Source of the DNA: Streptomyces camelliae | GTDB lineage: Bacteria; Actinomycetota; Actinomycetes; Streptomycetales; Streptomycetaceae | Assembly: GCF_027625935.1 (NCBI RefSeq) | Contig: NZ_CP115300.1 | Location: forward strand, 6,076,001-6,140,000 | DNA length: 64,000 bases | Reading direction: 5' to 3' | Part shown: positions 1 to 64,000 of the stretch, one piece after another | How positions within the stretch are numbered: the stretch's first letter is position 1 | Layout: each line of letters opens with the position of its first letter | Notes under the pieces: generated by a model | What the model saw: the letters and a program-made list of their open reading frames with translations, nothing else | The model's database searches: none | Told to the model about the DNA's origin: nothing | Program-made: the position numbers and the translations under genes

Positions 1-364
1 ACCCGGCCCGGCCGCCGCTGATGATGTCCAGCGAGGCGAACGTGCGGGCCAGGTTGTAGGGCGAGTTGTAGGACGTGGATGCGGTGGCGATCAGGCCGAT
101 GTGCTCGGTGGCCGTCGCCAGCGCGGTCAGCAGGGTCAGCGGTTCCAGGGCGCCGGCCGGGCGCTGCGCGAGGTTGCCCCACAGCTGGGGGCCGTCGGCG
201 AGGAAGAGCGAGTCGAAGGTGCCGCGCTCGGCGATCTCGGCGAGCCGCACGTAGTGGCGCAGATCGACGTGCGCGTACGGATCGCTCTCCGGCAGCCGCC
301 AGGAGGCCTCGTGATGCCCGGTGTTCATCAGGAACGCGTTGAGGTGGAGTCGTCTCTCCGTCAT
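1..364 (-). CDS. FMN-dependent monooxygenase, NtaA/SnaA/DszA type (partial, 3' end outside window)
   Basis: The minus strand reads from an ATG at 364-362 to the window edge without a stop, giving about 121 residues beginning MTERRLHLNAFLMNTGHHEA. The pattern (NAFLMNTGHH.ASWR near the start, then a HYV.LAEIAERG.FDSLFLADG segment and a TEHIGLIATASTSYN.PYNLARTFASLD.ISGGRAG segment) is that of bacterial luciferase-like, reduced-FMN-dependent monooxygenases of the nitrilotriacetate/dibenzothiophene-sulfone group. Its start overlaps the stop of the ABC ATPase gene by four bases (ATGA), so it is the fourth gene of the uptake operon and probably oxidises the imported compound. The substrate cannot be read from this fragment. 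It needs an FMN reductase partner, not seen here. Confidence 0.88.
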   Translation of the reverse strand, partial: MTERRLHLNAFLMNTGHHEASWRLPESDPYAHVDLRHYVRLAEIAERGTFDSLFLADGPQLWGNLAQRPAGALEPLTLLTALATATEHIGLIATASTSYNSPYNLARTFASLDIISGGRAG

Positions 365-1095
365 GCGTGGTCCTCCGTGACGCCCAGCGCGGCCAGCAGC
401 CGCTCGCGGTATTCGCCCAGCACCGGCTCGCGGTAGGAGCGAGGGTGGGGGTGGTCGATGGTCAGGTCGAGGCCGATGCGGCCCCGGTCGAGGACGAGGA
501 CACGGTCGGCGAGCACGATCGCCTCGTCCACGTCGTGGGTGACCAGCAGCACGGACGGGCGGTGGCGCTGCCAGAGGTCGCGCAGCAGGTTGTGCATCTT
601 GATCCGGGTCAGCGCGTCCAGAGCGCCGAACGGCTCGTCGGCCAGCAGCAGTTCGGGCTCGCGGACCAGGGAGCGGGCCAGTGCGGCCCGCTGGGCCTCG
701 CCGCCGGACAGCTCGCCCGGCCAGGCCCGCTCGCGCCCCTTCAGCCCGACCTCCGCCAGCGCGGCCCGGCCCCGTTCCTCGGCGTCTGTGCCGTCCGTGC
801 CCAGCAGCACGTTGTCCAGCACCCGGCGCCAGGGCAGCAGCCGGGAGTCCTGGAAGACGACCGAGACGCGCTCCGGCGCGGTGAGCCGCCCGCCGCCCGC
901 GACCCCGTGGTCCAGCCCGGCGATCGCCCGCAGCAGCGTGGACTTGCCCGAGCCGCTGTGCCCGAGCAGGGCCGTGAACTGTCCGGCGGGCAGTTCGAGA
1001 TCGATGCCGTCGAGGACCGTACGGTCGCCGAACGACCTTGTAAGACCGGCGAGTTGTACGGCGGGCCGGGTCAGCTGCTCAGTGTGCGGCGCCAC
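361..1095 (-). CDS. ABC transporter ATP-binding protein, SsuB/TauB type
   Basis: A 244-residue nucleotide-binding subunit of an importer. Visible motifs are Walker A (GHSGSGKST), Q-loop region (VVFQDSRLLPWR), signature LSGGEAQR, Walker B (LLLADEPFGALD) and the switch histidine (LLVTHDVDEA). The LLPWR sequence after the Q-loop is typical of the nitrate/sulfonate/taurine family. I chose the GTG at 1095-1093 because a GGAGGG ribosome site lies seven bases upstream. This start overlaps the permease gene by 25 bases. The stop overlaps the downstream monooxygenase start (ATGA). The overlaps suggest translational coupling through the operon. Confidence 0.9.
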   Translation of the reverse strand: MAPHTEQLTRPAVQLAGLTRSFGDRTVLDGIDLELPAGQFTALLGHSGSGKSTLLRAIAGLDHGVAGGGRLTAPERVSVVFQDSRLLPWRRVLDNVLLGTDGTDAEERGRAALAEVGLKGRERAWPGELSGGEAQRAALARSLVREPELLLADEPFGALDALTRIKMHNLLRDLWQRHRPSVLLVTHDVDEAIVLADRVLVLDRGRIGLDLTIDHPHPRSYREPVLGEYRERLLAALGVTEDHA

Positions 1096-1916
1096 GACAG
1101 CACCCTCCGTTCGACGATCCGGACCGCGCTGTCGGAGACCAGGCCGAAGACGCCGTAGATCAGCAGACCGACCAGGATCACGTCGGTCCGGCCGTAGTTC
1201 TGCGCCTGGAACATCAGATAGCCGAGGCCGCTGGTGGCGTTGATCTGCTCCAGCACCACCAGGCCCAGCCAGGAGCTGGTCACGCCGAGCCGGAGTCCCA
1301 CGAAGAATCCGGGCAGCGCGCCGGGGATCACGACCTGCCGGACGAAGGAGAGCCTCGACAGGCCCTGCACCTCGGCGAGTTCGACATACCGGCTGTCGAT
1401 GCCGGCCAGCGCGGCATGGGTGTTCAGATAGACCGGGATGTAGACGACGATCGCGATGATGGCGACCTTGAACGTCTCGCCGATGCCCAGCCAGAGGATG
1501 AACAGCGGGATGAGTCCGAGGGTCGGGATCGCCCGGTTGAGCTGCACGGTCCCGTCGATCAGCGCCTCCCCGGTCCGGCTGAGCCCGGAGACGAGCGCGA
1601 GCAGCACCCCGGCGGCCAGGCCGATCGCGAAGCCGTACCCGGCCCGCTTCAGGGAGGTCAGGACGTCGGTGGGCAGCGTGCCGTCGGTCCACAGATGACC
1701 GGCCGTGCGCAGCACCGTCCAGGGCGCCGGGATGGCACCCGTGTCGAGGGTTCCGGCGGCGGAGGCGGCGGCCCACAGGGCGAGGACGACGAGCGGGCCG
1801 ACCAGCCGGGCGGCGGGCAGCCGGCGGCCGGGGGAGAGCCGGCGGCGCCGCCGGACCTGGGGAAGTTCTCCGGCCCGGGCTGCCGGGACGGCGGTCGTCG
1901 TGGTCACGGCGGTCAT
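1071..1916 (-). CDS. ABC transporter permease, SsuC/TauC type
   Basis: A 281-residue inner-membrane permease with about six membrane segments. The binding-protein-dependent transport loop (EAA-like, AEVQGLSRLSFVRQVVIPGALPG) near residue 180 contacts the ATPase. The N-terminal 45 residues are Arg/Pro-rich and cytoplasmic. The ATG at 1916-1914 overlaps the stop of the substrate-binding protein gene (ATGA). A longer open frame continues upstream, but it is only the alternative frame of the neighbouring gene. Family knowledge points to aliphatic sulfonates, taurine or related small organic molecules. The exact substrate is inference. Confidence 0.9.
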   Translation of the reverse strand: MTAVTTTTAVPAARAGELPQVRRRRRLSPGRRLPAARLVGPLVVLALWAAASAAGTLDTGAIPAPWTVLRTAGHLWTDGTLPTDVLTSLKRAGYGFAIGLAAGVLLALVSGLSRTGEALIDGTVQLNRAIPTLGLIPLFILWLGIGETFKVAIIAIVVYIPVYLNTHAALAGIDSRYVELAEVQGLSRLSFVRQVVIPGALPGFFVGLRLGVTSSWLGLVVLEQINATSGLGYLMFQAQNYGRTDVILVGLLIYGVFGLVSDSAVRIVERRVLSWRRTLSS

Positions 1917-2956
1917 TTCCGGTACTCCTCGGGTACGGCCCGGGCGGCGATCGCCTCGAAGCGGTGGTCGAAGAGCGAGGAGACGTCGAACTTCTTCACG
2001 AAGCCGCCCTCGGCGAGCAGGTCGGCCGTCTCCTGCTCCCACGTGATCGCCTCGCCCCAACTGGGCGGGAACAGCGGCTTGTTGGCGAGCTTGGAGATGC
2101 CCTGCGCCTGCTGGAGGGTCAGGTTCTGCGTCTTGACGTAGAACTCCTCGTTCCACACGTCCGGGTGCTCGTACGTCCACACCTGGCCCTGGGCCCACTG
2201 CGGGATGTACGCGGCGATCGCGGCGGCCTTCGCGGGGTCGTTCAGCACGGACTGCGGGGCCCACAGCAGATTGAGCAGGTCGACGACGTCGGTGGGGATG
2301 CTCCGGGCGCCCTTCGCCGCGTACTGCTTCAGATAGGCGGGGGCCTGGCTGATGGCGAGCGGGGCCACGTCGACCTGCCCGGACTGCAGGGCGGTGAAGA
2401 ACTGGTTGCTGGTCAGCGGGACCAGCTTCACGTCGTCGTACTTCAGGCCCGCCTGCTTCAGGGCGCGCAGCAGGACGACACCCTGCGCCTGGCCCTGCGA
2501 GAAGGCGAGCCGCTTGCCCTTGAAGTCGTCGACGGTGTGGATGTCGCTGCCGGGCCTGGTGGCGAAGAGGTAGTTGGGTTTGCGGGTGATGTCGATCGCC
2601 ACGATCTTCGCGGCGTAGCCCTGGTAGTGCGCCTGGATCGGCGGGATGCCCGCATTGTTGGCGAGGTCCAGGGACCCCGCACGGAAGGCGTTGATGACAT
2701 CCGGACCGGCGCCGATGTTCAGCCAGTTCGACACGGTGAACGGCAGCTCGGGCAGCTTCGCCAGCCTGAACTGCAGCTGCTGCTGCCCCAGATAGGAGGC
2801 GATCTTCAGACTGGTCCCAGCCGGGACCTTGTCGGCGAGCGGCTTGGTGGCGGCGCCCTTGACGGCGGCGGAGGCATCGCCCTTGGCGCAGCCGCTGAGG
2901 CCCACGGCCGCGGCGGACGTGCCCAGCAAAGAAGTGAGAAAAACACGACGGTGCAT
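1913..2956 (-). CDS. ABC transporter substrate-binding lipoprotein, SsuA type
   Basis: A 347-residue lipoprotein starting MHRRVFLTSLLGTSAAAVGL followed by the lipobox LSGC, so it is likely anchored outside the membrane. The middle contains motifs of the NMT1/SsuA fold: a GPDVINAFRAGSLDLANNAGIP stretch, then DDFKGKRLAFSQGQAQGVVLLRAL, and ALQSGQVDVAPLAISQ. The ATG at 2956-2954 is chosen because it begins the signal peptide and follows a GGGGAG site. It is the first gene of an overlapping operon running toward coordinate 1. The four-gene order (binding protein, permease, ATPase, FMN monooxygenase) fits scavenging of sulfur or nitrogen from an organic compound. Confidence 0.9.
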   Translation of the reverse strand: MHRRVFLTSLLGTSAAAVGLSGCAKGDASAAVKGAATKPLADKVPAGTSLKIASYLGQQQLQFRLAKLPELPFTVSNWLNIGAGPDVINAFRAGSLDLANNAGIPPIQAHYQGYAAKIVAIDITRKPNYLFATRPGSDIHTVDDFKGKRLAFSQGQAQGVVLLRALKQAGLKYDDVKLVPLTSNQFFTALQSGQVDVAPLAISQAPAYLKQYAAKGARSIPTDVVDLLNLLWAPQSVLNDPAKAAAIAAYIPQWAQGQVWTYEHPDVWNEEFYVKTQNLTLQQAQGISKLANKPLFPPSWGEAITWEQETADLLAEGGFVKKFDVSSLFDHRFEAIAARAVPEEYRK

Positions 2957-3113
2957 GCGAGATCTCCCCGAAGGAAAAGAGGGGGAAGGCAGGAGGAATT
3001 CCGGAGTCACAGGCCGGACGAAAGAGAAGAGCAGTGAGCCGGAAACACGCGCTTCACGCGCGGCAACGCGTCAGCAACAAAGGGTGCGACAGCTCGTAAG
3101 AAGGCTCATGACC

Positions 3114-3146
3114 AGGATGTTCCTGTCCGCGACTGATTCCTGTCAA
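3114..3146 (-). promoter_or_regulatory. Candidate promoter/operator ahead of the uptake operon
   Basis: On the minus strand TTGACA (3146-3141) is followed 18 bases later by GAACAT (3122-3117), a weak -10. Two GACAGGAA direct repeats (3144-3137 and 3127-3120) lie 17 bases apart over these elements, and AGGATGTTCCT (3114-3124) is an inverted repeat. Such repeats are what a repressor or activator site would look like. The neighbouring ROK protein is the obvious candidate binder, but that is inference. Confidence 0.35.
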
Positions 3147-3163
3147 CATTCGGAGTTTCTGAA

Positions 3164-4363
3164 TTAAATACCCTCAGGTGACGCGCCCAGCGGATCCCGG
3201 TACAGCACGTCGAGCGCCACCGAACCGCCCGCCACCGCCAGCACGGAATCCGGGAAACTCGTCGGCATGACGGCCGCAGCACGCCGTATTCCCGCCGCTT
3301 CCCTGAGTGCGGCGAGGCAGTCCTCGAAGTGGATGATCCCGACCTCGGTGACGACGACGGTCTCCGGATTGAGCACGTCCAGCAGCAGCCCGGCGGCCCG
3401 CCCGGTCATCCGGGCCCGCTCCACCAGCAGTCGCCGGGCCACCGCGTCCCCGGCCGCCGCCGCGGCCACCACATGCATCGGATTCACCGAGTCGATCACC
3501 CCGGCCGCCCGGGCCCGCCGGCACAACGTCCGCTCGCTCAGCTCCGCCTGAAGGCAGCCGGTGCGGCCGCACGGGCACGGTTCGGTGCCGCCCGGCACCG
3601 GCAGATGAGCGATCGCCCCGGCCGCCGAACGCGGCCCGTGGTGCACCTCGTCATGGGTGGCGAAGGCCGCGTCGACCACATTGCCCACGAACAGATGCAG
3701 CACGCTCCCGCTGCCCCGGGCCCGCCCGAACAACCGCTCCCCGTTCACCAACGCCCGCGCGTGCCCGTCCACATGGACCGGCAGCCCGGTGCGGGCGCCG
3801 AGCAGCTCCCGCACCGGCACCTCCCGCCAGCCCAGCAGCTCGTGCTCGACCACGCTGCCCGTCTCCCGGTCCACCCAGCCGCCGACGGCCACCCCGACCC
3901 CGAGCGCCCGGCGGCCCGGCACCTCGGCGAGCAGCCCCGCGAGCCCCTCGGCCGCCCGCGCCAGCACCCGGCCGGGCTCGGTGTGTTCGTGCTTCAGCTC
4001 GCGCCGGGCCACCACCCGGCCGCGCAGATCCAGCAGCGCGACCGTCGTGTACGGCACGGCCACATGCACCCCGCCGACCAGGAAGCCCGCCTCGTCCAGG
4101 TCGACGGGGACATGCGGCCGGCCGACCCCGTTCGAGCGGCGCGGCGCCGCGGACTCCCGGATCAGGCCGAGCCCGGCGAGCCGCGCACAGTGCTCGGTCA
4201 CCGACGCCGGCGACAACCCGGTCAGCCGGGCGATGGTGCTGCGCGCCACCGGTCCGTGCTCCAGCACGGACCGCAGGACGACACTGGCGCTGGTGCGCCG
4301 CCGGTCGCTGTCGGCGGCACGCGGAACGGGCGAGTCAAGGGTGGACACCGCGGTACGGGGCAT
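3164..4363 (-). CDS. ROK-family transcriptional regulator
   Basis: 399 residues. An N-terminal winged helix-turn-helix (about residues 30-85; STIARLTGLSPASVTEHCARL) is followed by a ROK domain. The zinc-binding ROK signature CPCGRTGCLQAE is present. The site that in ROK sugar kinases carries the catalytic Asp (normally N-D-A-N) reads VDGHARALVNGE here, so kinase activity is unlikely and the protein should act as a regulator. ATG 4363-4361 was chosen at the start of the recognisable sequence. An open extension to 4585 looks non-coding. It lies just upstream of, and in the same direction as, the uptake operon, which it probably controls. The ligand is unknown. Confidence 0.85.
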   Translation of the reverse strand: MPRTAVSTLDSPVPRAADSDRRRTSASVVLRSVLEHGPVARSTIARLTGLSPASVTEHCARLAGLGLIRESAAPRRSNGVGRPHVPVDLDEAGFLVGGVHVAVPYTTVALLDLRGRVVARRELKHEHTEPGRVLARAAEGLAGLLAEVPGRRALGVGVAVGGWVDRETGSVVEHELLGWREVPVRELLGARTGLPVHVDGHARALVNGERLFGRARGSGSVLHLFVGNVVDAAFATHDEVHHGPRSAAGAIAHLPVPGGTEPCPCGRTGCLQAELSERTLCRRARAAGVIDSVNPMHVVAAAAAGDAVARRLLVERARMTGRAAGLLLDVLNPETVVVTEVGIIHFEDCLAALREAAGIRRAAAVMPTSFPDSVLAVAGGSVALDVLYRDPLGASPEGI

Positions 4364-4790
4364 GGAGAACCGTCCTTGAGGAACGGGGCCGACACGTCTC
4401 GGAAGGCGGAGCGTGCCGAAGAGCCCGCCCCTACCCCGTGCGGCGACAGGTGGCCGTGCCCTGGCGTCGCAGGTCGACGTAGCGACGCGAGGTGAGGAAC
4501 CGGGCCTGGGCAACCATGGCTGGAAGGGTAGGGCAGGAAAGGTGAATCCGACCAGACGACCAGGATTCATTTGGTCGGACCCCACAGTCCCCCGGCGCCC
4601 CCATCGAGTGAGCTGCGCGTCCCTGCCTCAGTGACCAGTGTCACGCCCCGATCGGTGTAACCCACACTGTTTGTCTGAAGCCCACCAAGCCCTCGTTCCG
4701 TCATTTGTCGAGCGCTGACGGTGATCGGCCCGGGTCGGCTGGGATAGCGTCACCGTGTCCCAGCATGTCCCCGTCACCCGCGGAGTCCCC
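4364..4790. other. Intergenic region between divergent ROK and bioY genes
   Basis: 427 bases with no convincing gene. It must hold both promoters. GTGACCAGTGTCAC at 4631-4644 is a perfect inverted repeat (5-bp arms, 4-base spacer), and GTGTAACCCACAC follows at 4655-4667 as a weaker one. Either could be a regulator site for bioY, but I cannot match them to a known biotin-repressor box. Confidence 0.4.
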
Positions 4791-5372
4791 ATGAGCACCG
4801 CCACCGCAGTCGCGCGCCCCGGCGCAGTCCTCGCCGACCTGCTCCCCGCGTCCCGCGTCCGCGACGCGGCCCTCGTCATCGGCGGCGCCGTGCTCACCGG
4901 CATCGCGGCCCAGGTGGCCGTCCCGGTGCCGCACTCCCCGGTGCCGGTGACCGGCCAGACCTTCGCCGCGCTGCTCGTCGGCACCACGCTCGGCGCCCGC
5001 CGCGGCTTCCTCTCGCTCGCGCTGTACGCGCTCGCCGGCGTGGCCGGGGTGCCGTGGTTCGCGGGCGGCGCCTCCGGTGCCGGCATGGTCTCCTTCGGCT
5101 ACATCATCGGCATGCTGCTCGCCTCGGCGGCCGTCGGCGCCCTGGCCCGGCGCGGCGCCGACCGCTCCCCGTGGCGCATGGCGGGCGCGATGATCCTCGG
5201 CGAGGCGATCATCTACGCGGTCGGCGTGCCGTACCTCGCCCTGGCGGCCCACCTGTCCGCCTCCCAGGCCGTCGCCGCCGGCCTCACCCCGTACCTGATC
5301 GGCGACGCCCTCAAGGCCGCCCTGGCGATGGGCGCGCTGCCCACCGCCTGGAAGTTCGCGAACAAGCGTTAG
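4791..5372 (+). CDS. bioY: Biotin transporter BioY
   Basis: A 193-residue membrane protein, the S component of an energy-coupling-factor biotin importer. It has about six membrane segments and the BioY features VPVTGQTFAALLVGTTLGARRG, GAGMVSFGYIIGML and a C-terminal Y-L-I-G-D-A-L-K-A. ATG 4791 follows a GGAG site. A GTG at 4755 is an in-frame alternative. No ECF ATPase or T component is adjacent, so it either uses shared subunits or works alone, as described for some solitary BioY proteins. It is convergent with, and overlaps by four bases, the flavin oxidase gene. Confidence 0.9.
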   Translation: MSTATAVARPGAVLADLLPASRVRDAALVIGGAVLTGIAAQVAVPVPHSPVPVTGQTFAALLVGTTLGARRGFLSLALYALAGVAGVPWFAGGASGAGMVSFGYIIGMLLASAAVGALARRGADRSPWRMAGAMILGEAIIYAVGVPYLALAAHLSASQAVAAGLTPYLIGDALKAALAMGALPTAWKFANKR

Positions 5373-6703
5373 ACGCCGTAGTTCCTGCGGAAGAGGTTCG
5401 CCGGGTCGTACTGTTCCTTGACCCGGGCGAGCCTCTTCGCCGTATCGGGGTCGTACAGCCCCGCACTCCGGTCGCCCGCCCCGAAGGCGAAGTTGAGCGA
5501 CCGCCCGAGGGTGTCCTCGGCCAGCAGCGCGAACGCCGGGTCCAGCAGCGCCCGCGCCGGCTCCCGCTCCCCGACGGTCAGCAGCCGCACCAGGAACCGG
5601 CCCGCACGCCACGGCACCGCGTTCGGCGCCGGCCGGGCGAGCGCCCCGCCGAGATGGTTGATCTGCACGACGCACATCGCGTCCGCCGCGCCCGGCCCGG
5701 TCATCCGCAGCAGCTCACCGGCCCGCCCGACGTCCAGGTTCGCCAGCACAGCGCTGTCGCCGTAGTAGGCGTGCGGGGTGTCCGGATCGCTGTGGATGGT
5801 GTGGCTCTCGGCGTACGGCATCACGCGCAGCGAGTCCGACAGCACCGGCCCGAGCCGTCGCAGCGGAGCGACGAGCGCCTCCCCGTCGTCACCCGTGTAG
5901 GCGACCCGGACCGAGACGACGTACGTACCGCGCAGATGCGGGGGCAGCGCGGGCAGATCCGGGTACGGTACGGCGGCGAAGGACGAGGTCAGCCCGTCCG
6001 GCACGGTCCGCGTCCAGGCCTCGTACGCCTCCAGCACGGCCGCCGGGTCCACCACCCGCCCGTCGAAGGCGAGCGAACCGCCGTACAGCGTGCGCACCGG
6101 GACGAGCCCGATCTCCAGCTCCGTGACGACACCGAGGGTGTGCCCGGCGCCGAGCAGCGCCCAGTACAGCTCGGGGTCGGAGTCCGGGGCGACCCGGCGT
6201 GGCTCGCCGTCGGCGGTGACGAGCTCCAGCCACCGCACATGGTCGGCCGCGTACCCGAACTCGCGGGCCAGGATGCCGAGTCCGCCGCCCAGGGTGTACG
6301 ACACCGCGCCCACGCCGGGGGCGGATCCGTTGAGCGGCGCCAGCCCGTACGGCTCGGCCGCCGCGGCCACCTGCCCCCAGCGCACCCCCGCCTGCACGCG
6401 CACGGTACGAGCCTCGGGATCGACGCGGACCCCGTCCATCCGCCGGGTGGAGACGAGCAGCCCGCCCGCGGAGCCCCCGGGCAGCCCGTGCCCGCTCGCC
6501 TGCACCCCGACGGGCAGGCCCGCGGCGGCCGCGTGACGTACGGCGGCGACCACGCCGGCCGTCGATCGGACCGGTGCGATCAGCGCGGGCCGCTGGGTGA
6601 AACCGAGCTGGAAACCGGCGCGTTCGTCGTCGTAGCCGGTCTCTCCGGGACGCAGGAAGGGCGGATCCGGCTCGTCGTCCGTGTAGGTCATGGAATGCAC
6701 CAT
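5369..6703 (-). CDS. FAD-linked oxidoreductase, berberine-bridge-enzyme type
   Basis: 444 residues. An FAD-binding PCMH domain lies at about residues 38-205, with QASGHG carrying the histidine that is usually covalently flavinylated, and GVGAVSYTLGGGLGILAREFG contacting FAD. The BBE C-terminal motif (YDPANLFRRNYGV) closes the protein. No signal peptide or Tat motif is visible, so it is likely cytoplasmic. The substrate is unknown; relatives oxidise sugars or secondary metabolites. The start is uncertain: ATG 6703 lies inside a long hairpin, and ATG 6691 (MTYTDDEPD) is an alternative. Confidence 0.85.
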   Translation of the reverse strand: MVHSMTYTDDEPDPPFLRPGETGYDDERAGFQLGFTQRPALIAPVRSTAGVVAAVRHAAAAGLPVGVQASGHGLPGGSAGGLLVSTRRMDGVRVDPEARTVRVQAGVRWGQVAAAAEPYGLAPLNGSAPGVGAVSYTLGGGLGILAREFGYAADHVRWLELVTADGEPRRVAPDSDPELYWALLGAGHTLGVVTELEIGLVPVRTLYGGSLAFDGRVVDPAAVLEAYEAWTRTVPDGLTSSFAAVPYPDLPALPPHLRGTYVVSVRVAYTGDDGEALVAPLRRLGPVLSDSLRVMPYAESHTIHSDPDTPHAYYGDSAVLANLDVGRAGELLRMTGPGAADAMCVVQINHLGGALARPAPNAVPWRAGRFLVRLLTVGEREPARALLDPAFALLAEDTLGRSLNFAFGAGDRSAGLYDPDTAKRLARVKEQYDPANLFRRNYGV

Positions 6704-6745
6704 GGCCGCATATCCTGACAGGTTCCGTCAGGCTATGCGGCCATG
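6701..6745. repeat. Near-perfect 45-base palindrome over the flavin-oxidase start
   Basis: Left arm CATGGCCGCATA (6701-6712) pairs with TATGCGGCCATG (6734-6745), then after one mismatch CCTGAC (6714-6719) pairs with GTCAGG (6727-6732) around a 7-base loop: 18 of 19 base pairs. It lies between the permease stop (6768) and the oxidase gene on the minus strand and includes the oxidase ATG. It could be a terminator, a translation-blocking hairpin or a large operator. Confidence 0.85.
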
Positions 6746-6767
6746 TCGCGCGGTTCGGTCCGCCGCC

Positions 6768-8195
6768 TCAGCCGGTGGTGACCTTCTCGGCCGCCTCGAC
6801 GGCGGGCGCGCCCGCCCCACGGCCCGCCTCGACCTTCTGCTTCACCAGGGCGATCACGACCACGACCGCGGCCACCCCGACCGACAGCAGCACGGTCGTA
6901 CGGCCGCTGCTCGCGCCCTCCGTGTCCGTCAGCATGTAGCCGAGGACGAAGACGATGAAGGCGGCCGTGATCCAGGTCAGGTACGGGTACAGCCACATCT
7001 TCACGACGAGCTTCTCCGGCGCCTCCCGCAGGATGATCCTCCGCATCCGCAGCTGCGAGAAGCAGATGACCAGCCACACGAACAGGGCCACCGCCCCGGA
7101 GGAGTTGACCAGGAAGAGGAAGACGGTGTCCGGGTAGGCGTAGTTGAAGAAGACCGCCACGAAGCCGAAGACGACCGACGCCAGGATCGCCGCCATCGGC
7201 ACACCGCGGGCGGTGGTGCGGGCGAAGACCTTCGGGGCGTCACCGCGCTCGCCCAGCGAGAACGCCATGCGGGAGGCCGTGTAGAGGCCGGAGTTGAGAC
7301 AGGACAGCACCGACGTCAGCACGATCACGTTCATGATCTCGCCGGCGTGCGCGATGCCGAGCGAGTCCAGCGCGGCGACGTAGGAGCCCTCCTTCTTGAT
7401 GGAGGGGTCGTTCCACGGCAGCAACGAGACGACGACGAGGATCGAGCCGAGGTAGAAGACGCCGATCCGCCAGATGATGCTGTTGGTGGACTTGGTGACC
7501 GCGCGCTGCGGGTCCTCCGACTCGCCGGCCGCCAGGGTCGCGATCTCGCTGCCCATGAAGGAGAAGACGACGAGCAGCACACCGGTGAGGATGGAGCCGG
7601 GACCGTGCGGCAGGAAACCGTCGTGGCTCGTCAGATTGCCGAAGGACGCCTTGTCGGCGTGCACACCCGGCAGCACGCCGAAAATGGCGAGCAGGCCGAC
7701 GACGATGAACGCGCCGATCGCCACGACCTTGATCCCGGCGAACCAGAACTCGAACTCGCCGTAGGAGCCGACGGAGACCAGGTTGGTCGCGGTGAGCACG
7801 GTCATCACGATGAGCGCCCAGCCCCACTGGGGGACGGCCGGGACCCAGCTCGCGAGGATCCCGGCGCCGGCGGTGGCCTCGACGGCCAGCACGACGACCC
7901 AGAAGAACCAGTACAGCCAGCCGATGGAGAAGCCGGCCCAGCTGCCGAGGGCACGGTCGGCGTGCGCGGAGAAGGAGCCGGAGGTGGGGTTTGCGGCGGA
8001 CATCTCGCCCAGCATCCGCATCACGAGGACGACGAGCGTGCCGACGAGTGCGTACGACAGGAGGATGCCCGGTCCCGCGGTAGCGATACCGGCCTTGGAA
8101 CCGACGAAGAGGCCGGCTCCGATCACACCACCGATCGCGATCATCGTCAGGTGGCGGTTCTTGAGTCCTGCTTGGAGGCCCGAACCAGGGGTCAT
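6768..8195 (-). CDS. Amino-acid permease, GABA-permease-like (APC/AAT family)
   Basis: 475 residues with about twelve membrane segments. The start (LKNRHLTMIAIGGVIGAGLF) is the AAT-family signature with the substrate-backbone-binding GVIGAGLF helix. Other hallmarks are EMSAANPTSGSFSAHADRALG, FSFMGSEIATLAAGESEDP and SCLNSGLYTASRMAFSLGERGDAP. This pattern is that of GabP/AnsP-type proton symporters; GABA or another amino acid is the likely cargo. ATG 8195 follows an AAAGGAAA site. No catabolic genes for GABA flank it. Confidence 0.88.
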   Translation of the reverse strand: MTPGSGLQAGLKNRHLTMIAIGGVIGAGLFVGSKAGIATAGPGILLSYALVGTLVVLVMRMLGEMSAANPTSGSFSAHADRALGSWAGFSIGWLYWFFWVVVLAVEATAGAGILASWVPAVPQWGWALIVMTVLTATNLVSVGSYGEFEFWFAGIKVVAIGAFIVVGLLAIFGVLPGVHADKASFGNLTSHDGFLPHGPGSILTGVLLVVFSFMGSEIATLAAGESEDPQRAVTKSTNSIIWRIGVFYLGSILVVVSLLPWNDPSIKKEGSYVAALDSLGIAHAGEIMNVIVLTSVLSCLNSGLYTASRMAFSLGERGDAPKVFARTTARGVPMAAILASVVFGFVAVFFNYAYPDTVFLFLVNSSGAVALFVWLVICFSQLRMRRIILREAPEKLVVKMWLYPYLTWITAAFIVFVLGYMLTDTEGASSGRTTVLLSVGVAAVVVVIALVKQKVEAGRGAGAPAVEAAEKVTTG

Positions 8196-8256
8196 GGACG
8201 GTTTCCTTTACGCCAGGTGGAGCGGCTCGCACGAGCGGTGTACGAGTCGGTCCAGT

Positions 8257-8277
8257 GAATCCGAGGCGAACGGATTC
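8257..8277. promoter_or_regulatory. Inverted repeat upstream of the permease gene
   Basis: GAATCCG (8257-8263) and CGGATTC (8271-8277) are perfect arms around seven bases, about 60 bases upstream of the permease ATG. Further up, CTTGAGGTTC occurs twice, 11 bases apart (8303-8312 and 8314-8323), that is, one helical turn. Both are possible regulator sites in the divergent permease/rpiB region (8196-8409). No regulator is identified. Confidence 0.4.
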
Positions 8278-8409
8278 GGGAACCTCTGAAACGGGATCGT
8301 TACTTGAGGTTCCCTTGAGGTTCTATGGTCTCCCTCACAGTTTCAGGCCGTCTCTCATGCGCCGACACCCGAGGCTGCTGCCCTGGATCAGGCGTGTCAC
8401 ACTCATGGC

Positions 8410-8895
8410 ATGCGCGTGTATCTCGGCTCCGACCATGCGGGCTACGAACTCAAGAACCACCTCGTCGAGTGGCTCAAGACGGCGGGCCACGAGCCCGTCG
8501 ACTGCGGGCCGCACATCTACGACGCCCAGGACGACTACCCGCCCTTCTGCCTCCGTGCGGCGGAGCGTACGGCCGCGGACCCCGAGTCCCTCGGCATCGT
8601 GATCGGCGGCTCCGGCAACGGGGAGCAGATCGCCGCGAACAAGGTCAAGGGCGTGCGGGCGGCGCTGGCCTGGAGCGAGGAGACCGCGTCGCTGGGCCGC
8701 CAGCACAACAACGCCAACGTGGTGGCGGTGGGCGCGCGCATGCACACGCAGGAGGAGGCGACGAAGTTCGTCGAGACCTTCCTCAACACCCCCTTCTCGG
8801 GTGACGAGCGCCACATCCGCCGCATCGACATGCTCTCGGCGTACGAGACGACCGGCGACCTCCCCCCGATCCCGGCCCACCACCCGCAGGACTAG
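8410..8895 (+). CDS. rpiB: Ribose-5-phosphate isomerase B
   Basis: 161 residues of the RpiB/LacAB fold, interconverting ribose 5-phosphate and ribulose 5-phosphate in the pentose phosphate pathway. Motifs are YLGSDHAGYELK at the start, GGSGNGEQIAANKV around residues 65-80 and RQHNNANVVAVGARMH. As in mycobacterial RpiB, the catalytic Cys of the E. coli enzyme is replaced (GSGNGE), and the Glu is taken to be the base. The C-terminal RHIRRIDML tail is the usual actinobacterial extension. ATG 8410 gives the full-length fold. Confidence 0.92.
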   Translation: MRVYLGSDHAGYELKNHLVEWLKTAGHEPVDCGPHIYDAQDDYPPFCLRAAERTAADPESLGIVIGGSGNGEQIAANKVKGVRAALAWSEETASLGRQHNNANVVAVGARMHTQEEATKFVETFLNTPFSGDERHIRRIDMLSAYETTGDLPPIPAHHPQD

Positions 8896-8916
8896 CCCGG
8901 GCCCGGCCCCGGCCTG

Positions 8917-8952
8917 GCCCGCCCGCCCACTCGCCGAGTCAGGCGGGCGGGC
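8917..8952. terminator. Hairpin terminator after rpiB
   Basis: GCCCGCCCGCC (8917-8927) pairs with GGCGGGCGGGC (8942-8952). Inside, ACTC-GCC-GAGT extends the stem after a small internal loop. There is no T-run, as is common for Streptomyces terminators. Confidence 0.6.
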
Positions 8953-8999
8953 GGGCGATCGGTACGAGCGGGCGACAGGTACGAAAGGACAGCTCAGCG

Positions 9000-9809
9000 T
9001 TGCCGGAAGGGCACACCATCCATCGGCTGGCGCAGGACTACGCCCGGCGATTCCAGGGGACCGCTCCCCGCGTCAGCAGCCCGCAGGGCAAGTTCTCCGA
9101 CGCCGCCGCCCTCCTGGACCGCGCGGAGCTCACGGCCACCGAGGCCCACGGCAAGCACCTCTTCCTCCGCTTCCGCGACACCGACTGGGTCCACATCCAC
9201 CTCGGCCTCTTCGGCAAGGTCGGCTTCGGCGGCACCCCCGCACCCCCGCCCACCGACACCGTCCGCCTCCGCCTCGTCAACGACACGGCCTACGTCGACC
9301 TGCGCGGCCCGACGACCTGCGCGCTGATCACGGACGAGGAGAAGCGCGCCATACACGACCGCCTCGGCCCCGACCCGCTGCGCGAGGACGCCGAGCCGAG
9401 CGCCGCGTACCGGAGGATCTCCCGCAGCCGTACGACGATCGCCGCCCTGCTGATGGACCAGAAGATCGTCGCCGGCGTCGGCAACGTCTACCGCGCCGAG
9501 GTCCTCTTCCGGCACGGCATCGACCCGTACCGGGCGGGCAAGGACGTCACCCCCAGCGAGTGGGACGCCCTCTGGGGCGATCTCGTCGCGCTGATGCGCG
9601 AGGGCGTCAGGAACAATCGCATCGACACCGTCCGGCCCGAGCACACCCCGGAAGCCATGGGCCGGCCACCCCGCGTGGACGACCACGGCGGCGAGGTGTA
9701 CGTCTACCGCCGGGCCACCCAGTCCTGCCACATCTGCGGCGACGAGATCCGCACCGCCGATCTCGCCGCCCGCAACCTCTTCTGGTGCCCCGGCTGTCAG
9801 CAGCGGTGA
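9000..9809 (+). CDS. Fpg/Nei-family DNA glycosylase-AP lyase (Nei2-like)
   Basis: 269 residues starting at TTG 9000, preceded by AAAGGAC. After Met removal the sequence PEGHTIHRLA presents the catalytic N-terminal Pro and Glu of the family. A helix-two-turn-helix region (MDQKIVAGVGNVYRAEVLFRHG) and a C-terminal zinc finger (CHICG ... CPGC, about residues 244-266) complete it. The enzyme removes oxidised bases and cleaves the abasic site in base-excision repair. The PEGHT start points to the Nei (oxidised pyrimidine) branch rather than Fpg (PELPE). It ends one base from the convergent Eis-type gene. Confidence 0.9.
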   Translation: MPEGHTIHRLAQDYARRFQGTAPRVSSPQGKFSDAAALLDRAELTATEAHGKHLFLRFRDTDWVHIHLGLFGKVGFGGTPAPPPTDTVRLRLVNDTAYVDLRGPTTCALITDEEKRAIHDRLGPDPLREDAEPSAAYRRISRSRTTIAALLMDQKIVAGVGNVYRAEVLFRHGIDPYRAGKDVTPSEWDALWGDLVALMREGVRNNRIDTVRPEHTPEAMGRPPRVDDHGGEVYVYRRATQSCHICGDEIRTADLAARNLFWCPGCQQR

Positions 9810-9810
9810 T

Positions 9811-11061
9811 CTAGAAGCTGTGCGGCAGCCACGCGGCCACCGGTGAGCCGAACGCCACCGACGCCGCCGCCAGCGCGCCCGGCCGCAGCTCCCGCACCCG
9901 CCCGGCCGCCGCCAGCGACAGCAGGGTCACCCCGCCGAGATAGGCCGCGCCCAGCTCCCGTACGGACAGGGCGAGCTCGGCTGCATCCGTCGTACGCTCG
10001 CAGGACGCCCCCTTGGCGTCCCCGCTCAGCCGCCAACGCCCCGCGTTCCAGGGGCAGAAGGCGTCGTCCACCTCCAACACCACGTCCACCGGCGCCTGAT
10101 AGGTGCGCGCCGCGAGCGCCGTACCGACGTCGACGAGACGGACGTACCCCATGTCCCGCACCCGCGTCCGGCAGCGCCGGATGTCGGAGACCAGGTGCTG
10201 CCAGGCGTCGTCGAGCGGCCGCCCCCGTACCGTCCGCAGCGTCGACATCAGGTCGATGCCGAACAGGAACCGCCACAGCGCCGCGTCGCTCGCGGGATCG
10301 AGGGCGGCGAGGTCGTCCAGCGACACCGTGCCGTCGTGTCCGCTCGGCGACCAGCCCAGCTTGGTACGGAACCGGGCGTACCCCGTGACCCGCCCCTCCC
10401 GCTCGGCGACCACGCACTGCAGGGCCGACGCCCCGTCCCGCTCGCTCTCCGGGTCGAGCAGCCCCACCCGCTCCCAGCCGGGCTGCCGGGCCAGCATGCC
10501 GGGCCGCCGCGGCACCAGCTCCGCGAACACCGCCTCGCACTCGGCGAGCACGTCGGCCGGATTCGCGTACCGCAGTCGTACGTCGTCGGTGCCGGCCGGC
10601 ACGTCCAGGGTCACGCGGCTCGTGTCGATCTCGGCGTGCAGCTGGTGGATCGCGGCGGCGTATCCGAAACGGCCGTAGATCGCCGGCTCGGAGGCGGTCA
10701 GCACCGCCAGCGGCTCGCCCCACTCCCGCACGTCGTCCAGCTGGCGCCGCATCATCGAGGTCAGCACCCCGCGCCGCCGGTGCGTCGCGGCCACGCTCAC
10801 CATGGTGACCCCCGCGGCGGGCACCCCGGCCCCGCCCGGCACGGTCATCCGGAAGCTGAACGCCCCCGCCGTACCGACGATCTCGTCCCCGTCCCGGACG
10901 GCCAGCGAGCGGTCGAACTCCGTGAGCGAGCGGTCCAGTTCGCGCTCCTCGCCCGCGGCGACCCCGCCGAAGGCCCGGATCAGGCCGTCCCACCAGCGGT
11001 CGAAGTCCGCCGGCCGCAACACCGTCAACTCGGAAGGGCTTTCAGTCCGCTCTGTCCCCAT
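9811..11061 (-). CDS. Eis-type GNAT N-acetyltransferase
   Basis: 416 residues with the three-part Eis architecture: an N-terminal GNAT domain with the acetyl-CoA loop VSVAATHRRRGVLTSMM (about residues 87-103), a central second GNAT-like domain, and a C-terminal SCP2-like domain ending ...AAWLPHSF. The terminal Phe carboxylate is the catalytic base in mycobacterial Eis and is kept here. YGRFGYA is another family marker. Such enzymes acetylate aminoglycosides or polyamines; the natural substrate here is unknown. ATG 11061 lies in a divergent arrangement with the phosphatase gene. Confidence 0.87.
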   Translation of the reverse strand: MGTERTESPSELTVLRPADFDRWWDGLIRAFGGVAAGEERELDRSLTEFDRSLAVRDGDEIVGTAGAFSFRMTVPGGAGVPAAGVTMVSVAATHRRRGVLTSMMRRQLDDVREWGEPLAVLTASEPAIYGRFGYAAAIHQLHAEIDTSRVTLDVPAGTDDVRLRYANPADVLAECEAVFAELVPRRPGMLARQPGWERVGLLDPESERDGASALQCVVAEREGRVTGYARFRTKLGWSPSGHDGTVSLDDLAALDPASDAALWRFLFGIDLMSTLRTVRGRPLDDAWQHLVSDIRRCRTRVRDMGYVRLVDVGTALAARTYQAPVDVVLEVDDAFCPWNAGRWRLSGDAKGASCERTTDAAELALSVRELGAAYLGGVTLLSLAAAGRVRELRPGALAAASVAFGSPVAAWLPHSF

Positions 11062-11236
11062 GAGCCATGCCTATCAAGGCGGTGCGGGACGAGCCAGCGA
11101 ATTTGTCCGGGGCGGCAGCGCGGCGGCCGCGCGTGCCGTTCACTGTGAGGACCGGCTGTGAAGTGCAGCCCCGCACGGGGGACAAGTGGGACCTCCCGTG
11201 CCAAGCAGCCGGTCCGATGGATAGGGTCCCGAACTG

Positions 11237-12409
11237 ATGGCAGCAGGACGAGAGCGGCGCGCGAAGGCCGAGACGTTCACGGCCCGGTGGAAGATGCAGT
11301 GGCACCGGGTCCGCACCGGCCTGCGCAGAAGCGCCGTGGACTACTTCCGCGGCGACGGCTCCGACTGGATCGCCTTCGCCGGACTGCTGCTGACCATCCC
11401 CGTCCTCATGGGCATGACCCTGGTCGACTCGGTGTGGTGCTCCCCGGCCACCCTGGTGCTGCCGATCATCGCCGGCGGCCTGCTGCTGCGCCCGGCGAGC
11501 CTGCTCGGCCTGTACGCGGCCGGGGCCACGGCCCTGATCGTGGAGTCGGTACGCCTCGGCCCGTACACGGAAGGGCCGTCGCGCGTGACCCCCGGCGTGG
11601 TCCTCGTCGTGGCGGCCTGCGGCTTCTTCGGCCTGCTCACGGCCCAGTTCCGCAGCCGGGTCGGCGTGCCCTGGCGGCGCGGCGGCACCATGCTGTTCGA
11701 CCTGCGCGAGCGGATCCGGGTACAGAGCAAGCTGCCCAAACTGCCGCAGGGCTGGCACCAGGAGATGGCACTGCGGCCGGCCGGCGGCCAGTCCTTCTCC
11801 GGCGACTTCGTCGTCGCGGCCCGTACGAACGGCGGCCGCACCCTGGAGGTCGTGCTCACGGACGTCTCCGGCAAGGGCATGGACGCGGGCTCCCGCGCCC
11901 TGCTCCTGTCCGGCGCCTTCGGCGGCCTGCTCGGCTCCCTGCCCCCGCACGCCTTCCTCCCCGCCGCGAACGGCTACCTCCTGCGCCAGGACTGGGACGA
12001 GGGCTTCGCCACCTCCATCCACCTCGTCCTGGACCTGGACTCCGGGGACTACGAGCTGTACACCGCCGGCCATCCGCCGGGGCTCCAGCTCTCAGCCGGC
12101 AGCGGACGCTGGGAGGCGAAGGCCGCCGAGGGCCCGCTGCTCGGGGTGTACGACGGTGCCCAGTTCGATCCCGTGAAGGGCTCGCTGCGTCCGGGCGACG
12201 TCCTGATGCTCTTCACGGACGGCCTGGTGGAGACCTCCGACCGGGACATCGTCGAGGGCATAGACCGGCTCACCGGCGAGGCCGACCGCTATGTCGCCGG
12301 CGGCTTCCACGGCGCCGCCTGGCATCTGATCGAGGCGGTGGCGAAGGACGTCAACGACGACCGCGCCCTCCTCCTGATCTGCCGCCAGGCAACCGCCTCG
12401 CCCCGCTGA
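11237..12409 (+). CDS. Membrane PP2C/SpoIIE-family serine phosphatase
   Basis: 390 residues. Three to four hydrophobic segments at about residues 45-145 are followed by a SpoIIE-type PP2C domain (about 165-388). Metal-binding motifs are intact: SGDFVVAA, VLTDVSGKGMDAGSRA, LFTDGLVETSD and NDDRALLLI. It should dephosphorylate a protein on Ser/Thr, typically an anti-anti-sigma factor in a partner-switch. No STAS or anti-sigma gene is adjacent. A TAGGGT -10-like hexamer at 11222-11227 lies just upstream of ATG 11237, so the mRNA may be nearly leaderless. Confidence 0.88.
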   Translation: MAAGRERRAKAETFTARWKMQWHRVRTGLRRSAVDYFRGDGSDWIAFAGLLLTIPVLMGMTLVDSVWCSPATLVLPIIAGGLLLRPASLLGLYAAGATALIVESVRLGPYTEGPSRVTPGVVLVVAACGFFGLLTAQFRSRVGVPWRRGGTMLFDLRERIRVQSKLPKLPQGWHQEMALRPAGGQSFSGDFVVAARTNGGRTLEVVLTDVSGKGMDAGSRALLLSGAFGGLLGSLPPHAFLPAANGYLLRQDWDEGFATSIHLVLDLDSGDYELYTAGHPPGLQLSAGSGRWEAKAAEGPLLGVYDGAQFDPVKGSLRPGDVLMLFTDGLVETSDRDIVEGIDRLTGEADRYVAGGFHGAAWHLIEAVAKDVNDDRALLLICRQATASPR

Positions 12410-12428
12410 GCCGTCCTCGCCGGTGCCC

Positions 12429-13079
12429 TCAGCCGTCGGTTCGTATCGCGGCGGCACTCAGCGGGGCGAGCACGCGCCAGCCCAGGCTCTCGTACAGCGC
12501 CCGTCCCTGCGCGGTGGCGCCCAGCACCGCGGCCCTCGCGCCCTGCGCGGCCCCGGCCTCGGCGAGCGCCCCCATCACCACACGCCCGAGCCCCCGGCGC
12601 CGGTGGGCCGGATCGGTCTCCACCTGGTCGACGGTGGCGGTGGCCCCGGCGACGGCGATCTGCCCACGCGCCGCGAAGCCCCCGTCGGCGGCCCGCACCA
12701 GCACCCGGGTGACCCCGGCCCGGTGCCAGCGGCTCAGCCGGTAGCCGTCGGCCGGCGCGGGCGGAGCCGCGAGGCGGCCGAGGGAGACGGCCATGAGGGA
12801 GTCGTGACCGTCCAGCAGCCGCCACCCGTCCGGCAGCCACGCCGCCAGCACCGGTGCCGGAACGCACGCCTTCAGCGCGACACCGGCGGGGCTGCTCTCG
12901 GCCAGCTTCCGCACGGTCGCCTCGTCGGCGGCGGTCAGGACATGCCGGGCGACCTCCTTGGGCTGCCCGACCTCGACGGTGAATCCCCAGGGCTGATCCG
13001 CCGGTTCGGCGGCTCCGCGGGATACGACCCACCCGTGGACCCAGGCTCGTACGGCGTCTTCGGTGCTCTCGAACGGCAA
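12429..13079 (-). CDS. GNAT-family N-acetyltransferase
   Basis: 216 residues. The acetyl-CoA-binding motif is VDQVETDPAHRRRGLGRVVM (about residues 142-161), followed by GARAAVLGATAQGRALYESLGW, the standard last part of the fold. The N-terminal half has no motif I recognise. TTG 13079-13077 is chosen because CTGGAGG lies five bases upstream and no ATG or GTG fits; a longer open frame upstream runs into the neighbouring HD gene and is not coding. The gene is convergent with the phosphatase gene and divergent from the HD gene. Substrate unknown. Confidence 0.8.
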   Translation of the reverse strand: MPFESTEDAVRAWVHGWVVSRGAAEPADQPWGFTVEVGQPKEVARHVLTAADEATVRKLAESSPAGVALKACVPAPVLAAWLPDGWRLLDGHDSLMAVSLGRLAAPPAPADGYRLSRWHRAGVTRVLVRAADGGFAARGQIAVAGATATVDQVETDPAHRRRGLGRVVMGALAEAGAAQGARAAVLGATAQGRALYESLGWRVLAPLSAAAIRTDG

Positions 13080-13110
13080 GGCGGCCTCCAGGCGATGTAA
13101 TGAGTGACCG

Positions 13111-13129
13111 GCGTAAGTGATTATTACGC
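13111..13129. promoter_or_regulatory. Inverted repeat between divergent GNAT and HD genes
   Basis: GCGTAA-N7-TTACGC is a perfect 6-bp inverted repeat in an unusually AT-rich spot, 32 bases upstream of the TTG start of the GNAT gene and 53 bases from the HD gene start. It is placed to control one or both genes. I cannot assign it to a known regulator. Confidence 0.45.
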
Positions 13130-13181
13130 AGATCGGGCTGAAGGCGGGGTTTTTCAGCGGTGGACGGGGGACACTGGGGCG

Positions 13182-13661
13182 ATGACACGGTCCATGCCCA
13201 CGCCCGAAGCCACGCCCCTGCTCACGCTCGCCGAGGTCGAGACCCTCGCCCGTGCCGCGCACCAGGGCCAGACCGACAAGGCGGGGCGGCCGTACGCCGA
13301 GCACCTCGCCGCTGTCGCCGCGGGCGTGCGTGCCCGGGGCGGGGACGCCGAGCAGATCGCGGCGGCCTGGCTGCACGACGCCGTGGAGGACGACGCGCTC
13401 ACCCGGGAGTGGCTGGCGGCGGCCGCCCTGACCCCGCGCACCAAGGCCATCGTGGACGCCCTCACCAAGCGGGCGGGGGAGGAACCGGAGGCGTACGCGC
13501 GGCGGATCCTCGACACCCCGGGCGCCCGGCTGGTGAAGGAGGCCGACCTCGCGCACAACGCCGACCCACGACGGCTGGCGGTCCTGGACGAGCCGACCCG
13601 GAAGCGGCTGACCGAGAAGTACGCCGGCATGCGCGCACTCCTCGGTCTCGGACAGGGGTGA
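13182..13661 (+). CDS. Small HD-domain hydrolase, RelA/SpoT-hydrolase-like
   Basis: 159 residues. The order of motifs is that of the (p)ppGpp hydrolase half of RelA/SpoT and of Mesh1-type small hydrolases: ARAAHQGQTDKAGRPYAEHLAAVA (first metal His), AAAWLHDAVEDD (HD pair, about residue 73) and KEADLAHNADPRR late in the domain. There is no synthetase domain. It could hydrolyse alarmones or another phosphorylated nucleotide. ATG 13182 is preceded by a weak purine-rich stretch (GGGGACACTGGGGCG). An upstream ATG/GTG extension to 13104 crosses the inverted repeat and is unlikely. Confidence 0.8.
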   Translation: MTRSMPTPEATPLLTLAEVETLARAAHQGQTDKAGRPYAEHLAAVAAGVRARGGDAEQIAAAWLHDAVEDDALTREWLAAAALTPRTKAIVDALTKRAGEEPEAYARRILDTPGARLVKEADLAHNADPRRLAVLDEPTRKRLTEKYAGMRALLGLGQG

Positions 13662-13968
13662 GCGGGCGCTCGGCCCACGCTCGCGCTCCTTCTTCGCGGC
13701 CCGGCACCCGATCACGTCCTGGGGGCGGAAACGAACGCGCGCAATTCCATGGGAAGTCGCGCACGAGCCCGCCGAATCGCCGTGCGGAGCACCGCCGGTA
13801 CCGCACCCGTACGGCTGCGATGCCCTACGTCGTATCCCTGACGTATCCCCGACGTTGTGTCACGGGTCGCATACGGCGGCCCGGTTGGTGGCACGATGGT
13901 TCTGGCGGGGGGTGCGCGGACCGTACCTCCGGGCCGGGAGAGCGGACCGACCTAGGGTGTGATCAGTT
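13662..13968. other. Intergenic region without a recognisable gene
   Basis: 307 bases. CGTATCCC occurs twice (13828-13835 and 13842-13849) in the middle, possibly part of the promoter of the following small gene. No credible coding frame was found on either strand. Confidence 0.4.
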
Positions 13969-14163
13969 GTGGCCATTTCACTGTCTGTGGTGCTGCTGTT
14001 GGCGATCATCCTCGTGGTCATGATCCGCGGGGGCAACATCAAGGCGGGCCCGGCCGTCATCGCCGCCCTCTTCGGCTTCTTCCTCGCCTCGACGGGCATG
14101 GCCCCGTCGATCAACCGCTTCCTGGACTCGATAGCCCAGTCCATAGACTCGATCAAGTTCTGA
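13969..14163 (+). CDS. Small membrane protein, conserved in Streptomyces, function unknown
   Basis: 64 residues from GTG 13969. One N-terminal hydrophobic helix (SVVLLLAIILVVMI), a short RGGNIKAGP loop, a second hydrophobic stretch (AVIAALFGFFLASTGMAP) and an amphipathic tail (INRFLDSIAQSIDSIKF). I recall similar 60-80-residue two-helix proteins in actinobacterial integrative elements and chromosomes, but cannot name a family with certainty. It stands alone. With the orphan tRNA fragment 1 kb away it may be an element relic; that is inference. Confidence 0.7.
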   Translation: MAISLSVVLLLAIILVVMIRGGNIKAGPAVIAALFGFFLASTGMAPSINRFLDSIAQSIDSIKF

Positions 14164-14585
14164 CCCCGGCGCAGACCGCGGAGGCCGGGCCTCTGGAGGG
14201 ATCGGAGCGGGCGACGGTGCATGCGCGCCGGTCGCTGCTGCCTGATCTACGGCTCACCCCACTCGGGGACGCACATCATTCTGTGAGCCGGCACCACCGG
14301 TTCGCTCGGCAACGGATCGATTCCGCGGACCCGTACGGCCACGATATCGGCCGGGATGAGGGATCGGCCGGAAGTCTCGTCAAACGCCATCTGAAGGCCT
14401 CTGGGACGTCCTTATGAGGCTGATCCGCCCGCGCTCGCGTACGCAGCCGCCGGTCTCTCCGCAGCGCAGACATGTGGACTGGTCACCATCCCGCGTCGCC
14501 CCCATGTGCCCGAGTGTGGGCGAACCTGATGGGGTCCCAGTAGGTCGCGATTTAGCCTCATTTGGCGATCAGGGAGTGCCGGGAT
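14164..14585. other. Intergenic region, possibly degenerate
   Basis: 422 bases with lower coding character than neighbours. A 21-residue open frame at 14221-14286 (Cys-Cys-containing, MRAGRCCLIYGS...) has no clear ribosome site and is not called. I see no intact gene. Confidence 0.35.
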
Positions 14586-14996
14586 TCATCGCGCGGCCTC
14601 TTCGAGCCACCCCGAGGGGAAGAACGGCGTGGGGATCAGTGCCGCGAATGCGATCTGAGCCATGACCTGGAACACCAGAGGTTCGCCGGCGCTGCTCGCA
14701 AGGAGCGGCCAAGCGCAGACGATCAGCGGAAGGGCAAGGAGCACACGGAACCGGACCGTCTCCATCTGGTTGTGGACCCAGACCGCGAAAACGGCGATGA
14801 ACAGGGTGGGAATACCGATGATCAGCAGCATGCCCATCCCCAGCGTCATGATCTCCAGGAAGCCCTCTTTCCACCAGACGGTCTGCGAGATGGCCACCCA
14901 CGCTGCGGTGTGGAGGAGCACGTAGGTAAGCGCACACCGCCCCATTCGCCCCAGGATGAAACCAAGCCTGCGGGCGGCTCCCATCTCCGTCGCCAT
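14586..14996 (-). CDS. Membrane protein of unknown function
   Basis: 136 residues from ATG 14996-14994, behind a purine-rich GGGGGACGGGG site. Three to four hydrophobic segments are visible (CALTYVLLHTAAWVAI; IMTLGMGMLLIIGIPTLFIAVFAVWV; VLLALPLIVCAWPLLA; VFQVMAQIAFAALIPTPFF). An in-frame extension to 15086 is possible but crosses the palindromic operator at 15024-15037. Its base use is less biased than the flanking core genes, suggesting transfer. No family recognised. Confidence 0.7.
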   Translation of the reverse strand: MATEMGAARRLGFILGRMGRCALTYVLLHTAAWVAISQTVWWKEGFLEIMTLGMGMLLIIGIPTLFIAVFAVWVHNQMETVRFRVLLALPLIVCAWPLLASSAGEPLVFQVMAQIAFAALIPTPFFPSGWLEEAAR

Positions 14997-15023
14997 CCCC
15001 GTCCCCCTGTCCGAGCCCCAGAT

Positions 15024-15041
15024 TTGAACGCGTTCAACATA
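15024..15041 (-). promoter_or_regulatory. Palindromic operator overlapping a -10 element
   Basis: TTGAACGCGTTCAA (15024-15037) is a perfect 14-base palindrome. On the minus strand TATGTT (15041-15036), a good -10 hexamer, abuts it, so the palindrome would sit at the transcription start of the membrane-protein gene at 14586-14996. The layout fits repression by a TetR- or GntR-like protein. No such regulator is in the immediate neighbourhood. Confidence 0.5.
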
Positions 15042-15123
15042 GTGCGCTGGTGGCCTGATGCCGGCGTCGGGACCCGTGACGGCCACTGGAAGGCAACTCC
15101 GTCGGCGTCAGAGACGGATGGAG

Positions 15124-15155
15124 AAGGCCCGCGACCGTGATCGGTGCGGGGCCTT
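15124..15155 (-). terminator. Hairpin directly after the tRNA fragment
   Basis: AAGGCCC (15124-15130) pairs with GGGCCTT (15149-15155), extended inside by ACCG-TGAT-CGGT. It lies right after the CCA end of the tRNA fragment on the minus strand and looks like the original terminator of that tRNA gene. Confidence 0.6.
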
Positions 15156-15160
15156 TCGCC

Positions 15161-15193
15161 TGGTGCCCCCGGCAGGATTCGAACCTGCGACAC
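15161..15193 (-). pseudogene. Orphan 3' tRNA fragment (possible attachment-site relic)
   Basis: Read on the minus strand the segment contains a complete T-arm (GCAGG-TTCGAAT-CCTGC), the 3' acceptor strand CGGGGGC, discriminator A and encoded CCA. The matching 5' acceptor (GCCCCCG), D-arm and anticodon arm are absent upstream. Integrating elements that use tyrosine recombinases target such tRNA 3' ends, so this may be what is left of an att site after loss of an element. The parent tRNA identity cannot be fixed without the anticodon. Confidence 0.7.
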
Positions 15194-15419
15194 GTCCTTG
15201 AGGAGTTCGATCACTCCTCGGCTCTGCCGGGGATCCTCTGTGCATCGCCATAACGGCATAGGTCGCCTGCAGAGCCGATTGCCCTTCTTGGCATGCAGCC
15301 CGCACCAGATCTTTCTTTCCCGTGACTGCGAAGAGGGTGCGCAGCACGGGCATGATCCGGGTGCGCGGCTCGGTGACGGAGCTGGGGCACGGAGGGCTGA
15401 TCGGTCCCTGGAACGGCTG

Positions 15420-15459
15420 AAGGCCCAGGGAGAGGAAACCAACCTCTTACCTGGGCCTT
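15420..15459 (-). terminator. Terminator of tRNA-Gly
   Basis: AAGGCCCAGG (15420-15429) pairs perfectly with CCTGGGCCTT (15450-15459); AGAGG/CCTCT extends the stem inside, leaving a short A/C-rich loop. It starts 10 bases after the tRNA-Gly 3' end. Confidence 0.75.
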
Positions 15460-15469
15460 CGGCAATCAG

Positions 15470-15540
15470 AGCGGGCGACGGGAATCGAACCCGCGTAGCT
15501 AGTTTGGAAGACTAGGGCTCTACCATTGAGCTACGCCCGC
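15470..15540 (-). tRNA. tRNA-Gly (anticodon TCC)
   Basis: 71 bases. Acceptor GCGGGCG/CGCCCGC, D-arm GCTC...GAGC, anticodon stem CTAGT-CTTCCAA-ACTAG with anticodon TCC, and T-arm CGGG-TTCGATT-CCCG all pair. CCA is not encoded. It is transcribed away from tRNA-Pro. Confidence 0.95.
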
Positions 15541-15579
15541 AGCAGCGCGCCGCAGGTCGGTGACCGCGGCACTGGAGGC

Positions 15580-15610
15580 ATCGTAGCGGGTCGCCCGGCG
15601 CCGAGGCCAA
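15580..15610 (-). promoter_or_regulatory. Candidate promoter of tRNA-Gly
   Basis: TACGAT (15585-15580) is a good -10 about 40 bases upstream of the mature tRNA 5' end. TTGGCC (15610-15605) is a -35 candidate, though the 19-base spacer is long. Confidence 0.4.
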
Positions 15611-15711
15611 CGAGTTCGCCCCGGGAGTCGCCACGCGCCCTCGCGCGCATCGCCGAGGAGAATACGGCCGACGCGAGCGTCCCGGGCATGTACCCTACGT
15701 GTCGCACCAGA

Positions 15712-15788
15712 CGGGGTGTGGCGCAGCTTGGTAGCGCGTCCGCTTTGGGAGCGGAAGGCCGTGGGTTCAAATCCCGCCACCCCGACCA
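15712..15788 (+). tRNA. tRNA-Pro (anticodon TGG)
   Basis: 77 bases including encoded CCA (15786-15788). Acceptor CGGGGTG pairs with CACCCCG, D-stem GCGC/GCGC, anticodon stem TCCGC/GCGGA around TTTGGGA (anticodon TGG), and T-arm GTGGG-TTCAAAT-CCCGC (one G-T-type mismatch). Confidence 0.95.
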
Positions 15789-15817
15789 CCGACTCACGTC
15801 ACCGTGATGATCGCCTT

Positions 15818-15846
15818 TTGGGGCGCTGAGCGGCTGCGGTTACTAT
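15818..15846 (+). promoter_or_regulatory. Housekeeping-type promoter of tig
   Basis: TTGGGG (15818-15823), a 17-base spacer and TACTAT (15841-15846) form a close match to the HrdB/sigma-70 consensus. The predicted start leaves a leader of about 115 bases before tig. Confidence 0.6.
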
Positions 15847-15966
15847 GCAAGCTGCGCGCCCGTGTGCCCCGGCCCTCACGGCCTACGGACTCCTCCGGGC
15901 GGCGAATCCGCCGGACCTGTCTGGCTCCGGCAGAATCCAAGAAGTCAGCCACAAGGAGACCGAACC

Positions 15967-17346
15967 GTGAAGAGCGCCGTGGAGACCCTGAACCCGACCC
16001 GGGTTCGGCTCACTGTCGAGGTGCCCTTCGAGGAGCTCAAGGACAGCCTCGACGCGGCGTACAAGAAGATCAACCAGCAGGTCACGGTGAAGGGCTTCCG
16101 CAAGGGCAAGATCCCGGCCCGCGTCATCGACCAGCGGTTCGGCCGCGGTGCGGTGCTGGAGGAGGCGGTCAACGACGCGCTCCCGAAGTTCTACACCGAA
16201 GCGGTCAACGAGGCCGAGCTCAGCCCGCTGGGCCAGCCCGAGGTCGACATCACCGAGCTGAAGGACGGCGAGACGCTGAACTTCACCGCCGAGGTCGACA
16301 TCCGCCCGGCCCTGGAGATCCCGGACTACTCCGGCATCGAGGTCGAGGTCGACGCCGTCGAGGTCACCGACGAGGACGTCGAGAAGTCGGTCGAGCAGCT
16401 CCGTGAGCGCTTCGCCTCCACCTCGCCGGTCGAGCGCGCCGCCGAGGACGGCGACGTCGTCACGGTCGACCTGGAGGCCAAGGTCGACGGCGAGGTGCTG
16501 GAGGACGGCATCGCCAACGGCGTCTCCTACACCATCGGCTCCGGCGAGCTGCTCGACGGCATCGACGAGGCCGTCACGGGCAAGTCCGCCGGCGAGGAGG
16601 CCACCTTCACCTCCGAGCTGAAGGGCGGCTCCGCCGCGGGCAAGGAGGCCGAGGTCACCGTCAAGGTCACCCAGGTCGCCGCCCGTGAACTGCCCGCGCT
16701 GGACGACGAGTTCGCGCAGCTCGCCTCCGAGTTCGACACCCTGGACGAGCTGAAGGCCGACAGCCGCAAGCGCCTGGCCAACATGAAGCAGTTCGACCAG
16801 GCCACCCAGGCCCAGGAGCGCGTCCTGGAGAAGCTGCTGGAGCTGGTCGAGGTCCCGGTCCCGGAGAAGCTGCTTGAGGACGAGATCAACACCCGCAAGC
16901 ACAACCTGGAGCACCACCAGCTCGCCCAGATGGGCCTGACCCTCGACAAGTACCTGGAGATCCAGGACAAGACCGCCGAGGAGTTCGAGACCGAGACCCG
17001 CGAGGCCGCGGTCAAGGGCATCAAGACCCAGTTCGTCCTCGACGAGCTGGTCAAGCAGGAGAAGCTCAACGTCAGCCAGGAGGAGCTCACCGAGCACCTC
17101 ATGCGCCGCGCGGCCTCCTCCGGCATGTCCCCCGACCAGTTCGCCCAGGCCGTCGTCGAGGGTGGCCAGGTGCCGCTCCTGGTCGGCGAGGTCGCCCGGG
17201 GCAAGGCCCTGGCCGTCGTGGTCGAGAAGGCCACGGTCAAGGACACCAACGGCGAGATCGTCGACCTGGACGACGAGGAGGAGGAGACCGAGGCCGCCGA
17301 GGCGCCGGAGGCCTCCGAGACCTCCGAGGAGAACGCCGAGGGCTGA
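15967..17346 (+). CDS. tig: Trigger factor (ribosome-associated chaperone)
   Basis: 459 residues from GTG 15967, which follows AAGGAGACCGAACC. The N-terminal domain has the ribosome-docking signature GFRKGKIP (about residues 43-50). A PPIase FKBP-like domain follows (about 150-245) and then the helical chaperone domain. The C-terminal tail is acidic ([20 protein letters not shown]), as in other actinobacterial trigger factors. It binds nascent chains at the exit tunnel. Placement directly ahead of the clp genes is the usual bacterial order. Confidence 0.97.
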
Positions 17347-17378
17347 GCGGGCCCCACGGCGCCTCTGAAGCGCGTACA

Positions 17379-17409
17379 CAGGCCCCTGGGAGTGTCTCCC
17401 GGGGGCCTG
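17379..17409 (+). terminator. Terminator of tig
   Basis: A 14-bp stem: CAGGCCCCTGGGAG (17379-17392) pairs with CTCCCGGGGGCCTG (17396-17409) around a 3-base loop, with one G-T pair. It separates tig from the clp operon. Confidence 0.85.
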
Positions 17410-17594
17410 CGTCGTCTCCGCGAGGGGCAGCCGACCCGAGGGGCGCGGGCTGTATCGATGTGCGGCTCCGTCGCGATGGGGCCCGGGTTCGGGCGAAGTC
17501 GGGAACTTGGGGGAGCGAACAACCCCACGCACCCGCAGCCCGACGGCAGCCGAACCACCCTCCCCGGAACCGCACCCGGCCCCCCGGCGGAGCG

Positions 17595-17655
17595 CTACGC
17601 CCCCGGCGAACACCGTCATCTGCGGGATTCTCCGAGGGGACCATCGCGTTAGGGT
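17595..17655 (+). promoter_or_regulatory. Candidate ClgR-type activator site and -10 of clpP1
   Basis: CTACGCC-CCC-GGCGAAC (17595-17611) is a near-palindrome, and TAGGGT (17650-17655) is a -10 candidate with no good -35, as expected for an activated promoter. In Streptomyces lividans the clpP1P2 operon is activated by ClgR through GCGAAC-type palindromes; assigning this site to ClgR is inference from that memory. The 367-base gap 17347-17713 holds nothing else recognisable. Confidence 0.35.
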
Positions 17656-17713
17656 CCATGAAAGGCAGAACAATGAGACGGCCCGGCGCCGTCGTAGACG
17701 AGCAGGTGGATAC

Positions 17714-18331
17714 GTGACGAATCTGATGCCCGCCGCCGCCGGCGAGCCTTCCATCGGTGGTGGCCTCGGCGACCAGGTCTACAACCGGCTGCTCGGCGAG
17801 CGGATCATCTTCCTCGGCCAGCAGGTTGACGACGACATCGCCAACAAGATCACCGCGCAGCTGCTGCTCCTTGCGGCCGACCCCGACAAGGACATCTACC
17901 TCTACATCAACAGCCCCGGCGGCTCGGTGACGGCCGGCATGGCGATCTACGACACCATGCAGTACATCCCGAACGACGTGGTGACGATCGGCATGGGCAT
18001 GGCGGCCTCGATGGGCCAGTTCCTGCTCACCGGCGGCACCGCCGGCAAGCGCTTCTCCCTGCCGCACACGGACATCATGATGCACCAGGGCTCCGCGGGC
18101 CTGGGCGGTACGGTCTCGGACATCAAGATCCAGGCCCAGTACCTGCTGCGCACCAAGAAGACCATGACCGAGCTGACCGCGCTGCACTCCGGCCAGTCCG
18201 TCGAGACGATCCTCCGCGACGCGGACCGCGACCGCTGGTTCACCCCGGAAGAGGCCAAGGAGTACGGTCTCATTGACGAGATCATCACGCACGCCTCGGG
18301 TGTTCCGGGAGGCGGCGGCACCGGTGCCTGA
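17714..18331 (+). CDS. clpP1: ATP-dependent Clp protease proteolytic subunit ClpP1
   Basis: 205 residues from GTG 17714. The Ser-His-Asp triad is readable as S99 (GMAASMGQ), H124 (IMMHQGSAG) and D173 (DRDRWF). The family motif [19 protein letters not shown] is present. It assembles with ClpP2 into the barrel that degrades unfolded substrates delivered by ClpX or ClpC. The next gene starts 67 bases downstream and no terminator intervenes, so clpP1-clpP2 is an operon. Confidence 0.96.
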
Positions 18332-18398
18332 CCGGCCCGGCCACGCCACGCACCGCCGAGACCCCAGCCCCCCGAACGCCACCAGGACGGTGAACCCC

Positions 18399-19064
18399 AT
18401 GAGCAACTTCCCCGGCGCCGCCAGCGGCATGTACGAAGGGCCCCGGCCCGACAACCGCTACGTCATCCCGCGCTTCGTCGAGCGCACCTCCCAGGGCATC
18501 CGCGAGTACGACCCGTACGCGAAGCTCTTCGAGGAGCGCGTGATCTTCCTGGGCGTCCAGATCGACGACGCCTCCGCCAACGACGTCATGGCGCAGCTGC
18601 TGTGCCTGGAGTCGATGGACCCGGACCGGGACATCTCGATCTACATCAACAGCCCCGGCGGCGACATGACCGCCCTCACGGCGATCTACGACACGATGCA
18701 GTTCGTGAAGCCCGACATCCAGACGGTCTGCATGGGCCAGGCGGCCTCCGCCGCGGCCATCCTGCTCGCCGCCGGCACCCCGGGCAAGCGCATGGCGCTG
18801 CCGAACTCGCGCGTCCTGATCCACCAGCCGGCGGGCTCGACCGGCCGCGGTCAGCTCTCCGACCTGGAGATCATCGCCAACGAGTTCACCCGGATGCGTG
18901 AGCAGCTGGAGAACATGCTGGCCAAGCACTCGAACCAGCCGATCGAGAAGATCCGCGAGGACATCGAGCGCGACAAGATCCTCACGGCCGAGGAGGCGCT
19001 GGAGTACGGCCTCGTCGACCAGATCATCTCCACCCGCAAGCTGAACAACTCCGCGGTCCGCTGA
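18399..19064 (+). CDS. clpP2: ATP-dependent Clp protease proteolytic subunit ClpP2
   Basis: 221 residues. Triad S117 (GQAASAAA), H142 (VLIHQPAG) and D192 (ERDKIL). The N-terminal extension of about 40 residues relative to E. coli ClpP is usual for the actinobacterial second subunit and is removed on maturation. ATG 18399 follows AGGACGG; GTG 18390 is an in-frame alternative. Together with ClpP1 it forms the mixed 14-mer. Confidence 0.96.
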
Positions 19065-19083
19065 CCCGGAGCGCAGGATTCCC

Positions 19084-19133
19084 GGCCCCCCTTGGCAGGG
19101 CGCACGTCAAAGTGAACCCTGCCAAGGGGGGCC
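19084..19133 (+). terminator. Long hairpin between clpP2 and clpX
   Basis: A perfect 17-bp stem (19084-19100 with 19117-19133; arms beginning GGCCCCCCTTGG and ending CCAAGGGGGGCC) closes a 16-base loop 20 bases after the clpP2 stop. It should terminate or attenuate the operon before clpX. Confidence 0.85.
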
Positions 19134-19179
19134 CTAACACCGGGCCCGGCAAGGTACCGTCGGACATAAGGCAGCACCA

Positions 19180-19214
19180 GGAGCCGCTGGATTCGAAAGC
19201 GTCCAGGCGGCTCC
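19180..19214 (+). promoter_or_regulatory. Hairpin in the clpX leader
   Basis: GGAGCCGC (19180-19187) pairs with GCGGCTCC (19207-19214), continued by TGGA/TCCA after a one-base bulge, with a 10-base loop. It ends 21 bases before the clpX GTG and could affect clpX translation or mRNA stability. Confidence 0.5.
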
Positions 19215-19235
19215 CAGGCGAAGGGGAAGCACACC

Positions 19236-20522
19236 GTGGCACGCATCGGTGACGGCGGCGATCTGCTCAAGTGCTCGTTCTGCGGCAAGAGCCAGAAGCA
19301 GGTCAAGAAGCTCATCGCAGGGCCCGGTGTGTACATCTGCGACGAGTGCATCGATCTCTGCAACGAGATCATCGAGGAAGAGCTCGCGGAGACCAGCGAG
19401 GTGCGCTGGGAGGAGCTGCCCAAGCCCCGCGAGATCTACGAGTTCCTCGAAGGCTATGTGGTCGGCCAGGAGGCGGCGAAGAAGGCCCTCTCCGTCGCGG
19501 TGTACAACCACTACAAGCGGGTCCAGGCGGGCGAGAACGGCGGCGCGAGCGGCCGTGACGACGCCATCGAGCTGGCGAAGTCCAACATCCTCCTGCTGGG
19601 CCCCACGGGCTCCGGCAAGACCCTCCTCGCGCAGACCCTGGCACGCATGCTGAACGTGCCCTTCGCGATCGCCGACGCCACGGCGCTCACGGAGGCGGGC
19701 TACGTCGGCGAGGACGTCGAGAACATCCTGCTGAAGCTGATCCAGGCGGCCGACTACGACGTGAAGAAGGCCGAAACCGGGATCATCTACATCGACGAGA
19801 TCGACAAGGTGGCGAGGAAGAGCGAGAACCCCTCGATCACCCGCGACGTCTCGGGCGAGGGCGTCCAGCAGGCCCTGCTCAAGATCCTCGAAGGGACCAC
19901 GGCCTCGGTCCCGCCCCAGGGCGGCCGCAAGCACCCGCACCAGGAGTTCATCCAGATCGACACGACGAACGTCCTGTTCATCGTGGGCGGTGCCTTCGCC
20001 GGCCTGGAGAAGATCATCGAGGCGCGGGCCGGCGCGAAGGGCATCGGCTTCGGCGCCACGATCCTGTCCAAGCGGGAGCTGGAGTCCAAGGACGTCTTCG
20101 AGGACGTCATGCCGGAGGACCTCGTCAAGTTCGGCATGATCCCCGAGTTCATCGGCCGCCTGCCGGTGATCACCTCGGTCCACAACCTGGACCGCGAAGC
20201 GCTCCTCAAGATCCTTGTCGAACCCCGCAACGCGCTCGTCAAGCAGTACCAGCGCCTCTTCGAACTCGACGGTGTGGAGCTGGACTTCGAGCGCGAGGCC
20301 CTGGAGGCCATCGCCGACCAGGCCATCCTCCGCCAGACCGGCGCCCGCGGCCTGCGCGCCATCATGGAGGAGGTCCTCCAGGGCGTGATGTACGAGGTCC
20401 CGTCCCGCAAGGACGTGGCCCGCGTGGTCATCACGGCCGACGTGGTCCTCTCCAACGTCAACCCGACCCTGATCCCGCGGGATGCCCGGGGGCGGGGGTC
20501 CGGCGAGCAGAAGTCGGCGTAA
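19236..20522 (+). CDS. clpX: ATP-dependent Clp protease ATPase subunit ClpX
   Basis: 428 residues from GTG 19236 after a GAAGGGGAAG site. An N-terminal zinc-binding domain uses C13, C16, C35 and C38. Walker A GPTGSGKT is at 122-129, Walker B IIYIDEID near 183-190, and the IGF loop (KGIGFGA) that docks on ClpP is at about 268-274. It unfolds substrates and threads them into ClpP1P2. The hairpin upstream and a convergent terminator downstream suggest a separate transcription unit. Confidence 0.97.
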
Positions 20523-20541
20523 CGCCCAGGGCATACGACGG

Positions 20542-20577
20542 CGAAGGGGCCCCGGTCGTCCGACCGGGGCCCCTTCG
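20542..20577. terminator. Bidirectional terminator after clpX
   Basis: CGAAGGGGCCCCGGTC (20542-20557) pairs with GACCGGGGCCCCTTCG (20562-20577). It lies between the convergent clpX and proline-rich protein genes and can serve both. Confidence 0.9.
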
Positions 20578-20601
20578 TGTTCCGTGCTGGAGTTGCGGGC
20601 G

Positions 20602-21606
20602 TCAGGCCTTCACACGCACGTCGTTGCGGAGCTTGGCCGCGATCCCCGCCGTGTCGTCGATCGAGCCGCCGTCACCGGAGGCGATGGAAGCGACGCTGTA
20701 CGCCGTGACCAGGGCGACGGTGCTGTGGTCACCCCAGATGCACACGGGCATCTTCAAGGTCTTCGGCACCCCGGATTCGCCGGAGCCGGTGGTGTCCAGC
20801 TGAGCGATCTGGCACTTCATGATGCCGTTGGACAGGCCCGCCGGGTTGACGGTCTGGGGGCTGCCGATCAGCTTGCCCTTGAAGTCGGAGCTGCTCTGAT
20901 CCTTCTCGGACCCCGCCTTGGCCTTGGCGAACATGGCGTCGATGACCGCCTCGGGGTCCTTGATGGTCCCGTACACGCCCTTGAAGTTGAGGCCCTTCTT
21001 GGTGAGCCCCGTGCCGCTCTCGTAGACGCCGGTCACCTGCGTGGGGTTGTCCACCCCCCACTTCTTGAAGTCCGCGCGGTCGGAGTCGGTCAGGGTGTCG
21101 GATGAGGACCCGGAGTCGGCGGACTTCGTGTAGGTCCCGTTGATCACCTGCTGCGGTGCGACCAGCTTGTGCGGTCCGTCGTCCGCCACGCTGCTGCCGC
21201 CCCCGCCGATCACGAAGTACGCGCCCACGGCCACGGCCGCCACCACGGCCACCGCGACGATGATCAGGCCGGTCTTCTTCTTGCCACCGCCCGCCTGCGG
21301 CGCCTGCGGCATGCCGTACGGCTGCTGCTGCCCGTAGGGGCCCGGCTGCTGGCCGTACGGGTTCGGCTGCTGCGGTACGCCCTGCTGCGGGTAGCCGTAA
21401 CCCGGCTGCGGCGGGGCGGCCGGCGGGGCCTGCTGGGGGTAGCCGTAGCCGGGCTGCGGAGCCTGCGGCTGCTGGCCGTACGGGCCCGGCTGGCCCGGCT
21501 GGCCGTAGGGCCCCGGCTGTCCGTACGGACCAGGCTGCCCCGGCTGGCCGTAGGGACCCGGCTGCTGGGGCGGCTGGCCGTACGGGCCCGGCTGGTTGTT
21601 GCTCAT
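20602..21606 (-). CDS. Proline/glutamine-rich single-pass membrane protein, unknown function
   Basis: 334 residues. Residues 1-105 are low-complexity repeats of the PGPYGQP and PGYGYPQQ type. A KKK anchor and one membrane helix follow ([21 protein letters not shown], about 112-132). The C-terminal 200 residues lie outside the cell and contain a two-Cys segment (MKCQIA ... [14 protein letters not shown]). The plan, a cytoplasmic proline-rich tail plus an external domain, is common in actinobacterial envelope proteins. ATG 21606-21604 follows GGAGGGGAA. The role is unknown. Confidence 0.85.
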
Positions 21607-21706
21607 CTCTGGGTTCCCCTCCAGATGCTTATGTGTTCCACACATCCTGAACCAGCCATAGGAAACGCATGGCACCGGGGGCCGTACCGTTACAGAACAA
21701 ACGCGT

Positions 21707-21736
21707 TTCGGGACCACCCCGTGACACCTCTAAACT
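21707..21736 (+). promoter_or_regulatory. Candidate promoter of valS (leaderless)
   Basis: TAAACT (21731-21736) lies seven bases ahead of the valS GTG, so the transcript may begin at or beside the start codon. TTCGGG (21707-21712) with an 18-base spacer is a poor -35. Confidence 0.4.
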
Positions 21737-21743
21737 GACCCCC

Positions 21744-24368
21744 GTGACCGAGAACGCTCAGCAGCAGCCACCCGCGCCCGACTCCGAACTGCCGACCCAG
21801 TACGCGCCGGCCGATGTAGAGGGCCCGCTGTACGAGCGCTGGGTAGAGCGCGGTTACTTCGAGGCGGACGCCAAGAGCGACAAGCCTCCGTACACGATCG
21901 TCATCCCGCCGCCGAACGTCACCGGCAGCCTGCACCTGGGCCACGCCTTCGAGCACACCCTCATCGACGCCCTGACCCGCCGTAAGCGCATGCAGGGCTA
22001 CGAGACGCTGTGGCAGCCCGGCATGGACCACGCCGGTATCGCCACGCAGAACGTCGTCGAGCGCGAGCTGGGCAAGGAGGGCAAGTCCCGGCACGACCTC
22101 GGCCGTGAGGCGTTCGTCGAGCGCGTCTGGCAGTGGAAGGGCGAGTCCGGCGGGCAGATCTCCGGGCAGATGCGCCGCCTCGGTGACGGCGTCGCCTGGT
22201 CGCGTGAGCGCTTCACCATGGACGAGGGGCTCTCGCAGGCCGTTCAGACCATCTTCAAGCGCCTCTACGACGACGAGCTGATCTACCGCGCCGAGCGCAT
22301 CATCAACTGGTGCCCGCGCTGTCTGACGGCCATCTCGGACATCGAGGTGGAGTACCAGGACGACGACGGCGAGCTGGTCTCGCTGAAGTACGGCGACGGG
22401 GACGACTCCGTCGTCGTCGCCACCACCCGCGCCGAGACGATGCTCGGTGACACGGCCGTCGCCGTCCATCCCGAGGACGAGCGCTACAAGCACCTCGTCG
22501 GCAAGCTCATCAGGCTCCCGCTGACCGACCGTTCCATCCCGGTCGTCGCCGACGAGCACGTCGACCCCGAGTTCGGCACCGGCGCCGTCAAGGTCACCCC
22601 GGCGCACGACCCGAACGACTTCGAGATCGGCCAGCGTCACGACCTGCCGTCCATCACGGTCATGGACGAGCACGCCGTCATCACCGTCCACGGCCCCTTC
22701 CAGGGCATGGACCGCCTGGAGGCCCGCTCGGCGATCGTCGCCGCGCTGCGCGCCGAGGGCCGGATCGTCGCCGAGAAGCGGCCGTACGTCCACTCCGTCG
22801 GCCACTGCTCGCGCTGCAAGACCACCATCGAGCCGCGCCTGTCGATGCAGTGGTGGGTCAAGGTCGGCCCGCTCGCGAAGGCCGCCGGGGACGCCGTCCG
22901 CGAGGGCAAGGTCAAGATCCATCCGCAGGAGATGGAGAAGCGCTACTTCGACTGGGTCGACAACCTTCATGACTGGTGCATCTCGCGGCAGTTGTGGTGG
23001 GGCCACCGGATCCCGGTGTGGTACGGCCCGAACGGCGAGGTCGTCTGCGTCGGCCCCGACGACGAGGCCCCGACCGGCGAGGGCTGGCACCAGGACACCG
23101 ACGTCCTCGACACCTGGTTCTCCTCCGGCCTGTGGCCGTTCTCCACCCTCGGCTGGCCCGAGCAGACCGAGTCGCTCGCGAAGTTCTACCCGAACTCCGT
23201 CCTGGTCACGGGCTACGACATCCTCTTCTTCTGGGTCGCCCGGATGATGATGTTCGGCCTGTACGCGATGGACGGCACTCCGCCGTTCCACACCATCGCC
23301 CTGCACGGCATGGTCCGCGACCAGTTCGGCAAGAAGATGTCGAAGTCCTTCGGCAACGCGGTCAACCCGCTGGACTGGATGGACAAGTACGGCAGCGACG
23401 CGCTCCGGTTCACCCTGGCCCGTGGCGCCAACCCGGGCGTCGACGTCCCGATCGGCGAGGACTGGGTCCAGGGCTCCCGCAACTTCGCCAACAAGATCTG
23501 GAACGCCACCCGCTTCGCGCTGATGAACGGCGCGACGGTGGAGGGCGAACTGCCGGACGCGTCGCGGATGTCGGCGACCGACCGCTGGATCCTCTCGCGC
23601 CTGAACTCGGTCGTCGCCGAAGTCGACGCGTACTACGAGGACTTCCAGTTCGCCAAGCTGTCCGACGCCCTGTTCCACTTCGCGTGGGACGAGGTCTTCG
23701 ACTGGTACGTCGAGCTGTCCAAGACGACGTTCCAGGCGGGCGGCGAGCCGGCCGAGGTCAGCAAGCGCGTCCTGGGCGAGGTCCTGGACGTCACGCTGAA
23801 GCTCCTCCACCCGGTCGTCCCGTTCGTCACGGAGACCCTGTGGACGACGCTGACGGGCGGCGAGTCGCTCGTCATCGCCGACTGGCCGCAGGACAGTGGC
23901 TTCCGTGACCAGGCGGCCGAGCGGGAGATCGAGTCGCTCCAGTCGGTCATCACCGAGGTCCGCCGCTTCCGCGCCGACCAGGGCCTCCAGCCCGGCCAGC
24001 GGGTCCCGGCCCGCCTGACCCTGGACGGTACGGCCCTCGCCCCGCACGAGGCCGCCATCCGCCAGCTCCTGCGCCTCCAGCCGGAGGGCGAGAACTTCAC
24101 CGCCACGGCCACCCTCCCGGTCGCCGGCGCCGAGGTCGCCCTCGACCTCTCCGGCACGATCGACGTGGCGGCCGAGCGCAAGCGCCTCGCGAAGGATCTG
24201 GCCGCCGCCGAGAAGGAGAAGGCCCAGGCCACCGCCAAGCTCGGCAACGAGGCCTTCCTGGCCAAGGCCCCGGAGAACGTGGTGGACAAGATCCGCACGC
24301 GTCTTTCCAAGGCCGAGGAGGACATCGCCCGCATCACGGCCCAGCTGGAGAAGCTGCCGCCGGCGTAA
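21744..24368 (+). CDS. valS: Valyl-tRNA synthetase
   Basis: 874 residues, normal for bacteria. Class I signature HLGH at residues 64-67 and KMSKS at 531-535. The CP1 editing domain (about 200-340), an anticodon-binding domain (about 620-780) and a C-terminal coiled coil (about 810-874, ending [10 protein letters not shown]) are in the expected order. It charges tRNA-Val with valine and hydrolyses Thr-tRNA-Val. GTG 21744 is chosen as the first start matching the family N-terminus; an in-frame ATG at 21669 lies upstream of the predicted promoter. Confidence 0.97.
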
Positions 24369-24385
24369 ACGGTCGTGCGTGACGC

Positions 24386-24417
24386 AGGCCCCCGGAGCCG
24401 TACAGCTCCGGGGGCCT
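24386..24417 (+). terminator. Terminator of valS
   Basis: A 13-bp stem, AGGCCCCCGGAGC (24386-24398) with GCTCCGGGGGCCT (24405-24417), and a 6-base loop. It stands 18 bases after the valS stop. Confidence 0.9.
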
Positions 24418-24456
24418 TCGCCTACCCATGTCACCGGGCCTCCGTAGACTGGCCCT

Positions 24457-25971
24457 GTGAGCGACCTCCCGCACGAAAACGACCAGCCCGACCCCCTCGA
24501 CAGCTTCGACGAACTCATCGAGGCCGAAACCACCCGCGACCCCGACCTCGCGGTGATCGAGGCCGGCAGCCGCACCCTGCGTACCCAGGGCGGCCCGCCG
24601 CAGGCAGACGTACCCGGGCGACCGGAGGACCCAGAGGTCGACAAGGCTCTCCGCGAGGTTGAGGCGGAGCTGGCCACCCGCTGGGGCGAGACCAAGCTGG
24701 AGCCCTCGGTCGCCCGCATCTCCGCGCTGATGGACGTGCTGGGCGAGCCGCAGCGCTCGTACCCCTCGATCCACATCACGGGCACGAACGGCAAGACCTC
24801 CACCGCCCGCATGATCGAGGCCCTCTTCGGCGCCTTCGAGCTGCGCACCGGCCGCTACACCAGCCCCCACGTGCAGTCGATCACCGAGCGCATCAGCCTG
24901 GACGGCGCCCCGATCTCCGCCGAGCGGTTCATCGAGACGTACCAGGACATCAAGCCGTACGTCGAGATGGTCGATGCCGCGCAGGAGTACCGGCTGTCCT
25001 TCTTCGAGGTGCTCACGGGCATGGCGTACGCCGCCTTCGCGGACGCCCCGATCGACGTGGCCGTCGTCGAGGTCGGCATGGGCGGCTCCTGGGACGCCAC
25101 GAACGTCATCGACGCCGACGTCGCCGTGGTCACGCCCATCGACCTGGACCACACCGACCGGCTCGGTGAGACGCCCGCGGAGATCGCGGGCGAGAAGGGC
25201 GGGATCATCAAGCAGGGCGCGACCGTGATCCTGTCCCAGCAGCCGGTCGACGCGGCGCAGGTGCTGCTGAAGAAGGCCGTGGAGGTCGACGCGACCGTGG
25301 CCCGTGAGGGGCTGGAGTTCGGGGTCGTGGCGCGGCAGGTCGCCGTCGGCGGGCAGCTGCTCACCCTGCGCGGCCTCGGCGGTGAGTACGAGGAGGTGTA
25401 CCTCCCGCTGCACGGCGCCCACCAGGCGCACAACGCGGCCGTCGCGCTCGCCGCCGTGGAGGCGTTCTTCGGCGTCGGCGCCGCGCGCGCGGAGCGGCTG
25501 GACATCGACACCGTCCGCAAGGCCTTCGCGGCCGTGTCCTCCCCGGGCCGGCTGGAGATCGTACGGCGCTCCCCGACCGTCGTGCTGGACGCCGCGCACA
25601 ACCCGGCGGGCGCCGTGGCGACCGCGGAGGCGGTCCAGGAGGCGTTCGACTTCACGCGGCTGATCGGTGTGGTCGGCGCGAGCGGCGACAAGAACGTACG
25701 GGGGCTGCTGGAGGCCTTCGAGCCGATCTTCGCCGAGGTCGTCGTCACCCAGAACTCCACCGCGCGGGCCATGGACGCGGACGAGCTGGCCGGGATCGCC
25801 GTCGAGGTGTTCGGCGAGGAGCGGGTGCAGGTCGAGCCGCGGCTGCCGGACGCCCTGGAGGCCGCGATCACGCTGGCCGAGGAGGAGGGCGAGTTCGCGG
25901 GCGGCGGCGTGCTGGTCACCGGTTCTGTCATCACGGTCGGCGAGGCCCGGCTGCTGCTGGGGAAGGGCTGA
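24457..25971 (+). CDS. folC: Folylpolyglutamate synthase / dihydrofolate synthase
   Basis: 504 residues, Mur-ligase fold. ATP loop ITGTNGKTSTARMIEALF (about residues 108-125), the VGMGGSWDATNVID signature (about 208) and DLDHTDRLGETPAEIAGEKGGIIK. It adds glutamate to folates (and possibly to dihydropteroate). The first ~75 residues are an acidic, poorly conserved extension. GTG 24457 lies six bases after TAGACT (24445-24450), a possible -10 for a leaderless mRNA. It is followed closely by the DUF4233-like gene. Confidence 0.95.
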   Translation: MSDLPHENDQPDPLDSFDELIEAETTRDPDLAVIEAGSRTLRTQGGPPQADVPGRPEDPEVDKALREVEAELATRWGETKLEPSVARISALMDVLGEPQRSYPSIHITGTNGKTSTARMIEALFGAFELRTGRYTSPHVQSITERISLDGAPISAERFIETYQDIKPYVEMVDAAQEYRLSFFEVLTGMAYAAFADAPIDVAVVEVGMGGSWDATNVIDADVAVVTPIDLDHTDRLGETPAEIAGEKGGIIKQGATVILSQQPVDAAQVLLKKAVEVDATVAREGLEFGVVARQVAVGGQLLTLRGLGGEYEEVYLPLHGAHQAHNAAVALAAVEAFFGVGAARAERLDIDTVRKAFAAVSSPGRLEIVRRSPTVVLDAAHNPAGAVATAEAVQEAFDFTRLIGVVGASGDKNVRGLLEAFEPIFAEVVVTQNSTARAMDADELAGIAVEVFGEERVQVEPRLPDALEAAITLAEEEGEFAGGGVLVTGSVITVGEARLLLGKG

Positions 25972-25981
25972 GGCTCCTACG

Positions 25982-26314
25982 ATGCGTACGCTGTGCTCCT
26001 CGACCTTGATCGGCGAGTTCTTCATCATCGGCTTCGCCGGACTGGTCGCCATGAAGGACCCGAGCCTGTCGGTGTCGACGGTGTGGCTGGTCAGCGGTGT
26101 CGCGATGCTGCTGTGCGTGCTGATGTGCGCGATGGTGACGCGTCCCGGCGGGGTGGCCCTCGGCTGGGCGCTGCAGATCGCGCTGATCGCCTCCGGTGTC
26201 TTCGTCCCGACCATGTACTTCATGGGCGCGGTCTTCGCGGGCCTGTGGTGGGCGTCGGTGCACTTCGGCCGGAAGGTGGACGAGGCGAAGGCCAGATTCG
26301 CCGCAGAGGGCTGA
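25982..26314 (+). CDS. Small membrane protein, DUF4233-like
   Basis: 110 residues with four hydrophobic segments and a short polar tail (HFGRKVDEAKARF). Genes of this kind regularly sit between folC and ndk in actinobacteria, and I match it to the DUF4233 family from memory. ATG 25982 lies ten bases after folC, and the folC stop region supplies the GAGG ribosome site, so the two are co-translated. The function is unknown. Confidence 0.85.
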   Translation: MRTLCSSTLIGEFFIIGFAGLVAMKDPSLSVSTVWLVSGVAMLLCVLMCAMVTRPGGVALGWALQIALIASGVFVPTMYFMGAVFAGLWWASVHFGRKVDEAKARFAAEG

Positions 26315-26368
26315 GCACGCCTCTTGTAACCTCGTGCCACCGCACATGTCAGTCGTAAGGAGTACCTC

Positions 26369-26782
26369 GTGACCCAGCGCACCCTCGTCCTGCTCAAGCC
26401 CGACGCCGTCCGTCGTGGCCTGACCGGCGAGATCATCGGCCGTATCGAGCGCAAGGCCGGCTGGCAGATCACCGCGCTGGAGCTGCGCACCCTGGACCGC
26501 GCCACGCTGGAGCAGCACTACGGCGAGCACGTCGGCAAGCCCTTCTACGAGCCGCTGGTGGAGTTCATGTCCTCCGGCCCGGTCGTCGCGCTGATCGTCG
26601 AGGGCGAGCGGGTCATCGAGGGCGTGCGCGCGCTCGCCGGTCCGACGGACCCGATCGCCGCCGCGCCCGGCTCCATCCGCGGTGACTTCGGCGTGATCGT
26701 CCGCGAGAACCTGATCCACGCCTCCGACTCCGAGGAGTCCGCCGAGCGCGAGGTGAAGATCTTCTTCCCCGGCCGGGCATGA
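26369..26782 (+). CDS. ndk: Nucleoside diphosphate kinase
   Basis: 137 residues. Family motifs RTLVLLKPDAVRRGL at the start and the active-site segment NLIHASDSEESAEREV with the phosphorylated His. It transfers phosphate from ATP to other nucleoside diphosphates. GTG 26369 follows a strong AAGGAG site seven bases away. Confidence 0.97.
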   Translation: MTQRTLVLLKPDAVRRGLTGEIIGRIERKAGWQITALELRTLDRATLEQHYGEHVGKPFYEPLVEFMSSGPVVALIVEGERVIEGVRALAGPTDPIAAAPGSIRGDFGVIVRENLIHASDSEESAEREVKIFFPGRA

Positions 26783-26847
26783 ATCCCGGGCGGAGGTTTC
26801 GCCAATTTTTCTGAGGGGGCGTCAGCCGTATGCGGCGGCGCCTGACC

Positions 26848-26877
26848 AGGGACGGCCGTACATTTCCGGCCGTCCCT
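26848..26877 (+). terminator. Terminator of ndk
   Basis: An 11-bp stem, AGGGACGGCCG (26848-26858) with CGGCCGTCCCT (26867-26877), 65 bases after the ndk stop. Confidence 0.85.
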
Positions 26878-26900
26878 TGGCATATGCCTTGCCGATCGGG

Positions 26901-26928
26901 GGAACGCGTGCCTCCGATGGACCGTCTC
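26901..26928 (+). promoter_or_regulatory. Candidate ECF (sigma-E-like) promoter of mreB
   Basis: GGAAC (26901-26905), 18 bases, then GTCTC (26924-26928) resembles the GGAAC/GTCT pattern of Streptomyces cell-envelope-stress sigma-E promoters. A second possible -10, TACGAT, lies at 26999-27004. A sigma-E link for the mre genes is from memory and not proven here. Confidence 0.35.
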
Positions 26929-27081
26929 CACAGGCGAGGCGGCCCGCCATCTGGTGACAATGGCGGAGACCCTCGCGCAGTGGCCGTGCAGGCGCGTTTA
27001 CGATGGAAGCCTTCACGTCACAGCACCCGCCTCGCCGACCTGATATGCCCTCAAAAGCACAGGAAGGCCAGATGAATCCGG

Positions 27082-28113
27082 ATGGGGAACTCAATGTCGT
27101 TCATCGGCCGTGACATGGCTGTCGACCTCGGGACCGCCAACACGCTGGTGTACGTCAGGGGTCGCGGGATCGTACTCAACGAGCCGTCCGTCGTCGCGAT
27201 CAACACCAACACGGGTGGGATCCTCGCGGTCGGTGCCGAAGCGAAGAAGATGATCGGCCGGACGCCGGGCAACATCGTGGCCGTGCGTCCGCTGAAGGAC
27301 GGCGTGATCGCCGACTTCGAGATCACCGAGCGGATGCTCCGCTACTTCATCCTGAAGATCCACAAGCGGCGGTATCTCGCCCGGCCGCGGGTCGTCGTCT
27401 GTGTGCCCTCGGGCATCACGGGCGTCGAGCGCCGCGCCGTGATCGAGGCGTCCACCCAGGCCGGCGCCCGCCAGGTGCACATCATCGAGGAGCCCATGGC
27501 CGCGGCCATCGGCTCCGGCCTGCCGGTCCACGAGGCCACGGGCAACATGGTGGTGGACATCGGCGGCGGCACCACGGAGGTCGCGGTCATCTCGCTCGGC
27601 GGCATCGTCACCGCCCAGTCCATCCGCGTCGCGGGCGACGAACTGGACAACGCGATCATCCAGTACATCAAGAAGGAGTACAGCCTTCTGCTGGGTGAGC
27701 GCACGGCCGAGCAGATCAAGATCACGATCGGTTCGGCGTACGACCTCGACGCTGACGAGCACACCGAAGTGCGCGGCCGGGACCTGGTGTCCGGGTTGCC
27801 CAAGACCGTCGTCATCTCGGCCGCCGAGGTCCGCAAGGCGATCGAGGAACCGGTCAACGCGATCGTGGACGCGGTCAAGACGACCCTCGACAAGTGCCCG
27901 CCGGAGCTGTCCGGCGACATCATGGACCGAGGAATCGTTCTGACCGGCGGCGGAGCCCTGCTGCGCGGCCTCGACGAGCGGCTGCGCCGGGAGACCGGCA
28001 TGCCGATCCACATCGCCGAGGACCCGCTGGACAGCGTCGCGCTCGGTTCCGGCAAGTGCGTCGAGGAGTTCGAGGCGCTCCAGCAGGTGCTGGACGCGGC
28101 TCCGCGCAGATGA
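27082..28113 (+). CDS. mreB: Rod-shape-determining actin-like protein MreB
   Basis: 343 residues. Actin-fold motifs: phosphate 1 [11 protein letters not shown], connect 1 and phosphate 2 [18 protein letters not shown], adenosine motif [16 protein letters not shown]. The membrane-binding start [12 protein letters not shown] matches Streptomyces MreB as I recall it. ATG 27082 is used; ATG 27094 has a better ribosome site (GGGGAA) and is a real alternative. In Streptomyces MreB acts in aerial hyphae and spore-wall synthesis with MreC, MreD, PBP2 and RodA, all encoded next. Confidence 0.96.
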
Positions 28114-28295
28114 CGCAACTCTTCGATTCCGCCGTACGAGACGTTCTCCTCTCGTGCGGCGGATCGTTGATATAGAGGCATAAGCTCCCACAAATGGGTC
28201 CCTTCGGTGTGCGTTTCGCGTACCGTGCCGGGTTCGCTACCGCGCCGCGCAGGGGCTCTTCGAATTCCTATCGAGGAAGGGCACGGCCGCCGCAC

Positions 28296-29237
28296 GTGAG
28301 GGACACGAAAGAGAGCCGGCTGCTCCTGGTCCTGCTGATCGCCATCGCGTTCGCACTGATCACGGTGGATATCCGAGGGGGCCGGAACTCCCCGGTCGAC
28401 GGCGCCCGGCAGGCCGCGGCCGCGGTGTTCGGGCCCGTCGAGAACGGGCTGTCCTCGGCGGTCGACCCCGTCGGCAACGCGGTCTCCGCGATCCGTGACT
28501 CCGGCAGCCGGCACAGCCGGCTGGCCGCGCTGGAGAAGGAGAACGCGGCCCTCAAGGCGAAGCTCGGCAGCGACGACCGCAACCGCAGCCGGCTGAACCA
28601 GCTCGACAAGATGCTGAAGATCGCGGGCGAGGGCCAGTACGGCATCAAGGGCGCCCAGGTCGTCGCCATAGGGTCGGCGCAGGGTTTCTCCTGGACCGTC
28701 ACCATCGACGTCGGCGCCAACGACGGCATCAAGCGCGACATGACCGTGCTCAACGGGGACGGACTGGTCGGCCGTGTCACCACCGTCGGCCCGGACACCT
28801 CCACCGTGCTGCTCGCCAACGACCCCGACTTCACCGTCGGCACCCGCATGGAGGGCAGCGACGAACTCGGCTTCGCCTCCGGCCAGGGCGACCGCCCGCT
28901 GCGCGTGGAACTGCTCAACGGCAAGGCGGAGGTGCACAAGGGCGACCGGCTCGTCACCTTCGGCTCGCAGAACGACCGCCCGTTCGTGCCGGGTGTCCCG
29001 GTCGGCGTGGTCTCCCGGGTCGACCCCTCCGGCGGCGGCCTGACCCGCACCCTCTACGTCACCCCGTACGTCAGCTTCACCAAGCTCGACATCGTCGGTG
29101 TGGTCGTCGAGGCCCCGAAGAAGGACCCGCGGGACACCGTGCTCCCGGCCCAGTCCAAGCCGACCCCGACGCCGACCGTCACCGTCACGGTGACCCCCTC
29201 GGCCAACGCGACCGACTCGACCGGCCAGCAGCACTAG
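28296..29237 (+). CDS. mreC: Rod-shape-determining protein MreC
   Basis: 313 residues. One membrane helix (LLLVLLIAIAFALIT, about residues 9-23), a coiled coil with the SRHSRLAALEKENAALKAKL segment, and the extracellular double beta-barrel domain (VGANDGIKRDMTVLNGDGLVGRV onward). The Pro/Thr tail PTPTPTVTVTVTPS is typical of the genus. GTG 28296 gives the expected N-terminus, but the GAGGAAGG site is about 15 bases away. ATG 28194 is an alternative with a 34-residue extension. It links MreB to the periplasmic-side wall enzymes. Confidence 0.9.
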   Translation: MRDTKESRLLLVLLIAIAFALITVDIRGGRNSPVDGARQAAAAVFGPVENGLSSAVDPVGNAVSAIRDSGSRHSRLAALEKENAALKAKLGSDDRNRSRLNQLDKMLKIAGEGQYGIKGAQVVAIGSAQGFSWTVTIDVGANDGIKRDMTVLNGDGLVGRVTTVGPDTSTVLLANDPDFTVGTRMEGSDELGFASGQGDRPLRVELLNGKAEVHKGDRLVTFGSQNDRPFVPGVPVGVVSRVDPSGGGLTRTLYVTPYVSFTKLDIVGVVVEAPKKDPRDTVLPAQSKPTPTPTVTVTVTPSANATDSTGQQH

Positions 29238-29251
29238 GAGCTGACTTCCCC

Positions 29252-29929
29252 ATGCGCCTCAACCGGATCCTGCTCTCCAGCGCGCTGGTCGTCGTGGCCC
29301 TGGTGATCCAGGTGAGCGTCCTCGCCCGCCTGCATCTGCCGGGCGCCGTCCCCGACCTGCTGCTGCTCACCGTCCTCGGCCTCGCCATGGTGTACGGCCA
29401 TGTCGGCGGCGCCCTCGTCGGCTTCGGCGCCGGCCTGCTCGCCGACCTCGCCCCGCCCGCCGACCACGCGGCCGGCCGCTACGCGCTCGTGCTGTGCGTC
29501 ACCGGCTACTTCGCCGGCCTGATCAAGCCGGACCACGGCCGGCTGAAGTCGGCGACCGGTCCGATGGCCGTCGTGGTCGCCGCCGCGATCGGCTCCACGC
29601 TGCTGTACGCGGGCGTGGGCGCCCTGGTCGGGGACACCGCCGCCCGCCATGTCGGCCTGCCCGGCCTGCTCATCTCGGCCGCCCTGTACGACCTGCTGCT
29701 CGCCCCGTTCGTGGTCCCCGTGATCATGTGGCTGGCCCGCCGCTCCGACAACGACCCGCTGACCGAGTCCGGCCCCGCCGCCAAGGCCACGGACATCTCC
29801 TCCGGCTGGCTCTCCTCGGGCACCGGCCTGCGCATCGGCGACCAGCGCGGCGGCCTCGGCGCCCTGAAGGCCAAGGCCCGCACCCGCTCGGCCCGGGTCG
29901 GCCGGATCAAGGGGGTCAAGCGGCTGTGA
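29252..29929 (+). CDS. mreD: Rod-shape-determining protein MreD
   Basis: 225 residues with about six membrane helices in the first 170 residues. LPGAVPDLLLLTVLGLAMVYG, GFGAGLLADLAPP and LYDLLLAPFVVPVIMW match the MreD family. A basic cytoplasmic tail (KAKARTRSARVGRIKGVKRL) is an actinobacterial extension. ATG 29252 lies 14 bases after mreC with a GGAG site. Confidence 0.93.
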   Translation: MRLNRILLSSALVVVALVIQVSVLARLHLPGAVPDLLLLTVLGLAMVYGHVGGALVGFGAGLLADLAPPADHAAGRYALVLCVTGYFAGLIKPDHGRLKSATGPMAVVVAAAIGSTLLYAGVGALVGDTAARHVGLPGLLISAALYDLLLAPFVVPVIMWLARRSDNDPLTESGPAAKATDISSGWLSSGTGLRIGDQRGGLGALKAKARTRSARVGRIKGVKRL

Positions 29930-30084
29930 GGGGTCAGGTCGCCGTGCCGCACGGTCAAGCACCTGTGGGGCCCGCGGAGTTCACCCGAACGGGTCAGCTT
30001 TCGCGGAACGCGGGTTCACAGGCTGGTCGTTCATCATTCGTACGCGCATCCGCATCAGTGCTCTGAGAGGGGGAGACAGCCGCA

Positions 30085-32343
30085 GTGACCAACATCCCCG
30101 AGACCGGTCGGACCCCACGGGTCCAGATCAGGCTCGTCGTGATCCAGATCCTCGTCCTCTCCCTCCTCGGCACCCTCGGCGGCCGCCTGTGGTATCTGCA
30201 GATCCGCGAGGGCGCGCAGTACCAGAAGGAGGCGTCGGGCAACCACGTCCAGCAGGTCGTCGACCCCGCCGTGCGCGGTGACATCCTGGACGCCCGGGGC
30301 GTGCCCCTCGCGGACAACGAGACCCGCCTGGTCGTCTCCGCCTCCCGCACCGACCTGCTCAAGCAGAAGGACGACGGCAAGGCCGTCCTCACCAAGCTGG
30401 CCGGCGTCCTCGGCATGAAGCCCGACGAGGTCATGCAGAAGGTCCGGCTGTGCGACGCGAAGACGCCCCAGCCGTGCTGGAACGGCTCGCCGTACCAGCC
30501 GATCCCGATCACCGACAAGGCCACACCCAAGCAGGCCCTGCAGATCCGCGAGGCCTCCGAGGACTTCCCCGGCATCAGCGCCGAGCCCGAGGCCGTGCGC
30601 CGCTATCCCGGCCCGGGCAACTCCAACACCGCGCAGGTGCTCGGCTATCTCTCGCCCGTCACCGACGCCGAGATCCAGAAGGCCAAGGACACCGACTCGC
30701 CCTATCTGCGCTCCGACATGGTCGGCCGCTCCGGCCTGGAGCGCGAGTACGACAAGGACCTGCGCGGCAAGGCCGGCGTGACCCGCTACGAGGTGGACAA
30801 CCTCGGCCGGGTCATCGGCAAGGCCAAGTCCACCCCCTCCGAGTCGGGTTCCAATCTGGTCACCAGCATCGACTCCCGGGTGCAGCGCGTCGCCGAGTAC
30901 GAGCTGGACAAGGCCATGAAGGCCGCCCGCCAGCAGTTCGACAAGAACACCGGTGAGAACTTCAAGGCCGACTCCGGTGCCGTCGTGGTGATGGAGGCCA
31001 AGACCGGCCGGATCGTCGCGATGGCCTCGGCGCCGACCTACGATCCGAACGTGTGGGTGGGCGGCATCTCCGCCAAGGACTACAAGGCCCTCACCGGCAA
31101 GGACTCCGACTACCCGCTGCTCAACAGGGCCATACAGGGTCAGGCAGCCCCCGGTTCGACGTTCAAGGTGGTCTCCACGGCCGCCGCGGTCAACGCCGGC
31201 TACGCCTGGGACGGCGGCTACCCCTGCACCAGCTCCTACTCCGTCGGCGGCCAGGTCTTCAAGAACTTCGAGGGCGAGAACTTCGGCGACATCTCCCTGG
31301 GCCGCGCCCTGGAGGTCTCCTGCGACACCGTCTTCTACGGCCTCGGCGACAACGAGTGGAAGAAGGACGGCGGCATCAACCCCAAGAAGGGCCAGCCGAA
31401 GGACTGGTTCTTCAAGACCGCCCACCAGTTCGGCCTCGGCAAGGAGACCGGCATCGACCTGCCCAACGAGGTCCGCGGCCGCGTCCCCGACCGCCAGTGG
31501 AAGCTCGACTACTGGAAGGCCAACAAGGACGCCTGGTGCAAGTCCGGCAAGAAGGACGGCAGTTACGTCGAGAAGATCGCCTACGAGAACTGCCTCGAAG
31601 GCAACAAGATGCGCGAGGGTGACGAGATCAACTACTCCATCGGCCAGGGCGACACACTCGTCACGCCGATCCAGGAGGCGATGATCTACGGCGCGGTCGC
31701 CAACGGCGGCACCGAGTACGTCCCGACGATCGGCAAGGCGATCATCAGCCCCGACGGCAAGACCGTCCAGGAGATCAAGCCCAAGGTGGCGCGCAAACTG
31801 CCGGTCACCCAGGCCACCCTCAAGGGCATGGACGACGCCTTCGCGGGCGTCATCACGCGCGGTACGGCGGCGTGGAAGTTCAACGGCTGGCCGCAGGATA
31901 AGATCACGCTGCACGGCAAGACCGGTACGGCGGAGGTCTACGGCAAGCAGACCACCGGCTGGCTGGCCACGTACTCCAAGGACTACTCGGTGATCATGAC
32001 GATCTCCCAGGCCGGTACGGGTTCCGGGTCCGCCGGTGAGGCCGTGCGCAACATCTACAGCGCGCTCTACGGCGTCCAGGGAGACGGCTCCATCGACACC
32101 AGGAAGGCGCTGCTGCCCGAACCGCAGAAGACCCTGCCGAAGGTCCGCACGGACGGCACGATCGCCGCCCCGAAGATCACCGGCGACCCGGGCAAGGACG
32201 CCGAGGCCTCGCAGCAGAACAACCCCAGCAACGGCACCGACCAGCAGCCCGCCACCTCGCCCTCGCCCACGACGGGCAACCGCAACACCCGCAGGAGGCC
32301 ACGCAGGATTCCCAGGCGCGGGAGCCGGAGGATGCCCTCATGA
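30085..32343 (+). CDS. mrdA: Penicillin-binding protein 2 (class B transpeptidase)
   Basis: 752 residues. A short cytoplasmic start and one membrane anchor (about residues 17-38), a dimerisation domain (RGDILDARGVPLADNE) and a transpeptidase domain with active-site Ser358 in STFK (358-361), SCD at 412 as the SxN-type motif and KTG at 612-614. It cross-links peptidoglycan with RodA as glycosyltransferase partner. The last ~20 codons are Arg-rich with five AGG codons, unlike the rest; another frame there is better coding and runs on into rodA (see findings). The stop overlaps the rodA ATG. Confidence 0.95.
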   Translation: MTNIPETGRTPRVQIRLVVIQILVLSLLGTLGGRLWYLQIREGAQYQKEASGNHVQQVVDPAVRGDILDARGVPLADNETRLVVSASRTDLLKQKDDGKAVLTKLAGVLGMKPDEVMQKVRLCDAKTPQPCWNGSPYQPIPITDKATPKQALQIREASEDFPGISAEPEAVRRYPGPGNSNTAQVLGYLSPVTDAEIQKAKDTDSPYLRSDMVGRSGLEREYDKDLRGKAGVTRYEVDNLGRVIGKAKSTPSESGSNLVTSIDSRVQRVAEYELDKAMKAARQQFDKNTGENFKADSGAVVVMEAKTGRIVAMASAPTYDPNVWVGGISAKDYKALTGKDSDYPLLNRAIQGQAAPGSTFKVVSTAAAVNAGYAWDGGYPCTSSYSVGGQVFKNFEGENFGDISLGRALEVSCDTVFYGLGDNEWKKDGGINPKKGQPKDWFFKTAHQFGLGKETGIDLPNEVRGRVPDRQWKLDYWKANKDAWCKSGKKDGSYVEKIAYENCLEGNKMREGDEINYSIGQGDTLVTPIQEAMIYGAVANGGTEYVPTIGKAIISPDGKTVQEIKPKVARKLPVTQATLKGMDDAFAGVITRGTAAWKFNGWPQDKITLHGKTGTAEVYGKQTTGWLATYSKDYSVIMTISQAGTGSGSAGEAVRNIYSALYGVQGDGSIDTRKALLPEPQKTLPKVRTDGTIAAPKITGDPGKDAEASQQNNPSNGTDQQPATSPSPTTGNRNTRRRPRRIPRRGSRRMPS

Positions 32344-33533
32344 CCGGCAACAGCTTCTCCGTCTCCGGGTACGGCCCGGCGCGGGCCGGCTGGACCAGGA
32401 TCTTCGCCCGCGACTCGCTGGCCCGCCGGCTCGACTGGCCGATACTGCTGGCCGCCCTCGCGCTGTCCCTGCTGGGCTCGCTGCTGGTGTTCTCGGCGAC
32501 CCGCAACCGCACGGAGATCAACCAGGGCGACCCGTACTACTTCCTCGAACGCCATCTGATGAACCTCGGCATCGGCTTCGCCCTGATGACCGCCACGATC
32601 TGGCTGGGCCACCGCGCCCTGCGCAACGCCGTGCCGGTCCTCTACGGCCTGTCGGTCCTGCTGGCGCTGGTGGTGCTCACCCCACTCGGCGCGACCATCA
32701 ACGGCCAGCGCAACTGGATCGTGATCGGCGGCTTCTCGATCCAGCCCGCCGAGTTCCTCAAGATCGCGATCATCCTCGGCATGGCGATGCTGCTGGCCAC
32801 ACGGGTGGACGCGGGCGACAAGCCGTACCCGGACCACCGGACCGTGGCCCAGTCCCTGGGCCTCGCGGCCGTGCCCTGCCTGGTCCTGCTGCTCATGCCG
32901 GACCTCGGCTCGGTGCTCGCCATGGTGGCCATCATCCTGGGCGTCCTGCTCGCCTCCGGCGCCTCCAACCGCTGGGTCTTCGGCCTGCTCACCGTCGGCG
33001 TGGCCGGCTGCATCGCCATCTGGCAGCTGCACATCCTGGACCAGTACCAGATCAACCGCTTCGCCGCCTTCGCCAACCCGAACCTGGACCCGGCGGGCGT
33101 CGGCTACAACACCAATCAGGCCCGGATCGCCATCGGCTCCGGCGGCCTGATGGGGCAAGGCCTCTTCCACGGCTCGCAGACCACCGGCCAGTTCGTGCCG
33201 GAGCAGCAGACGGACTTCGTGTTCACGGTCGCCGGAGAGGAACTGGGCTTCGCCGGCGCGGGCCTGATCATCGCGCTGATCGGGCTCATCCTGTGGCGGG
33301 CCTGCCGCATCGCCCGCGACTCCACCGAGCTGTACGGCACGGTGGTGGCCGCCGGGATCGTCGCCTGGTTCGCCTTCCAGTCCTTCGAGAACATCGGCAT
33401 GACCCTCGGCATCATGCCGGTCACCGGTCTGCCGCTGCCATTCGTGTCGTACGGCGGCTCGTCGATGTTCGCGGTGTGGGTGGCGGTGGGGCTGCTGCAG
33501 TCGATCAAGGTGCAGAGACCCATGTCCGCGTGA
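32340..33533 (+). CDS. rodA: Peptidoglycan glycosyltransferase RodA (SEDS family)
   Basis: 397 residues with ten membrane segments. SEDS signatures are NWIVIGGFSIQPAEFLKI, LLLMPDLGSVLAM, GVGYNTNQARIAIGSGGL, FVFTVAGEELGFAGAG and NIGMTLGIMPVTGLPLPFVSYGGSS. The Asp in PDLGS is the conserved catalytic-loop residue. ATG 32340 lies eight bases after GGAGG and overlaps the PBP2 stop (ATGA). It polymerises lipid II as partner of PBP2. Confidence 0.95.
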   Translation: MTGNSFSVSGYGPARAGWTRIFARDSLARRLDWPILLAALALSLLGSLLVFSATRNRTEINQGDPYYFLERHLMNLGIGFALMTATIWLGHRALRNAVPVLYGLSVLLALVVLTPLGATINGQRNWIVIGGFSIQPAEFLKIAIILGMAMLLATRVDAGDKPYPDHRTVAQSLGLAAVPCLVLLLMPDLGSVLAMVAIILGVLLASGASNRWVFGLLTVGVAGCIAIWQLHILDQYQINRFAAFANPNLDPAGVGYNTNQARIAIGSGGLMGQGLFHGSQTTGQFVPEQQTDFVFTVAGEELGFAGAGLIIALIGLILWRACRIARDSTELYGTVVAAGIVAWFAFQSFENIGMTLGIMPVTGLPLPFVSYGGSSMFAVWVAVGLLQSIKVQRPMSA

Positions 33534-33588
33534 GGCCGTTCTCCGGGTCCTCGACCGGCGTTTTCTCGCCGTTCACCCGGAACGGCCC

Positions 33589-33618
33589 CTGCCGGATCGG
33601 CCCGCTTCGCACTAGATT
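33589..33618 (+). promoter_or_regulatory. Candidate leaderless promoter of the CYTH-CHAD gene
   Basis: TAGATT (33613-33618) is six bases ahead of ATG 33625, placing the transcription start at or near the ATG. There is no ribosome site, in keeping with a leaderless mRNA. CTGCCG (33589-33594) is a weak -35. A small hairpin (CCGTTC/GAACGG, 33569-33585) just upstream may end the mre-rodA unit. Confidence 0.45.
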
Positions 33619-33624
33619 CGGTTC

Positions 33625-35127
33625 ATGGCGGATGAGAAACGCGAGATCGAGCGCAAGTACGAATCCGACGACAGCGGCCTGCCCGACCTGACCGGCGTCG
33701 GCGGAGTGACGGCCGTACTCGACAAGGGCGTGGTCGAACTCGACGCCACGTACTACGACACCGCCGACGAACGCCTGGCCGCCGACTCCCTCACCCTGCG
33801 CCGCCGCACCGGCGGCGCGGACGCCGGCTGGCATCTGAAGTTCCCGGTCGCCCCCGGAATCCGCGACGAGATCCGCGCCCCGCTCTCCGACACCGTCCCC
33901 GAGGAGATCGCCGCCCTGGTCCGCTCCCGCGTCCGGGACACCGAGCTGATTCCGCTGGTCCGCCTCCGCTCCGCCCGCGATGTGCGCCACCTGGTCGACG
34001 CCGACGGCGTGCTGCTGGCCGAGGCGAGCGTGGACGCCGTGACCGCCGAGCGGCTCGGCGGCAAGGGCGGTGCCGCCCAGTGGACCGAGATCGAGGTGGA
34101 GCTGGCCGACGGCGGCGACCCCGCCTTCCTGGACCTGGTGGAGAAGCGGCTGCGCAGAGCGGGCGTCCACCCCTCGCGCTCGCCGTCGAAGCTCGCCCGG
34201 GCCCTGGAGCAGACGGCCGGCCGCAAGCGCCGCAGGAAGGACAAGCCGACGCGGCCGGTGACGGCAGGCGACCACGTCCTCGCCTACCTCCGCGCCCAAC
34301 GCGATGTGCTGGTCGAACTCGACCCCGCCGTCCGCCGTGACGTGCCCGACGCGGTGCACCGCATGCGGGTCGCCACCCGCCGCGCCCGCAGCACCCTGCG
34401 CAGCTTCCGCCCGGTCCTCGACCGGACCGTCACCGACCCCATCGGCGTGGAGCTGAAATGGCTCGCCGGCGAGCTGGGGGTCGGCCGCGACCAGGAAGTG
34501 CTGGCCGAGCGCCTGACGACCGCCCTCGACACCGTCCCGCCCGCCCTGATCACCGGCCCGGTCCGCGAACGCCTCGTGTCCTGGTCCGAGACCGGGCACG
34601 GCAGCGCGCAAAGCCATCTGGCCGGCGTCCTGGACTCACGCCGCTATCTGACCCTGCTGGACACACTGGACAGGCTCCTCGCCGACCCGCCGCTGCGGAA
34701 AGCGGGCGGCAAGCGGCCGGAGAAGGTGCTCGGCAAGGCCGTACGCAAGGACCTGGCGACCCTGTCCGCCCTGGTCGAGGAGGCCCTGGGTGCCCCACCC
34801 GGCAAGGAACGCGACGCCGCCGTGCACGAGGCCCGCAAGAAGGCCAAGCGCACCCGGTACGCGGCCGAGGCGGCGACGAAGGCCCTCGGCGAACCCGCCC
34901 GCGCGCTCACCGCGTCCATGAAGACCCTGACCACACTCCTCGGCGACCACCAGGACAGCGTCATGGCCCGCCTGACCCTGCTGGAGCTGTCCGCGGTGGC
35001 GCACGCGGCGGGGGAGAGCACGTTCACCTACGGGCTGCTGTACGGCAGGGAGGAGGCGCGGGCGGCGGCCGCGGAGGCGGAGCTGCCGGCGCTGTGGCGG
35101 GAGATCACGCAGCGGGCGTCCGGCTGA
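33625..35127 (+). CDS. CYTH and CHAD domain-containing protein
   Basis: 500 residues. The N-terminal CYTH domain starts with EIERK (residues 7-11) and carries alternating Lys/Arg/Glu strands that bind triphosphate and metal (LTLRRRTGG, HLKFPV, TEIEVEL). From about residue 215 a CHAD domain follows, with VHRMRVATRRARSTLRSF and VHEARKKAKRTRYAAE, helices rich in conserved His and basic residues that bind polyphosphate. The combination suggests a triphosphatase associated with inorganic polyphosphate. The locus beside rodA may be incidental. Confidence 0.92.
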   Translation: MADEKREIERKYESDDSGLPDLTGVGGVTAVLDKGVVELDATYYDTADERLAADSLTLRRRTGGADAGWHLKFPVAPGIRDEIRAPLSDTVPEEIAALVRSRVRDTELIPLVRLRSARDVRHLVDADGVLLAEASVDAVTAERLGGKGGAAQWTEIEVELADGGDPAFLDLVEKRLRRAGVHPSRSPSKLARALEQTAGRKRRRKDKPTRPVTAGDHVLAYLRAQRDVLVELDPAVRRDVPDAVHRMRVATRRARSTLRSFRPVLDRTVTDPIGVELKWLAGELGVGRDQEVLAERLTTALDTVPPALITGPVRERLVSWSETGHGSAQSHLAGVLDSRRYLTLLDTLDRLLADPPLRKAGGKRPEKVLGKAVRKDLATLSALVEEALGAPPGKERDAAVHEARKKAKRTRYAAEAATKALGEPARALTASMKTLTTLLGDHQDSVMARLTLLELSAVAHAAGESTFTYGLLYGREEARAAAAEAELPALWREITQRASG

Positions 35128-35197
35128 GCGTGCGGGTCTGCCCTCCGGGCGGGTTAGGCTTGATGGTCACCCCTGTCAGCTCACAAAGGTTCCCCCG

Positions 35198-37159
35198 ATG
35201 TCTGTCGAGTCGGTGTTCCCGCAGCTCGAAGCCCTGCTCCCGCATGTGCAGAAGCCGATCCAGTACGTGGGCGGCGAGCTGAACTCCACCGTCAAGGAGT
35301 GGGACAGCTGCGACGTCCGCTGGGCCCTCATGTACCCGGACGCGTACGAGGTCGGCCTGCCCAACCAGGGCGTCATGATCCTCTACGAGGTGCTCAACGA
35401 GCAGGAGGGCGTCCTCGCCGAGCGCACCTACAGCGTGTGGCCGGACCTGGAGGCGCTGATGCGCGAGCACCGCGTCCCGCAGTTCACGGTCGACACCCAC
35501 CGCCCGGTGAAGGCCTTCGACGTGTTCGGCCTGTCCTTCTCCACGGAGCTGGGCTACACCAACATGCTGACGGCGCTGGACCTGGCGGGCATCCCCCTGG
35601 AGTCCAAGGACCGCGGCCTCGACGACCCGATCGTCCTGGCGGGCGGCCACGCGGCCTTCAACCCCGAGCCGATCGCGGACTTCATCGACGCGGCGATCAT
35701 CGGCGACGGCGAGCAGGCCGTCCTCGACATGACGAAGATCATCCGTGAGTGGAAGGCCGAAGGCCGCCCGGGCGGCCGCGAGGAGGTCCTCTTCCGCCTG
35801 GCGAGGACCGGCGGGGTCTACATCCCGGCGTTCTACGACGTCGAGTACCTGCCGGACGGCCGTATCGCCCGCGTCGTACCGAACAAGAGCGGTGTCCCCT
35901 GGCGGGTCAGCAAGCACACCGTGATGGACCTGGACGAGTGGCCGTACCCCAAGCAGCCCCTCGTCCCCCTGGCCGAGACGGTCCATGAGCGCATGTCGGT
36001 GGAGATCTTCCGCGGCTGCACGCGCGGCTGCCGCTTCTGCCAGGCGGGCATGATCACCCGCCCGGTGCGCGAGCGGTCGATCACGGGCATCGGCGAGATG
36101 GTCGACAAGGGCCTGAAGGCGACGGGCTTCGAGGAGGTGGGCCTCCTCTCCCTGTCCTCGGCGGACCACTCGGAGATCGGCGACATCGCCAAGGGCCTGG
36201 CGGACAGGTACGAGGACGACAAGATCGGCCTGTCTCTCCCCTCCACCCGGGTCGACGCGTTCAACGTCGACCTGGCCAACGAACTGACGCGCAACGGCCG
36301 CCGCTCCGGCCTGACCTTCGCTCCCGAAGGCGGCTCGGAGCGCATGCGCAAGGTCATCAACAAGATGGTCTCGGAAGAGGACCTCATCCGGACGGTCGCG
36401 ACGGCCTACGGCAACGGCTGGCGCCAGGTGAAGCTGTACTTCATGTGCGGCCTCCCCACCGAGACCGACGACGACGTCCTCCAGATCGCCGACATGGCGA
36501 CGCACGTCATCCAGAAGGGCCGCGAGGTCTCGGGCTCGAACGATATCCGCTGCACGGTCTCGATCGGCGGCTTCGTCCCCAAGCCCCACACTCCCTTCCA
36601 GTGGGCCCCGCAGCTCTCGGCGGAGGAGACGGACGCGCGCCTGGCCAAGCTCCGGGACAAGATTCGCGGCGACAAGAAGTACGGCCGCTCGATCGGCTTC
36701 CGCTACCACGACGGCAAGCCGGGCATCGTCGAAGGCCTCCTCTCCCGCGGCGACCGCCGCACCGGCGCGGTCATCCGCGCGGTCTACGACGACGGCGGCC
36801 GCTTCGACGGCTGGCGCGAGCACTTCTCCTACAACCGCTGGATGGCCTGCGCCGACAAGGCGCTGGCTCCGTTCGGCATCGACGTCGACTGGTACACCAC
36901 CCGCGAGCGCAGCTACGAGGAGGTCCTGCCCTGGGACCACCTCGACTCCGGCCTGGACAAGGACTGGCTCTGGGAGGACTGGCAGGACGCCCTCGACGAG
37001 ACAGAGGTCGAGGACTGCCGCTGGACGCCGTGCTTCGATTGTGGTGTCTGTCCGCAGATGGACACCCATATCCAGATCGGCCCCACAGGCAAGAAGCTGC
37101 TGCCGTTGACGGTCAAGAACGCCGGTCCGGCGCCGGCTTCGAGCGGTCACGCGCACTGA
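35198..37159 (+). CDS. B12-binding-domain radical SAM protein, TIGR03960 type
   Basis: 653 residues. A B12-binding-like N-terminal region (YPDAYEVGLPNQGVMILYEVLN; GLSFSTELGYTNMLTALDLAG) precedes a radical SAM core with the cluster motif C274-x3-C278-x2-C281 (CTRGCRFCQAG). GLTFAPEGGSERMRKVINK and a C-terminal FDCGVCPQ cluster-like motif follow. In actinobacteria and other phyla its gene is normally beside a DUF2344 (TIGR03936) gene upstream of RNase E/G. Here that partner lies 16.6 kb away, beyond the island. A role in RNA or ribosomal-protein modification is often proposed but is not established. Confidence 0.93.
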   Translation: MSVESVFPQLEALLPHVQKPIQYVGGELNSTVKEWDSCDVRWALMYPDAYEVGLPNQGVMILYEVLNEQEGVLAERTYSVWPDLEALMREHRVPQFTVDTHRPVKAFDVFGLSFSTELGYTNMLTALDLAGIPLESKDRGLDDPIVLAGGHAAFNPEPIADFIDAAIIGDGEQAVLDMTKIIREWKAEGRPGGREEVLFRLARTGGVYIPAFYDVEYLPDGRIARVVPNKSGVPWRVSKHTVMDLDEWPYPKQPLVPLAETVHERMSVEIFRGCTRGCRFCQAGMITRPVRERSITGIGEMVDKGLKATGFEEVGLLSLSSADHSEIGDIAKGLADRYEDDKIGLSLPSTRVDAFNVDLANELTRNGRRSGLTFAPEGGSERMRKVINKMVSEEDLIRTVATAYGNGWRQVKLYFMCGLPTETDDDVLQIADMATHVIQKGREVSGSNDIRCTVSIGGFVPKPHTPFQWAPQLSAEETDARLAKLRDKIRGDKKYGRSIGFRYHDGKPGIVEGLLSRGDRRTGAVIRAVYDDGGRFDGWREHFSYNRWMACADKALAPFGIDVDWYTTRERSYEEVLPWDHLDSGLDKDWLWEDWQDALDETEVEDCRWTPCFDCGVCPQMDTHIQIGPTGKKLLPLTVKNAGPAPASSGHAH

Positions 37160-37181
37160 GGCGGGCGAGGCACTCGATCGG

Positions 37182-37346
37182 GTGACCGAGGCGCTGGCGG
37201 GGGTGAGCGAGGAGGAGGTGGCAGTTGCGCTGGCTGCGGTCGGCGCTTCTGTCCCTTGCTCGCCGGTGCCGATGGCGTCCTCTCGGACGCTGTTGCCGGG
37301 TCCTGGAAGTACCCCGTACATCGTTTTCGAGGCGGAGTGGGTCTGA
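37182..37346 (+). CDS. Possible small or truncated ORF at the island's left edge
   Basis: A 54-residue frame from GTG 37182 to TGA 37346, beginning VTEALAGVSEEEVAVALAAV and ending TPYIVFEAEWV. Codon use is coding-like at first and then weaker. It starts 23 bases after the radical SAM stop. It may be a fragment of a gene lost when the island entered, or chance. No homolog is recognised. Confidence 0.3.
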   Translation: MTEALAGVSEEEVAVALAAVGASVPCSPVPMASSRTLLPGPGSTPYIVFEAEWV

Positions 37347-37790
37347 GGGACATGCCGGCTTGCGGGAGGGGTCGACCCCCGAGCCTCCTTTCCTGATGGG
37401 ATGAGGGCTCGTGGGTGTGCGGTGGCAGGGGCCGACTCGATTGGATCTGTAAGGCCTTCAACTCAGCTGAGTGACAACTGCTTGCACTGGATTCAAGCAC
37501 CCGGTTGCGCTCTGCTCCGCCGGGTGGGCTCCCCCCGGCGCCGCTCCTGCGTCGGCCCGCTCCACCCCGACTGCGCCGACGCCCGCCCACACTTGGATGG
37601 GCCAAGGCCGTGCGGTCGACCACACCCGCTATCCGCCGAGCTGCTACGAGCCCTCCGCGGGGATCAGCCGGTGGCCGTCGGCATGCACGTCTTCGGACCA
37701 CCCGGTACCGTCAATTACGCGCGTTCCGCCAAGATCGCCGCGGCGTCGCCCGGGGAGGCAGCCGTCGATTCGGCAGAGGAACAGGATCAT
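37347..37790. other. Intergenic region ahead of the tandem hydrolases
   Basis: 444 bases. CTCAGCTGAG (a perfect 10-base palindrome near 37462) and CTTG...CAAG arms around GCACTGGATT (near 37481-37497) are possible regulatory sites. A coding-like stretch in the hydrolase frame (about 37620-37790) has no start with a ribosome site and is left unassigned. Confidence 0.35.
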
Positions 37791-39356
37791 ATGGCAGAGC
37801 ATGGCCTCCGTAACGGGGCGGCAGCTGCCGGGGCGGCGCTGGCCCTTCTGGCAGTACTCGGCCCGGTGTCGGCGGGCGCCGCATCACGGCACACCATTCC
37901 CGGCGATGTCACCGGGCCCGGCACGACCGACGCGTCCCGCTTCCTGCCGGGCCCCTGCCCCCGGACACCTGAACCGATCAAAGCGCTGACCACCGCCCGG
38001 TGCGGTGTCCTGGAGGTTCCGGAGAGCCGTGCACGTCCCAGGGGCCGGACCATCCGGCTGGCCGTGGCGGTCATCCCGGCCACCTCGGCGAAGCCGGCCC
38101 AGGACCCCGTCGTGTTCATGTCGGGCGGCCCCGGTGGCGAAACGTTCGGCGACATCCCTTTCCTGGTCGACTCCGGCCTGAACCGGGATCGCGACCTGAT
38201 CATCATGGCCCAGCGCGGCAATCTGTACGACAAGCCCAACCTCGCCTGCCCGGAGCTGGACGGCTTCTACGCCAAGTCCGTGGGGCTTCCCTCCTATGCG
38301 CCGCAGACTGAACAGCTCATGCTCAAGGCGGTGAAGCGGTGCCGGGACCACCTGACGTCCGGCGGAATCGACCTGAGTGCCTACAACAGCACCGAGAACG
38401 CCGCCGACTTCGCCGACCTGCGCACGGCGCTCGGCATCAAGCAGTGGAACGTCTACGGCCACTCCTACGGCAGTGACCTGGCTACGACCTACCTGCGCCT
38501 GCACCTCCAGGGAATCCGCGCGGTGGCGCTCGACTCCTTCACCCCTCCGCAGTCCGTCTCCCTGCCGTTCGCCTGGGCCGGCGCCAAGGAAGGCCTCGAC
38601 AACCTCTTCAAAGCCTGCGCAGCCGAGCCCCGCTGCAAGAGCCGCTACCCGAACCTCGCGCGCACCCTGAACGAGCAGGTGACCAAGCTGGAGGTCAAGC
38701 CCCTGACACTGAATGTCCGACCACCACAGGGCGGAGACCCCGTGAAGGTCGTCCTCGACGGCGGCGCACTGGTGAACGTGCTGGTCGCCAAGGCGATCCC
38801 GCTCGTAGATGTGCCGGCGGCGATCGAGGAACTCGGCCGCGGACATCCTGAGCGCTTCGCCCGGGCCCGCGCCTCCGGCTCGGTCCAGGTCGTCGGTCAG
38901 ATGGCCTACGGTCTGACGAATTCGGTGGTGTGCAGTGAGTGGGTGCCGGGTCACCCGGCGTCCGACGTGTTGAACGCGGGCCGCCGGGCCTTCCCCGACT
39001 GGCCCGACTCCGTCCTGGCCCAGGCGCCTCAACTGACCTTCCAGAACCAGGTGTGCCGCCTCTGGAACGTCCCGGACCGCACCGCCACACAGCGGGTCGC
39101 TCCCGTCAGCTCGGTGCCGACGCTCTTTCTCAACGGGACGTTCGACATGAAGACCGGGGCGAGCTGGGCGCAGAAGACGGCCCGCACGCTGCCACGCTCG
39201 ACGACCGTCGAGGTGCCCGGGATCGGGCACTGGGTGGTCCCGCAGTCGCCCTGCGCCCAGAAAGTGCTGGCATCCTTCTTCACCCGCCCGACCGCGCCCG
39301 ACACCGGCTGCGTGGCGAGCCTGAGATGGGAACCGTTCACGATCACCCCGAAGTGA
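37791..39356 (+). CDS. Secreted alpha/beta-hydrolase, tripeptidyl-aminopeptidase-like (S33/TAP)
   Basis: 521 residues from ATG 37791. A signal peptide (AAAAGAALALLAVLGPVSAGAAS) leads into an alpha/beta-hydrolase fold. The nucleophile is Ser225 in GHSYGS, preceded by the oxyanion region MSGGPGGETF and DLIIMAQRG. The acid is probably in LFLNGTFDMKTG, and the His in EVPGIGHWV. The C-terminal TAP-like domain with paired Cys fits extracellular exopeptidases or esterases of Streptomyces. A close paralog follows 12 bases downstream. Confidence 0.87.
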   Translation: MAEHGLRNGAAAAGAALALLAVLGPVSAGAASRHTIPGDVTGPGTTDASRFLPGPCPRTPEPIKALTTARCGVLEVPESRARPRGRTIRLAVAVIPATSAKPAQDPVVFMSGGPGGETFGDIPFLVDSGLNRDRDLIIMAQRGNLYDKPNLACPELDGFYAKSVGLPSYAPQTEQLMLKAVKRCRDHLTSGGIDLSAYNSTENAADFADLRTALGIKQWNVYGHSYGSDLATTYLRLHLQGIRAVALDSFTPPQSVSLPFAWAGAKEGLDNLFKACAAEPRCKSRYPNLARTLNEQVTKLEVKPLTLNVRPPQGGDPVKVVLDGGALVNVLVAKAIPLVDVPAAIEELGRGHPERFARARASGSVQVVGQMAYGLTNSVVCSEWVPGHPASDVLNAGRRAFPDWPDSVLAQAPQLTFQNQVCRLWNVPDRTATQRVAPVSSVPTLFLNGTFDMKTGASWAQKTARTLPRSTTVEVPGIGHWVVPQSPCAQKVLASFFTRPTAPDTGCVASLRWEPFTITPK

Positions 39357-39368
39357 CCGGGAGGACAG

Positions 39369-41006
39369 ATGGCAGGGCCACACGTGCGACGGTTGCGTAC
39401 CAGGTCGGTCGCAGCGGCGACCGGGATCCTTGTCACCGGTCTACTGGCGGCGCCGGCGAGCCCGCAAGAGGAGACGCCCGGCGGAGCGAGCGGCACGGTC
39501 GCCCGCACTGTGGGCGACGCCCGCTTCGAGCCGGGTCCCTGCCCGAAGACGCCGGAGCCGACAGCCGTGTTGAAAGGGGCCCGGTGCGGAACGCTCAGCG
39601 TGCCTGAGAACCGTGCCAAGGCGAACAGCCGGAGGATCACCCTGGGGGTCGCGATCGTCCCGGCGGCGGTCGGAAACCCGAAGCGCGACCCGATCGTGTG
39701 GCTCGCCGGCGGACCCGGCGACGACGCCGTGGGCGAGGCCAAGATGGCCATCGACGGCGGTCTGAACCGCGACCGGGATGTGATCTTCATGTCCCAGCGG
39801 GGAACGTACTCGGCCGACCCGGTCCTCACGTGCCGCACCATCGACGAGTTCAACGCACGTGTCGTCGGCCTCGTCTACGACGCCCGGACCACCGAGCGCC
39901 GACACGTCGCGGCGACCCGTAGCTGCCGCGACCGACTGGCCGACCGCGGCGTCGATCTCGCCGCCTACAACGACATCGAGAGCGCGGCCGACTACGCCGA
40001 CCTGCGCCGGACGCTGAACATCCCGCACTGGAACGTCTACGGCATCTCCTACGGCACCCACCTGGCTCTCGTCTACATGCGCGATCACCCGGAGGGAATC
40101 CGCTCGGTCGGCATCGACGGCATCCTGCCACCGTCCCGGGCTGGATCGGCACTGGCCTGGAGCAGTGCCAAGCAGGGCTTCGACGGCCTGTTCAAGGCCT
40201 GCGCGGAGCAGCCCGCCTGCAACCGCCGCTACCCGAACCTGTCCGCCACTTTCGATCGCCTGGTCCGCGACCTGGAATCCAAGCCGGTCACCACCACCGT
40301 CACGCCCCCCGGCAGCCCCAAACCGGTCAAGGTGGTACTGGACGGCGGAGCGCTGGTCAACTGGATGACGTCCGCCACCCACGTGGCCCCCAGCGTCCCC
40401 CGTTCCATCGACGAGCTGGCCCACGGCAAACCGCAGCGGATCGCCGAACAGTGGGCGAGCGGCAGGATCAACCCGCAGATCTTCGGCCGGATCTCCCACG
40501 GTCTCGCCTACGGCGTCTTCTGCAGCCAGTGGGTGCCGTACGAGACCGAGGCGGAAGCCGCGCGGGGCGGCCAGGCAACGTTCCCGACGTTCCCCCGCTC
40601 GGTCCTGGCCCAGGCCCCGCAGCTCACCTTTCTCCGGTCGGACTGCGAAGCCTGGCGCGTTCCCGCTGCCCCACGCCCGGTACGGGACGTCACACGGAGC
40701 GACATTCCCACCCTCGCCCTGTCGGGTGGCTTCGACTCCCAGACCGGCGCCGACAACGGCCCGTACGTGGCTCGCACCCTGCCCCGGGCCACCGTCGTCA
40801 CGGTCCCATACGAACCCCACGTGGTCTTCGCCAAGTCGAAGTGCGCCCAGTCCATCGCCCTCTCCTTCTTCGACACCCCGACGTCCCCGAACACCGGCTG
40901 CCTCAAGGACCTCAAGCCCCCGAAGTTCGAGATCGCCCCGGCGCGTGAGTCCATGGGCCTGGCGGCGTGGAGGGTTCAACCCGGCCGAGTTACGGGACGT
41001 TCCTGA
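39369..41006 (+). CDS. Secreted alpha/beta-hydrolase, tandem paralog (S33/TAP)
   Basis: 545 residues from ATG 39369 behind GGGAGGA. Same plan as the gene before it: signal peptide (VAAATGILVTGLLAAPAS), PGPCPKTPEP and GARCGTLSVPENR blocks, WLAGGPGDD, nucleophile Ser227 in GISYGT, acid in ALSGGFDSQTGADN and His in VPYEPHVVF. The two are clearly duplicates that have diverged, probably with different substrate preference. The last ~18 residues (after IAPARES) exceed the paralog's end and may be read-through. Confidence 0.87.
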   Translation: MAGPHVRRLRTRSVAAATGILVTGLLAAPASPQEETPGGASGTVARTVGDARFEPGPCPKTPEPTAVLKGARCGTLSVPENRAKANSRRITLGVAIVPAAVGNPKRDPIVWLAGGPGDDAVGEAKMAIDGGLNRDRDVIFMSQRGTYSADPVLTCRTIDEFNARVVGLVYDARTTERRHVAATRSCRDRLADRGVDLAAYNDIESAADYADLRRTLNIPHWNVYGISYGTHLALVYMRDHPEGIRSVGIDGILPPSRAGSALAWSSAKQGFDGLFKACAEQPACNRRYPNLSATFDRLVRDLESKPVTTTVTPPGSPKPVKVVLDGGALVNWMTSATHVAPSVPRSIDELAHGKPQRIAEQWASGRINPQIFGRISHGLAYGVFCSQWVPYETEAEAARGGQATFPTFPRSVLAQAPQLTFLRSDCEAWRVPAAPRPVRDVTRSDIPTLALSGGFDSQTGADNGPYVARTLPRATVVTVPYEPHVVFAKSKCAQSIALSFFDTPTSPNTGCLKDLKPPKFEIAPARESMGLAAWRVQPGRVTGRS

Positions 41007-41042
41007 CTTTTGGCACTCGATGGCGATACGCGTGGGCCATGG

Positions 41043-43064
41043 TCATCTGGACTGGACGCTGGTCTGGGTTGGGCAGGCGGTTGTGCCGGTGGCTGTCGGG
41101 CGGGCCGGTAGGGGGTTCAGGGGCGTGCAGACGGGTGTGGCGACGCCGATGAGTTCGACCAGGCCGTTGCCGCCGGTGGGTGGGGCGAGTTTGGACCAGT
41201 TGTTGGCCAGCCAGACGTTGCCGGACTGGTCGAGCTGGACGGCGGTGAGGTGCTGGATGGATGGGCTCCGGAAGCCGTCGGGCGGTGACAGCACGGAGCC
41301 GGTGGAGGAACCGGCCGGGCAGGCGCCGGTGTTCACTCCGCACAGGACGGAGACGGAGGGGGCGCCGAAGCCGGCGACCCATACGCGGTCGGATCCGTCG
41401 ATGGCTATGGACCAGGGTGCGATGGCCGTGGGCAGTTTGTGTACGCCTGTGACCGTGCCGTCGGGCCCGAGTTCGGTGACCGAGTTGCTGACGAAGCTGG
41501 GCACCCACACGTTGTTCTTGGAGTCGACGGCGAGTCCGAGTGGCCAGTCGAGTGAGGCGTCTTTGATGGGGGAGAACGAGGTCGGTTTGAAGTCGGGACC
41601 GATGACGGTGACGCTTCCGCCCGCGTGCCCCTTGGGTACGCGCGTGTCCAGGAGTTTCGCCCCGTTGAAGCGGGCGTTGGAGACCCAGGCCCGGCCGTAG
41701 CCGTCGATCTGGAGGGCGAACGGGTGGTCGAGTCCGCCACCGGTGATGGTGATCGCCTTGGCGGGGTCACCGTGGGGGTAGACGATCACGCTTCCCTTGC
41801 CGGGGTTGCCCTTGAGGCCGTAGAAATTGGCGATCCAGATGTTGCCCTTCTGGTCGACCGCAGTGCCCTGGGGGTGGTTCAGGTCGCCGTTCTTGAATCC
41901 CGTGCTGGGTGACAGCGGTTTCCCGGACGGCGAGTATTTCGCCATGGCGTCGCCGGCGTAGCTGGGCACCCAGACGGAGCCCTGATGGTCGATGGCGAGG
42001 CCCCAGGCGCCCGCCTTCATGCCGCCACCGCTGATGGGGCTGTTGAAAATCGGGTTGCCCACGGGGTCCTGCACGGTGACATAGGGGCTGGGGTTTCGCG
42101 TCCCGGGCAGCCAGTTGTCGGCGGCCCAGATGTTGCCCTTGGCGTCGACGGCGATCCGGCCGGGGGCGTAGACCTTCGGAGCGGTGTAGTGCAGCGCCAG
42201 AACCCAGGCCGCCGGGGCCGCGGTGAGCGCAGGGCTGTAGGTGTGCGCAGCTCCGGCGAGGGCGTACAGCTTGCTGGTGGCCAGCCTCGGGTTACGGGCG
42301 AGGTTGAGCACCGCCCCCGCCGTGTCACCGGGAGCGCTGCCGCGCTGCGGAGTTGCCAGGTGCAGCATGTCGTGACATCGCCCGGTGTCCGCTCCCGGTG
42401 CGCAGAGCGAGACAAGGTTCGCCAGGGTGCCCAGGGTGGCCAGGGTGTCGTTCTTGCTGCCGTTGTTCTGGTCGGTGACGACCTTGCCGGGCTTGCCCGT
42501 TGCCGGGTCGGCGAGGTTGTAGGACGTGGCCGCGGCATTCTCCAGGCCGGGGCTCGGCCCGCTCACGCCATGCTGGTCGGTGAACTGGGCCAGTGCGTAC
42601 GTGGCGGCGACGGTGGTGAACTCGTTCACCGTGACCGCGGATTCGGAGTGCTGGGCGACGCCGCCTCCGGGGCCGAATCCCACGACGGAGCGCAGACGCA
42701 ACGACCTGTCGCCCTGGGGTGCGGCTTCGACGTACAGCACGGAAGCCGTGCCCCGGCCGGGCCGGATCTGGAAGGCTCCGTTGGCGTCGGTCGTGGCGTG
42801 CCCCAGCGTCCGGACGCCTTGCCGGTCACCGGCGAAGAGGGTGATGGTGGCGTGGGGCAGCGGCTTTCCCGCGCTGGTGACTGTTCCGTGCAACGGGGCC
42901 GGTGTGCTGGGGGGCGTGGCTGAGGGAAGTCCCGTCAGAGCCAGGGCCAAGGTGCCCGATGCCGCGAGGGCGATGCCTGAGCGGTGCCGCGAGAACTCCG
43001 TCCTTCCAACGCCGCACGAGAATCGCCGTGTTGCTCTGCGGAGGCGAATGGTGAGGGGAAGCAA
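41043..43064 (-). CDS. Secreted beta-propeller protein (NHL / virginiamycin-B-lyase-like repeats)
   Basis: 673 residues. A signal sequence (SGIALAASGTLALALTGLPSA) is followed by a carboxypeptidase-regulatory-like beta-sandwich (about 55-115; HGTVTSAGKPLPHATITLFAGD). A helical segment comes next, then repeated blades from about residue 300: IAVDAKGNIWAADNW, LAIDHQGSVWVPSYAG, TAVDQKGNIWIANFYG, LQIDGYGRAWVSNARF, LAVDSKNNVWVPSFVS, IAIDGSDRVWVAGFG, VQLDQSGNVWLANNW. The seven D-x-x-G-x-x-W blades suggest a closed propeller. TTG 43064 is the only start fitting the signal peptide, with GAAAGG nine bases upstream. Function unknown; a binding or lyase role is possible. Confidence 0.82.
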   Translation of the reverse strand: MLPLTIRLRRATRRFSCGVGRTEFSRHRSGIALAASGTLALALTGLPSATPPSTPAPLHGTVTSAGKPLPHATITLFAGDRQGVRTLGHATTDANGAFQIRPGRGTASVLYVEAAPQGDRSLRLRSVVGFGPGGGVAQHSESAVTVNEFTTVAATYALAQFTDQHGVSGPSPGLENAAATSYNLADPATGKPGKVVTDQNNGSKNDTLATLGTLANLVSLCAPGADTGRCHDMLHLATPQRGSAPGDTAGAVLNLARNPRLATSKLYALAGAAHTYSPALTAAPAAWVLALHYTAPKVYAPGRIAVDAKGNIWAADNWLPGTRNPSPYVTVQDPVGNPIFNSPISGGGMKAGAWGLAIDHQGSVWVPSYAGDAMAKYSPSGKPLSPSTGFKNGDLNHPQGTAVDQKGNIWIANFYGLKGNPGKGSVIVYPHGDPAKAITITGGGLDHPFALQIDGYGRAWVSNARFNGAKLLDTRVPKGHAGGSVTVIGPDFKPTSFSPIKDASLDWPLGLAVDSKNNVWVPSFVSNSVTELGPDGTVTGVHKLPTAIAPWSIAIDGSDRVWVAGFGAPSVSVLCGVNTGACPAGSSTGSVLSPPDGFRSPSIQHLTAVQLDQSGNVWLANNWSKLAPPTGGNGLVELIGVATPVCTPLNPLPARPTATGTTACPTQTSVQSR

Positions 43065-43205
43065 GATCGGGGCCTTTCGTCATGCGGCACGGTGCAGAAC
43101 CTCCGCCCACAGGCCGGACGTCTGACGCGCCGACGGGTCTTGCTGAGCGTTCGCAGGGCGCCGTGCCGTAGAGGGCGGGGCGCGCGCTCTGTGTGATCGT
43201 GACCA

Positions 43206-43253
43206 GGGCGTCGGGGCGTCGGGGCGTCGGGGTGTCGGGGTGTCGGGGTGTCG
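43206..43253. repeat. Six tandem 8-bp repeats
   Basis: Three copies of GGGCGTCG followed by three of GGGTGTCG, without interruption, upstream of the propeller gene and downstream of the 148-residue gene. Copy number could vary by slippage. Confidence 0.95.
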
Positions 43254-43265
43254 GCGTCATCCGCC

Positions 43266-43712
43266 CTATGTTTCGGCGTTGTTCGGGTCACGCAGCGTGA
43301 ACCATCCGACCTTGCGGCCGGACAGCCAGATCAGACCCAAGTACAGGTGCGGGCCGACCTGGCGGATCTCATCGCGCACGCCCCCGAACACCAGGGACGT
43401 GTTGGAGTAGTCGATGACGATGCACTCCTGGTCGTCCAGGAGGCTCGGGCCGGGAGCGACCATGGCGACGATGGAGAGGATGTCCATCGGTGTGAGCCGG
43501 TTGCTGAGGTAGCCGTCCGGGCTGAAAACCTTGCCGCGCCACCCGAACAGATGCACCAGGCCGGCGAGCAGCCACGCCCCTTCGGGCCCTGCACCGGGGA
43601 AGATCGCCCGGCCTTCCATCGGGCCTTTCGGGATCTCTCCGGCCGGACTCCTGCGAAACAGTTCCTCAAGCTTCTGATCGTCGGTCTTGAGCAGCTCAGC
43701 TTCTGTCGTCAT
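43266..43712 (-). CDS. Conserved hypothetical protein divergent from the DyP operon
   Basis: 148 residues from ATG 43712-43710, which follows GAGGAAG. It starts TTEAELLKTDDQKLEELFR. Marked positions are GRAIFPGAG, WRGKVFSPDGYLSNRLTP, DDQECIVIDYSNTSLVFGGVRDEIR and GPHLYLGLIWL. The D-Y-S...R-D-E-I-R...LYLG pattern looks like a real small beta-rich domain; I do not recognise its family with confidence. No signal peptide or membrane helix. Its position, divergent from the DyP operon across a repeat-bearing gap, suggests co-regulation. Confidence 0.75.
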   Translation of the reverse strand: MTTEAELLKTDDQKLEELFRRSPAGEIPKGPMEGRAIFPGAGPEGAWLLAGLVHLFGWRGKVFSPDGYLSNRLTPMDILSIVAMVAPGPSLLDDQECIVIDYSNTSLVFGGVRDEIRQVGPHLYLGLIWLSGRKVGWFTLRDPNNAET

Positions 43713-43886
43713 CACGATCTTCCTCGGCCCCGCAACCCTTGTGGTCGTGGACTGGTCTGCACACAACCGGCCCGCCAGGCACACTCAGTGAACGTCTGCT
43801 CGGAAAGCGCCCAACCAGGGAACCAGCTCAGGCAGCGGCGGGGAAGGCGCTCTGAATCGTGACGATGACCAGTCCCACCGCATGAA

Positions 43887-43932
43887 CACCGTGTGGCTGG
43901 TGATACCGGTGATCACCGTGTGGCTTGTGATA
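43887..43932. promoter_or_regulatory. Direct repeats and palindrome in the divergent DyP-operon promoter region
   Basis: CACCGTGTGGCTGGTGATA (43887-43905) recurs with one change at 43914-43932, a 27-base period. Between and into the second copy lies the perfect palindrome GGTGATCACC (43908-43917). The gap 43713-44212 (500 bases) between the divergent genes holds no other recognisable feature, so this is the best candidate for a control site. Confidence 0.5.
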
Positions 43933-44212
43933 TCGCTGCCCTCTTCATGCTGAACCCTTTCGGCACAGCGCACCACCGCTGGCAGCTCTCGGACGCCGCT
44001 GCCCGGCCCTGGAGGCGGCGGCTCGCAGATCGTCTCCGAGGTGGAGTGGGTCCGAGGGTCAGTTCGCGGCTCGGGCACGACGGTTGGGCCTCCTCCCCGG
44101 TTGGGAGCGGGGCCCATCGGTGTTCGACAGCGTGCCGCTCACCAGGAACATTCAGAGGCTGCGTGGGACGATATGAGCGGGTTCCGACCACGGGCTGGCG
44201 GGAGGAACAGGC

Positions 44213-44746
44213 ATGGAGATCAAGCCGCAGGCAGCCGTCATCCCCAAGGAGACCGGGCATCTCGAACAAGGGAAGTACGGGCCCGTCTTCCCGAAGACCC
44301 CGGCGTGCTACGGGTTCACGGTGATCGCGAACGTCAAGCCGGGCCGAGCCGACGCGGTACGCGAGTACGGCTACACGCTGGCCAAGGCGCTGGAGCAAGA
44401 TCCGTATCTGCTCGCGCCGCTGAAGCTGCACTACCTGCGCTGGGTGCTCTTCGACGACGACACGCGGTTCATGTATCAGGGGATCTTCGACACCGATTTC
44501 GACAAGTACACCGAGGACGCCATCGCACTGTTCAGGAAGGCGGGGGTGACCACGGTCTTCGAGAACCTCGAAGGGTTCCCCGAGGACTGGCGGACCAACC
44601 CCGAGGCGTTCGTCAGGTTCGTGCGCGAGCATCAGTGTCCGAGCTTCATCGAGTACGGAGAGTATCCGTACGTGTCGGCAGACGAGATCAAGAAGGCTCT
44701 GCGGATCAAGAGCGCCCTGTCGGACATGCTCGACCAGCTTCAGTGA
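44213..44746 (+). CDS. Uncharacterised protein, first gene of the DyP operon
   Basis: 177 residues from ATG 44213 with GGAGG seven bases upstream. Segments YGFTVIANVKPGRADAVREYG, LHYLRWVLFDDDTRFMYQGIFDTDFDKYTEDAI and TVFENLEGFPEDWRTNPEAFVRFVREH look like a ferredoxin-fold (dimeric alpha-beta barrel) domain, the same general fold that DyP peroxidases are built from. That comparison is by eye. No signal peptide. Twelve bases separate it from the next gene. Confidence 0.75.
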   Translation: MEIKPQAAVIPKETGHLEQGKYGPVFPKTPACYGFTVIANVKPGRADAVREYGYTLAKALEQDPYLLAPLKLHYLRWVLFDDDTRFMYQGIFDTDFDKYTEDAIALFRKAGVTTVFENLEGFPEDWRTNPEAFVRFVREHQCPSFIEYGEYPYVSADEIKKALRIKSALSDMLDQLQ

Positions 44747-44758
44747 GGGCTTGCTGAG

Positions 44759-45772
44759 ATGAGCGAGGTCAGGACGGCGCGGACGTACAACCAGAACCAC
44801 GTCCCGCGGGAGTACACCCCCGGCCGGCGCCGGGTGAGTATCTACGTCTCGTGGAGCTATCCGGCCGAGGCGGGCCGGGACGTCGCCGGGCTGGACAACC
44901 GCTTCTCCACGATGACCGAGGTCAGGCGGGTGGCGTGGCCGGCCTACGAAGATCCGCAGTGGTCGGATCCCGGTCGGTTCCTGCAGGGCATCGCGGGCTC
45001 TCTGGAGCTGTTCTTCCGTGCCTGGGTGCCGTTCCAGGAGTTCGTCGAGGAGGTGACCGGGCATCCCGTCCCGGTGTACCAGCGCGTCGATCAGGCGGGC
45101 TTCTACACGCCCCTCGATGAACGGGTGCTGGCCGACACGGACGTCCTGTTCGTGTTCGGGCTGGACCACATGGTCACCGGTCAGGAGGCTCAGCCGGGAG
45201 AGATCGAGGCCCTGCGGGCCTTCATCGCCCGGGAGGACGCCCGTCTCGTCCTGGGGCCGCACCACGATGTGGGAGCGTCGGACGATCTGTCCGTACGGGA
45301 GATGGAGTACCGCCACCACGGGGATCCGCTGGTCCCCCGGCAGCAGCGGTTCGCCACGTACGTCAGGGACGTGATGAAGGGCCTGGACGTGCCGGTCATG
45401 AACCGCTACGGCCTGCGCCCCGCGACGCGTGAGGGCAACCAGATCGCTCCCCTGTCCACGGCCAGGGACCTGGACGCCAAGGGCTGGCTGGACGGGGTGA
45501 GTACCTTCAACTTCCATATGCATCTGCCGCACTACGACGTCACGAGCGACGAGCCGGACGCCGTCCACGTGCTGGCCAGGCAGCCGATAGACACCTCCCG
45601 GCCGCATCCCTTCACCGAAGCGGGCAACACCGAGTTCAACATGTTCCTGTGGATGCCTCCGAGCGGTGACCGGGCGGCCGACGTGCTGCTGGCGGACTCG
45701 ACGATCTTCAGCACCTTGTTCGGCGGCGACGACAGCCTGCGGAATTTCTGGCGCAACCTCGTCTCGAAGTAA
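44759..45772 (+). CDS. Uncharacterised protein, second gene of the DyP operon
   Basis: 337 residues from ATG 44759. RRRVSIYVSWSYPAEAGRDV near the start, DTDVLFVFGLDHMVTGQEAQPGE at about residue 127 and FIAREDARLVLGPHHDVGAS suggest a Rossmann-like or class-I-amidotransferase-like layout, where a strand ends in a G-P-H-H-D motif. NFHMHLPHYDV and SRPHPFTEAGNTEFNMFLWMP follow; the many His could bind metal or heme. No known family is assigned. It lies 31 bases before the DyP gene in the same direction. Confidence 0.75.
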   Translation: MSEVRTARTYNQNHVPREYTPGRRRVSIYVSWSYPAEAGRDVAGLDNRFSTMTEVRRVAWPAYEDPQWSDPGRFLQGIAGSLELFFRAWVPFQEFVEEVTGHPVPVYQRVDQAGFYTPLDERVLADTDVLFVFGLDHMVTGQEAQPGEIEALRAFIAREDARLVLGPHHDVGASDDLSVREMEYRHHGDPLVPRQQRFATYVRDVMKGLDVPVMNRYGLRPATREGNQIAPLSTARDLDAKGWLDGVSTFNFHMHLPHYDVTSDEPDAVHVLARQPIDTSRPHPFTEAGNTEFNMFLWMPPSGDRAADVLLADSTIFSTLFGGDDSLRNFWRNLVSK

Positions 45773-45803
45773 TACCGCGAGGAGCACCTGAGGGAGGCCG
45801 GCC

Positions 45804-47138
45804 ATGAGCGAGGCCGCGGACGTCGAGCTGGAACTGGACGACATTCAGCGCGGGGTGCTCAGCCCCAGACCGACTCCCTACGCCGCGGCCTACCTCGCCT
45901 TCCGCATCGACGACCGGGCCCAGGGACGGGAGTTGATGCGCAGGTCGGCCGCGGCGGTGACGTCCGTGACGGACCCGGTCAGCCCGCTGGGGGAGACCTG
46001 GGTCAGTGTCGCGGTGACCTGTTCCGGCCTGGCGGCACTCGGCGTGCCGGATTCGTCTCTGGACACCTTCGCGTGGGAGTTCCGCCAGGGGATGGCTGCC
46101 CGCGCCACAGCCCTGGGCGATGAGGGCGCGAGCGCGCCGGAGAACTGGGAGACACCGCTGGGCAGCCCCGACGTCCACGTGGTGATCGCAGCGGTCGCGC
46201 CCGACCCGCTGCACCTGCAGGAGGCTGTCGACCGGGCGCGCCCGGCCTACGACCGCCTCCCGGGCGTGACAGCGATCTGGCGGCAGGACTGTTACGCCCT
46301 GCCCACCGAGAAAGAGCACTTCGGCTACCTGGACGGTGTCAGCCATCCCGCCGTCGAAGGCAGCGGTATCGCCGGATCCAACCAACTGGAAATCCCCCTG
46401 AAGGCAGGCGAGTTCGTCCTCGGCTACCCGGACGAGCTCGGCGGCACCCGGACACCGCAGCCACCCGTACTGGGGCGCAACGGCAGCTACGCCGTCTTCC
46501 GCAAACTGCACCAGAAGGTCGCCGAATTCCGGCGTTACCTGAAGGACAACGCCACCGACCCCGCGGACGAGGAACTGATCGCCGCCAAGATCATGGGGCG
46601 CTGGCGCAGCGGAGCCCCCTTGGCGCTGGCGCCGCAGTCGGACGATCCCCGGCTCGGGGCCGACCCGCACCGCCGTAACACGTTCCTGTACGAGCGTGAC
46701 GACCCGGCGGGCTTCACCACACCCGGCGGCTGTCATATCCGCCGCGCCAACCCCCGTGACGCCTCGGTGGCCGGAGAGGTGCGGCTGCACCGCATGATCA
46801 GACGGGGTGCCGTCTACGGCCCGCCCCTGCCCGACGGCGTCATGGAGGACGACGGTGCCGACCGCGGACTGATGTTCGCTTTCATCGGCGCGCACCTGGG
46901 CCGGCAGTTCGAGTTCGTCCAGTCGGAGTGGATGAACGACAGCGTCTTCTTCGGTGCGGGCAGCGCCAAGGACCCCGTCACCGGGTCCCAGGACGGTGTC
47001 ACTGGCTTCACCATTCCGCGCCGGCCGCTGCGACGGCGCCTTGCGGCACTGCCGCAGTTCGTCGTCACCCGGGGCGGCGAATACTGCTTCCTGCCGAGCC
47101 TGAGCGCGCTGCGCTGGCTCGGCGACCTTCACGACTGA
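45804..47138 (+). CDS. DyP-type heme peroxidase
   Basis: 444 residues from ATG 45804 behind GAGGGAGG. The family motif GxxDG is at residues 174-178 (GYLDG), the proximal heme-binding His is H311 (GGCHIRRANPRD), and the distal Arg is in RMIRRGAVYG (R333/R334). The catalytic Asp is D177. No Tat or Sec signal, so it is likely cytosolic or encapsulated. It oxidises phenolics, dyes or other donors with hydrogen peroxide. Length and insertions resemble the longer C/D classes. No encapsulin gene is in the window. Confidence 0.93.
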   Translation: MSEAADVELELDDIQRGVLSPRPTPYAAAYLAFRIDDRAQGRELMRRSAAAVTSVTDPVSPLGETWVSVAVTCSGLAALGVPDSSLDTFAWEFRQGMAARATALGDEGASAPENWETPLGSPDVHVVIAAVAPDPLHLQEAVDRARPAYDRLPGVTAIWRQDCYALPTEKEHFGYLDGVSHPAVEGSGIAGSNQLEIPLKAGEFVLGYPDELGGTRTPQPPVLGRNGSYAVFRKLHQKVAEFRRYLKDNATDPADEELIAAKIMGRWRSGAPLALAPQSDDPRLGADPHRRNTFLYERDDPAGFTTPGGCHIRRANPRDASVAGEVRLHRMIRRGAVYGPPLPDGVMEDDGADRGLMFAFIGAHLGRQFEFVQSEWMNDSVFFGAGSAKDPVTGSQDGVTGFTIPRRPLRRRLAALPQFVVTRGGEYCFLPSLSALRWLGDLHD

Positions 47139-47336
47139 CAGGACGGCAACGCGCGACGCGGTCCCGTCCGAAGGCGTCGGTGCTCTCAACGTCACGTTCC
47201 TGGGCGCTGCCCGTTACCCGTTCGGACGCGAGCCGTCACACCAGAGACTTGCCCGAAATGCCGGTGATCGGGGCTGTCGGTACGTTCATCGCAGGTCGGT
47301 CGCCCGGCCGACGTCCGTGCGACAGAGAGAAGCAAC

Positions 47337-47894
47337 ATGTCTCCGCGTACCTTTGCTGTGGTCGGCACGGGAGTAGGCGTGACCGTCCTGGTGGCCGCCG
47401 GCATCACCTACGCCTCGGCCCTCGGATCCACTCCCGCGTCCCCTGCTCCCCACCACGCGGCCCGGCCGGTGCACCGAGCCGCTCCTCCCGCGGCTCCCGC
47501 GGCTCCCGTGGGCGGCAGGAGCGCAGGCGGAGAGAAGAACGAGGGCCGCGAAGGTGGTGGACGCGACTACGGCCATGAGCCAGACGGAAAGATCTACTTC
47601 AACGAACGTACGTACTCCGCCTCCGGCGATGGCTGCATCACTGCGACCGGCTCCAGCAGCTTCAGTGTGTTCAACGACAGCCGCAAGACCGTCGAGGTCT
47701 TCCGGGGCTACACCTGCGACAACGGTGCTCCGGTCACCACCGTGGGCCCCCACGGCGACACCTACGGCACTGTGACCCGTACCGGCCACGAGGGCGCATT
47801 CGGCCACGAGGGCATGTTCGGCCAGTGGGCCGTCTTCGGTGACGACGGTGTCGTGGGCAGCTTCCGGGTGATCAGCGACCACGGCGAAGGGTGA
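47337..47894 (+). CDS. Secreted or membrane-anchored hypothetical protein
   Basis: 185 residues. An N-terminal hydrophobic stretch (FAVVGTGVGVTVLVAAGITYASA) serves as signal or anchor, then a low-complexity A/P/H linker and a C-terminal domain of about 100 residues. That domain has two Cys (GDGCITATGSSSFSV ... GYTCDNG) and a GHEGAFGHEGMFG repeat. ATG 47337 has only a weak GAGAGA site. No family recognised. Confidence 0.65.
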   Translation: MSPRTFAVVGTGVGVTVLVAAGITYASALGSTPASPAPHHAARPVHRAAPPAAPAAPVGGRSAGGEKNEGREGGGRDYGHEPDGKIYFNERTYSASGDGCITATGSSSFSVFNDSRKTVEVFRGYTCDNGAPVTTVGPHGDTYGTVTRTGHEGAFGHEGMFGQWAVFGDDGVVGSFRVISDHGEG

Positions 47895-47974
47895 CAGCGC
47901 CACCCGGCCTCCTGGCCCGCCCCGCACCCCGGACAGGAGGCCACCGGCGAGCGCGTCCACACCGGCCCCGGATC

Positions 47975-48345
47975 ACCCGCGCCGGGAACGTCCGCTACGA
48001 GCACGACGCCCTGGGGCGGATTACCCTGCGCCAGAAGACGCGGCTGTCGCGCAAGCCGGGGACCTGGCGCTACGTGTGGGACGCGGAGGCCCGGCTCGTC
48101 CAGGTGACCACTCCGGACGGCGCCCGCCGGCGCTACACCTACGACCCGCTCGGCCGTCTACGACCCGCTCGACCGTCGTAGCGCGAAGCTCCGCCTCGCC
48201 GCCGACGGCGACACTGTCGTCGAACGCGTGGATTTCGCCTGCGCGATCGTCCCCAACCTGGTCGGCGCGCCGCGCGAACTCGTCGACAGGGTGACAGGAA
48301 AGGCCCACTCGTGGCAGTCAGGTACATGTACGAGAGGTGTAGCGG
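47975..48345 (+). pseudogene. RHS/YD-repeat gene remnant
   Basis: Frame 1 (from about 47975) reads GNVRYEHDALGRI then WRYVWDAEARLVQVTTPDG and RYTYDPLGRL, classic RHS core repeats. At 48139-48176 a 19-base segment (CTACGACCCGCTCGGCCGT) is tandemly duplicated with one change, which shifts the frame. The following frame continues RRSAKLRLAADGDTVVERVDF and IVPNLVGAPRELVD, the end of the RHS core, with the usual ~50 residues between missing. The large 5' part is absent. RHS proteins export C-terminal toxins; here the core is destroyed. Confidence 0.8.
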
Positions 48346-48742
48346 TCCGTGGGGGCTCGTCGCCCGCGTCACCCTTGACGTCCGGCCCGTGGACGATCCC
48401 CCGCATGAGGCGCGCAGAATCGACGGCTCAGGCGTCTGGTGGCTGCCTCCGCAGGGGATCATGCCGGCGGACGAGAAGTGGATGGCGTTCGGCCTCGGAC
48501 TGGTGGCCGGGCAACTCGACACCCTGAGCGGCGGAGCCGACGCCCTGCTGGTACGGGTGGACGACTGGGACGTACCCATGCTCACGGACTACCAGGAGGA
48601 AGTCGCCGCCGCGGCTGTCATCGAGTGCCTGCAGCAGAACTACGGCGTCGGCGGCGTCGACATCGGTGTCACGTTCGACCGGGAGCGGAACCGCTACCGG
48701 TTCACCTGGGACGGGGTGTCGGCCGAGCCGGGTCGGAGCTGA
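48311..48742 (+). CDS. Small unknown protein after the RHS remnant (possible orphan immunity protein)
   Basis: 143 residues from GTG 48311, with GGAAAGG eight bases upstream; ATG 48326 is an alternative. The sequence is intact: GPWGLVARVTLDVRPVDD, GSGVWWLPPQGIMP, EKWMAFGLGLVAGQLDTL, DYQEEVAAAAVIECLQQNYG and RNRYRFTWDGV. No signal or membrane helix. Small intact genes right after an RHS core are often immunity genes. That role is inferred from position only. Its 3' end is partly duplicated at 51683-51725. Confidence 0.65.
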   Translation: MAVRYMYERCSGPWGLVARVTLDVRPVDDPPHEARRIDGSGVWWLPPQGIMPADEKWMAFGLGLVAGQLDTLSGGADALLVRVDDWDVPMLTDYQEEVAAAAVIECLQQNYGVGGVDIGVTFDRERNRYRFTWDGVSAEPGRS

Positions 48743-48749
48743 TCCGGGC

Positions 48750-49030
48750 GGCAGCCGAGTCGGCCCCGCCGGTCTGGTGGTCTTCACCGTCGATGTCGCC
48801 GAGGGTTCCTCCGAGGCGTACGCGCAGCGGGTACGTCACGTCCTGTCGGCGGCGCTCTTCTTCGGGTCCCTTGAGCTGCTGTGGCTGCTGTGCACGGCCG
48901 GCGCCGCACGCGTCGAGGGGGCCGAGCGTCGGTTGCCCGTGGCGCCGGCGCCCGCCCTCCGCGCTGTCCGGCGACGGCGCTGCCGCCCCCGCGCTGTTGC
49001 GGAGGCAAGTGCCCGGCGTTGCAATCAAGT
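48750..49030 (+). other. Coding-like stretch without a start (possible gene remnant)
   Basis: One frame reads AGLVVFTVDVAEGSSEAY then RVRHVLSAALFFGSLELLWLLC with normal Streptomyces codon bias, but it has no usable start and degrades into Arg-rich sequence before its stop at 49034. It may be a remnant of a gene displaced when the fusion gene arrived. Confidence 0.3.
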
Positions 49031-51667
49031 GTGAGGCACTTTGGCGGCGCCGTGCCCGCCGACCGCCCCGCTCCCGGGACGGGGGCCGGCCGGAAGGGGC
49101 TCAAGAGCGACGCCCTGGGCATGTTCTCCTCGGTGGCCATGGGCCTCGCCTCCGCAGGCCCGGCGTACAGCATGGCCGCCACGCTGGGCGTCATCGTGGC
49201 GGGGGTCGGACTGCAGGCCCCGATCGTCACCATGCTGGCGTTCATCCCGATGCTCCTGGTCGCGTACGCCTTCCGGGAGTTGAACGCGAGCAACGCCGAC
49301 TGCGGGACCACCTTCACCTGGGCCACACGCGCCTTCGGACCGCGCGTCGGCTGGATGGGCGGCTGGGGCCTCATCGTCGCCGACATCGTCGTCATGGCGA
49401 ACCTCGCCCAGATCGCCGCTGCCTACGGCTTCCGGCTGGTGGGCCTGGACGGACTGGCGGAGAACCGGCTGTGGACGACCATGGCGGGCATCGTCTGGAT
49501 CGCCGTGCTGACCGCGATCTGTTACGTCGGCATCGAGTTCTCGGTGACCGTCCAGCGCTGGCTGCTCTGCCTGGAAGCGGTGATGCTGATCCTCTTCGCC
49601 GTCGCGGCGCTGGTCAGGGTCTACACCGACCCGCCCCCGACGGCGATCCATGTTTCCGCCTCCTGGTTCAACCCGTTCGAGGTGCCCTCGGCACGGGCCC
49701 TGACCTCGGGCATCCTCGCAGGGGTCTTCATCTACTGGGGCTGGGACACCGCGTTCTCGGTCAACGAGGAAACTGTCGACAGTACGCGCATCCCCGGGCG
49801 TGCCGCGGTCACGTCCACCGTGCTGCTCCTGGTCATCTACGGGCTGGTGTCCACTTCTGCACAGGCGTTCGCCGGCGTCGGCACCTCGGGTATCGGGCTC
49901 GGCAACGCGCACAACTCGGACGATGTGCTCTCCGGGCTGGGCGAGGCCGTGTTCGGGAGCGACAACACCGGGTTGCTCCTGTCGAGACTGCTGATCCTGA
50001 TGGTGCTGACCTCCGCGCTGGCCTCCGCCGAGACCACCATCCTGCCCCTCGCCAGGACCGTCTTCTCCATGGCGGTCCACAAGGCGCTCCCCTCCCGGTT
50101 CGCCCGGGTCCACCGCAGGTTTCTCACTCCGACCTGGGGCACGATCGGCATGGGAGCGGTCTCGGTCGCCGTGTTCGTCCTGCTGGCGTCGTACAGCCGG
50201 AACATCCTGGCCGACTCGATCGACTCGGTCGGTCTCGCGATCGCGTTCCAGTACGCAGTGACCGGCTTCGCCTGCCTCTGGTACCACCGCAAGATCCTCA
50301 CCCGCAGCGCCAAGGACCTGGTTTTCAAGGGCGTACTGCCGGGGCTCGGCGGGCTGATCATGGCCTTGCTGTTCCTCTACGCCGCCTTCGTCGTCTATGC
50401 GAACCCCGAGTACGGCACGACCGCCGTCGACCTCCCGCTGATCGGCAGGACGGGCGGGGTCACCGTCCTGGGCCTGGGCGCCCTGCTGATCGGTCTCCTG
50501 CTGATGCCACTGGTCACCCGTGGCCACACCGTGGCCCTCAAACTCCAGCGGAGCCTGCTTCCGCGCCACCTGCCGCAGCACGCCGCCGTCGACTCGGCGA
50601 GCCGCTACCTGCCCGCCGACAGCGGGTCCGGGGTGGGCGGCGACTGGTACGACGTCATTCCCCTGTCGGGAACCCGGGTCGGCCTCGTCGTCGGGGACGT
50701 GCTCGGTCACGGCATGCGTGCCGCGGCCACCATGGGACGCCTGTGTACGGGTGTGCGCGTGCTGGCCCGACTGGATCTGAGCCCGGACGAGCTGCTGTCC
50801 CGCCTGGCCGACCTGGTGGAGCAGACGCACGAGGCCGGAGCAGCCGGCCGAGGCCCGGGCCATCGGAAGCCGCGCGCCGACGCGGCCCTCGGCGTGAGCT
50901 GCCTGTACGCGGTGTACGACCCCGTCTCGGGGAAGTGCAGCCTCGCGCGGGCCGGGGAGCCCGTGCTGGCGGTCGTCCAGGCGCACACGGGTGTCGTCGA
51001 CTATCCGGAGCTGCCCGTCGGGCCGCCCCTGGGAATCGGCGGCCTGCCCTACCAGAGCATGGACCTGGACCTCGCGCCGGGCAGTCTCCTCGTCCTCTTC
51101 ACGGCCGGCCTTCTCCAGTCGGCCGACGACCGTGACGCCGGGCTCGCGCAGCTGTCCCGCGTCCTGGCCGGCGACCGGGCGTCTTTGGAGGCGCTGTGCG
51201 ACAGGGCGGTGACCACCCTGCTGCCCGGGGCGGTGGACGTGGACGCGACACTGCTCCTGGTCCGCACGCGGCTGCTCGACCGGAACCGGTTCGCCGAGTG
51301 GGCGGTCGTCCCGGACCCGGCGGCGGTGGCCGCCATCCGCACCGCCGCCGGCAAGCAGCTCGGTGACTGGGGGCTGGACGATCTGGCGTTCACCACGGAG
51401 CTCATCGTCAGCGAACTGGTCACCAACGCCATTCGCTACGTCGGCGGCCCGATCCAGGTACGCCTGATCCGCGACCGGAGCCTGATCTGCGAGGTCTCCG
51501 ACACCGGCCACACCTCGCCCAATCTGCGGTACGCCGCCAGCGATGAGGAGGGAGGACGGGGTTTGTTCATCATCGCCCAGATGACCCATCGCTGGGGTAC
51601 GCGCTACACCCACGCCGGCAAGACAATCTGGACCGAGCAGGACGTGCAGCAGAGCGGCGGCGCCTGA
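49031..51667 (+). CDS. Fusion protein: APC-family permease, SpoIIE/PP2C phosphatase and HATPase (RsbW-like) domains
   Basis: 878 residues in one uninterrupted frame. Residues ~25-490 form an APC amino-acid permease with about twelve helices (FSSVAMGLASAGPAYSMAATLG; FNPFEVPSARALTSGI; FIYWGWDTAFSVNEET). From residue ~497 (LKLQRSLLPRHLP) comes a Streptomyces-type SpoIIE phosphatase with D538 (GGDWYDV), D556 (VGDVLGHG) and D738. Residues ~755-878 are a histidine-kinase-like ATPase (ELIVSELVTNAIRY N-box; CEVSDTG; EEGGRGLFII). The normal DGxxE motif reads LFTAGLLQ: the metal Asp is Ala692. GTG 49031 lacks a clear ribosome site; TTG 49019 is an alternative. It could couple transport to partner-switch signalling. 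Confidence 0.85.
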   Translation: MRHFGGAVPADRPAPGTGAGRKGLKSDALGMFSSVAMGLASAGPAYSMAATLGVIVAGVGLQAPIVTMLAFIPMLLVAYAFRELNASNADCGTTFTWATRAFGPRVGWMGGWGLIVADIVVMANLAQIAAAYGFRLVGLDGLAENRLWTTMAGIVWIAVLTAICYVGIEFSVTVQRWLLCLEAVMLILFAVAALVRVYTDPPPTAIHVSASWFNPFEVPSARALTSGILAGVFIYWGWDTAFSVNEETVDSTRIPGRAAVTSTVLLLVIYGLVSTSAQAFAGVGTSGIGLGNAHNSDDVLSGLGEAVFGSDNTGLLLSRLLILMVLTSALASAETTILPLARTVFSMAVHKALPSRFARVHRRFLTPTWGTIGMGAVSVAVFVLLASYSRNILADSIDSVGLAIAFQYAVTGFACLWYHRKILTRSAKDLVFKGVLPGLGGLIMALLFLYAAFVVYANPEYGTTAVDLPLIGRTGGVTVLGLGALLIGLLLMPLVTRGHTVALKLQRSLLPRHLPQHAAVDSASRYLPADSGSGVGGDWYDVIPLSGTRVGLVVGDVLGHGMRAAATMGRLCTGVRVLARLDLSPDELLSRLADLVEQTHEAGAAGRGPGHRKPRADAALGVSCLYAVYDPVSGKCSLARAGEPVLAVVQAHTGVVDYPELPVGPPLGIGGLPYQSMDLDLAPGSLLVLFTAGLLQSADDRDAGLAQLSRVLAGDRASLEALCDRAVTTLLPGAVDVDATLLLVRTRLLDRNRFAEWAVVPDPAAVAAIRTAAGKQLGDWGLDDLAFTTELIVSELVTNAIRYVGGPIQVRLIRDRSLICEVSDTGHTSPNLRYAASDEEGGRGLFIIAQMTHRWGTRYTHAGKTIWTEQDVQQSGGA

Positions 51668-51682
51668 CGGGCCGGTTGATGC

Positions 51683-51725
51683 AGCGGAACCGCTGCCGGT
51701 TCACCTGGGGCGGGGCGTAGGCCGC
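51683..51725. repeat. Imperfect duplicate of the 3' end of the 48311 gene
   Basis: The segment aligns over about 43 bases with 48684-48726 (the RNRYRFTWDG coding part and beyond), with about five changes. The shared core includes GCGGAACCGCT and CCGGTTCACCTGGG. The two copies bracket the fusion gene as direct repeats 3 kb apart. Confidence 0.8.
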
Positions 51726-52002
51726 GGTGAGGATCTGGTTGACCAGGGCTATGTCGTTGCCTCCACCGGTGATGGGGTTGAAGGAGTACGTCAGGCGGCG
51801 GGGCGTTCAGCTCGGGCTGCGGGGGGACGTCGGACCGGCGTGCGGACGCCGGATGCGGGGCAGGCGTGGCCGGCGCCGGCGCTGCCGCACCGACGAGCAC
51901 GGCTGTGGCAGCGGCGGACGTCAGCACGGCCCATGCCCGGCGGCGTCGCCCGGGTGCCCGGGAGGCGGTCGTAGGGCGGGCGGAAATCGGCTCGAAGGTC
52001 AT
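51683..52002 (-). pseudogene. Truncated, frameshifted secreted-protein gene
   Basis: From ATG 52002-52000 the minus strand reads MTFEPISARPTTAS, then a signal peptide (RRRRAWAVLTSAAATAVLVG) and an A/P linker. The frame then loses sense; a shifted frame continues LTYSFNPITGGGNDIALVNQ and ILTAAYAP, then runs into the duplicated segment. So an exported protein gene was cut by the rearrangement. The rest of the gap 51668-52209 holds only the cyclophilin promoter region. Confidence 0.6.
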
Positions 52003-52209
52003 ACCCACGAGAATCCGGCACCCCGGCTCCCCAGCCATCAGGGATCACCCCGAACTCACCCCCAGCCGTCCCTGACGCCCCGTCATGATCCGGCCCCGGA
52101 GCACCAGTCACTCGTTCGGCGGTAATGCCGTCGTGCGTGCCGTCAACTGCGGATACGGCACACGGGCTCGTGTCACGATCATGTGACGACCAGGCAGAGA
52201 GGGCAAGAC

Positions 52210-52737
52210 GTGGCAGAGCAGCTGTACGCGACGCTGAAGACCAGTCAGGGTGACATCGTGATCCGGCTCCTCCCGGACCATGCGCCGAAGACGGTGAAGA
52301 ACTTCGTCGAACTGGCGAAGGGCGAGCGGGAGTGGGTCCATCCCGAGACGGGCCAGAAGACCACAGACCCGCTGTACGACGGCACGGTCTTCCACCGGGT
52401 CATCAGCGGCTTCATGATCCAGGGCGGTGACCCGCTGGGCAACGGCACGGGCGGGCCGGGGTACACGTTCGCCGACGAATTCCATCCCGACCTGGCCTTC
52501 ACCAAGCCCTACCTGCTGGCCATGGCCAACGCCGGGCCGGGGACGAACGGGTCCCAGTTCTTCATCACCGTGGGCCCGACCACCTGGCTCACCGGCAAGC
52601 ACACCATCTTCGGGGAGGTGGCCGACGACAACAGCAAGAAGGTCGTCGACGCCATCGTGGGGACGCCGACCAACCCGCGAACGGACCGGCCTGTGAACGA
52701 CGTCCGCATCGATTCGGTGGTCATCGAGACCCGCTGA
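52210..52737 (+). CDS. Peptidyl-prolyl cis-trans isomerase, cyclophilin type
   Basis: 175 residues. FHRVISGFMIQGGDPLGNGTGGPGY (about residues 59-83) includes the catalytic Arg (FHRV), and MANAGPGTNGSQFFIT plus LTGKHTIFGEV complete the active site. No signal peptide, so cytosolic. GTG 52210 is preceded by GAGAGGGCAAGAC. It catalyses proline isomerisation during folding. It marks the return to core-type genes right of the island. Confidence 0.93.
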   Translation: MAEQLYATLKTSQGDIVIRLLPDHAPKTVKNFVELAKGEREWVHPETGQKTTDPLYDGTVFHRVISGFMIQGGDPLGNGTGGPGYTFADEFHPDLAFTKPYLLAMANAGPGTNGSQFFITVGPTTWLTGKHTIFGEVADDNSKKVVDAIVGTPTNPRTDRPVNDVRIDSVVIETR

Positions 52738-52811
52738 GCGCTGAGCCGCCGTGACGCCATCGCAACCCGGGAGCGGAATCCGCAGCCGGGGCGGGGGGCG
52801 TCCTGACAGGT

Positions 52812-53747
52812 ATGGAACCGCAGAAGCCGTCGCCCCAGCCCCGGCAGCCCGAAGGGTGTCTTGTCGTCGCGATCCGTGTCCCGGTGCGGATCGTCGTACT
52901 CGTGCTGGTCGTGCCGGTGCGGATGGTGTGGGACGTGCTCGTCGTCGCCGGACGGTTTCTGCTGGACGCCCTCCTGCGACCGCTCGGGCGGGCCCTGGCG
53001 TGGGCCGGACGGGTCCTGGCGTGGGCCGGGCGGGTCCTGTTCGTCCGGCCCGTCGTGGCTCTCTGGCGGTATGTGCTCGTGCCTGGCGGCACGGTGATCG
53101 GCCGGCTCGCGCGCGTACTCGTCGTCGTACCGGCCCAATGGCTCTACCGCTACGTGCTCACCCCCGTCGGGCGCGCCCTCGCCTGGCTGGGCAGGTATCT
53201 GTTCGTCGTGCCCGCGCGGTGGCTGTACACCCGCGTCCTCGCACCCCTCGCCACCGGCATCGGCCTCGCCCTGTACTGGGTGGTGCGCGTGCTGTTCGTA
53301 CTGCCCGCCCTCGCGCTGTGGCGCTGGGTGCTCACGCCTGTCGGGCGGGTGCTCGCCGTCGTCGCGCGGGAAGTGGGGGAGGCACTCGGGCATGCGTGGC
53401 GGATCGCCGGGCGGATCTCGCGGGCGGTCGGGCGGGTGCTCGCGACCTCCTTCCGGTGGATCTTCGTGGAGCCCGTGCGCTGGGTGTACCGGAGCATTCT
53501 CACGCCCGTCGGGCACGTCGTCCGCGATGTCGTCCTGCGGCCCGCCGCGCAGGGCGCGCGTGCGGTGGGACGGGCCGTCCGCGGCGCGTTGACCAGCGCC
53601 CGGGACGTGGTCCGGCAGGCCCGGGCCGACGTACGGCGGATGCTGTTCGGCGAACCCCGGCAACCGGTCGCGGTGGACCGGCGGGAACCTCAGGAGCCCG
53701 CTGCACGTACTCTTGGTAGCAGTACGACCGCTCTCACGAAGGACTAG
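52812..53747 (+). CDS. Repetitive Arg/Val/Trp-rich membrane-associated protein
   Basis: 311 residues made of about eight degenerate units, each with a hydrophobic Val/Leu/Trp strand or helix and a TPVGRALAW- or LAPLATGIG-like turn with Arg. Examples are RYVLTPVGRALAWLGRYLFV, ARWLYTRVLAPL, LALWRWVLTPVGRVLAVVA and RWVYRSILTPVGHVVRDV. The helices look amphipathic and strongly cationic, suited to lying on or in the membrane. The last 60 residues are polar. It ends four bases before the DUF2344 start. I recall a similar gene at this place in Streptomyces but no known function. Confidence 0.8.
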   Translation: MEPQKPSPQPRQPEGCLVVAIRVPVRIVVLVLVVPVRMVWDVLVVAGRFLLDALLRPLGRALAWAGRVLAWAGRVLFVRPVVALWRYVLVPGGTVIGRLARVLVVVPAQWLYRYVLTPVGRALAWLGRYLFVVPARWLYTRVLAPLATGIGLALYWVVRVLFVLPALALWRWVLTPVGRVLAVVAREVGEALGHAWRIAGRISRAVGRVLATSFRWIFVEPVRWVYRSILTPVGHVVRDVVLRPAAQGARAVGRAVRGALTSARDVVRQARADVRRMLFGEPRQPVAVDRREPQEPAARTLGSSTTALTKD

Positions 53748-53751
53748 GACA

Positions 53752-54579
53752 CTGGGCAAGCGACAGCCCGAAGGCCCGCCGCCCGCACCCGCGGTGCAGC
53801 GCATCCGACTGCGCTACACCAAGCGCGGCCGCCTGAGGTTCACCAGCCACCGAGACTTCCAGCGCGCCTTCGAGCGTGCGCTGCGCCGCGCCGAGGTGCC
53901 CATGGCGTACTCGGCCGGGTTCACGCCGCACCCGAAGGTGTCGTATGCCAATGCCGCACCCACCGGCACGGGCAGTGAGGCGGAGTATCTGGAGATCGCG
54001 CTCACCCAGGCGCGGGATCCGGAGAAGCTGAGGGTTCTGCTCGACGAGTCGCTGCCCACCGGGCTCGACATCGTCGACGCGGTCGAGGCGCGGACCTCGG
54101 GCCTCGCCGACCGGCTGACGGCCTCCGTATGGGAGCTGCGGCTGGACGGCGTGGACCCCGCCGACGCCGGGCGCGCGGTCGAGGCCTTCAACGGGGCCGA
54201 GACCGTCGAGGTGCAGCGCATGACCAAGAACGGTGTGCGCACCTTCGATGCCCGCCCGGCCGTGGTGAGCCTGGAAACAACAGAAACACACAGTTCGCAG
54301 GCTGATAGGCCGAGCGACCAGCCCTGTGCGATACTGCGGCTGGTTGTTCGGCACGTGACGCCTGCCGTACGACCCGACGACGTCCTGTCCGGTCTCCGCG
54401 CCGTGGCCGACCTGGCGCCGCCGGTCCCCGCAGCGGTGACCAGGCTGGCGCAGGGGCTGCTCGATGAAGAGACCGGCACGGTGACCGACCCGCTCGCGCC
54501 CGACCGCGAGGCAACCGGGGCCCTCATGGCCGCACCGGCTGCCGCCGCGACGGCGCCGACGCCGGAAGGTTCCGCGTAA
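53752..54579 (+). CDS. DUF2344 / TIGR03936 family protein
   Basis: 275 residues. RIRLRYTKRGRLRFTSHRDFQRAFERALRRA, PMAYSAGFTPHPKVSYANA, GTGSEAEYLEIAL and LPTGLDIVDAVE are the family blocks. Members are partners of, or fused to, the TIGR03960 radical SAM protein, here displaced to 35198-37159. The family N-terminus GKRQPEG is preceded by CTG (53752), with AAGGA upstream, so a rare CTG start is likely; TTG 53713 in frame is the alternative and would overlap the preceding gene. It lies directly upstream of rne, as usual. Confidence 0.88.
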   Translation: MGKRQPEGPPPAPAVQRIRLRYTKRGRLRFTSHRDFQRAFERALRRAEVPMAYSAGFTPHPKVSYANAAPTGTGSEAEYLEIALTQARDPEKLRVLLDESLPTGLDIVDAVEARTSGLADRLTASVWELRLDGVDPADAGRAVEAFNGAETVEVQRMTKNGVRTFDARPAVVSLETTETHSSQADRPSDQPCAILRLVVRHVTPAVRPDDVLSGLRAVADLAPPVPAAVTRLAQGLLDEETGTVTDPLAPDREATGALMAAPAAAATAPTPEGSA

Positions 54580-54841
54580 GGACGGACGTCGTAGCGCCGC
54601 CCTCGTACTCGGGAGCCACCTGGGTCGGGCAGCGCACCGACCAGAAGACTTTCGCCAGGCCGTACCGACAAGGCGTACGGAACCGGCGAGACAGGACACA
54701 GAGTGCTCCCGTGCGGCGCCCGCGCCCCGGACGGCGGCCATCGCGCATCGCGCGGGCCGCGGACGTCAACGGCGGACGGCCCTTCGAGGCCGTCGCCGGA
54801 CCAGGCGCGGCGCCCGGGAGCCTGACGGGAGAAACGCCCGC

Positions 54842-57800
54842 ATGCTCGAACCGACCGAACCCGTAGTGGGTTCCGAACTGAACACTCCCAGCGACACCCT
54901 GCCGCCGCGCAGGCGTCGCCGTGCCGCCTCCCGCCCGGCGGGCCCGCCCGCTGCGGCCGAGGCACCCGCCGAGGTGACCCTTCCGGCCATACCGGCGGAA
55001 GAGGACGCCGAGGCCGACGAGACCCTTGTCGCCGAGACCGGCGAAGAGGCCGTCGAGGGCGCGGAGGTCACCGAGACCGCTGAGGTCGCTGCTCAGGCGC
55101 CTGCCGCCGAGCCGGCTCCGGCCGCCGGCCGTCCGCGCCGCCGCGCCACGCGTCGGGCGTCCGCCCCGGCGGGAGCGCCTGCTGCCGTCGAGACCGCCGT
55201 TCCCGCTGTCGAGACCGCCGCACCGGCTGTCGAGACCGCCGTTCCGGCCGCGCCCGCCGTCGCCGAGACCGAGCAGCCCGCCGCCGCGGCCGAGGGCGGC
55301 GAGGTCGTCGTCGGCGAGGAGGCCGCGCCGCGCCGCGTCCGCCGCCGGGCCACCCGCACCGTTTCCGCGCCGGCTGCCACCGCCACCGAAGAGGCTTCCC
55401 CGGCCGTAGCGGCCGAGGGGACCGCTGAAGCCGAGCCCGTCGCCGAAGCCGAAGCCGCGCCCGCGGCTCGTCCGCGTCGCCGTGTCGCGCGTCGCGCGTC
55501 CGCGCCCGCCGGTGCTCCCACGGCCGCCGAGGCCGCCGAGCCCGTGGTCCAGGCCACCGCCGTGTCCGGTACGGCCGAGGAGCAGCCCGTCGTCGAGACG
55601 CCCGCTGCCGAAGAAGCCGCTCCCGCCGCGCGTACGCGCCGTCGTGCGACCCGCCGCGCATCCGCGCCCGCCGGTGCGCCCCAGACTGTCGAGTCCGCTC
55701 CCGCGGAGGCTCCTGCCGCCGCCGAAGCCCCCGCGGCTGAAGCCCCCGCGGCCGAGGCCGCCGCTGCCGCCGAGGTGAGCGGTGCCGCCGAGGAGGCCGC
55801 TCCGCGTCGTACTCGCCGCCGGGCCGTCCGCCGGGTGTCCGCGCCCGTCGAGTCCGCCGCAGCGGAAGCCCCGGTCGCCGCCGAACCGGTCGCCGCCCAG
55901 GCGCACACCCCGGAGGTTCCCGTCACCACGCACACCACCGAGCCCGCCACCGCTGCCCAGGAGCCGCGGACCGAGACCACTGCGGCCCCCGCCGAGGAGG
56001 CCGCTCCGCGTCGTGCCCGGCGCCGGGTGGTGCGTGCCGCGTCCGGGTTCTCCGAGCCCCCGCGGGCCGCTCAGGCCGAAGAGCCCGAGGCCGTTGAGGC
56101 CGAGGCGCCGCGCCGGCCCGCCCGGCCCGCCGTCGCCGTCTTCCAGGCGCCGGTGTTCACCGAGCCGAGGTTCCAGACCCCGCAGCGCGCCGCCGCCGAG
56201 GCTGCTGCCGAGGCCGCCGGGGCGGAGGAGACGGAGGAGTACGCGGAGGAGCGTGCCGAGACCGGCTCGCGCCGCCGTCGGCGCCGCCGGGGCGGTGCCG
56301 AGGAGCCGCAGGCCGTCGAGACCGCCGCCGTGGAGGAGGAGACGGAGGAAGCCGAGGAGGCCGCCGAGTCCGTCGAGGACCTCGCCGAGGGCGAGGAGGC
56401 CGACGAGACCGAGGGCGCCGAGGGCTTCGAGGAGTCCGGCTCCCGTCGCCGGCGCCGCAGGGGCGGCCGGCGCCGCCGTCGCGGTGAGGCCGCCGAGGGC
56501 GAAGGCATCGAGGGCGAGGCCGACGAACTGGCCGCCGAACAGGCCGCGCAGGACGCCGAGGACACCGCCGAGCAGGAGGAAGAGGACGCCGAGGAGGCGG
56601 GTGGCGACGAGGCCGTCGGCTCCAGCTCCAGCAGCCGCCGGCGCCGTCGCCGCCGTCGTCGCGCCGGTGACACCGCCCTCGACACCGAGCCCGGCGAGGG
56701 CGATCCGGAGCGTACGGTCGTCAAGGTCCGCGAGCCGCGCAAGCCCAGCGAGCCGTCCGACGAGGTGCAGTCCATCAAGGGCTCGACGCGTCTGGAGGCC
56801 AAGAAGCAGCGCCGTCGCGAAGGCCGCGAGCAGGGCCGCCGACGTGTGCCGATCATCACCGAGGCCGAGTTCCTGGCCCGCCGTGAGGCCGTCGAGCGCG
56901 TGATGGTCGTGCGCCAGTACGGCGAGCGCACGCAGATCGGCGTCCTGGAGGACGGGGTGCTCGTCGAGCACTACGTCAACAAGGAGCAGTCGACCTCGTA
57001 CGTCGGCAACGTCTACCTGGGCAAGGTCCAGAACGTGCTGCCGTCGATGGAGGCCGCCTTCATCGACATCGGCAAGGGCCGCAACGCCGTGCTCTACGCC
57101 GGTGAGGTCAACTTCGAGGCGCTGGGCATGGCCAATGGGCCGCGGCGCATCGAGTCCGCCCTCAAGTCCGGGCAGTCCGTGCTCGTCCAGGTGACCAAGG
57201 ACCCGATCGGGCACAAGGGCGCGCGGCTGACCAGCCAGGTCTCCCTCCCGGGCCGCTACCTCGTGTACGTCCCCGAGGGCTCCATGACCGGCATCAGCCG
57301 CAAGCTGCCCGACACCGAGCGGGCCCGGCTGAAGACCATCCTCAAGAAGATCGTCCCCGAGGACGCGGGCGTCATCGTGCGCACCGCCGCCGAGGGCGCG
57401 AGCGAGGAGGAGCTGCGCCGGGACGTCGAGCGGCTGCAGGCGCAGTGGGAGGACATCCAGAAGAAGGCCAAGAACGGCAACGCGCCGACGCTGCTGTACG
57501 GCGAGCCGGACATGACCGTCCGGGTCGTGCGTGACATCTTCAACGAGGACTTCTCCAAGGTCATCGTCAGCGGTGACGACGCCTGGCAGACCATCCACGG
57601 GTACGTCTCGCACGTCGCGCCGGACCTCGCCGACCGGCTGTCGAGGTGGACCTCCGAGGTCGACGTCTTCGCCACGTACCGGATCGACGAGCAGCTCGCC
57701 AAGGCGCTGGACCGCAAGGTCTGGCTGCCGAGCGGTGGTTCGCTGGTGATCGACAAGACCGAGGCCATGGTCGTGATCGACGTCAACACCGGCAAGTTCA

Positions 57801-59242
57801 CCGGTCAGGGCGGCAACCTCGAAGAGACCGTGACCAGGAACAACCTGGAGGCGGCCGAGGAGATCGTGCGTCAGCTGCGGCTGCGCGACCTGGGCGGCAT
57901 CGTCGTCATCGACTTCATCGACATGGTCCTGGAGTCCAACCGCGACCTGGTGCTGCGGCGCCTGCTGGAGTGCCTGGGCCGGGACCGTACGAAGCATCAG
58001 GTGGCCGAGGTCACCTCGCTGGGCCTGGTCCAGATGACCCGCAAGCGGGTGGGCCAGGGTCTGCTGGAGTCCTTCTCCGAGACCTGTGTCCACTGCAACG
58101 GCCGCGGTGTCATCGTGCACATGGAGCAGCCGAGCGCCGCCGTCGGCGGTGGCGGCAAGCGCAAGAAGCGTGGCAAGGCCGGTGACGTGCACGAGCACGC
58201 CGCCGAGCATGTGCACGAGGCCGCCGTCGTGGCCGTGGAGACCGGTGAGGCCGTCGAGCCCGAGGTGGAGACCGTTGCCGAGGTGGCCGCGGCGGCCGCC
58301 GTGCCGGTCGCGCTGCCCGCGCCCGACTTCGCCCCCGACGAGGAGCTGTACAGCAGCGTCGCCGAGGCGGAGGCGGCGGCCACCCGTGGCCGTACGCGGC
58401 GCCGGGCGAGCCGCCGGGCGTCGGCTCCGGCGGGCGCGCCGAAGGCGGAGCGGGCTCCCCGGGCCGAGAGGACCGCGCGGGCCGAGCGGGCTGAGAAGAC
58501 CGAGGCTGTCGCCGAGCCGGTTGCCGAGGCGCCGGCGGAGGAGACCACCGTGGCGCCGGTCGCCCCGGAGGTCACGGCCGTGGAGACGGTCGCCGAGGTG
58601 CCCGTCGCCGAGCCGTCGGCCGTCGAGGCCCAGGCCGTCCTGGCGGCGTCGGCCGAGACCGAGGCCGTCGAGGAGGCCGCGCCCAAGGGCCGTACGCGCC
58701 GTCGTGCGACCCGCAAGGCGTCGGCGCCGGCCGGCTCCCCGGCGGGGGCCGAGGCGGCCGTGGTGACGGTGTCCGAGGCCGCGCCCGTGGCCGAGGCGCC
58801 GGTGGCCCAGCCCGAGCCGGAGGCCGCGGTGCCGGCGCCGGTCGAGGAGGCGCCCGCCGAGGCCGCCGCCCCGGCCCGCCCGCGCCGGCGCGCCGTGCGC
58901 AAGGCCACCGCGCCGACCGCGTCCGAGGAGACGGCCGTCGTGGTCGTCCCGTCGGCCCCGGCGGAGGAGACGGCCGAGGCGCCCGCGGCCGAAGCGCCGG
59001 CCGAGGCTCCGGCCGAGGAGGCCGCTCCGGCCAAGAAGGCGGCCCGCAAGACCGCCAAGAAGGCCGCGGTGAAGAAGGCCGCCGTCAAGAAGACCGCGGC
59101 CAAGAAGACGGCCGCGAAGAAGACGACGGCCGCGAAGAAGACGACGGCCAAGAAGGCGGCCAAGACCGTCAAGACGGCCGCCGCGAAGGCGACGGCGAAG
59201 AAGACCACCACGGTCTCCGCCACCGTCGCCGACGAGGGCTGA
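54842..59242 (+). CDS. rne: Ribonuclease E/G
   Basis: 1466 residues, longer than E. coli RNase E because of large disordered arms. Residues 1-670 are Ala/Pro/Glu-rich with repeated RRATRRASAPAG-type boxes and later RRRRRRGG patches. The catalytic core (about 675-1090) has the S1 domain (YVGNVYLGKVQNVLPSMEAAFIDIG, starting near 720), the DNase-I-like domain with VVIDVNTGKFTG and DLGGIVVIDFIDM, and the zinc-link CVHCNGRG near 1082. The C-terminal arm ends in histone-like KKAA/KKTA repeats. It initiates mRNA decay and rRNA/tRNA processing; the basic boxes flanking the core probably bind RNA or PNPase. Confidence 0.95.
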   Translation: MLEPTEPVVGSELNTPSDTLPPRRRRRAASRPAGPPAAAEAPAEVTLPAIPAEEDAEADETLVAETGEEAVEGAEVTETAEVAAQAPAAEPAPAAGRPRRRATRRASAPAGAPAAVETAVPAVETAAPAVETAVPAAPAVAETEQPAAAAEGGEVVVGEEAAPRRVRRRATRTVSAPAATATEEASPAVAAEGTAEAEPVAEAEAAPAARPRRRVARRASAPAGAPTAAEAAEPVVQATAVSGTAEEQPVVETPAAEEAAPAARTRRRATRRASAPAGAPQTVESAPAEAPAAAEAPAAEAPAAEAAAAAEVSGAAEEAAPRRTRRRAVRRVSAPVESAAAEAPVAAEPVAAQAHTPEVPVTTHTTEPATAAQEPRTETTAAPAEEAAPRRARRRVVRAASGFSEPPRAAQAEEPEAVEAEAPRRPARPAVAVFQAPVFTEPRFQTPQRAAAEAAAEAAGAEETEEYAEERAETGSRRRRRRRGGAEEPQAVETAAVEEETEEAEEAAESVEDLAEGEEADETEGAEGFEESGSRRRRRRGGRRRRRGEAAEGEGIEGEADELAAEQAAQDAEDTAEQEEEDAEEAGGDEAVGSSSSSRRRRRRRRRAGDTALDTEPGEGDPERTVVKVREPRKPSEPSDEVQSIKGSTRLEAKKQRRREGREQGRRRVPIITEAEFLARREAVERVMVVRQYGERTQIGVLEDGVLVEHYVNKEQSTSYVGNVYLGKVQNVLPSMEAAFIDIGKGRNAVLYAGEVNFEALGMANGPRRIESALKSGQSVLVQVTKDPIGHKGARLTSQVSLPGRYLVYVPEGSMTGISRKLPDTERARLKTILKKIVPEDAGVIVRTAAEGASEEELRRDVERLQAQWEDIQKKAKNGNAPTLLYGEPDMTVRVVRDIFNEDFSKVIVSGDDAWQTIHGYVSHVAPDLADRLSRWTSEVDVFATYRIDEQLAKALDRKVWLPSGGSLVIDKTEAMVVIDVNTGKFTGQGGNLEETVTRNNLEAAEEIVRQLRLRDLGGIVVIDFIDMVLESNRDLVLRRLLECLGRDRTKHQVAEVTSLGLVQMTRKRVGQGLLESFSETCVHCNGRGVIVHMEQPSAAVGGGGKRKKRGKAGDVHEHAAEHVHEAAVVAVETGEAVEPEVETVAEVAAAAAVPVALPAPDFAPDEELYSSVAEAEAAATRGRTRRRASRRASAPAGAPKAERAPRAERTARAERAEKTEAVAEPVAEAPAEETTVAPVAPEVTAVETVAEVPVAEPSAVEAQAVLAASAETEAVEEAAPKGRTRRRATRKASAPAGSPAGAEAAVVTVSEAAPVAEAPVAQPEPEAAVPAPVEEAPAEAAAPARPRRRAVRKATAPTASEETAVVVVPSAPAEETAEAPAAEAPAEAPAEEAAPAKKAARKTAKKAAVKKAAVKKTAAKKTAAKKTTAAKKTTAKKAAKTVKTAAAKATAKKTTTVSATVADEG

Positions 59243-59283
59243 CGCCCGGGTGTGCGGCCGGTCCGACCCGACCGGCCGCACAC

Positions 59284-59520
59284 CGCCGGGAACCGGTGGG
59301 ACCGGCTTCGCGTGACCGCCGACACACCGGTGGGGACAGCTGGGGGTGGCTCCGTGCGACCGCCATCGCACCGGTGGGACCGGCTCCGTGCGACCGGCCG
59401 TACACCGAGGCGGTCGTGCGTGACCGCCGACACACCGGTGGGGACAGCTGGGACCGGCTCCCTGCGACCGGCGGCCGTACACCGGTGCGGTCGGGTCCAC
59501 GTGACCGGCCCCACACCCGC
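59284..59520. repeat. Degenerate tandem repeats between rne and rplU
   Basis: Five units beginning ACCGGTG and containing GACCGGCTCCGTGCGACC-like blocks. A 35-base stretch is repeated exactly (59310-59344 and 59418-59452; both start GCGTGACCGCCGACACACCG). No open frame is conserved through it. The remainder of the 463-base gap holds the rplU promoter and leader. Confidence 0.85.
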
Positions 59521-59530
59521 TGGGCCCGGT

Positions 59531-59559
59531 TTGACCCCCTCGGCCGGGCCCCGTAACCT
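59531..59559 (+). promoter_or_regulatory. Housekeeping promoter of rplU-rpmA
   Basis: TTGACC (59531-59536), a 17-base spacer and TAACCT (59554-59559) closely match the HrdB/sigma-70 consensus. Transcription should start near 59566, giving a leader of about 140 bases. Confidence 0.7.
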
Positions 59560-59607
59560 TGACCGTCGGCGTGTCACTGAGCACGCCACATCCCCGTAAA
59601 CCTCTTC

Positions 59608-59657
59608 CTCCCGGGCGCAAGGCGGGCCGGGAGAGGTCGCCCCTGTGTTGTGGGGCG
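59608..59657 (+). promoter_or_regulatory. Paired hairpins in the rplU leader
   Basis: CTCCCGG (59608-59614) pairs with CCGGGAG (59627-59633), and CGCCCC (59638-59643) with GGGGCG (59652-59657). Ribosomal-protein operons often carry autoregulatory leaders. No known L21-leader motif is claimed. Confidence 0.4.
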
Positions 59658-59705
59658 GCTGGCCTGCGGGGGTGCCGGTTCTGAACGAGCGAAAGAGAGA
59701 TCCGC

Positions 59706-60026
59706 GTGTACGCCATCGTGCGCAGCGGTGGTCGCCAGCACAAGGTTGCTGTCGGCGACATCGTTGAGGTTGACAAGATTTCCACTGCCAAGGTTGGCGA
59801 CACGGTCGAGCTCTCGACCCTGCTCGTTGTCGACGGCGACTCCGTGACCAGCGACCCGTGGGTGCTGGCCGGCATCAAGGTCCAGGCCGAGGTCGTGGAC
59901 CACCACAAGGGCCAGAAGATCGACATTCTGCGCTACAAGAACAAGACCGGCTACCGCCGTCGCCAGGGTCACCGTCAGCAGTACACGGCGATCAAGGTCA
60001 CGTCCATCCCGACGGCCGCGAAGTAA
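59706..60026 (+). CDS. rplU: 50S ribosomal protein L21
   Basis: 106 residues from GTG 59706. [21 protein letters not shown] at the start and the [23 protein letters not shown] signature near the end identify bL21. It binds 23S rRNA. It is co-transcribed with rpmA 14 bases downstream. Confidence 0.98.
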
Positions 60027-60040
60027 AGAGGGACTGAGCA

Positions 60041-60295
60041 ATGGCACACAAGAAGGGCGCATCGTCCACCCGGAACGGTCGCGACTCCAACGCCCAGCGA
60101 CTCGGCGTGAAGCGCTTCGGCGGTCAGGTCGTCAGCGCGGGTGAGATCCTGGTCCGCCAGCGCGGCACCCACTTCCACCCCGGCGCCGGTGTCGGCCGTG
60201 GCGGCGACGACACGCTGTTCGCCCTCCAGGCCGGTGCGGTGGAGTTCGGTACCCACCGTGGCCGCAAGGTCGTGAACATCGTTCCGGTCGCCTGA
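60041..60295 (+). CDS. rpmA: 50S ribosomal protein L27
   Basis: 84 residues. The N-terminus [20 protein letters not shown], which reaches the peptidyl-transferase centre, and [21 protein letters not shown] are the bL27 signature. No N-terminal cleavage extension of the Firmicutes type is present. Confidence 0.98.
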
Positions 60296-60346
60296 ACCAC
60301 CTGATCGACCTGATCAAGGGCTGATTCAGCACCGAACGCTTTCGCG

Positions 60347-60386
60347 AGGCGGACCTCACTTCCCGGTCGGGAAGGCGGGTCCGCCT
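60347..60386 (+). terminator. Hairpin between rpmA and obgE
   Basis: AGGCGGACC (60347-60355) pairs with GGTCCGCCT (60378-60386), and TTCCC-GGTC-GGGAA (60360-60373) forms a second stem inside, followed by TT. It probably ends or attenuates the ribosomal unit. Confidence 0.7.
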
Positions 60387-60466
60387 TTCGCGTGTTAAGC
60401 GTGTTGAAGAGAGAAACATCCGTACCCCCCGACCTTCGGCCGGGGACCCCCAGGAGGCACTGAACC

Positions 60467-61915
60467 ATGACCACCTTCGTGGACCGCGTCGAACTGCACG
60501 TCGCCGCGGGTAACGGAGGTCACGGCTGTGCCTCCGTCCACCGTGAGAAGTTCAAGCCGCTCGGCGGCCCGGACGGCGGCAACGGCGGGCGCGGCGGTGA
60601 TGTCATCCTCACCGTCGACCAGTCCGTGACCACGCTTCTCGACTACCACTACTCGCCGCACCGCAAGGCCACCAACGGCAAGCCCGGCGAGGGCGGCAAC
60701 CGCGCCGGCAAGGACGGCCAGGACCTGGTCCTGCCGGTCCCGGACGGCACGGTCGTCCTCGACAGGGCGGGCAACGTGCTCGCCGACCTCGTCGGCCACG
60801 GCACGTCGTACATCGCCGCGCAGGGCGGCCGCGGAGGTCTCGGGAATGCCGCGCTGGCCTCCGCCCGCCGCAAGGCGCCCGGCTTCGCGCTGCTCGGCGA
60901 GCCCGGTGATCTGCAGGACGTCGTCCTGGAGCTGAAGACCGTCGCCGACGTGGCGCTCGTCGGCTACCCGAGCGCCGGCAAGTCCTCGCTGATCTCCGTG
61001 CTCAGCGCGGCCAAGCCGAAGATCGCCGACTACCCGTTCACGACCCTCGTGCCCAACCTCGGTGTCGTCACGGCCGGTTCGACCGTGTACACCATCGCCG
61101 ACGTGCCCGGACTGATCCCCGGCGCCAGCCAGGGCAAGGGCCTCGGCCTGGAGTTCCTGCGGCATGTGGAGCGATGCAGTGTGCTGGTGCACGTGCTGGA
61201 CACCGCGACCCTGGAGTCCGACCGCGACCCGGTCTCCGACCTCGACGTCATCGAGGAGGAGCTGCGCCAGTACGGCGGCCTCGGCAACCGGCCCCGGATC
61301 GTCGTCCTGAACAAGGTCGACGTGCCGGACGGCAAGGACCTCGCCGAGATGGTCCGCCCCGACCTGGAGGCGCGCGGCTACCGCGTCTTCGAGGTGTCGG
61401 CCGTCGCCCACATCGGGCTGCGCGAGCTGTCCTTCGCGCTCGGTGAGCTGGTCGGCGCGGCGCGTGCCGCTAAGCCGAAGGAGGAGGCGACGCGGATCGT
61501 CATCCGGCCCAAGGCCGTGGACGACGCGGGCTTCACAGTCACCCGCGAGGAGGTCGACGGCGAGCCTGTGTTCCGGGTGCGCGGCGAGAAGCCCGAACGC
61601 TGGGTCCGCCAGACCGACTTCAACAACGACGAGGCCGTCGGCTACCTCGCCGACCGGCTCAACCGCCTCGGCGTCGAGGAGCAGTTGATGAAGTCGGGCG
61701 CCCGGGCCGGCGACGGTGTCGCCATCGGCCCCGAGGAGAACGCGGTCGTCTTCGACTGGGAGCCGACCCTGACGGCCGGTGCCGAGATGCTCGGCCGACG
61801 CGGCGAGGACCACCGCTTCGAGGCGCCCCGGCCGGCCGCCCAGCGCCGCAAGGACAAGCAGGCCGAGCGGGACGAGTCGCTGCGCGAGTACGACGACTTC
61901 GACCCGTTCGAGTAG
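60467..61915 (+). CDS. obgE: GTPase Obg
   Basis: 482 residues. The glycine-rich Obg fold comes first ([29 protein letters not shown]), then the GTPase domain (G1 [10 protein letters not shown]3 [10 protein letters not shown]4 NKVD) and the C-terminal OCT domain (about 345-425). An acidic tail ends the protein. In Streptomyces, Obg influences the onset of aerial growth; it also acts in 50S assembly. ATG 60467 lies nine bases after AGGAGG. Confidence 0.97.
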
Positions 61916-61922
61916 ACCAGGG

Positions 61923-61971
61923 TCTACGACTGGCCCGGTGTCTACGACTGGACCGTTCTACGACTGGACCG
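61923..61971. repeat. Three copies of a 15-base repeat after obgE
   Basis: TCTACGACTGGCCCG (61923-61937), then TCTACGACTGGACCG at 61941-61955 and 61957-61971. They start eight bases after the obgE stop. Confidence 0.95.
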
Positions 61972-62417
61972 GGGCCTGACGACAGCCGCCGCCCTCGCTG
62001 CGGCGGCTTGATCCCGGCTGGGGCTGCCACCGGGCGGTCTCCGGCAACGTCCGGGGTAATGGACTGCCCGCCGAGCTGGGCGGCCTGCTGGACGCCGTGC
62101 GCGCTCGGTGCGGGCGCCCGCCGGCGGCCGGCCGCACCGAGCTCAGGCGCTCTCTGCCGGGCCCGGACGAGCCGAAGCCGATCGGCCGGTTCGACGCGGC
62201 GGTGGCCGGCCTGGCACGAGGAGGGCGTCTTGAGCGAGGGCCGGTCTCGGAGCCGGCCCTCCCGTGTACCGGCCCCCGCTGTGCGCTGACTGTGAGTGCG
62301 TGGCTACCCAGCGCGTGTCCGGAGGCTGGACCGGCGCGCGCGAGCCGATCCACTTCGCGTAGATTGCCGCACAGGCAGCCGGAATCCCGCGCGGGACACG
62401 AGGGAACAGAGGGCAAG
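61972..62417. other. Intergenic region before proB, with a hairpin
   Basis: A frame open upstream of proB (62097-62417) has no start with a ribosome site and is not called. GAGGGCCGG (62236-62244) pairs with CCGGCCCTC (62253-62261), a terminator-like hairpin that separates obgE from proB. Confidence 0.5.
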
Positions 62418-63545
62418 GTGGCAAGGGCAAGGCAGGCCGTGGGCGAGGCCCGCAGGATCGTCGTCAAGGTGGGCTCCTCCTCGCTGACCACTGCCGCCGG
62501 CGGCCTGGACGCCGACCGCGTCGACGCGCTGGTCGACGTGCTCGCCAAGATCCGCAGCGGCGGAGAGCGGGAGATCGTCCTCGTGTCGTCCGGTGCCATC
62601 GCCGCCGGGCTCGCGCCGCTCGGTCTGCGCCGCCGGCCCAAGGACCTCGCCCGCCAGCAGGCCGCCGCCAGCGTCGGCCAGGGCCTGCTCGTCGCCCGCT
62701 ACACCGCCTCCTTCGCCCGCTACGGCGTCCGCGTCGGCCAGGTCCTGCTCACCAGCGACGACATGAGCCGCCGCGCCCATCACCGCAACGCCTCCCGCAC
62801 CCTCGACAAGCTGCTCGCGATGGGCGCCTTCCCGATCGTCAACGAGAACGACACCGTCGCCACCGACGAGATCCGCTTCGGCGACAACGACCGCCTCGCC
62901 GCCCTCGTCGCCCACCTCGTCCACGCCGACCTGCTGGTTCTCTTGTCCGACATCGACGGCGTCTACGACGGCGACCCCAGCAAGCCCGGCACCTCACGGA
63001 TAGCGGAAGTGAAGGGTCCGGAAGACCTCACGGGCATCGAGATCGGCAGCGCGGGCAAGGCCGGCGTCGGCACCGGCGGCATGGTCACCAAGGTCGAGGC
63101 CGCCCGGATCGCGGCCGCCGCCGGCATCCCCGTCGTCCTCACCTCCGCCGTGCACGCGGCGGAGGCGCTGAGCGGCGGCGACACCGGCACCTACTTCCAC
63201 CCCACCGGCAAGCGCTCCGGCGGCCGGCTGCTGTGGCTCCAGCACGCCTCCGCCCCGCAGGGCGCGCTGATCCTGGACGACGGGGCCGTCGAGGCCGTGG
63301 TCAAGGGCCGCAAGTCGCTGCTGCCCGCCGGGATCGCCGGCGTGGAGGGCGAGTTCAGCGCGGGCGACCCCGTCGAGCTGCGGGACGCGGCCGGCCGCGC
63401 GGTGGCCCGGGGCCTCGTCAGCTTCGACGCCAAGGAGATCCCCCGGCTGATCGGGCGTTCGACCCGGGAGCTGGCCCGCGAGCTCGGCGCGGCGTACGAA
63501 CGCGAGGTCGTACACAGGGACGACCTGGTGCTCCTGCACTCGTAA
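62418..63545 (+). CDS. proB: Glutamate 5-kinase
   Basis: 375 residues: an amino-acid-kinase domain (VVKVGSSSLT near residue 15; VLVSSGAIAAG; PIVNENDTVATDEIRFGDND; GTGGMVTKVEAA) and a C-terminal PUA domain (about 285-370). It phosphorylates glutamate in the first step of proline synthesis and is feedback-inhibited by proline in the family. GTG 62418 follows GAGGG by five bases. Confidence 0.96.
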   Translation: MARARQAVGEARRIVVKVGSSSLTTAAGGLDADRVDALVDVLAKIRSGGEREIVLVSSGAIAAGLAPLGLRRRPKDLARQQAAASVGQGLLVARYTASFARYGVRVGQVLLTSDDMSRRAHHRNASRTLDKLLAMGAFPIVNENDTVATDEIRFGDNDRLAALVAHLVHADLLVLLSDIDGVYDGDPSKPGTSRIAEVKGPEDLTGIEIGSAGKAGVGTGGMVTKVEAARIAAAAGIPVVLTSAVHAAEALSGGDTGTYFHPTGKRSGGRLLWLQHASAPQGALILDDGAVEAVVKGRKSLLPAGIAGVEGEFSAGDPVELRDAAGRAVARGLVSFDAKEIPRLIGRSTRELARELGAAYEREVVHRDDLVLLHS

Positions 63546-63665
63546 AACGGGGCATAACGACAGCCCCCGGTGGGGGACGTTCCGTAAAACCGCCCCGCAG
63601 AGCGATACGGCCTGCTCAACTTTGTCTCGTGGCATGTTTCCGAGCGCTGGGTTGAGGAGGCCGTC

Positions 63666-64000
63666 GTGAGACGAGCGCGCCCTGGGGTGGCATCCCGCGG
63701 TGGCCTGACGAGCGTCGCGGCCGGGGGCACCTACGAGGAGCCGAAAGACCTGCCCCGGCTGTGGCACGTCACCCTGAGCGTCTCCGGGGCGCAGGTCCCC
63801 CTGCCCGACCTGCGCCGGGCCCTGGAACAGCTGGCCCACGACCACCCCTTCCTCCTGACCAGCAGATACGCGACCGACCACGCCGAGATCCGGTACTGGG
63901 AGGAGGCCCGCGACCTGCACGACGCCGCGGCCGTCGCCCTGCGCCTGTGGGGCGAGCACCGGCAGAGCGCCGGCCTGCCGCCCTGGGAGATCGTGGGCCT
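63666..64000 (+). CDS. Conserved hypothetical protein (partial, cut by window end)
   Basis: At least 111 residues from GTG 63666, which follows GAGGAGG by five bases. The sequence reads TSVAAGGTYEEPKDLPRLWH, VTLSVSGAQVPLPDLRRALE, DHPFLLTSRYATDHAEIRYW and EEARDLHDAAAVALRLWGEH. I recall this protein next to proB in Streptomyces; no function is known. No signal peptide or membrane helix in the visible part. Confidence 0.8.
   Translation, partial: MRRARPGVASRGGLTSVAAGGTYEEPKDLPRLWHVTLSVSGAQVPLPDLRRALEQLAHDHPFLLTSRYATDHAEIRYWEEARDLHDAAAVALRLWGEHRQSAGLPPWEIVG

Follow-up and report, generated by a model that had tools for sequence, protein, structure and literature searches.

A family of single-chain APC permease-SpoIIE-HATPase proteins in Streptomycetaceae and its possible role as a membrane transceptor

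Can a whole permease serve as the input domain of a regulator of the partner-switching type? The question is raised by a gene of Streptomyces camelliae (49031..51667; 878 amino acids and a stop codon, an extent shared with its orthologues) in the 64,000-nucleotide stretch of DNA analyzed here (the window; all coordinates are window positions on the + strand). We asked whether its product is a genuine single chain, how it arose, whether its phosphatase domain is likely to be active, and in which direction information would flow through it. Papers given by PMC number are cited for the portions of their text that were available.

Domain layout and authenticity of the single frame

The first-pass annotation, made from the letters and their translations, had described one 878-residue frame composed of an APC permease, a SpoIIE/PP2C domain, and a HATPase domain, and both the Pfam scan and the open frame agreed with this description. 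AA_permease_2 (residues 29-460), SpoIIE (547-746), and HATPase_c_2 (761-866) were all detected above their cut-offs, SpoIIE (PF07228) with 132.6 bits against a curated cut-off of 25 and HATPase_c_2 with 42.9 bits against 27.4. The permease covers residues 28-492 (49112..50506; PF13520/PF00324) and has 12 predicted membrane helices. An AA_permease domain, an APC fold, 12 helices, and a helix 6 that is broken at residues 234-237 in the structure prediction assign it to the APC superfamily, and the predicted model matched BasC, ApcT, and KimA in the PDB. NCBIfam returned only general permease models, all below cut-off, and the substrate is not assignable by family; judging from the fold, an amino acid or an amine is the likely ligand. 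The permease is followed by the SpoIIE/PP2C domain (residues 520-748, 50588..51274), a predicted pseudophosphatase from PF07228 and the SpoIIE alignment described below, and by an RsbW-like HATPase domain (residues 755-870, 51293..51640) with intact N, G1, and G2 boxes. The Pfam scan found neither PAS nor GAF domains in the protein, and SLC5, STAC, and the histidine kinase DHp domain were absent at E values up to 0.001; the VIA tables are dominated by permease matches, and the lack of other folds in them is no evidence.

In an alignment of 17 close sequences, one of them from the window, the nucleotides around the start site are conserved, whereas those farther upstream are unrelated, and GTG at 49031 is therefore supported as the start codon. 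A conserved element, GCTGTTGC-N15-GCGTTGCAATC, lies just 5' of it (48993..49026) and is a candidate promoter or ribosome-binding region. It occurs once in the genome, at the fusion gene itself, and this pattern thus points to no regulon.

We considered an assembly or annotation error joining two genes. The first-pass annotation had itself named such an error, or homologues always encoded as two proteins, as outcomes that would speak against a fusion, and had proposed a search for the same domain order elsewhere. Full-length orthologues in one frame without stops (match start at or before residue 14, end at or after residue 872) were found in 28 of 392 congeneric genomes, the window's genome counted, with 67-98% identity when the window's own match is excluded; three of these 28 genomes carry two full-length places, which gives 31 rows in all. 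Among 297 genomes of the family, 25 have a full-length orthologue (four of them common to the congeneric set), one more being cut at a contig end, and these include two further genus codes (g13 and g14). A class-wide draw of 394 genomes yielded five full-length places, all within the window's genus. Named records contributed at least 34 fusions (L065-L098, of which L097 is partial) among the at least 80 loci listed, many of them from the same strains as in the congeneric and family sets. Over all searches, orthologue identity ranged from 66 to 98% with no stops; a further fusion record, L113, has its coding sequence distributed over two frames. A second genome of the same species (G243) has an orthologue whose core is identical to that in a record of Streptomyces sp. 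CoH27, and none of 60 matching plasmid records covered 80% of the query. One fusion record, L087, is labelled Streptosporangium and falls inside Streptomyces sequences in the permease tree.

Since many independently sequenced genomes carry full-length single-frame orthologues, an erroneous join is excluded as the origin of the gene. Nothing besides the odd architecture speaks for such an error; the join recurs under three genus codes and among named records from different laboratories, and the host assembly comprises 9.6 Mb in just 3 contigs, so that the chance left to this explanation is negligible. Both opposing outcomes foreseen in the first reading thus failed to appear.

The same reading had stated that no SpoIIE-HATPase protein with a transporter as input domain was known. 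This holds for the literature searched, in whose available portions, covering few subscription papers, no APC or other transporter fused to SpoIIE is described, and the word "transporter" is absent from the main text of PMC12143880 and PMC12088040. It does not hold for genomes, where a whole family is present. No other transporter-SpoIIE fusion was seen in the host genome, the one genome examined for such proteins: among its 59 SpoIIE rows, for which the open frames at 30 loci were cut approximately 1.5 kb upstream, the fusion is the sole one with more than four hydrophobic windows (nine).

Origin of the fusion

For phylogenetic analysis, 83 open-frame fusion records (28 congeneric loci, 21 family loci, and 34 named-record loci among the matches listed) were reduced to 60 distinct full-length proteins by removing identical sequences and the partial L097; L060 (at a contig end), L113, and three congeneric second copies without a locus of their own were left out of the fusion set. 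The permease part was placed in a quick maximum-likelihood tree together with 28 stand-alone relatives, where all 60 fusions formed one clade (SH-aLRT 100), adjoining eight stand-alone permeases, three of which are named Kitasatospora. The output domains, compared with 40 soluble relatives, likewise formed a single clade of 60 (SH-aLRT 99), which adjoins L147-L149; support in both trees is SH-aLRT and not bootstrap.

Pfam identified L147 as a PAS-GAF-SpoIIE-HATPase protein, and matches to all four domains were obtained for L147, L150, L152, and L162, the GAF match of L150 being just below the cut-off. Every open reading frame at the 14 soluble-relative loci inspected has at most one hydrophobic window. 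Soluble PAS-PAS-GAF-SpoIIE-HATPase proteins of Streptomyces are 62-68% identical to the fusion over approximately residues 495-875 and share with it the order of SpoIIE and HATPase and the entry helix, whereas they have PAS/GAF sensors in the place of the 12-helix permease. OsaC of S. coelicolor, with its GAF and PAS domains (PMC12143880), resembles these relatives by description rather than by sequence comparison.

How the permease was connected to the output domains can be read at the junction. Residues 476-509 (50456..50557) are predicted to form one continuous helix that leads from membrane helix 12 into the entry (switch) helix of the phosphatase, a continuity taken from a single-chain prediction with a block pLDDT of 69-85. 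The motif directly after membrane helix 12, TRGHTVALKLQRSLLP, corresponds to TREHAAALTLQRSLLP of the PAS-GAF relatives, and the GAF exit of the soluble relatives carries its counterpart, TREHxAALxLQRSLLP. Because this junction motif is common to the soluble relatives, the permease took the place of PAS/GAF at the phosphatase entry helix, and because both halves of the 60 distinct fusions form one clade, a single fusion event is the simplest history. In that history, drawn from the sequences, a soluble SpoIIE-HATPase protein exchanged its PAS/GAF sensors for a stand-alone permease of Streptomycetaceae on one occasion, and the resulting fusion persists in many members of this family.

We also considered an ancestor with two genes side by side, as found in Streptacidiphilus (L102 and L103), where a stand-alone permease gene is followed by a SpoIIE gene. 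The L102 product has PAS and SpoIIE domains and no HATPase domain (Pfam, run on L102), and produced no match of more than 150 bits with the output half of the fusion; for these reasons the pair was not taken as the precursor.

Metal site of the phosphatase domain and conservation of the HATPase domain

A profile of the soluble domains was aligned to SpoIIE (3t91), with SpoIIE numbers given as chain position plus an offset of 585, which also yields D628 for the first aligned SpoIIE residue. A692 (51104..51106) replaces D746 of the DG motif, as the first reading had noticed for the motif Asp, and V737 (51239..51241) replaces D795 of the DD motif, a second lost metal ligand, which the first reading had overlooked. 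D556 (50696..50698) corresponds to D628 by the D-x-x-G-H/N-G motif, although the HMMER alignment does not pair the two. D538 (50642..50644) is Asp in all 60 fusions and is presumably equivalent to D610 of SpoIIE, by motif. The role of Asp610 in SpoIIE is described in PMC3517971, according to which the carboxylates of Asp628, Asp746, and Asp795 hold the manganese, the only one seen in that protein; the three are given as manganese ligands in PMC8080068 as well. At the three positions where an active phosphatase of this kind has Asp, the window protein reads D, A, and V. The early suggestion of a degenerate phosphatase thus gained support from the alignment, in which two of the three manganese ligands are lost. 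Its list of remaining acidic residues (D538, D556, and D738) stood in part: D538 is kept and D556 occupies a ligand position by motif, whereas D738, Asp in 60/60 fusions, lies adjacent to the metal position and not at it. Corrected in this way, the original observation becomes stronger.

The metal site varies across the 60 fusions: residue 556 is D in 49, E in 6, and N in 5; residue 692 is D in 37, G in 15, A in 5, and E in 3; and residue 737 is D in 26, V in 18, E in 15, and N in 1. The full Asp triad is present in 16/60 fusions versus 32/40 soluble relatives and 45/50 readable host paralogues, and 25 fusions retain all three ligands if Glu is counted as a possible one; the Streptantibioticus orthologue L046/L089 is an example with the full triad. 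Scored as Asp or not on the permease tree, the least numbers of changes are 3 at residue 556, 9 at 692, and 2 at 737; the ligand changes therefore recur. The eight soluble relatives without the triad deviate only at the position of residue 692, where they have Asn, and include L147-L149, which are nearest to the fusions; for this reason, erosion at this position may predate the fusion. Of the 59 SpoIIE rows of the host genome, some of which are pieces of one broken gene, 50 can be read at all three sites. Two of these 50 lack two ligands, namely the fusion protein and one other that reads S, D, and A.

Could the domain nevertheless be an active phosphatase with an altered metal site, using D538, D556, and the backbone carbonyl (a second metal site) or another metal? 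In favor of this explanation, D538, G693, and D738 are present in 60/60 fusions, D556 is present in the window protein, and 16 family members retain all three Asp residues. The dN/dS ratio of the PP2C domain was also below 1 in 14/14 pairs (0.09-0.52 in 13 and 0.94 in one), as it was in 41 of 42 domain comparisons of these 14 pairs by a simple counting method, in which dS is unreliable owing to the very high GC content. Against it, the sole manganese seen in the described portion of the SpoIIE work is held by all three carboxylates (PMC3517971), and two of these positions are occupied by Ala and Val, whose side chains are unable to bind metal. We regard retained activity as distinctly unlikely in the window protein. 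Judging from these ratios, the degenerate PP2C domain is nevertheless not drifting freely.

The HATPase domain is conserved throughout. The N-, G1-, and G2-box residues E795, N799, D824, G842, and G844 are present in 60/60 fusions, and E795, N799, and D824 also in 40/40 soluble relatives, which confirms the intact boxes reported at first sight. This invariance bears on a further explanation, that the gene is decaying and the fusion is without present function. Such decay would account for phosphatase ligands that vary within the clade and for the L113 record with its split frame. It is at odds with the invariant HATPase residues, with the dN/dS values below 1 in all except one comparison, and with a frame that is open in 83 fusion records (these being chosen as open-frame loci, with L060 and L113 left out), and is very improbable.

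Direction of signalling and relation to known systems

The permease half is largely conserved as well: 179 positions are shared by at least 27 of the 28 stand-alone permeases, and 133 of these also by at least 58 of the 60 fusions; none of the exceptions falls in the helix-6 stretch YWGWD. The flow might then be reversed, with a working transporter whose transport is gated by the SpoIIE-HATPase part through ATP, phosphorylation, or a bound regulator. Besides this conservation, the fold match to KimA, a transporter of the APC fold whose solved structure contains c-di-AMP, fits such an arrangement; c-di-AMP regulates KimA. On the other hand, the C-terminal part derives from a soluble regulator and not from a transporter tail, and the window's clade has changes at residues 43, 118, 242, 333, and 407, sites at which the stand-alone permeases show little or no variation. 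Changes at such sites fall mostly in the same clade: Y407 is retained in 26/26 fusions with D737 and lost in 30/34 without it, an association that tracks one clade and is not independent evidence. Reversed flow seems doubtful to us.

We favor the reading that the fusion is a membrane-bound transceptor for partner switching, in which the permease gates the RsbW-like kinase/anti-sigma domain through the pseudophosphatase, and give it a probability of roughly 0.6. Sequence shows the fusion itself, the one clade formed by each of its halves, the loss of ligands, and the retention of the HATPase, and from these we infer the following course. Ligand binding or the alternating-access cycle would move membrane helix 12; this helix, predicted to continue without a break into the PP2C switch helix, could pass the movement on. 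The pseudophosphatase may relay this movement or dimerize, and the activity of the HATPase domain, as an anti-sigma factor or as a kinase of STAS-type anti-anti-sigma proteins, would change. The net output would be phosphorylation or sequestration controlled by the permease, and the chain itself would lack a phosphatase. A different SpoIIE protein would supply the opposing activity, and genes for several such proteins lie close to orthologues; family members with an intact triad could perform both reactions. The transceptor proposed in the first-pass annotation is the most natural reading of the architecture and the predicted helix continuity, and the substrate may drive the switching of a sigma pathway.

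Precedents for the single steps exist in the available portions of the literature. Switch helices of PP2C proteins are moved by regulatory domains (PMC5468089 and PMC8080068), and a switch helix with a coiled-coil linker transmits signals in SpoIIE, RsbU, and RssB (PMC5468089 and PMC12143880). Coiled-coil linkers carry signals from varied sensor domains to the switch, and the sensor modules are proposed to be exchangeable (PMC12143880). RssB, a PP2C-related protein, uses the switch for signalling and does not depend on phosphatase activity to do so (PMC5468089), which is the role proposed here for the PP2C domain of the fusion; it differs in being a soluble response regulator and an adaptor for ClpXP.

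Partners were sought in the neighborhood. The eight neighbors scanned in the window encode a DyP peroxidase, a cyclophilin, a DUF2344 protein, and five proteins without a family, with no partner gene among them, and the sole SpoIIE match between positions 40000 and 60000 is the fusion itself. At the 34 fusion loci among the matches listed, the SpoIIE profile matched 16 of 308 other open reading frames (485 kb; 12/34 loci). This corresponds to approximately 33 per Mb versus approximately 6 per Mb in the host genome (57 Pfam SpoIIE matches in 9.6 Mb), although different profiles were used for the two figures. In the control set of 14 stand-alone permease loci, two of 169 other open reading frames (215 kb) matched, at L102 and L103. 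Among the immediate neighbors of the 34 loci, called by a simple gene finder and scanned for 50 of 64, there are four SpoIIE proteins (at L067, L081, L082, and L083), a STAS protein that adjoins the L076 fusion on the same strand, and an ECF-type protein of the sigma-70 family (regions 2 and 4) that is encoded just upstream of the L078 fusion on the same strand; the remaining 44 belong to unrelated families or to none. No conserved partner gene was found at the 49 named loci and the window, where neighbor clusters besides the fusion's own are common to at most 12 loci and are mostly location markers (c1 was read as an uncharacterized hydrophobic protein and c2 as Rne-like). Because the loci are not independent of one another, and because clustering of such genes may be a feature of these genomes, the SpoIIE enrichment is a lead only. 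As a lead, the SpoIIE, STAS, and sigma neighbors fit a partner-switching context and a separate phosphatase, with no conserved operon.

A fuller scenario can be drawn, which we advance tentatively and at somewhat less than even odds. One domain swap at the switch helix would have made a nutrient transporter a dedicated receptor of a partner-switching pathway; the window's Streptomyces clade would then have changed at permease sites and at the metal site, leaving a membrane-bound, permease-gated RsbW-like kinase/anti-sigma factor in which the dead phosphatase is the moving part and a separate SpoIIE protein opposes it.

Several known systems share parts of this design. Rv1364c of Mycobacterium tuberculosis (RsbU-RsbW domains, PDB 3ke6), the best PDB match of the soluble half, also has a phosphatase and an RsbW-like kinase in one chain, whereas it carries a PAS sensor and an extra anti-anti-sigma domain (available text of PMC12143880). 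CbrA of Pseudomonas (SLC5-STAC-PAS-histidine kinase), which the available part of PMC13022988 calls a rare transceptor, likewise unites a transporter and a signalling enzyme in one polypeptide; it uses SLC5, a STAC linker, and a histidine kinase, whereas the fusion has an APC permease, no linker domain, and an output of the partner-switching type. In Ks-Amt5, an ammonium transporter-histidine kinase that has lost transport, the transporter also acts as a sensor joined without a PAS, HAMP, or STAC linker, as far as PMC5764959 was available. It differs from the fusion in its Amt fold, trimeric state, and histidine kinase. For yeast Ssy1, a hinge in TM12 is proposed to act in signalling (PMC12958826, in part). 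Unlike the fusion, Ssy1 works via Ptr3 and Ssy5 and has no fused SpoIIE-HATPase output. To our knowledge, transporter-receptor fusions, CbrA and Ks-Amt5 included, all signal through histidine kinases.

If the transceptor reading is true, the family would represent a transporter-receptor fusion that feeds a Ser/Thr partner-switching (anti-sigma) pathway instead of a histidine kinase. It would also be a natural case of sensor-module exchange at the PP2C entry helix, the toolkit proposed in the available text of PMC12143880, with a whole transporter as the module. Because some members of the family retain all three metal ligands while others lack one or two, the change from phosphatase to relay would be directly testable among natural relatives.

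Upstream element and neighbouring regulatory genes

Directly 5' of the start of the fusion gene, which encodes the 878-residue APC permease-SpoIIE-HATPase protein, lies a conserved two-box element (window 48993-49026). The element is common to the Streptomyces clade, with a weaker form present upstream of several other fusions, and a genome pattern search with its pattern returned one occurrence in the host genome.

The window also encodes a second SpoIIE protein of 390 amino acids (11237-12409, plus strand), located 37 kb from the fusion, in which approximately three hydrophobic windows were found and the DG motif retains its Asp. Other SpoIIE genes lie near fusion loci from other records, with 16 matches in 12 loci, a frequency higher than the host genome average. 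Four of these loci have a SpoIIE gene as the immediate neighbour of the fusion (L067, 6337-7434; L081, 5608-7746; L082, 11105-12883; L083, 10817-11824). In addition, one Streptomyces has a gene for a STAS protein 3' of its fusion gene and in the same orientation (L076, 10795-11211), and another has a sigma-70 family gene 5' of the fusion (L078, 6936-7871); the two products are candidate partners of the fusion.

Frame-split, duplicated and oddly named copies

The fusion gene of Streptomyces lilacinus is spread across two reading frames in its record (L113, 7998-10840), reflecting either a sequencing error or a broken copy. A SpoIIE-HATPase paralogue of the host genome occupies three reading frames (contig 1, 8339743-8340820, within locus L250) and is apparently broken. 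One genome of the same-genus search (G308) carries two fusion copies with equal scores on contig 1, each about 120 kb from opposite contig ends, a placement resembling that in a terminal inverted repeat. The fusion from a record named Streptosporangium nondiastaticum (L087) clustered among Streptomyces sequences in the tree, and the strain is possibly misnamed.

Permease relatives and their adjacent genes

A flavin amine oxidase gene lies 3' of a permease relative in one Streptacidiphilus contig (L112, 1512-3191), giving a weak hint that the permease has an amine substrate. Two Streptacidiphilus species carry a SpoIIE gene roughly 190 bases 3' of the gene for the stand-alone permease relative and on the same strand as it (L102, 7968-11489; L103, 7956-11499); the L102 product, the one analysed with Pfam, is a PAS-SpoIIE protein without a HATPase domain. 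These gene pairs may represent a two-gene version of the coupling in the fusion.
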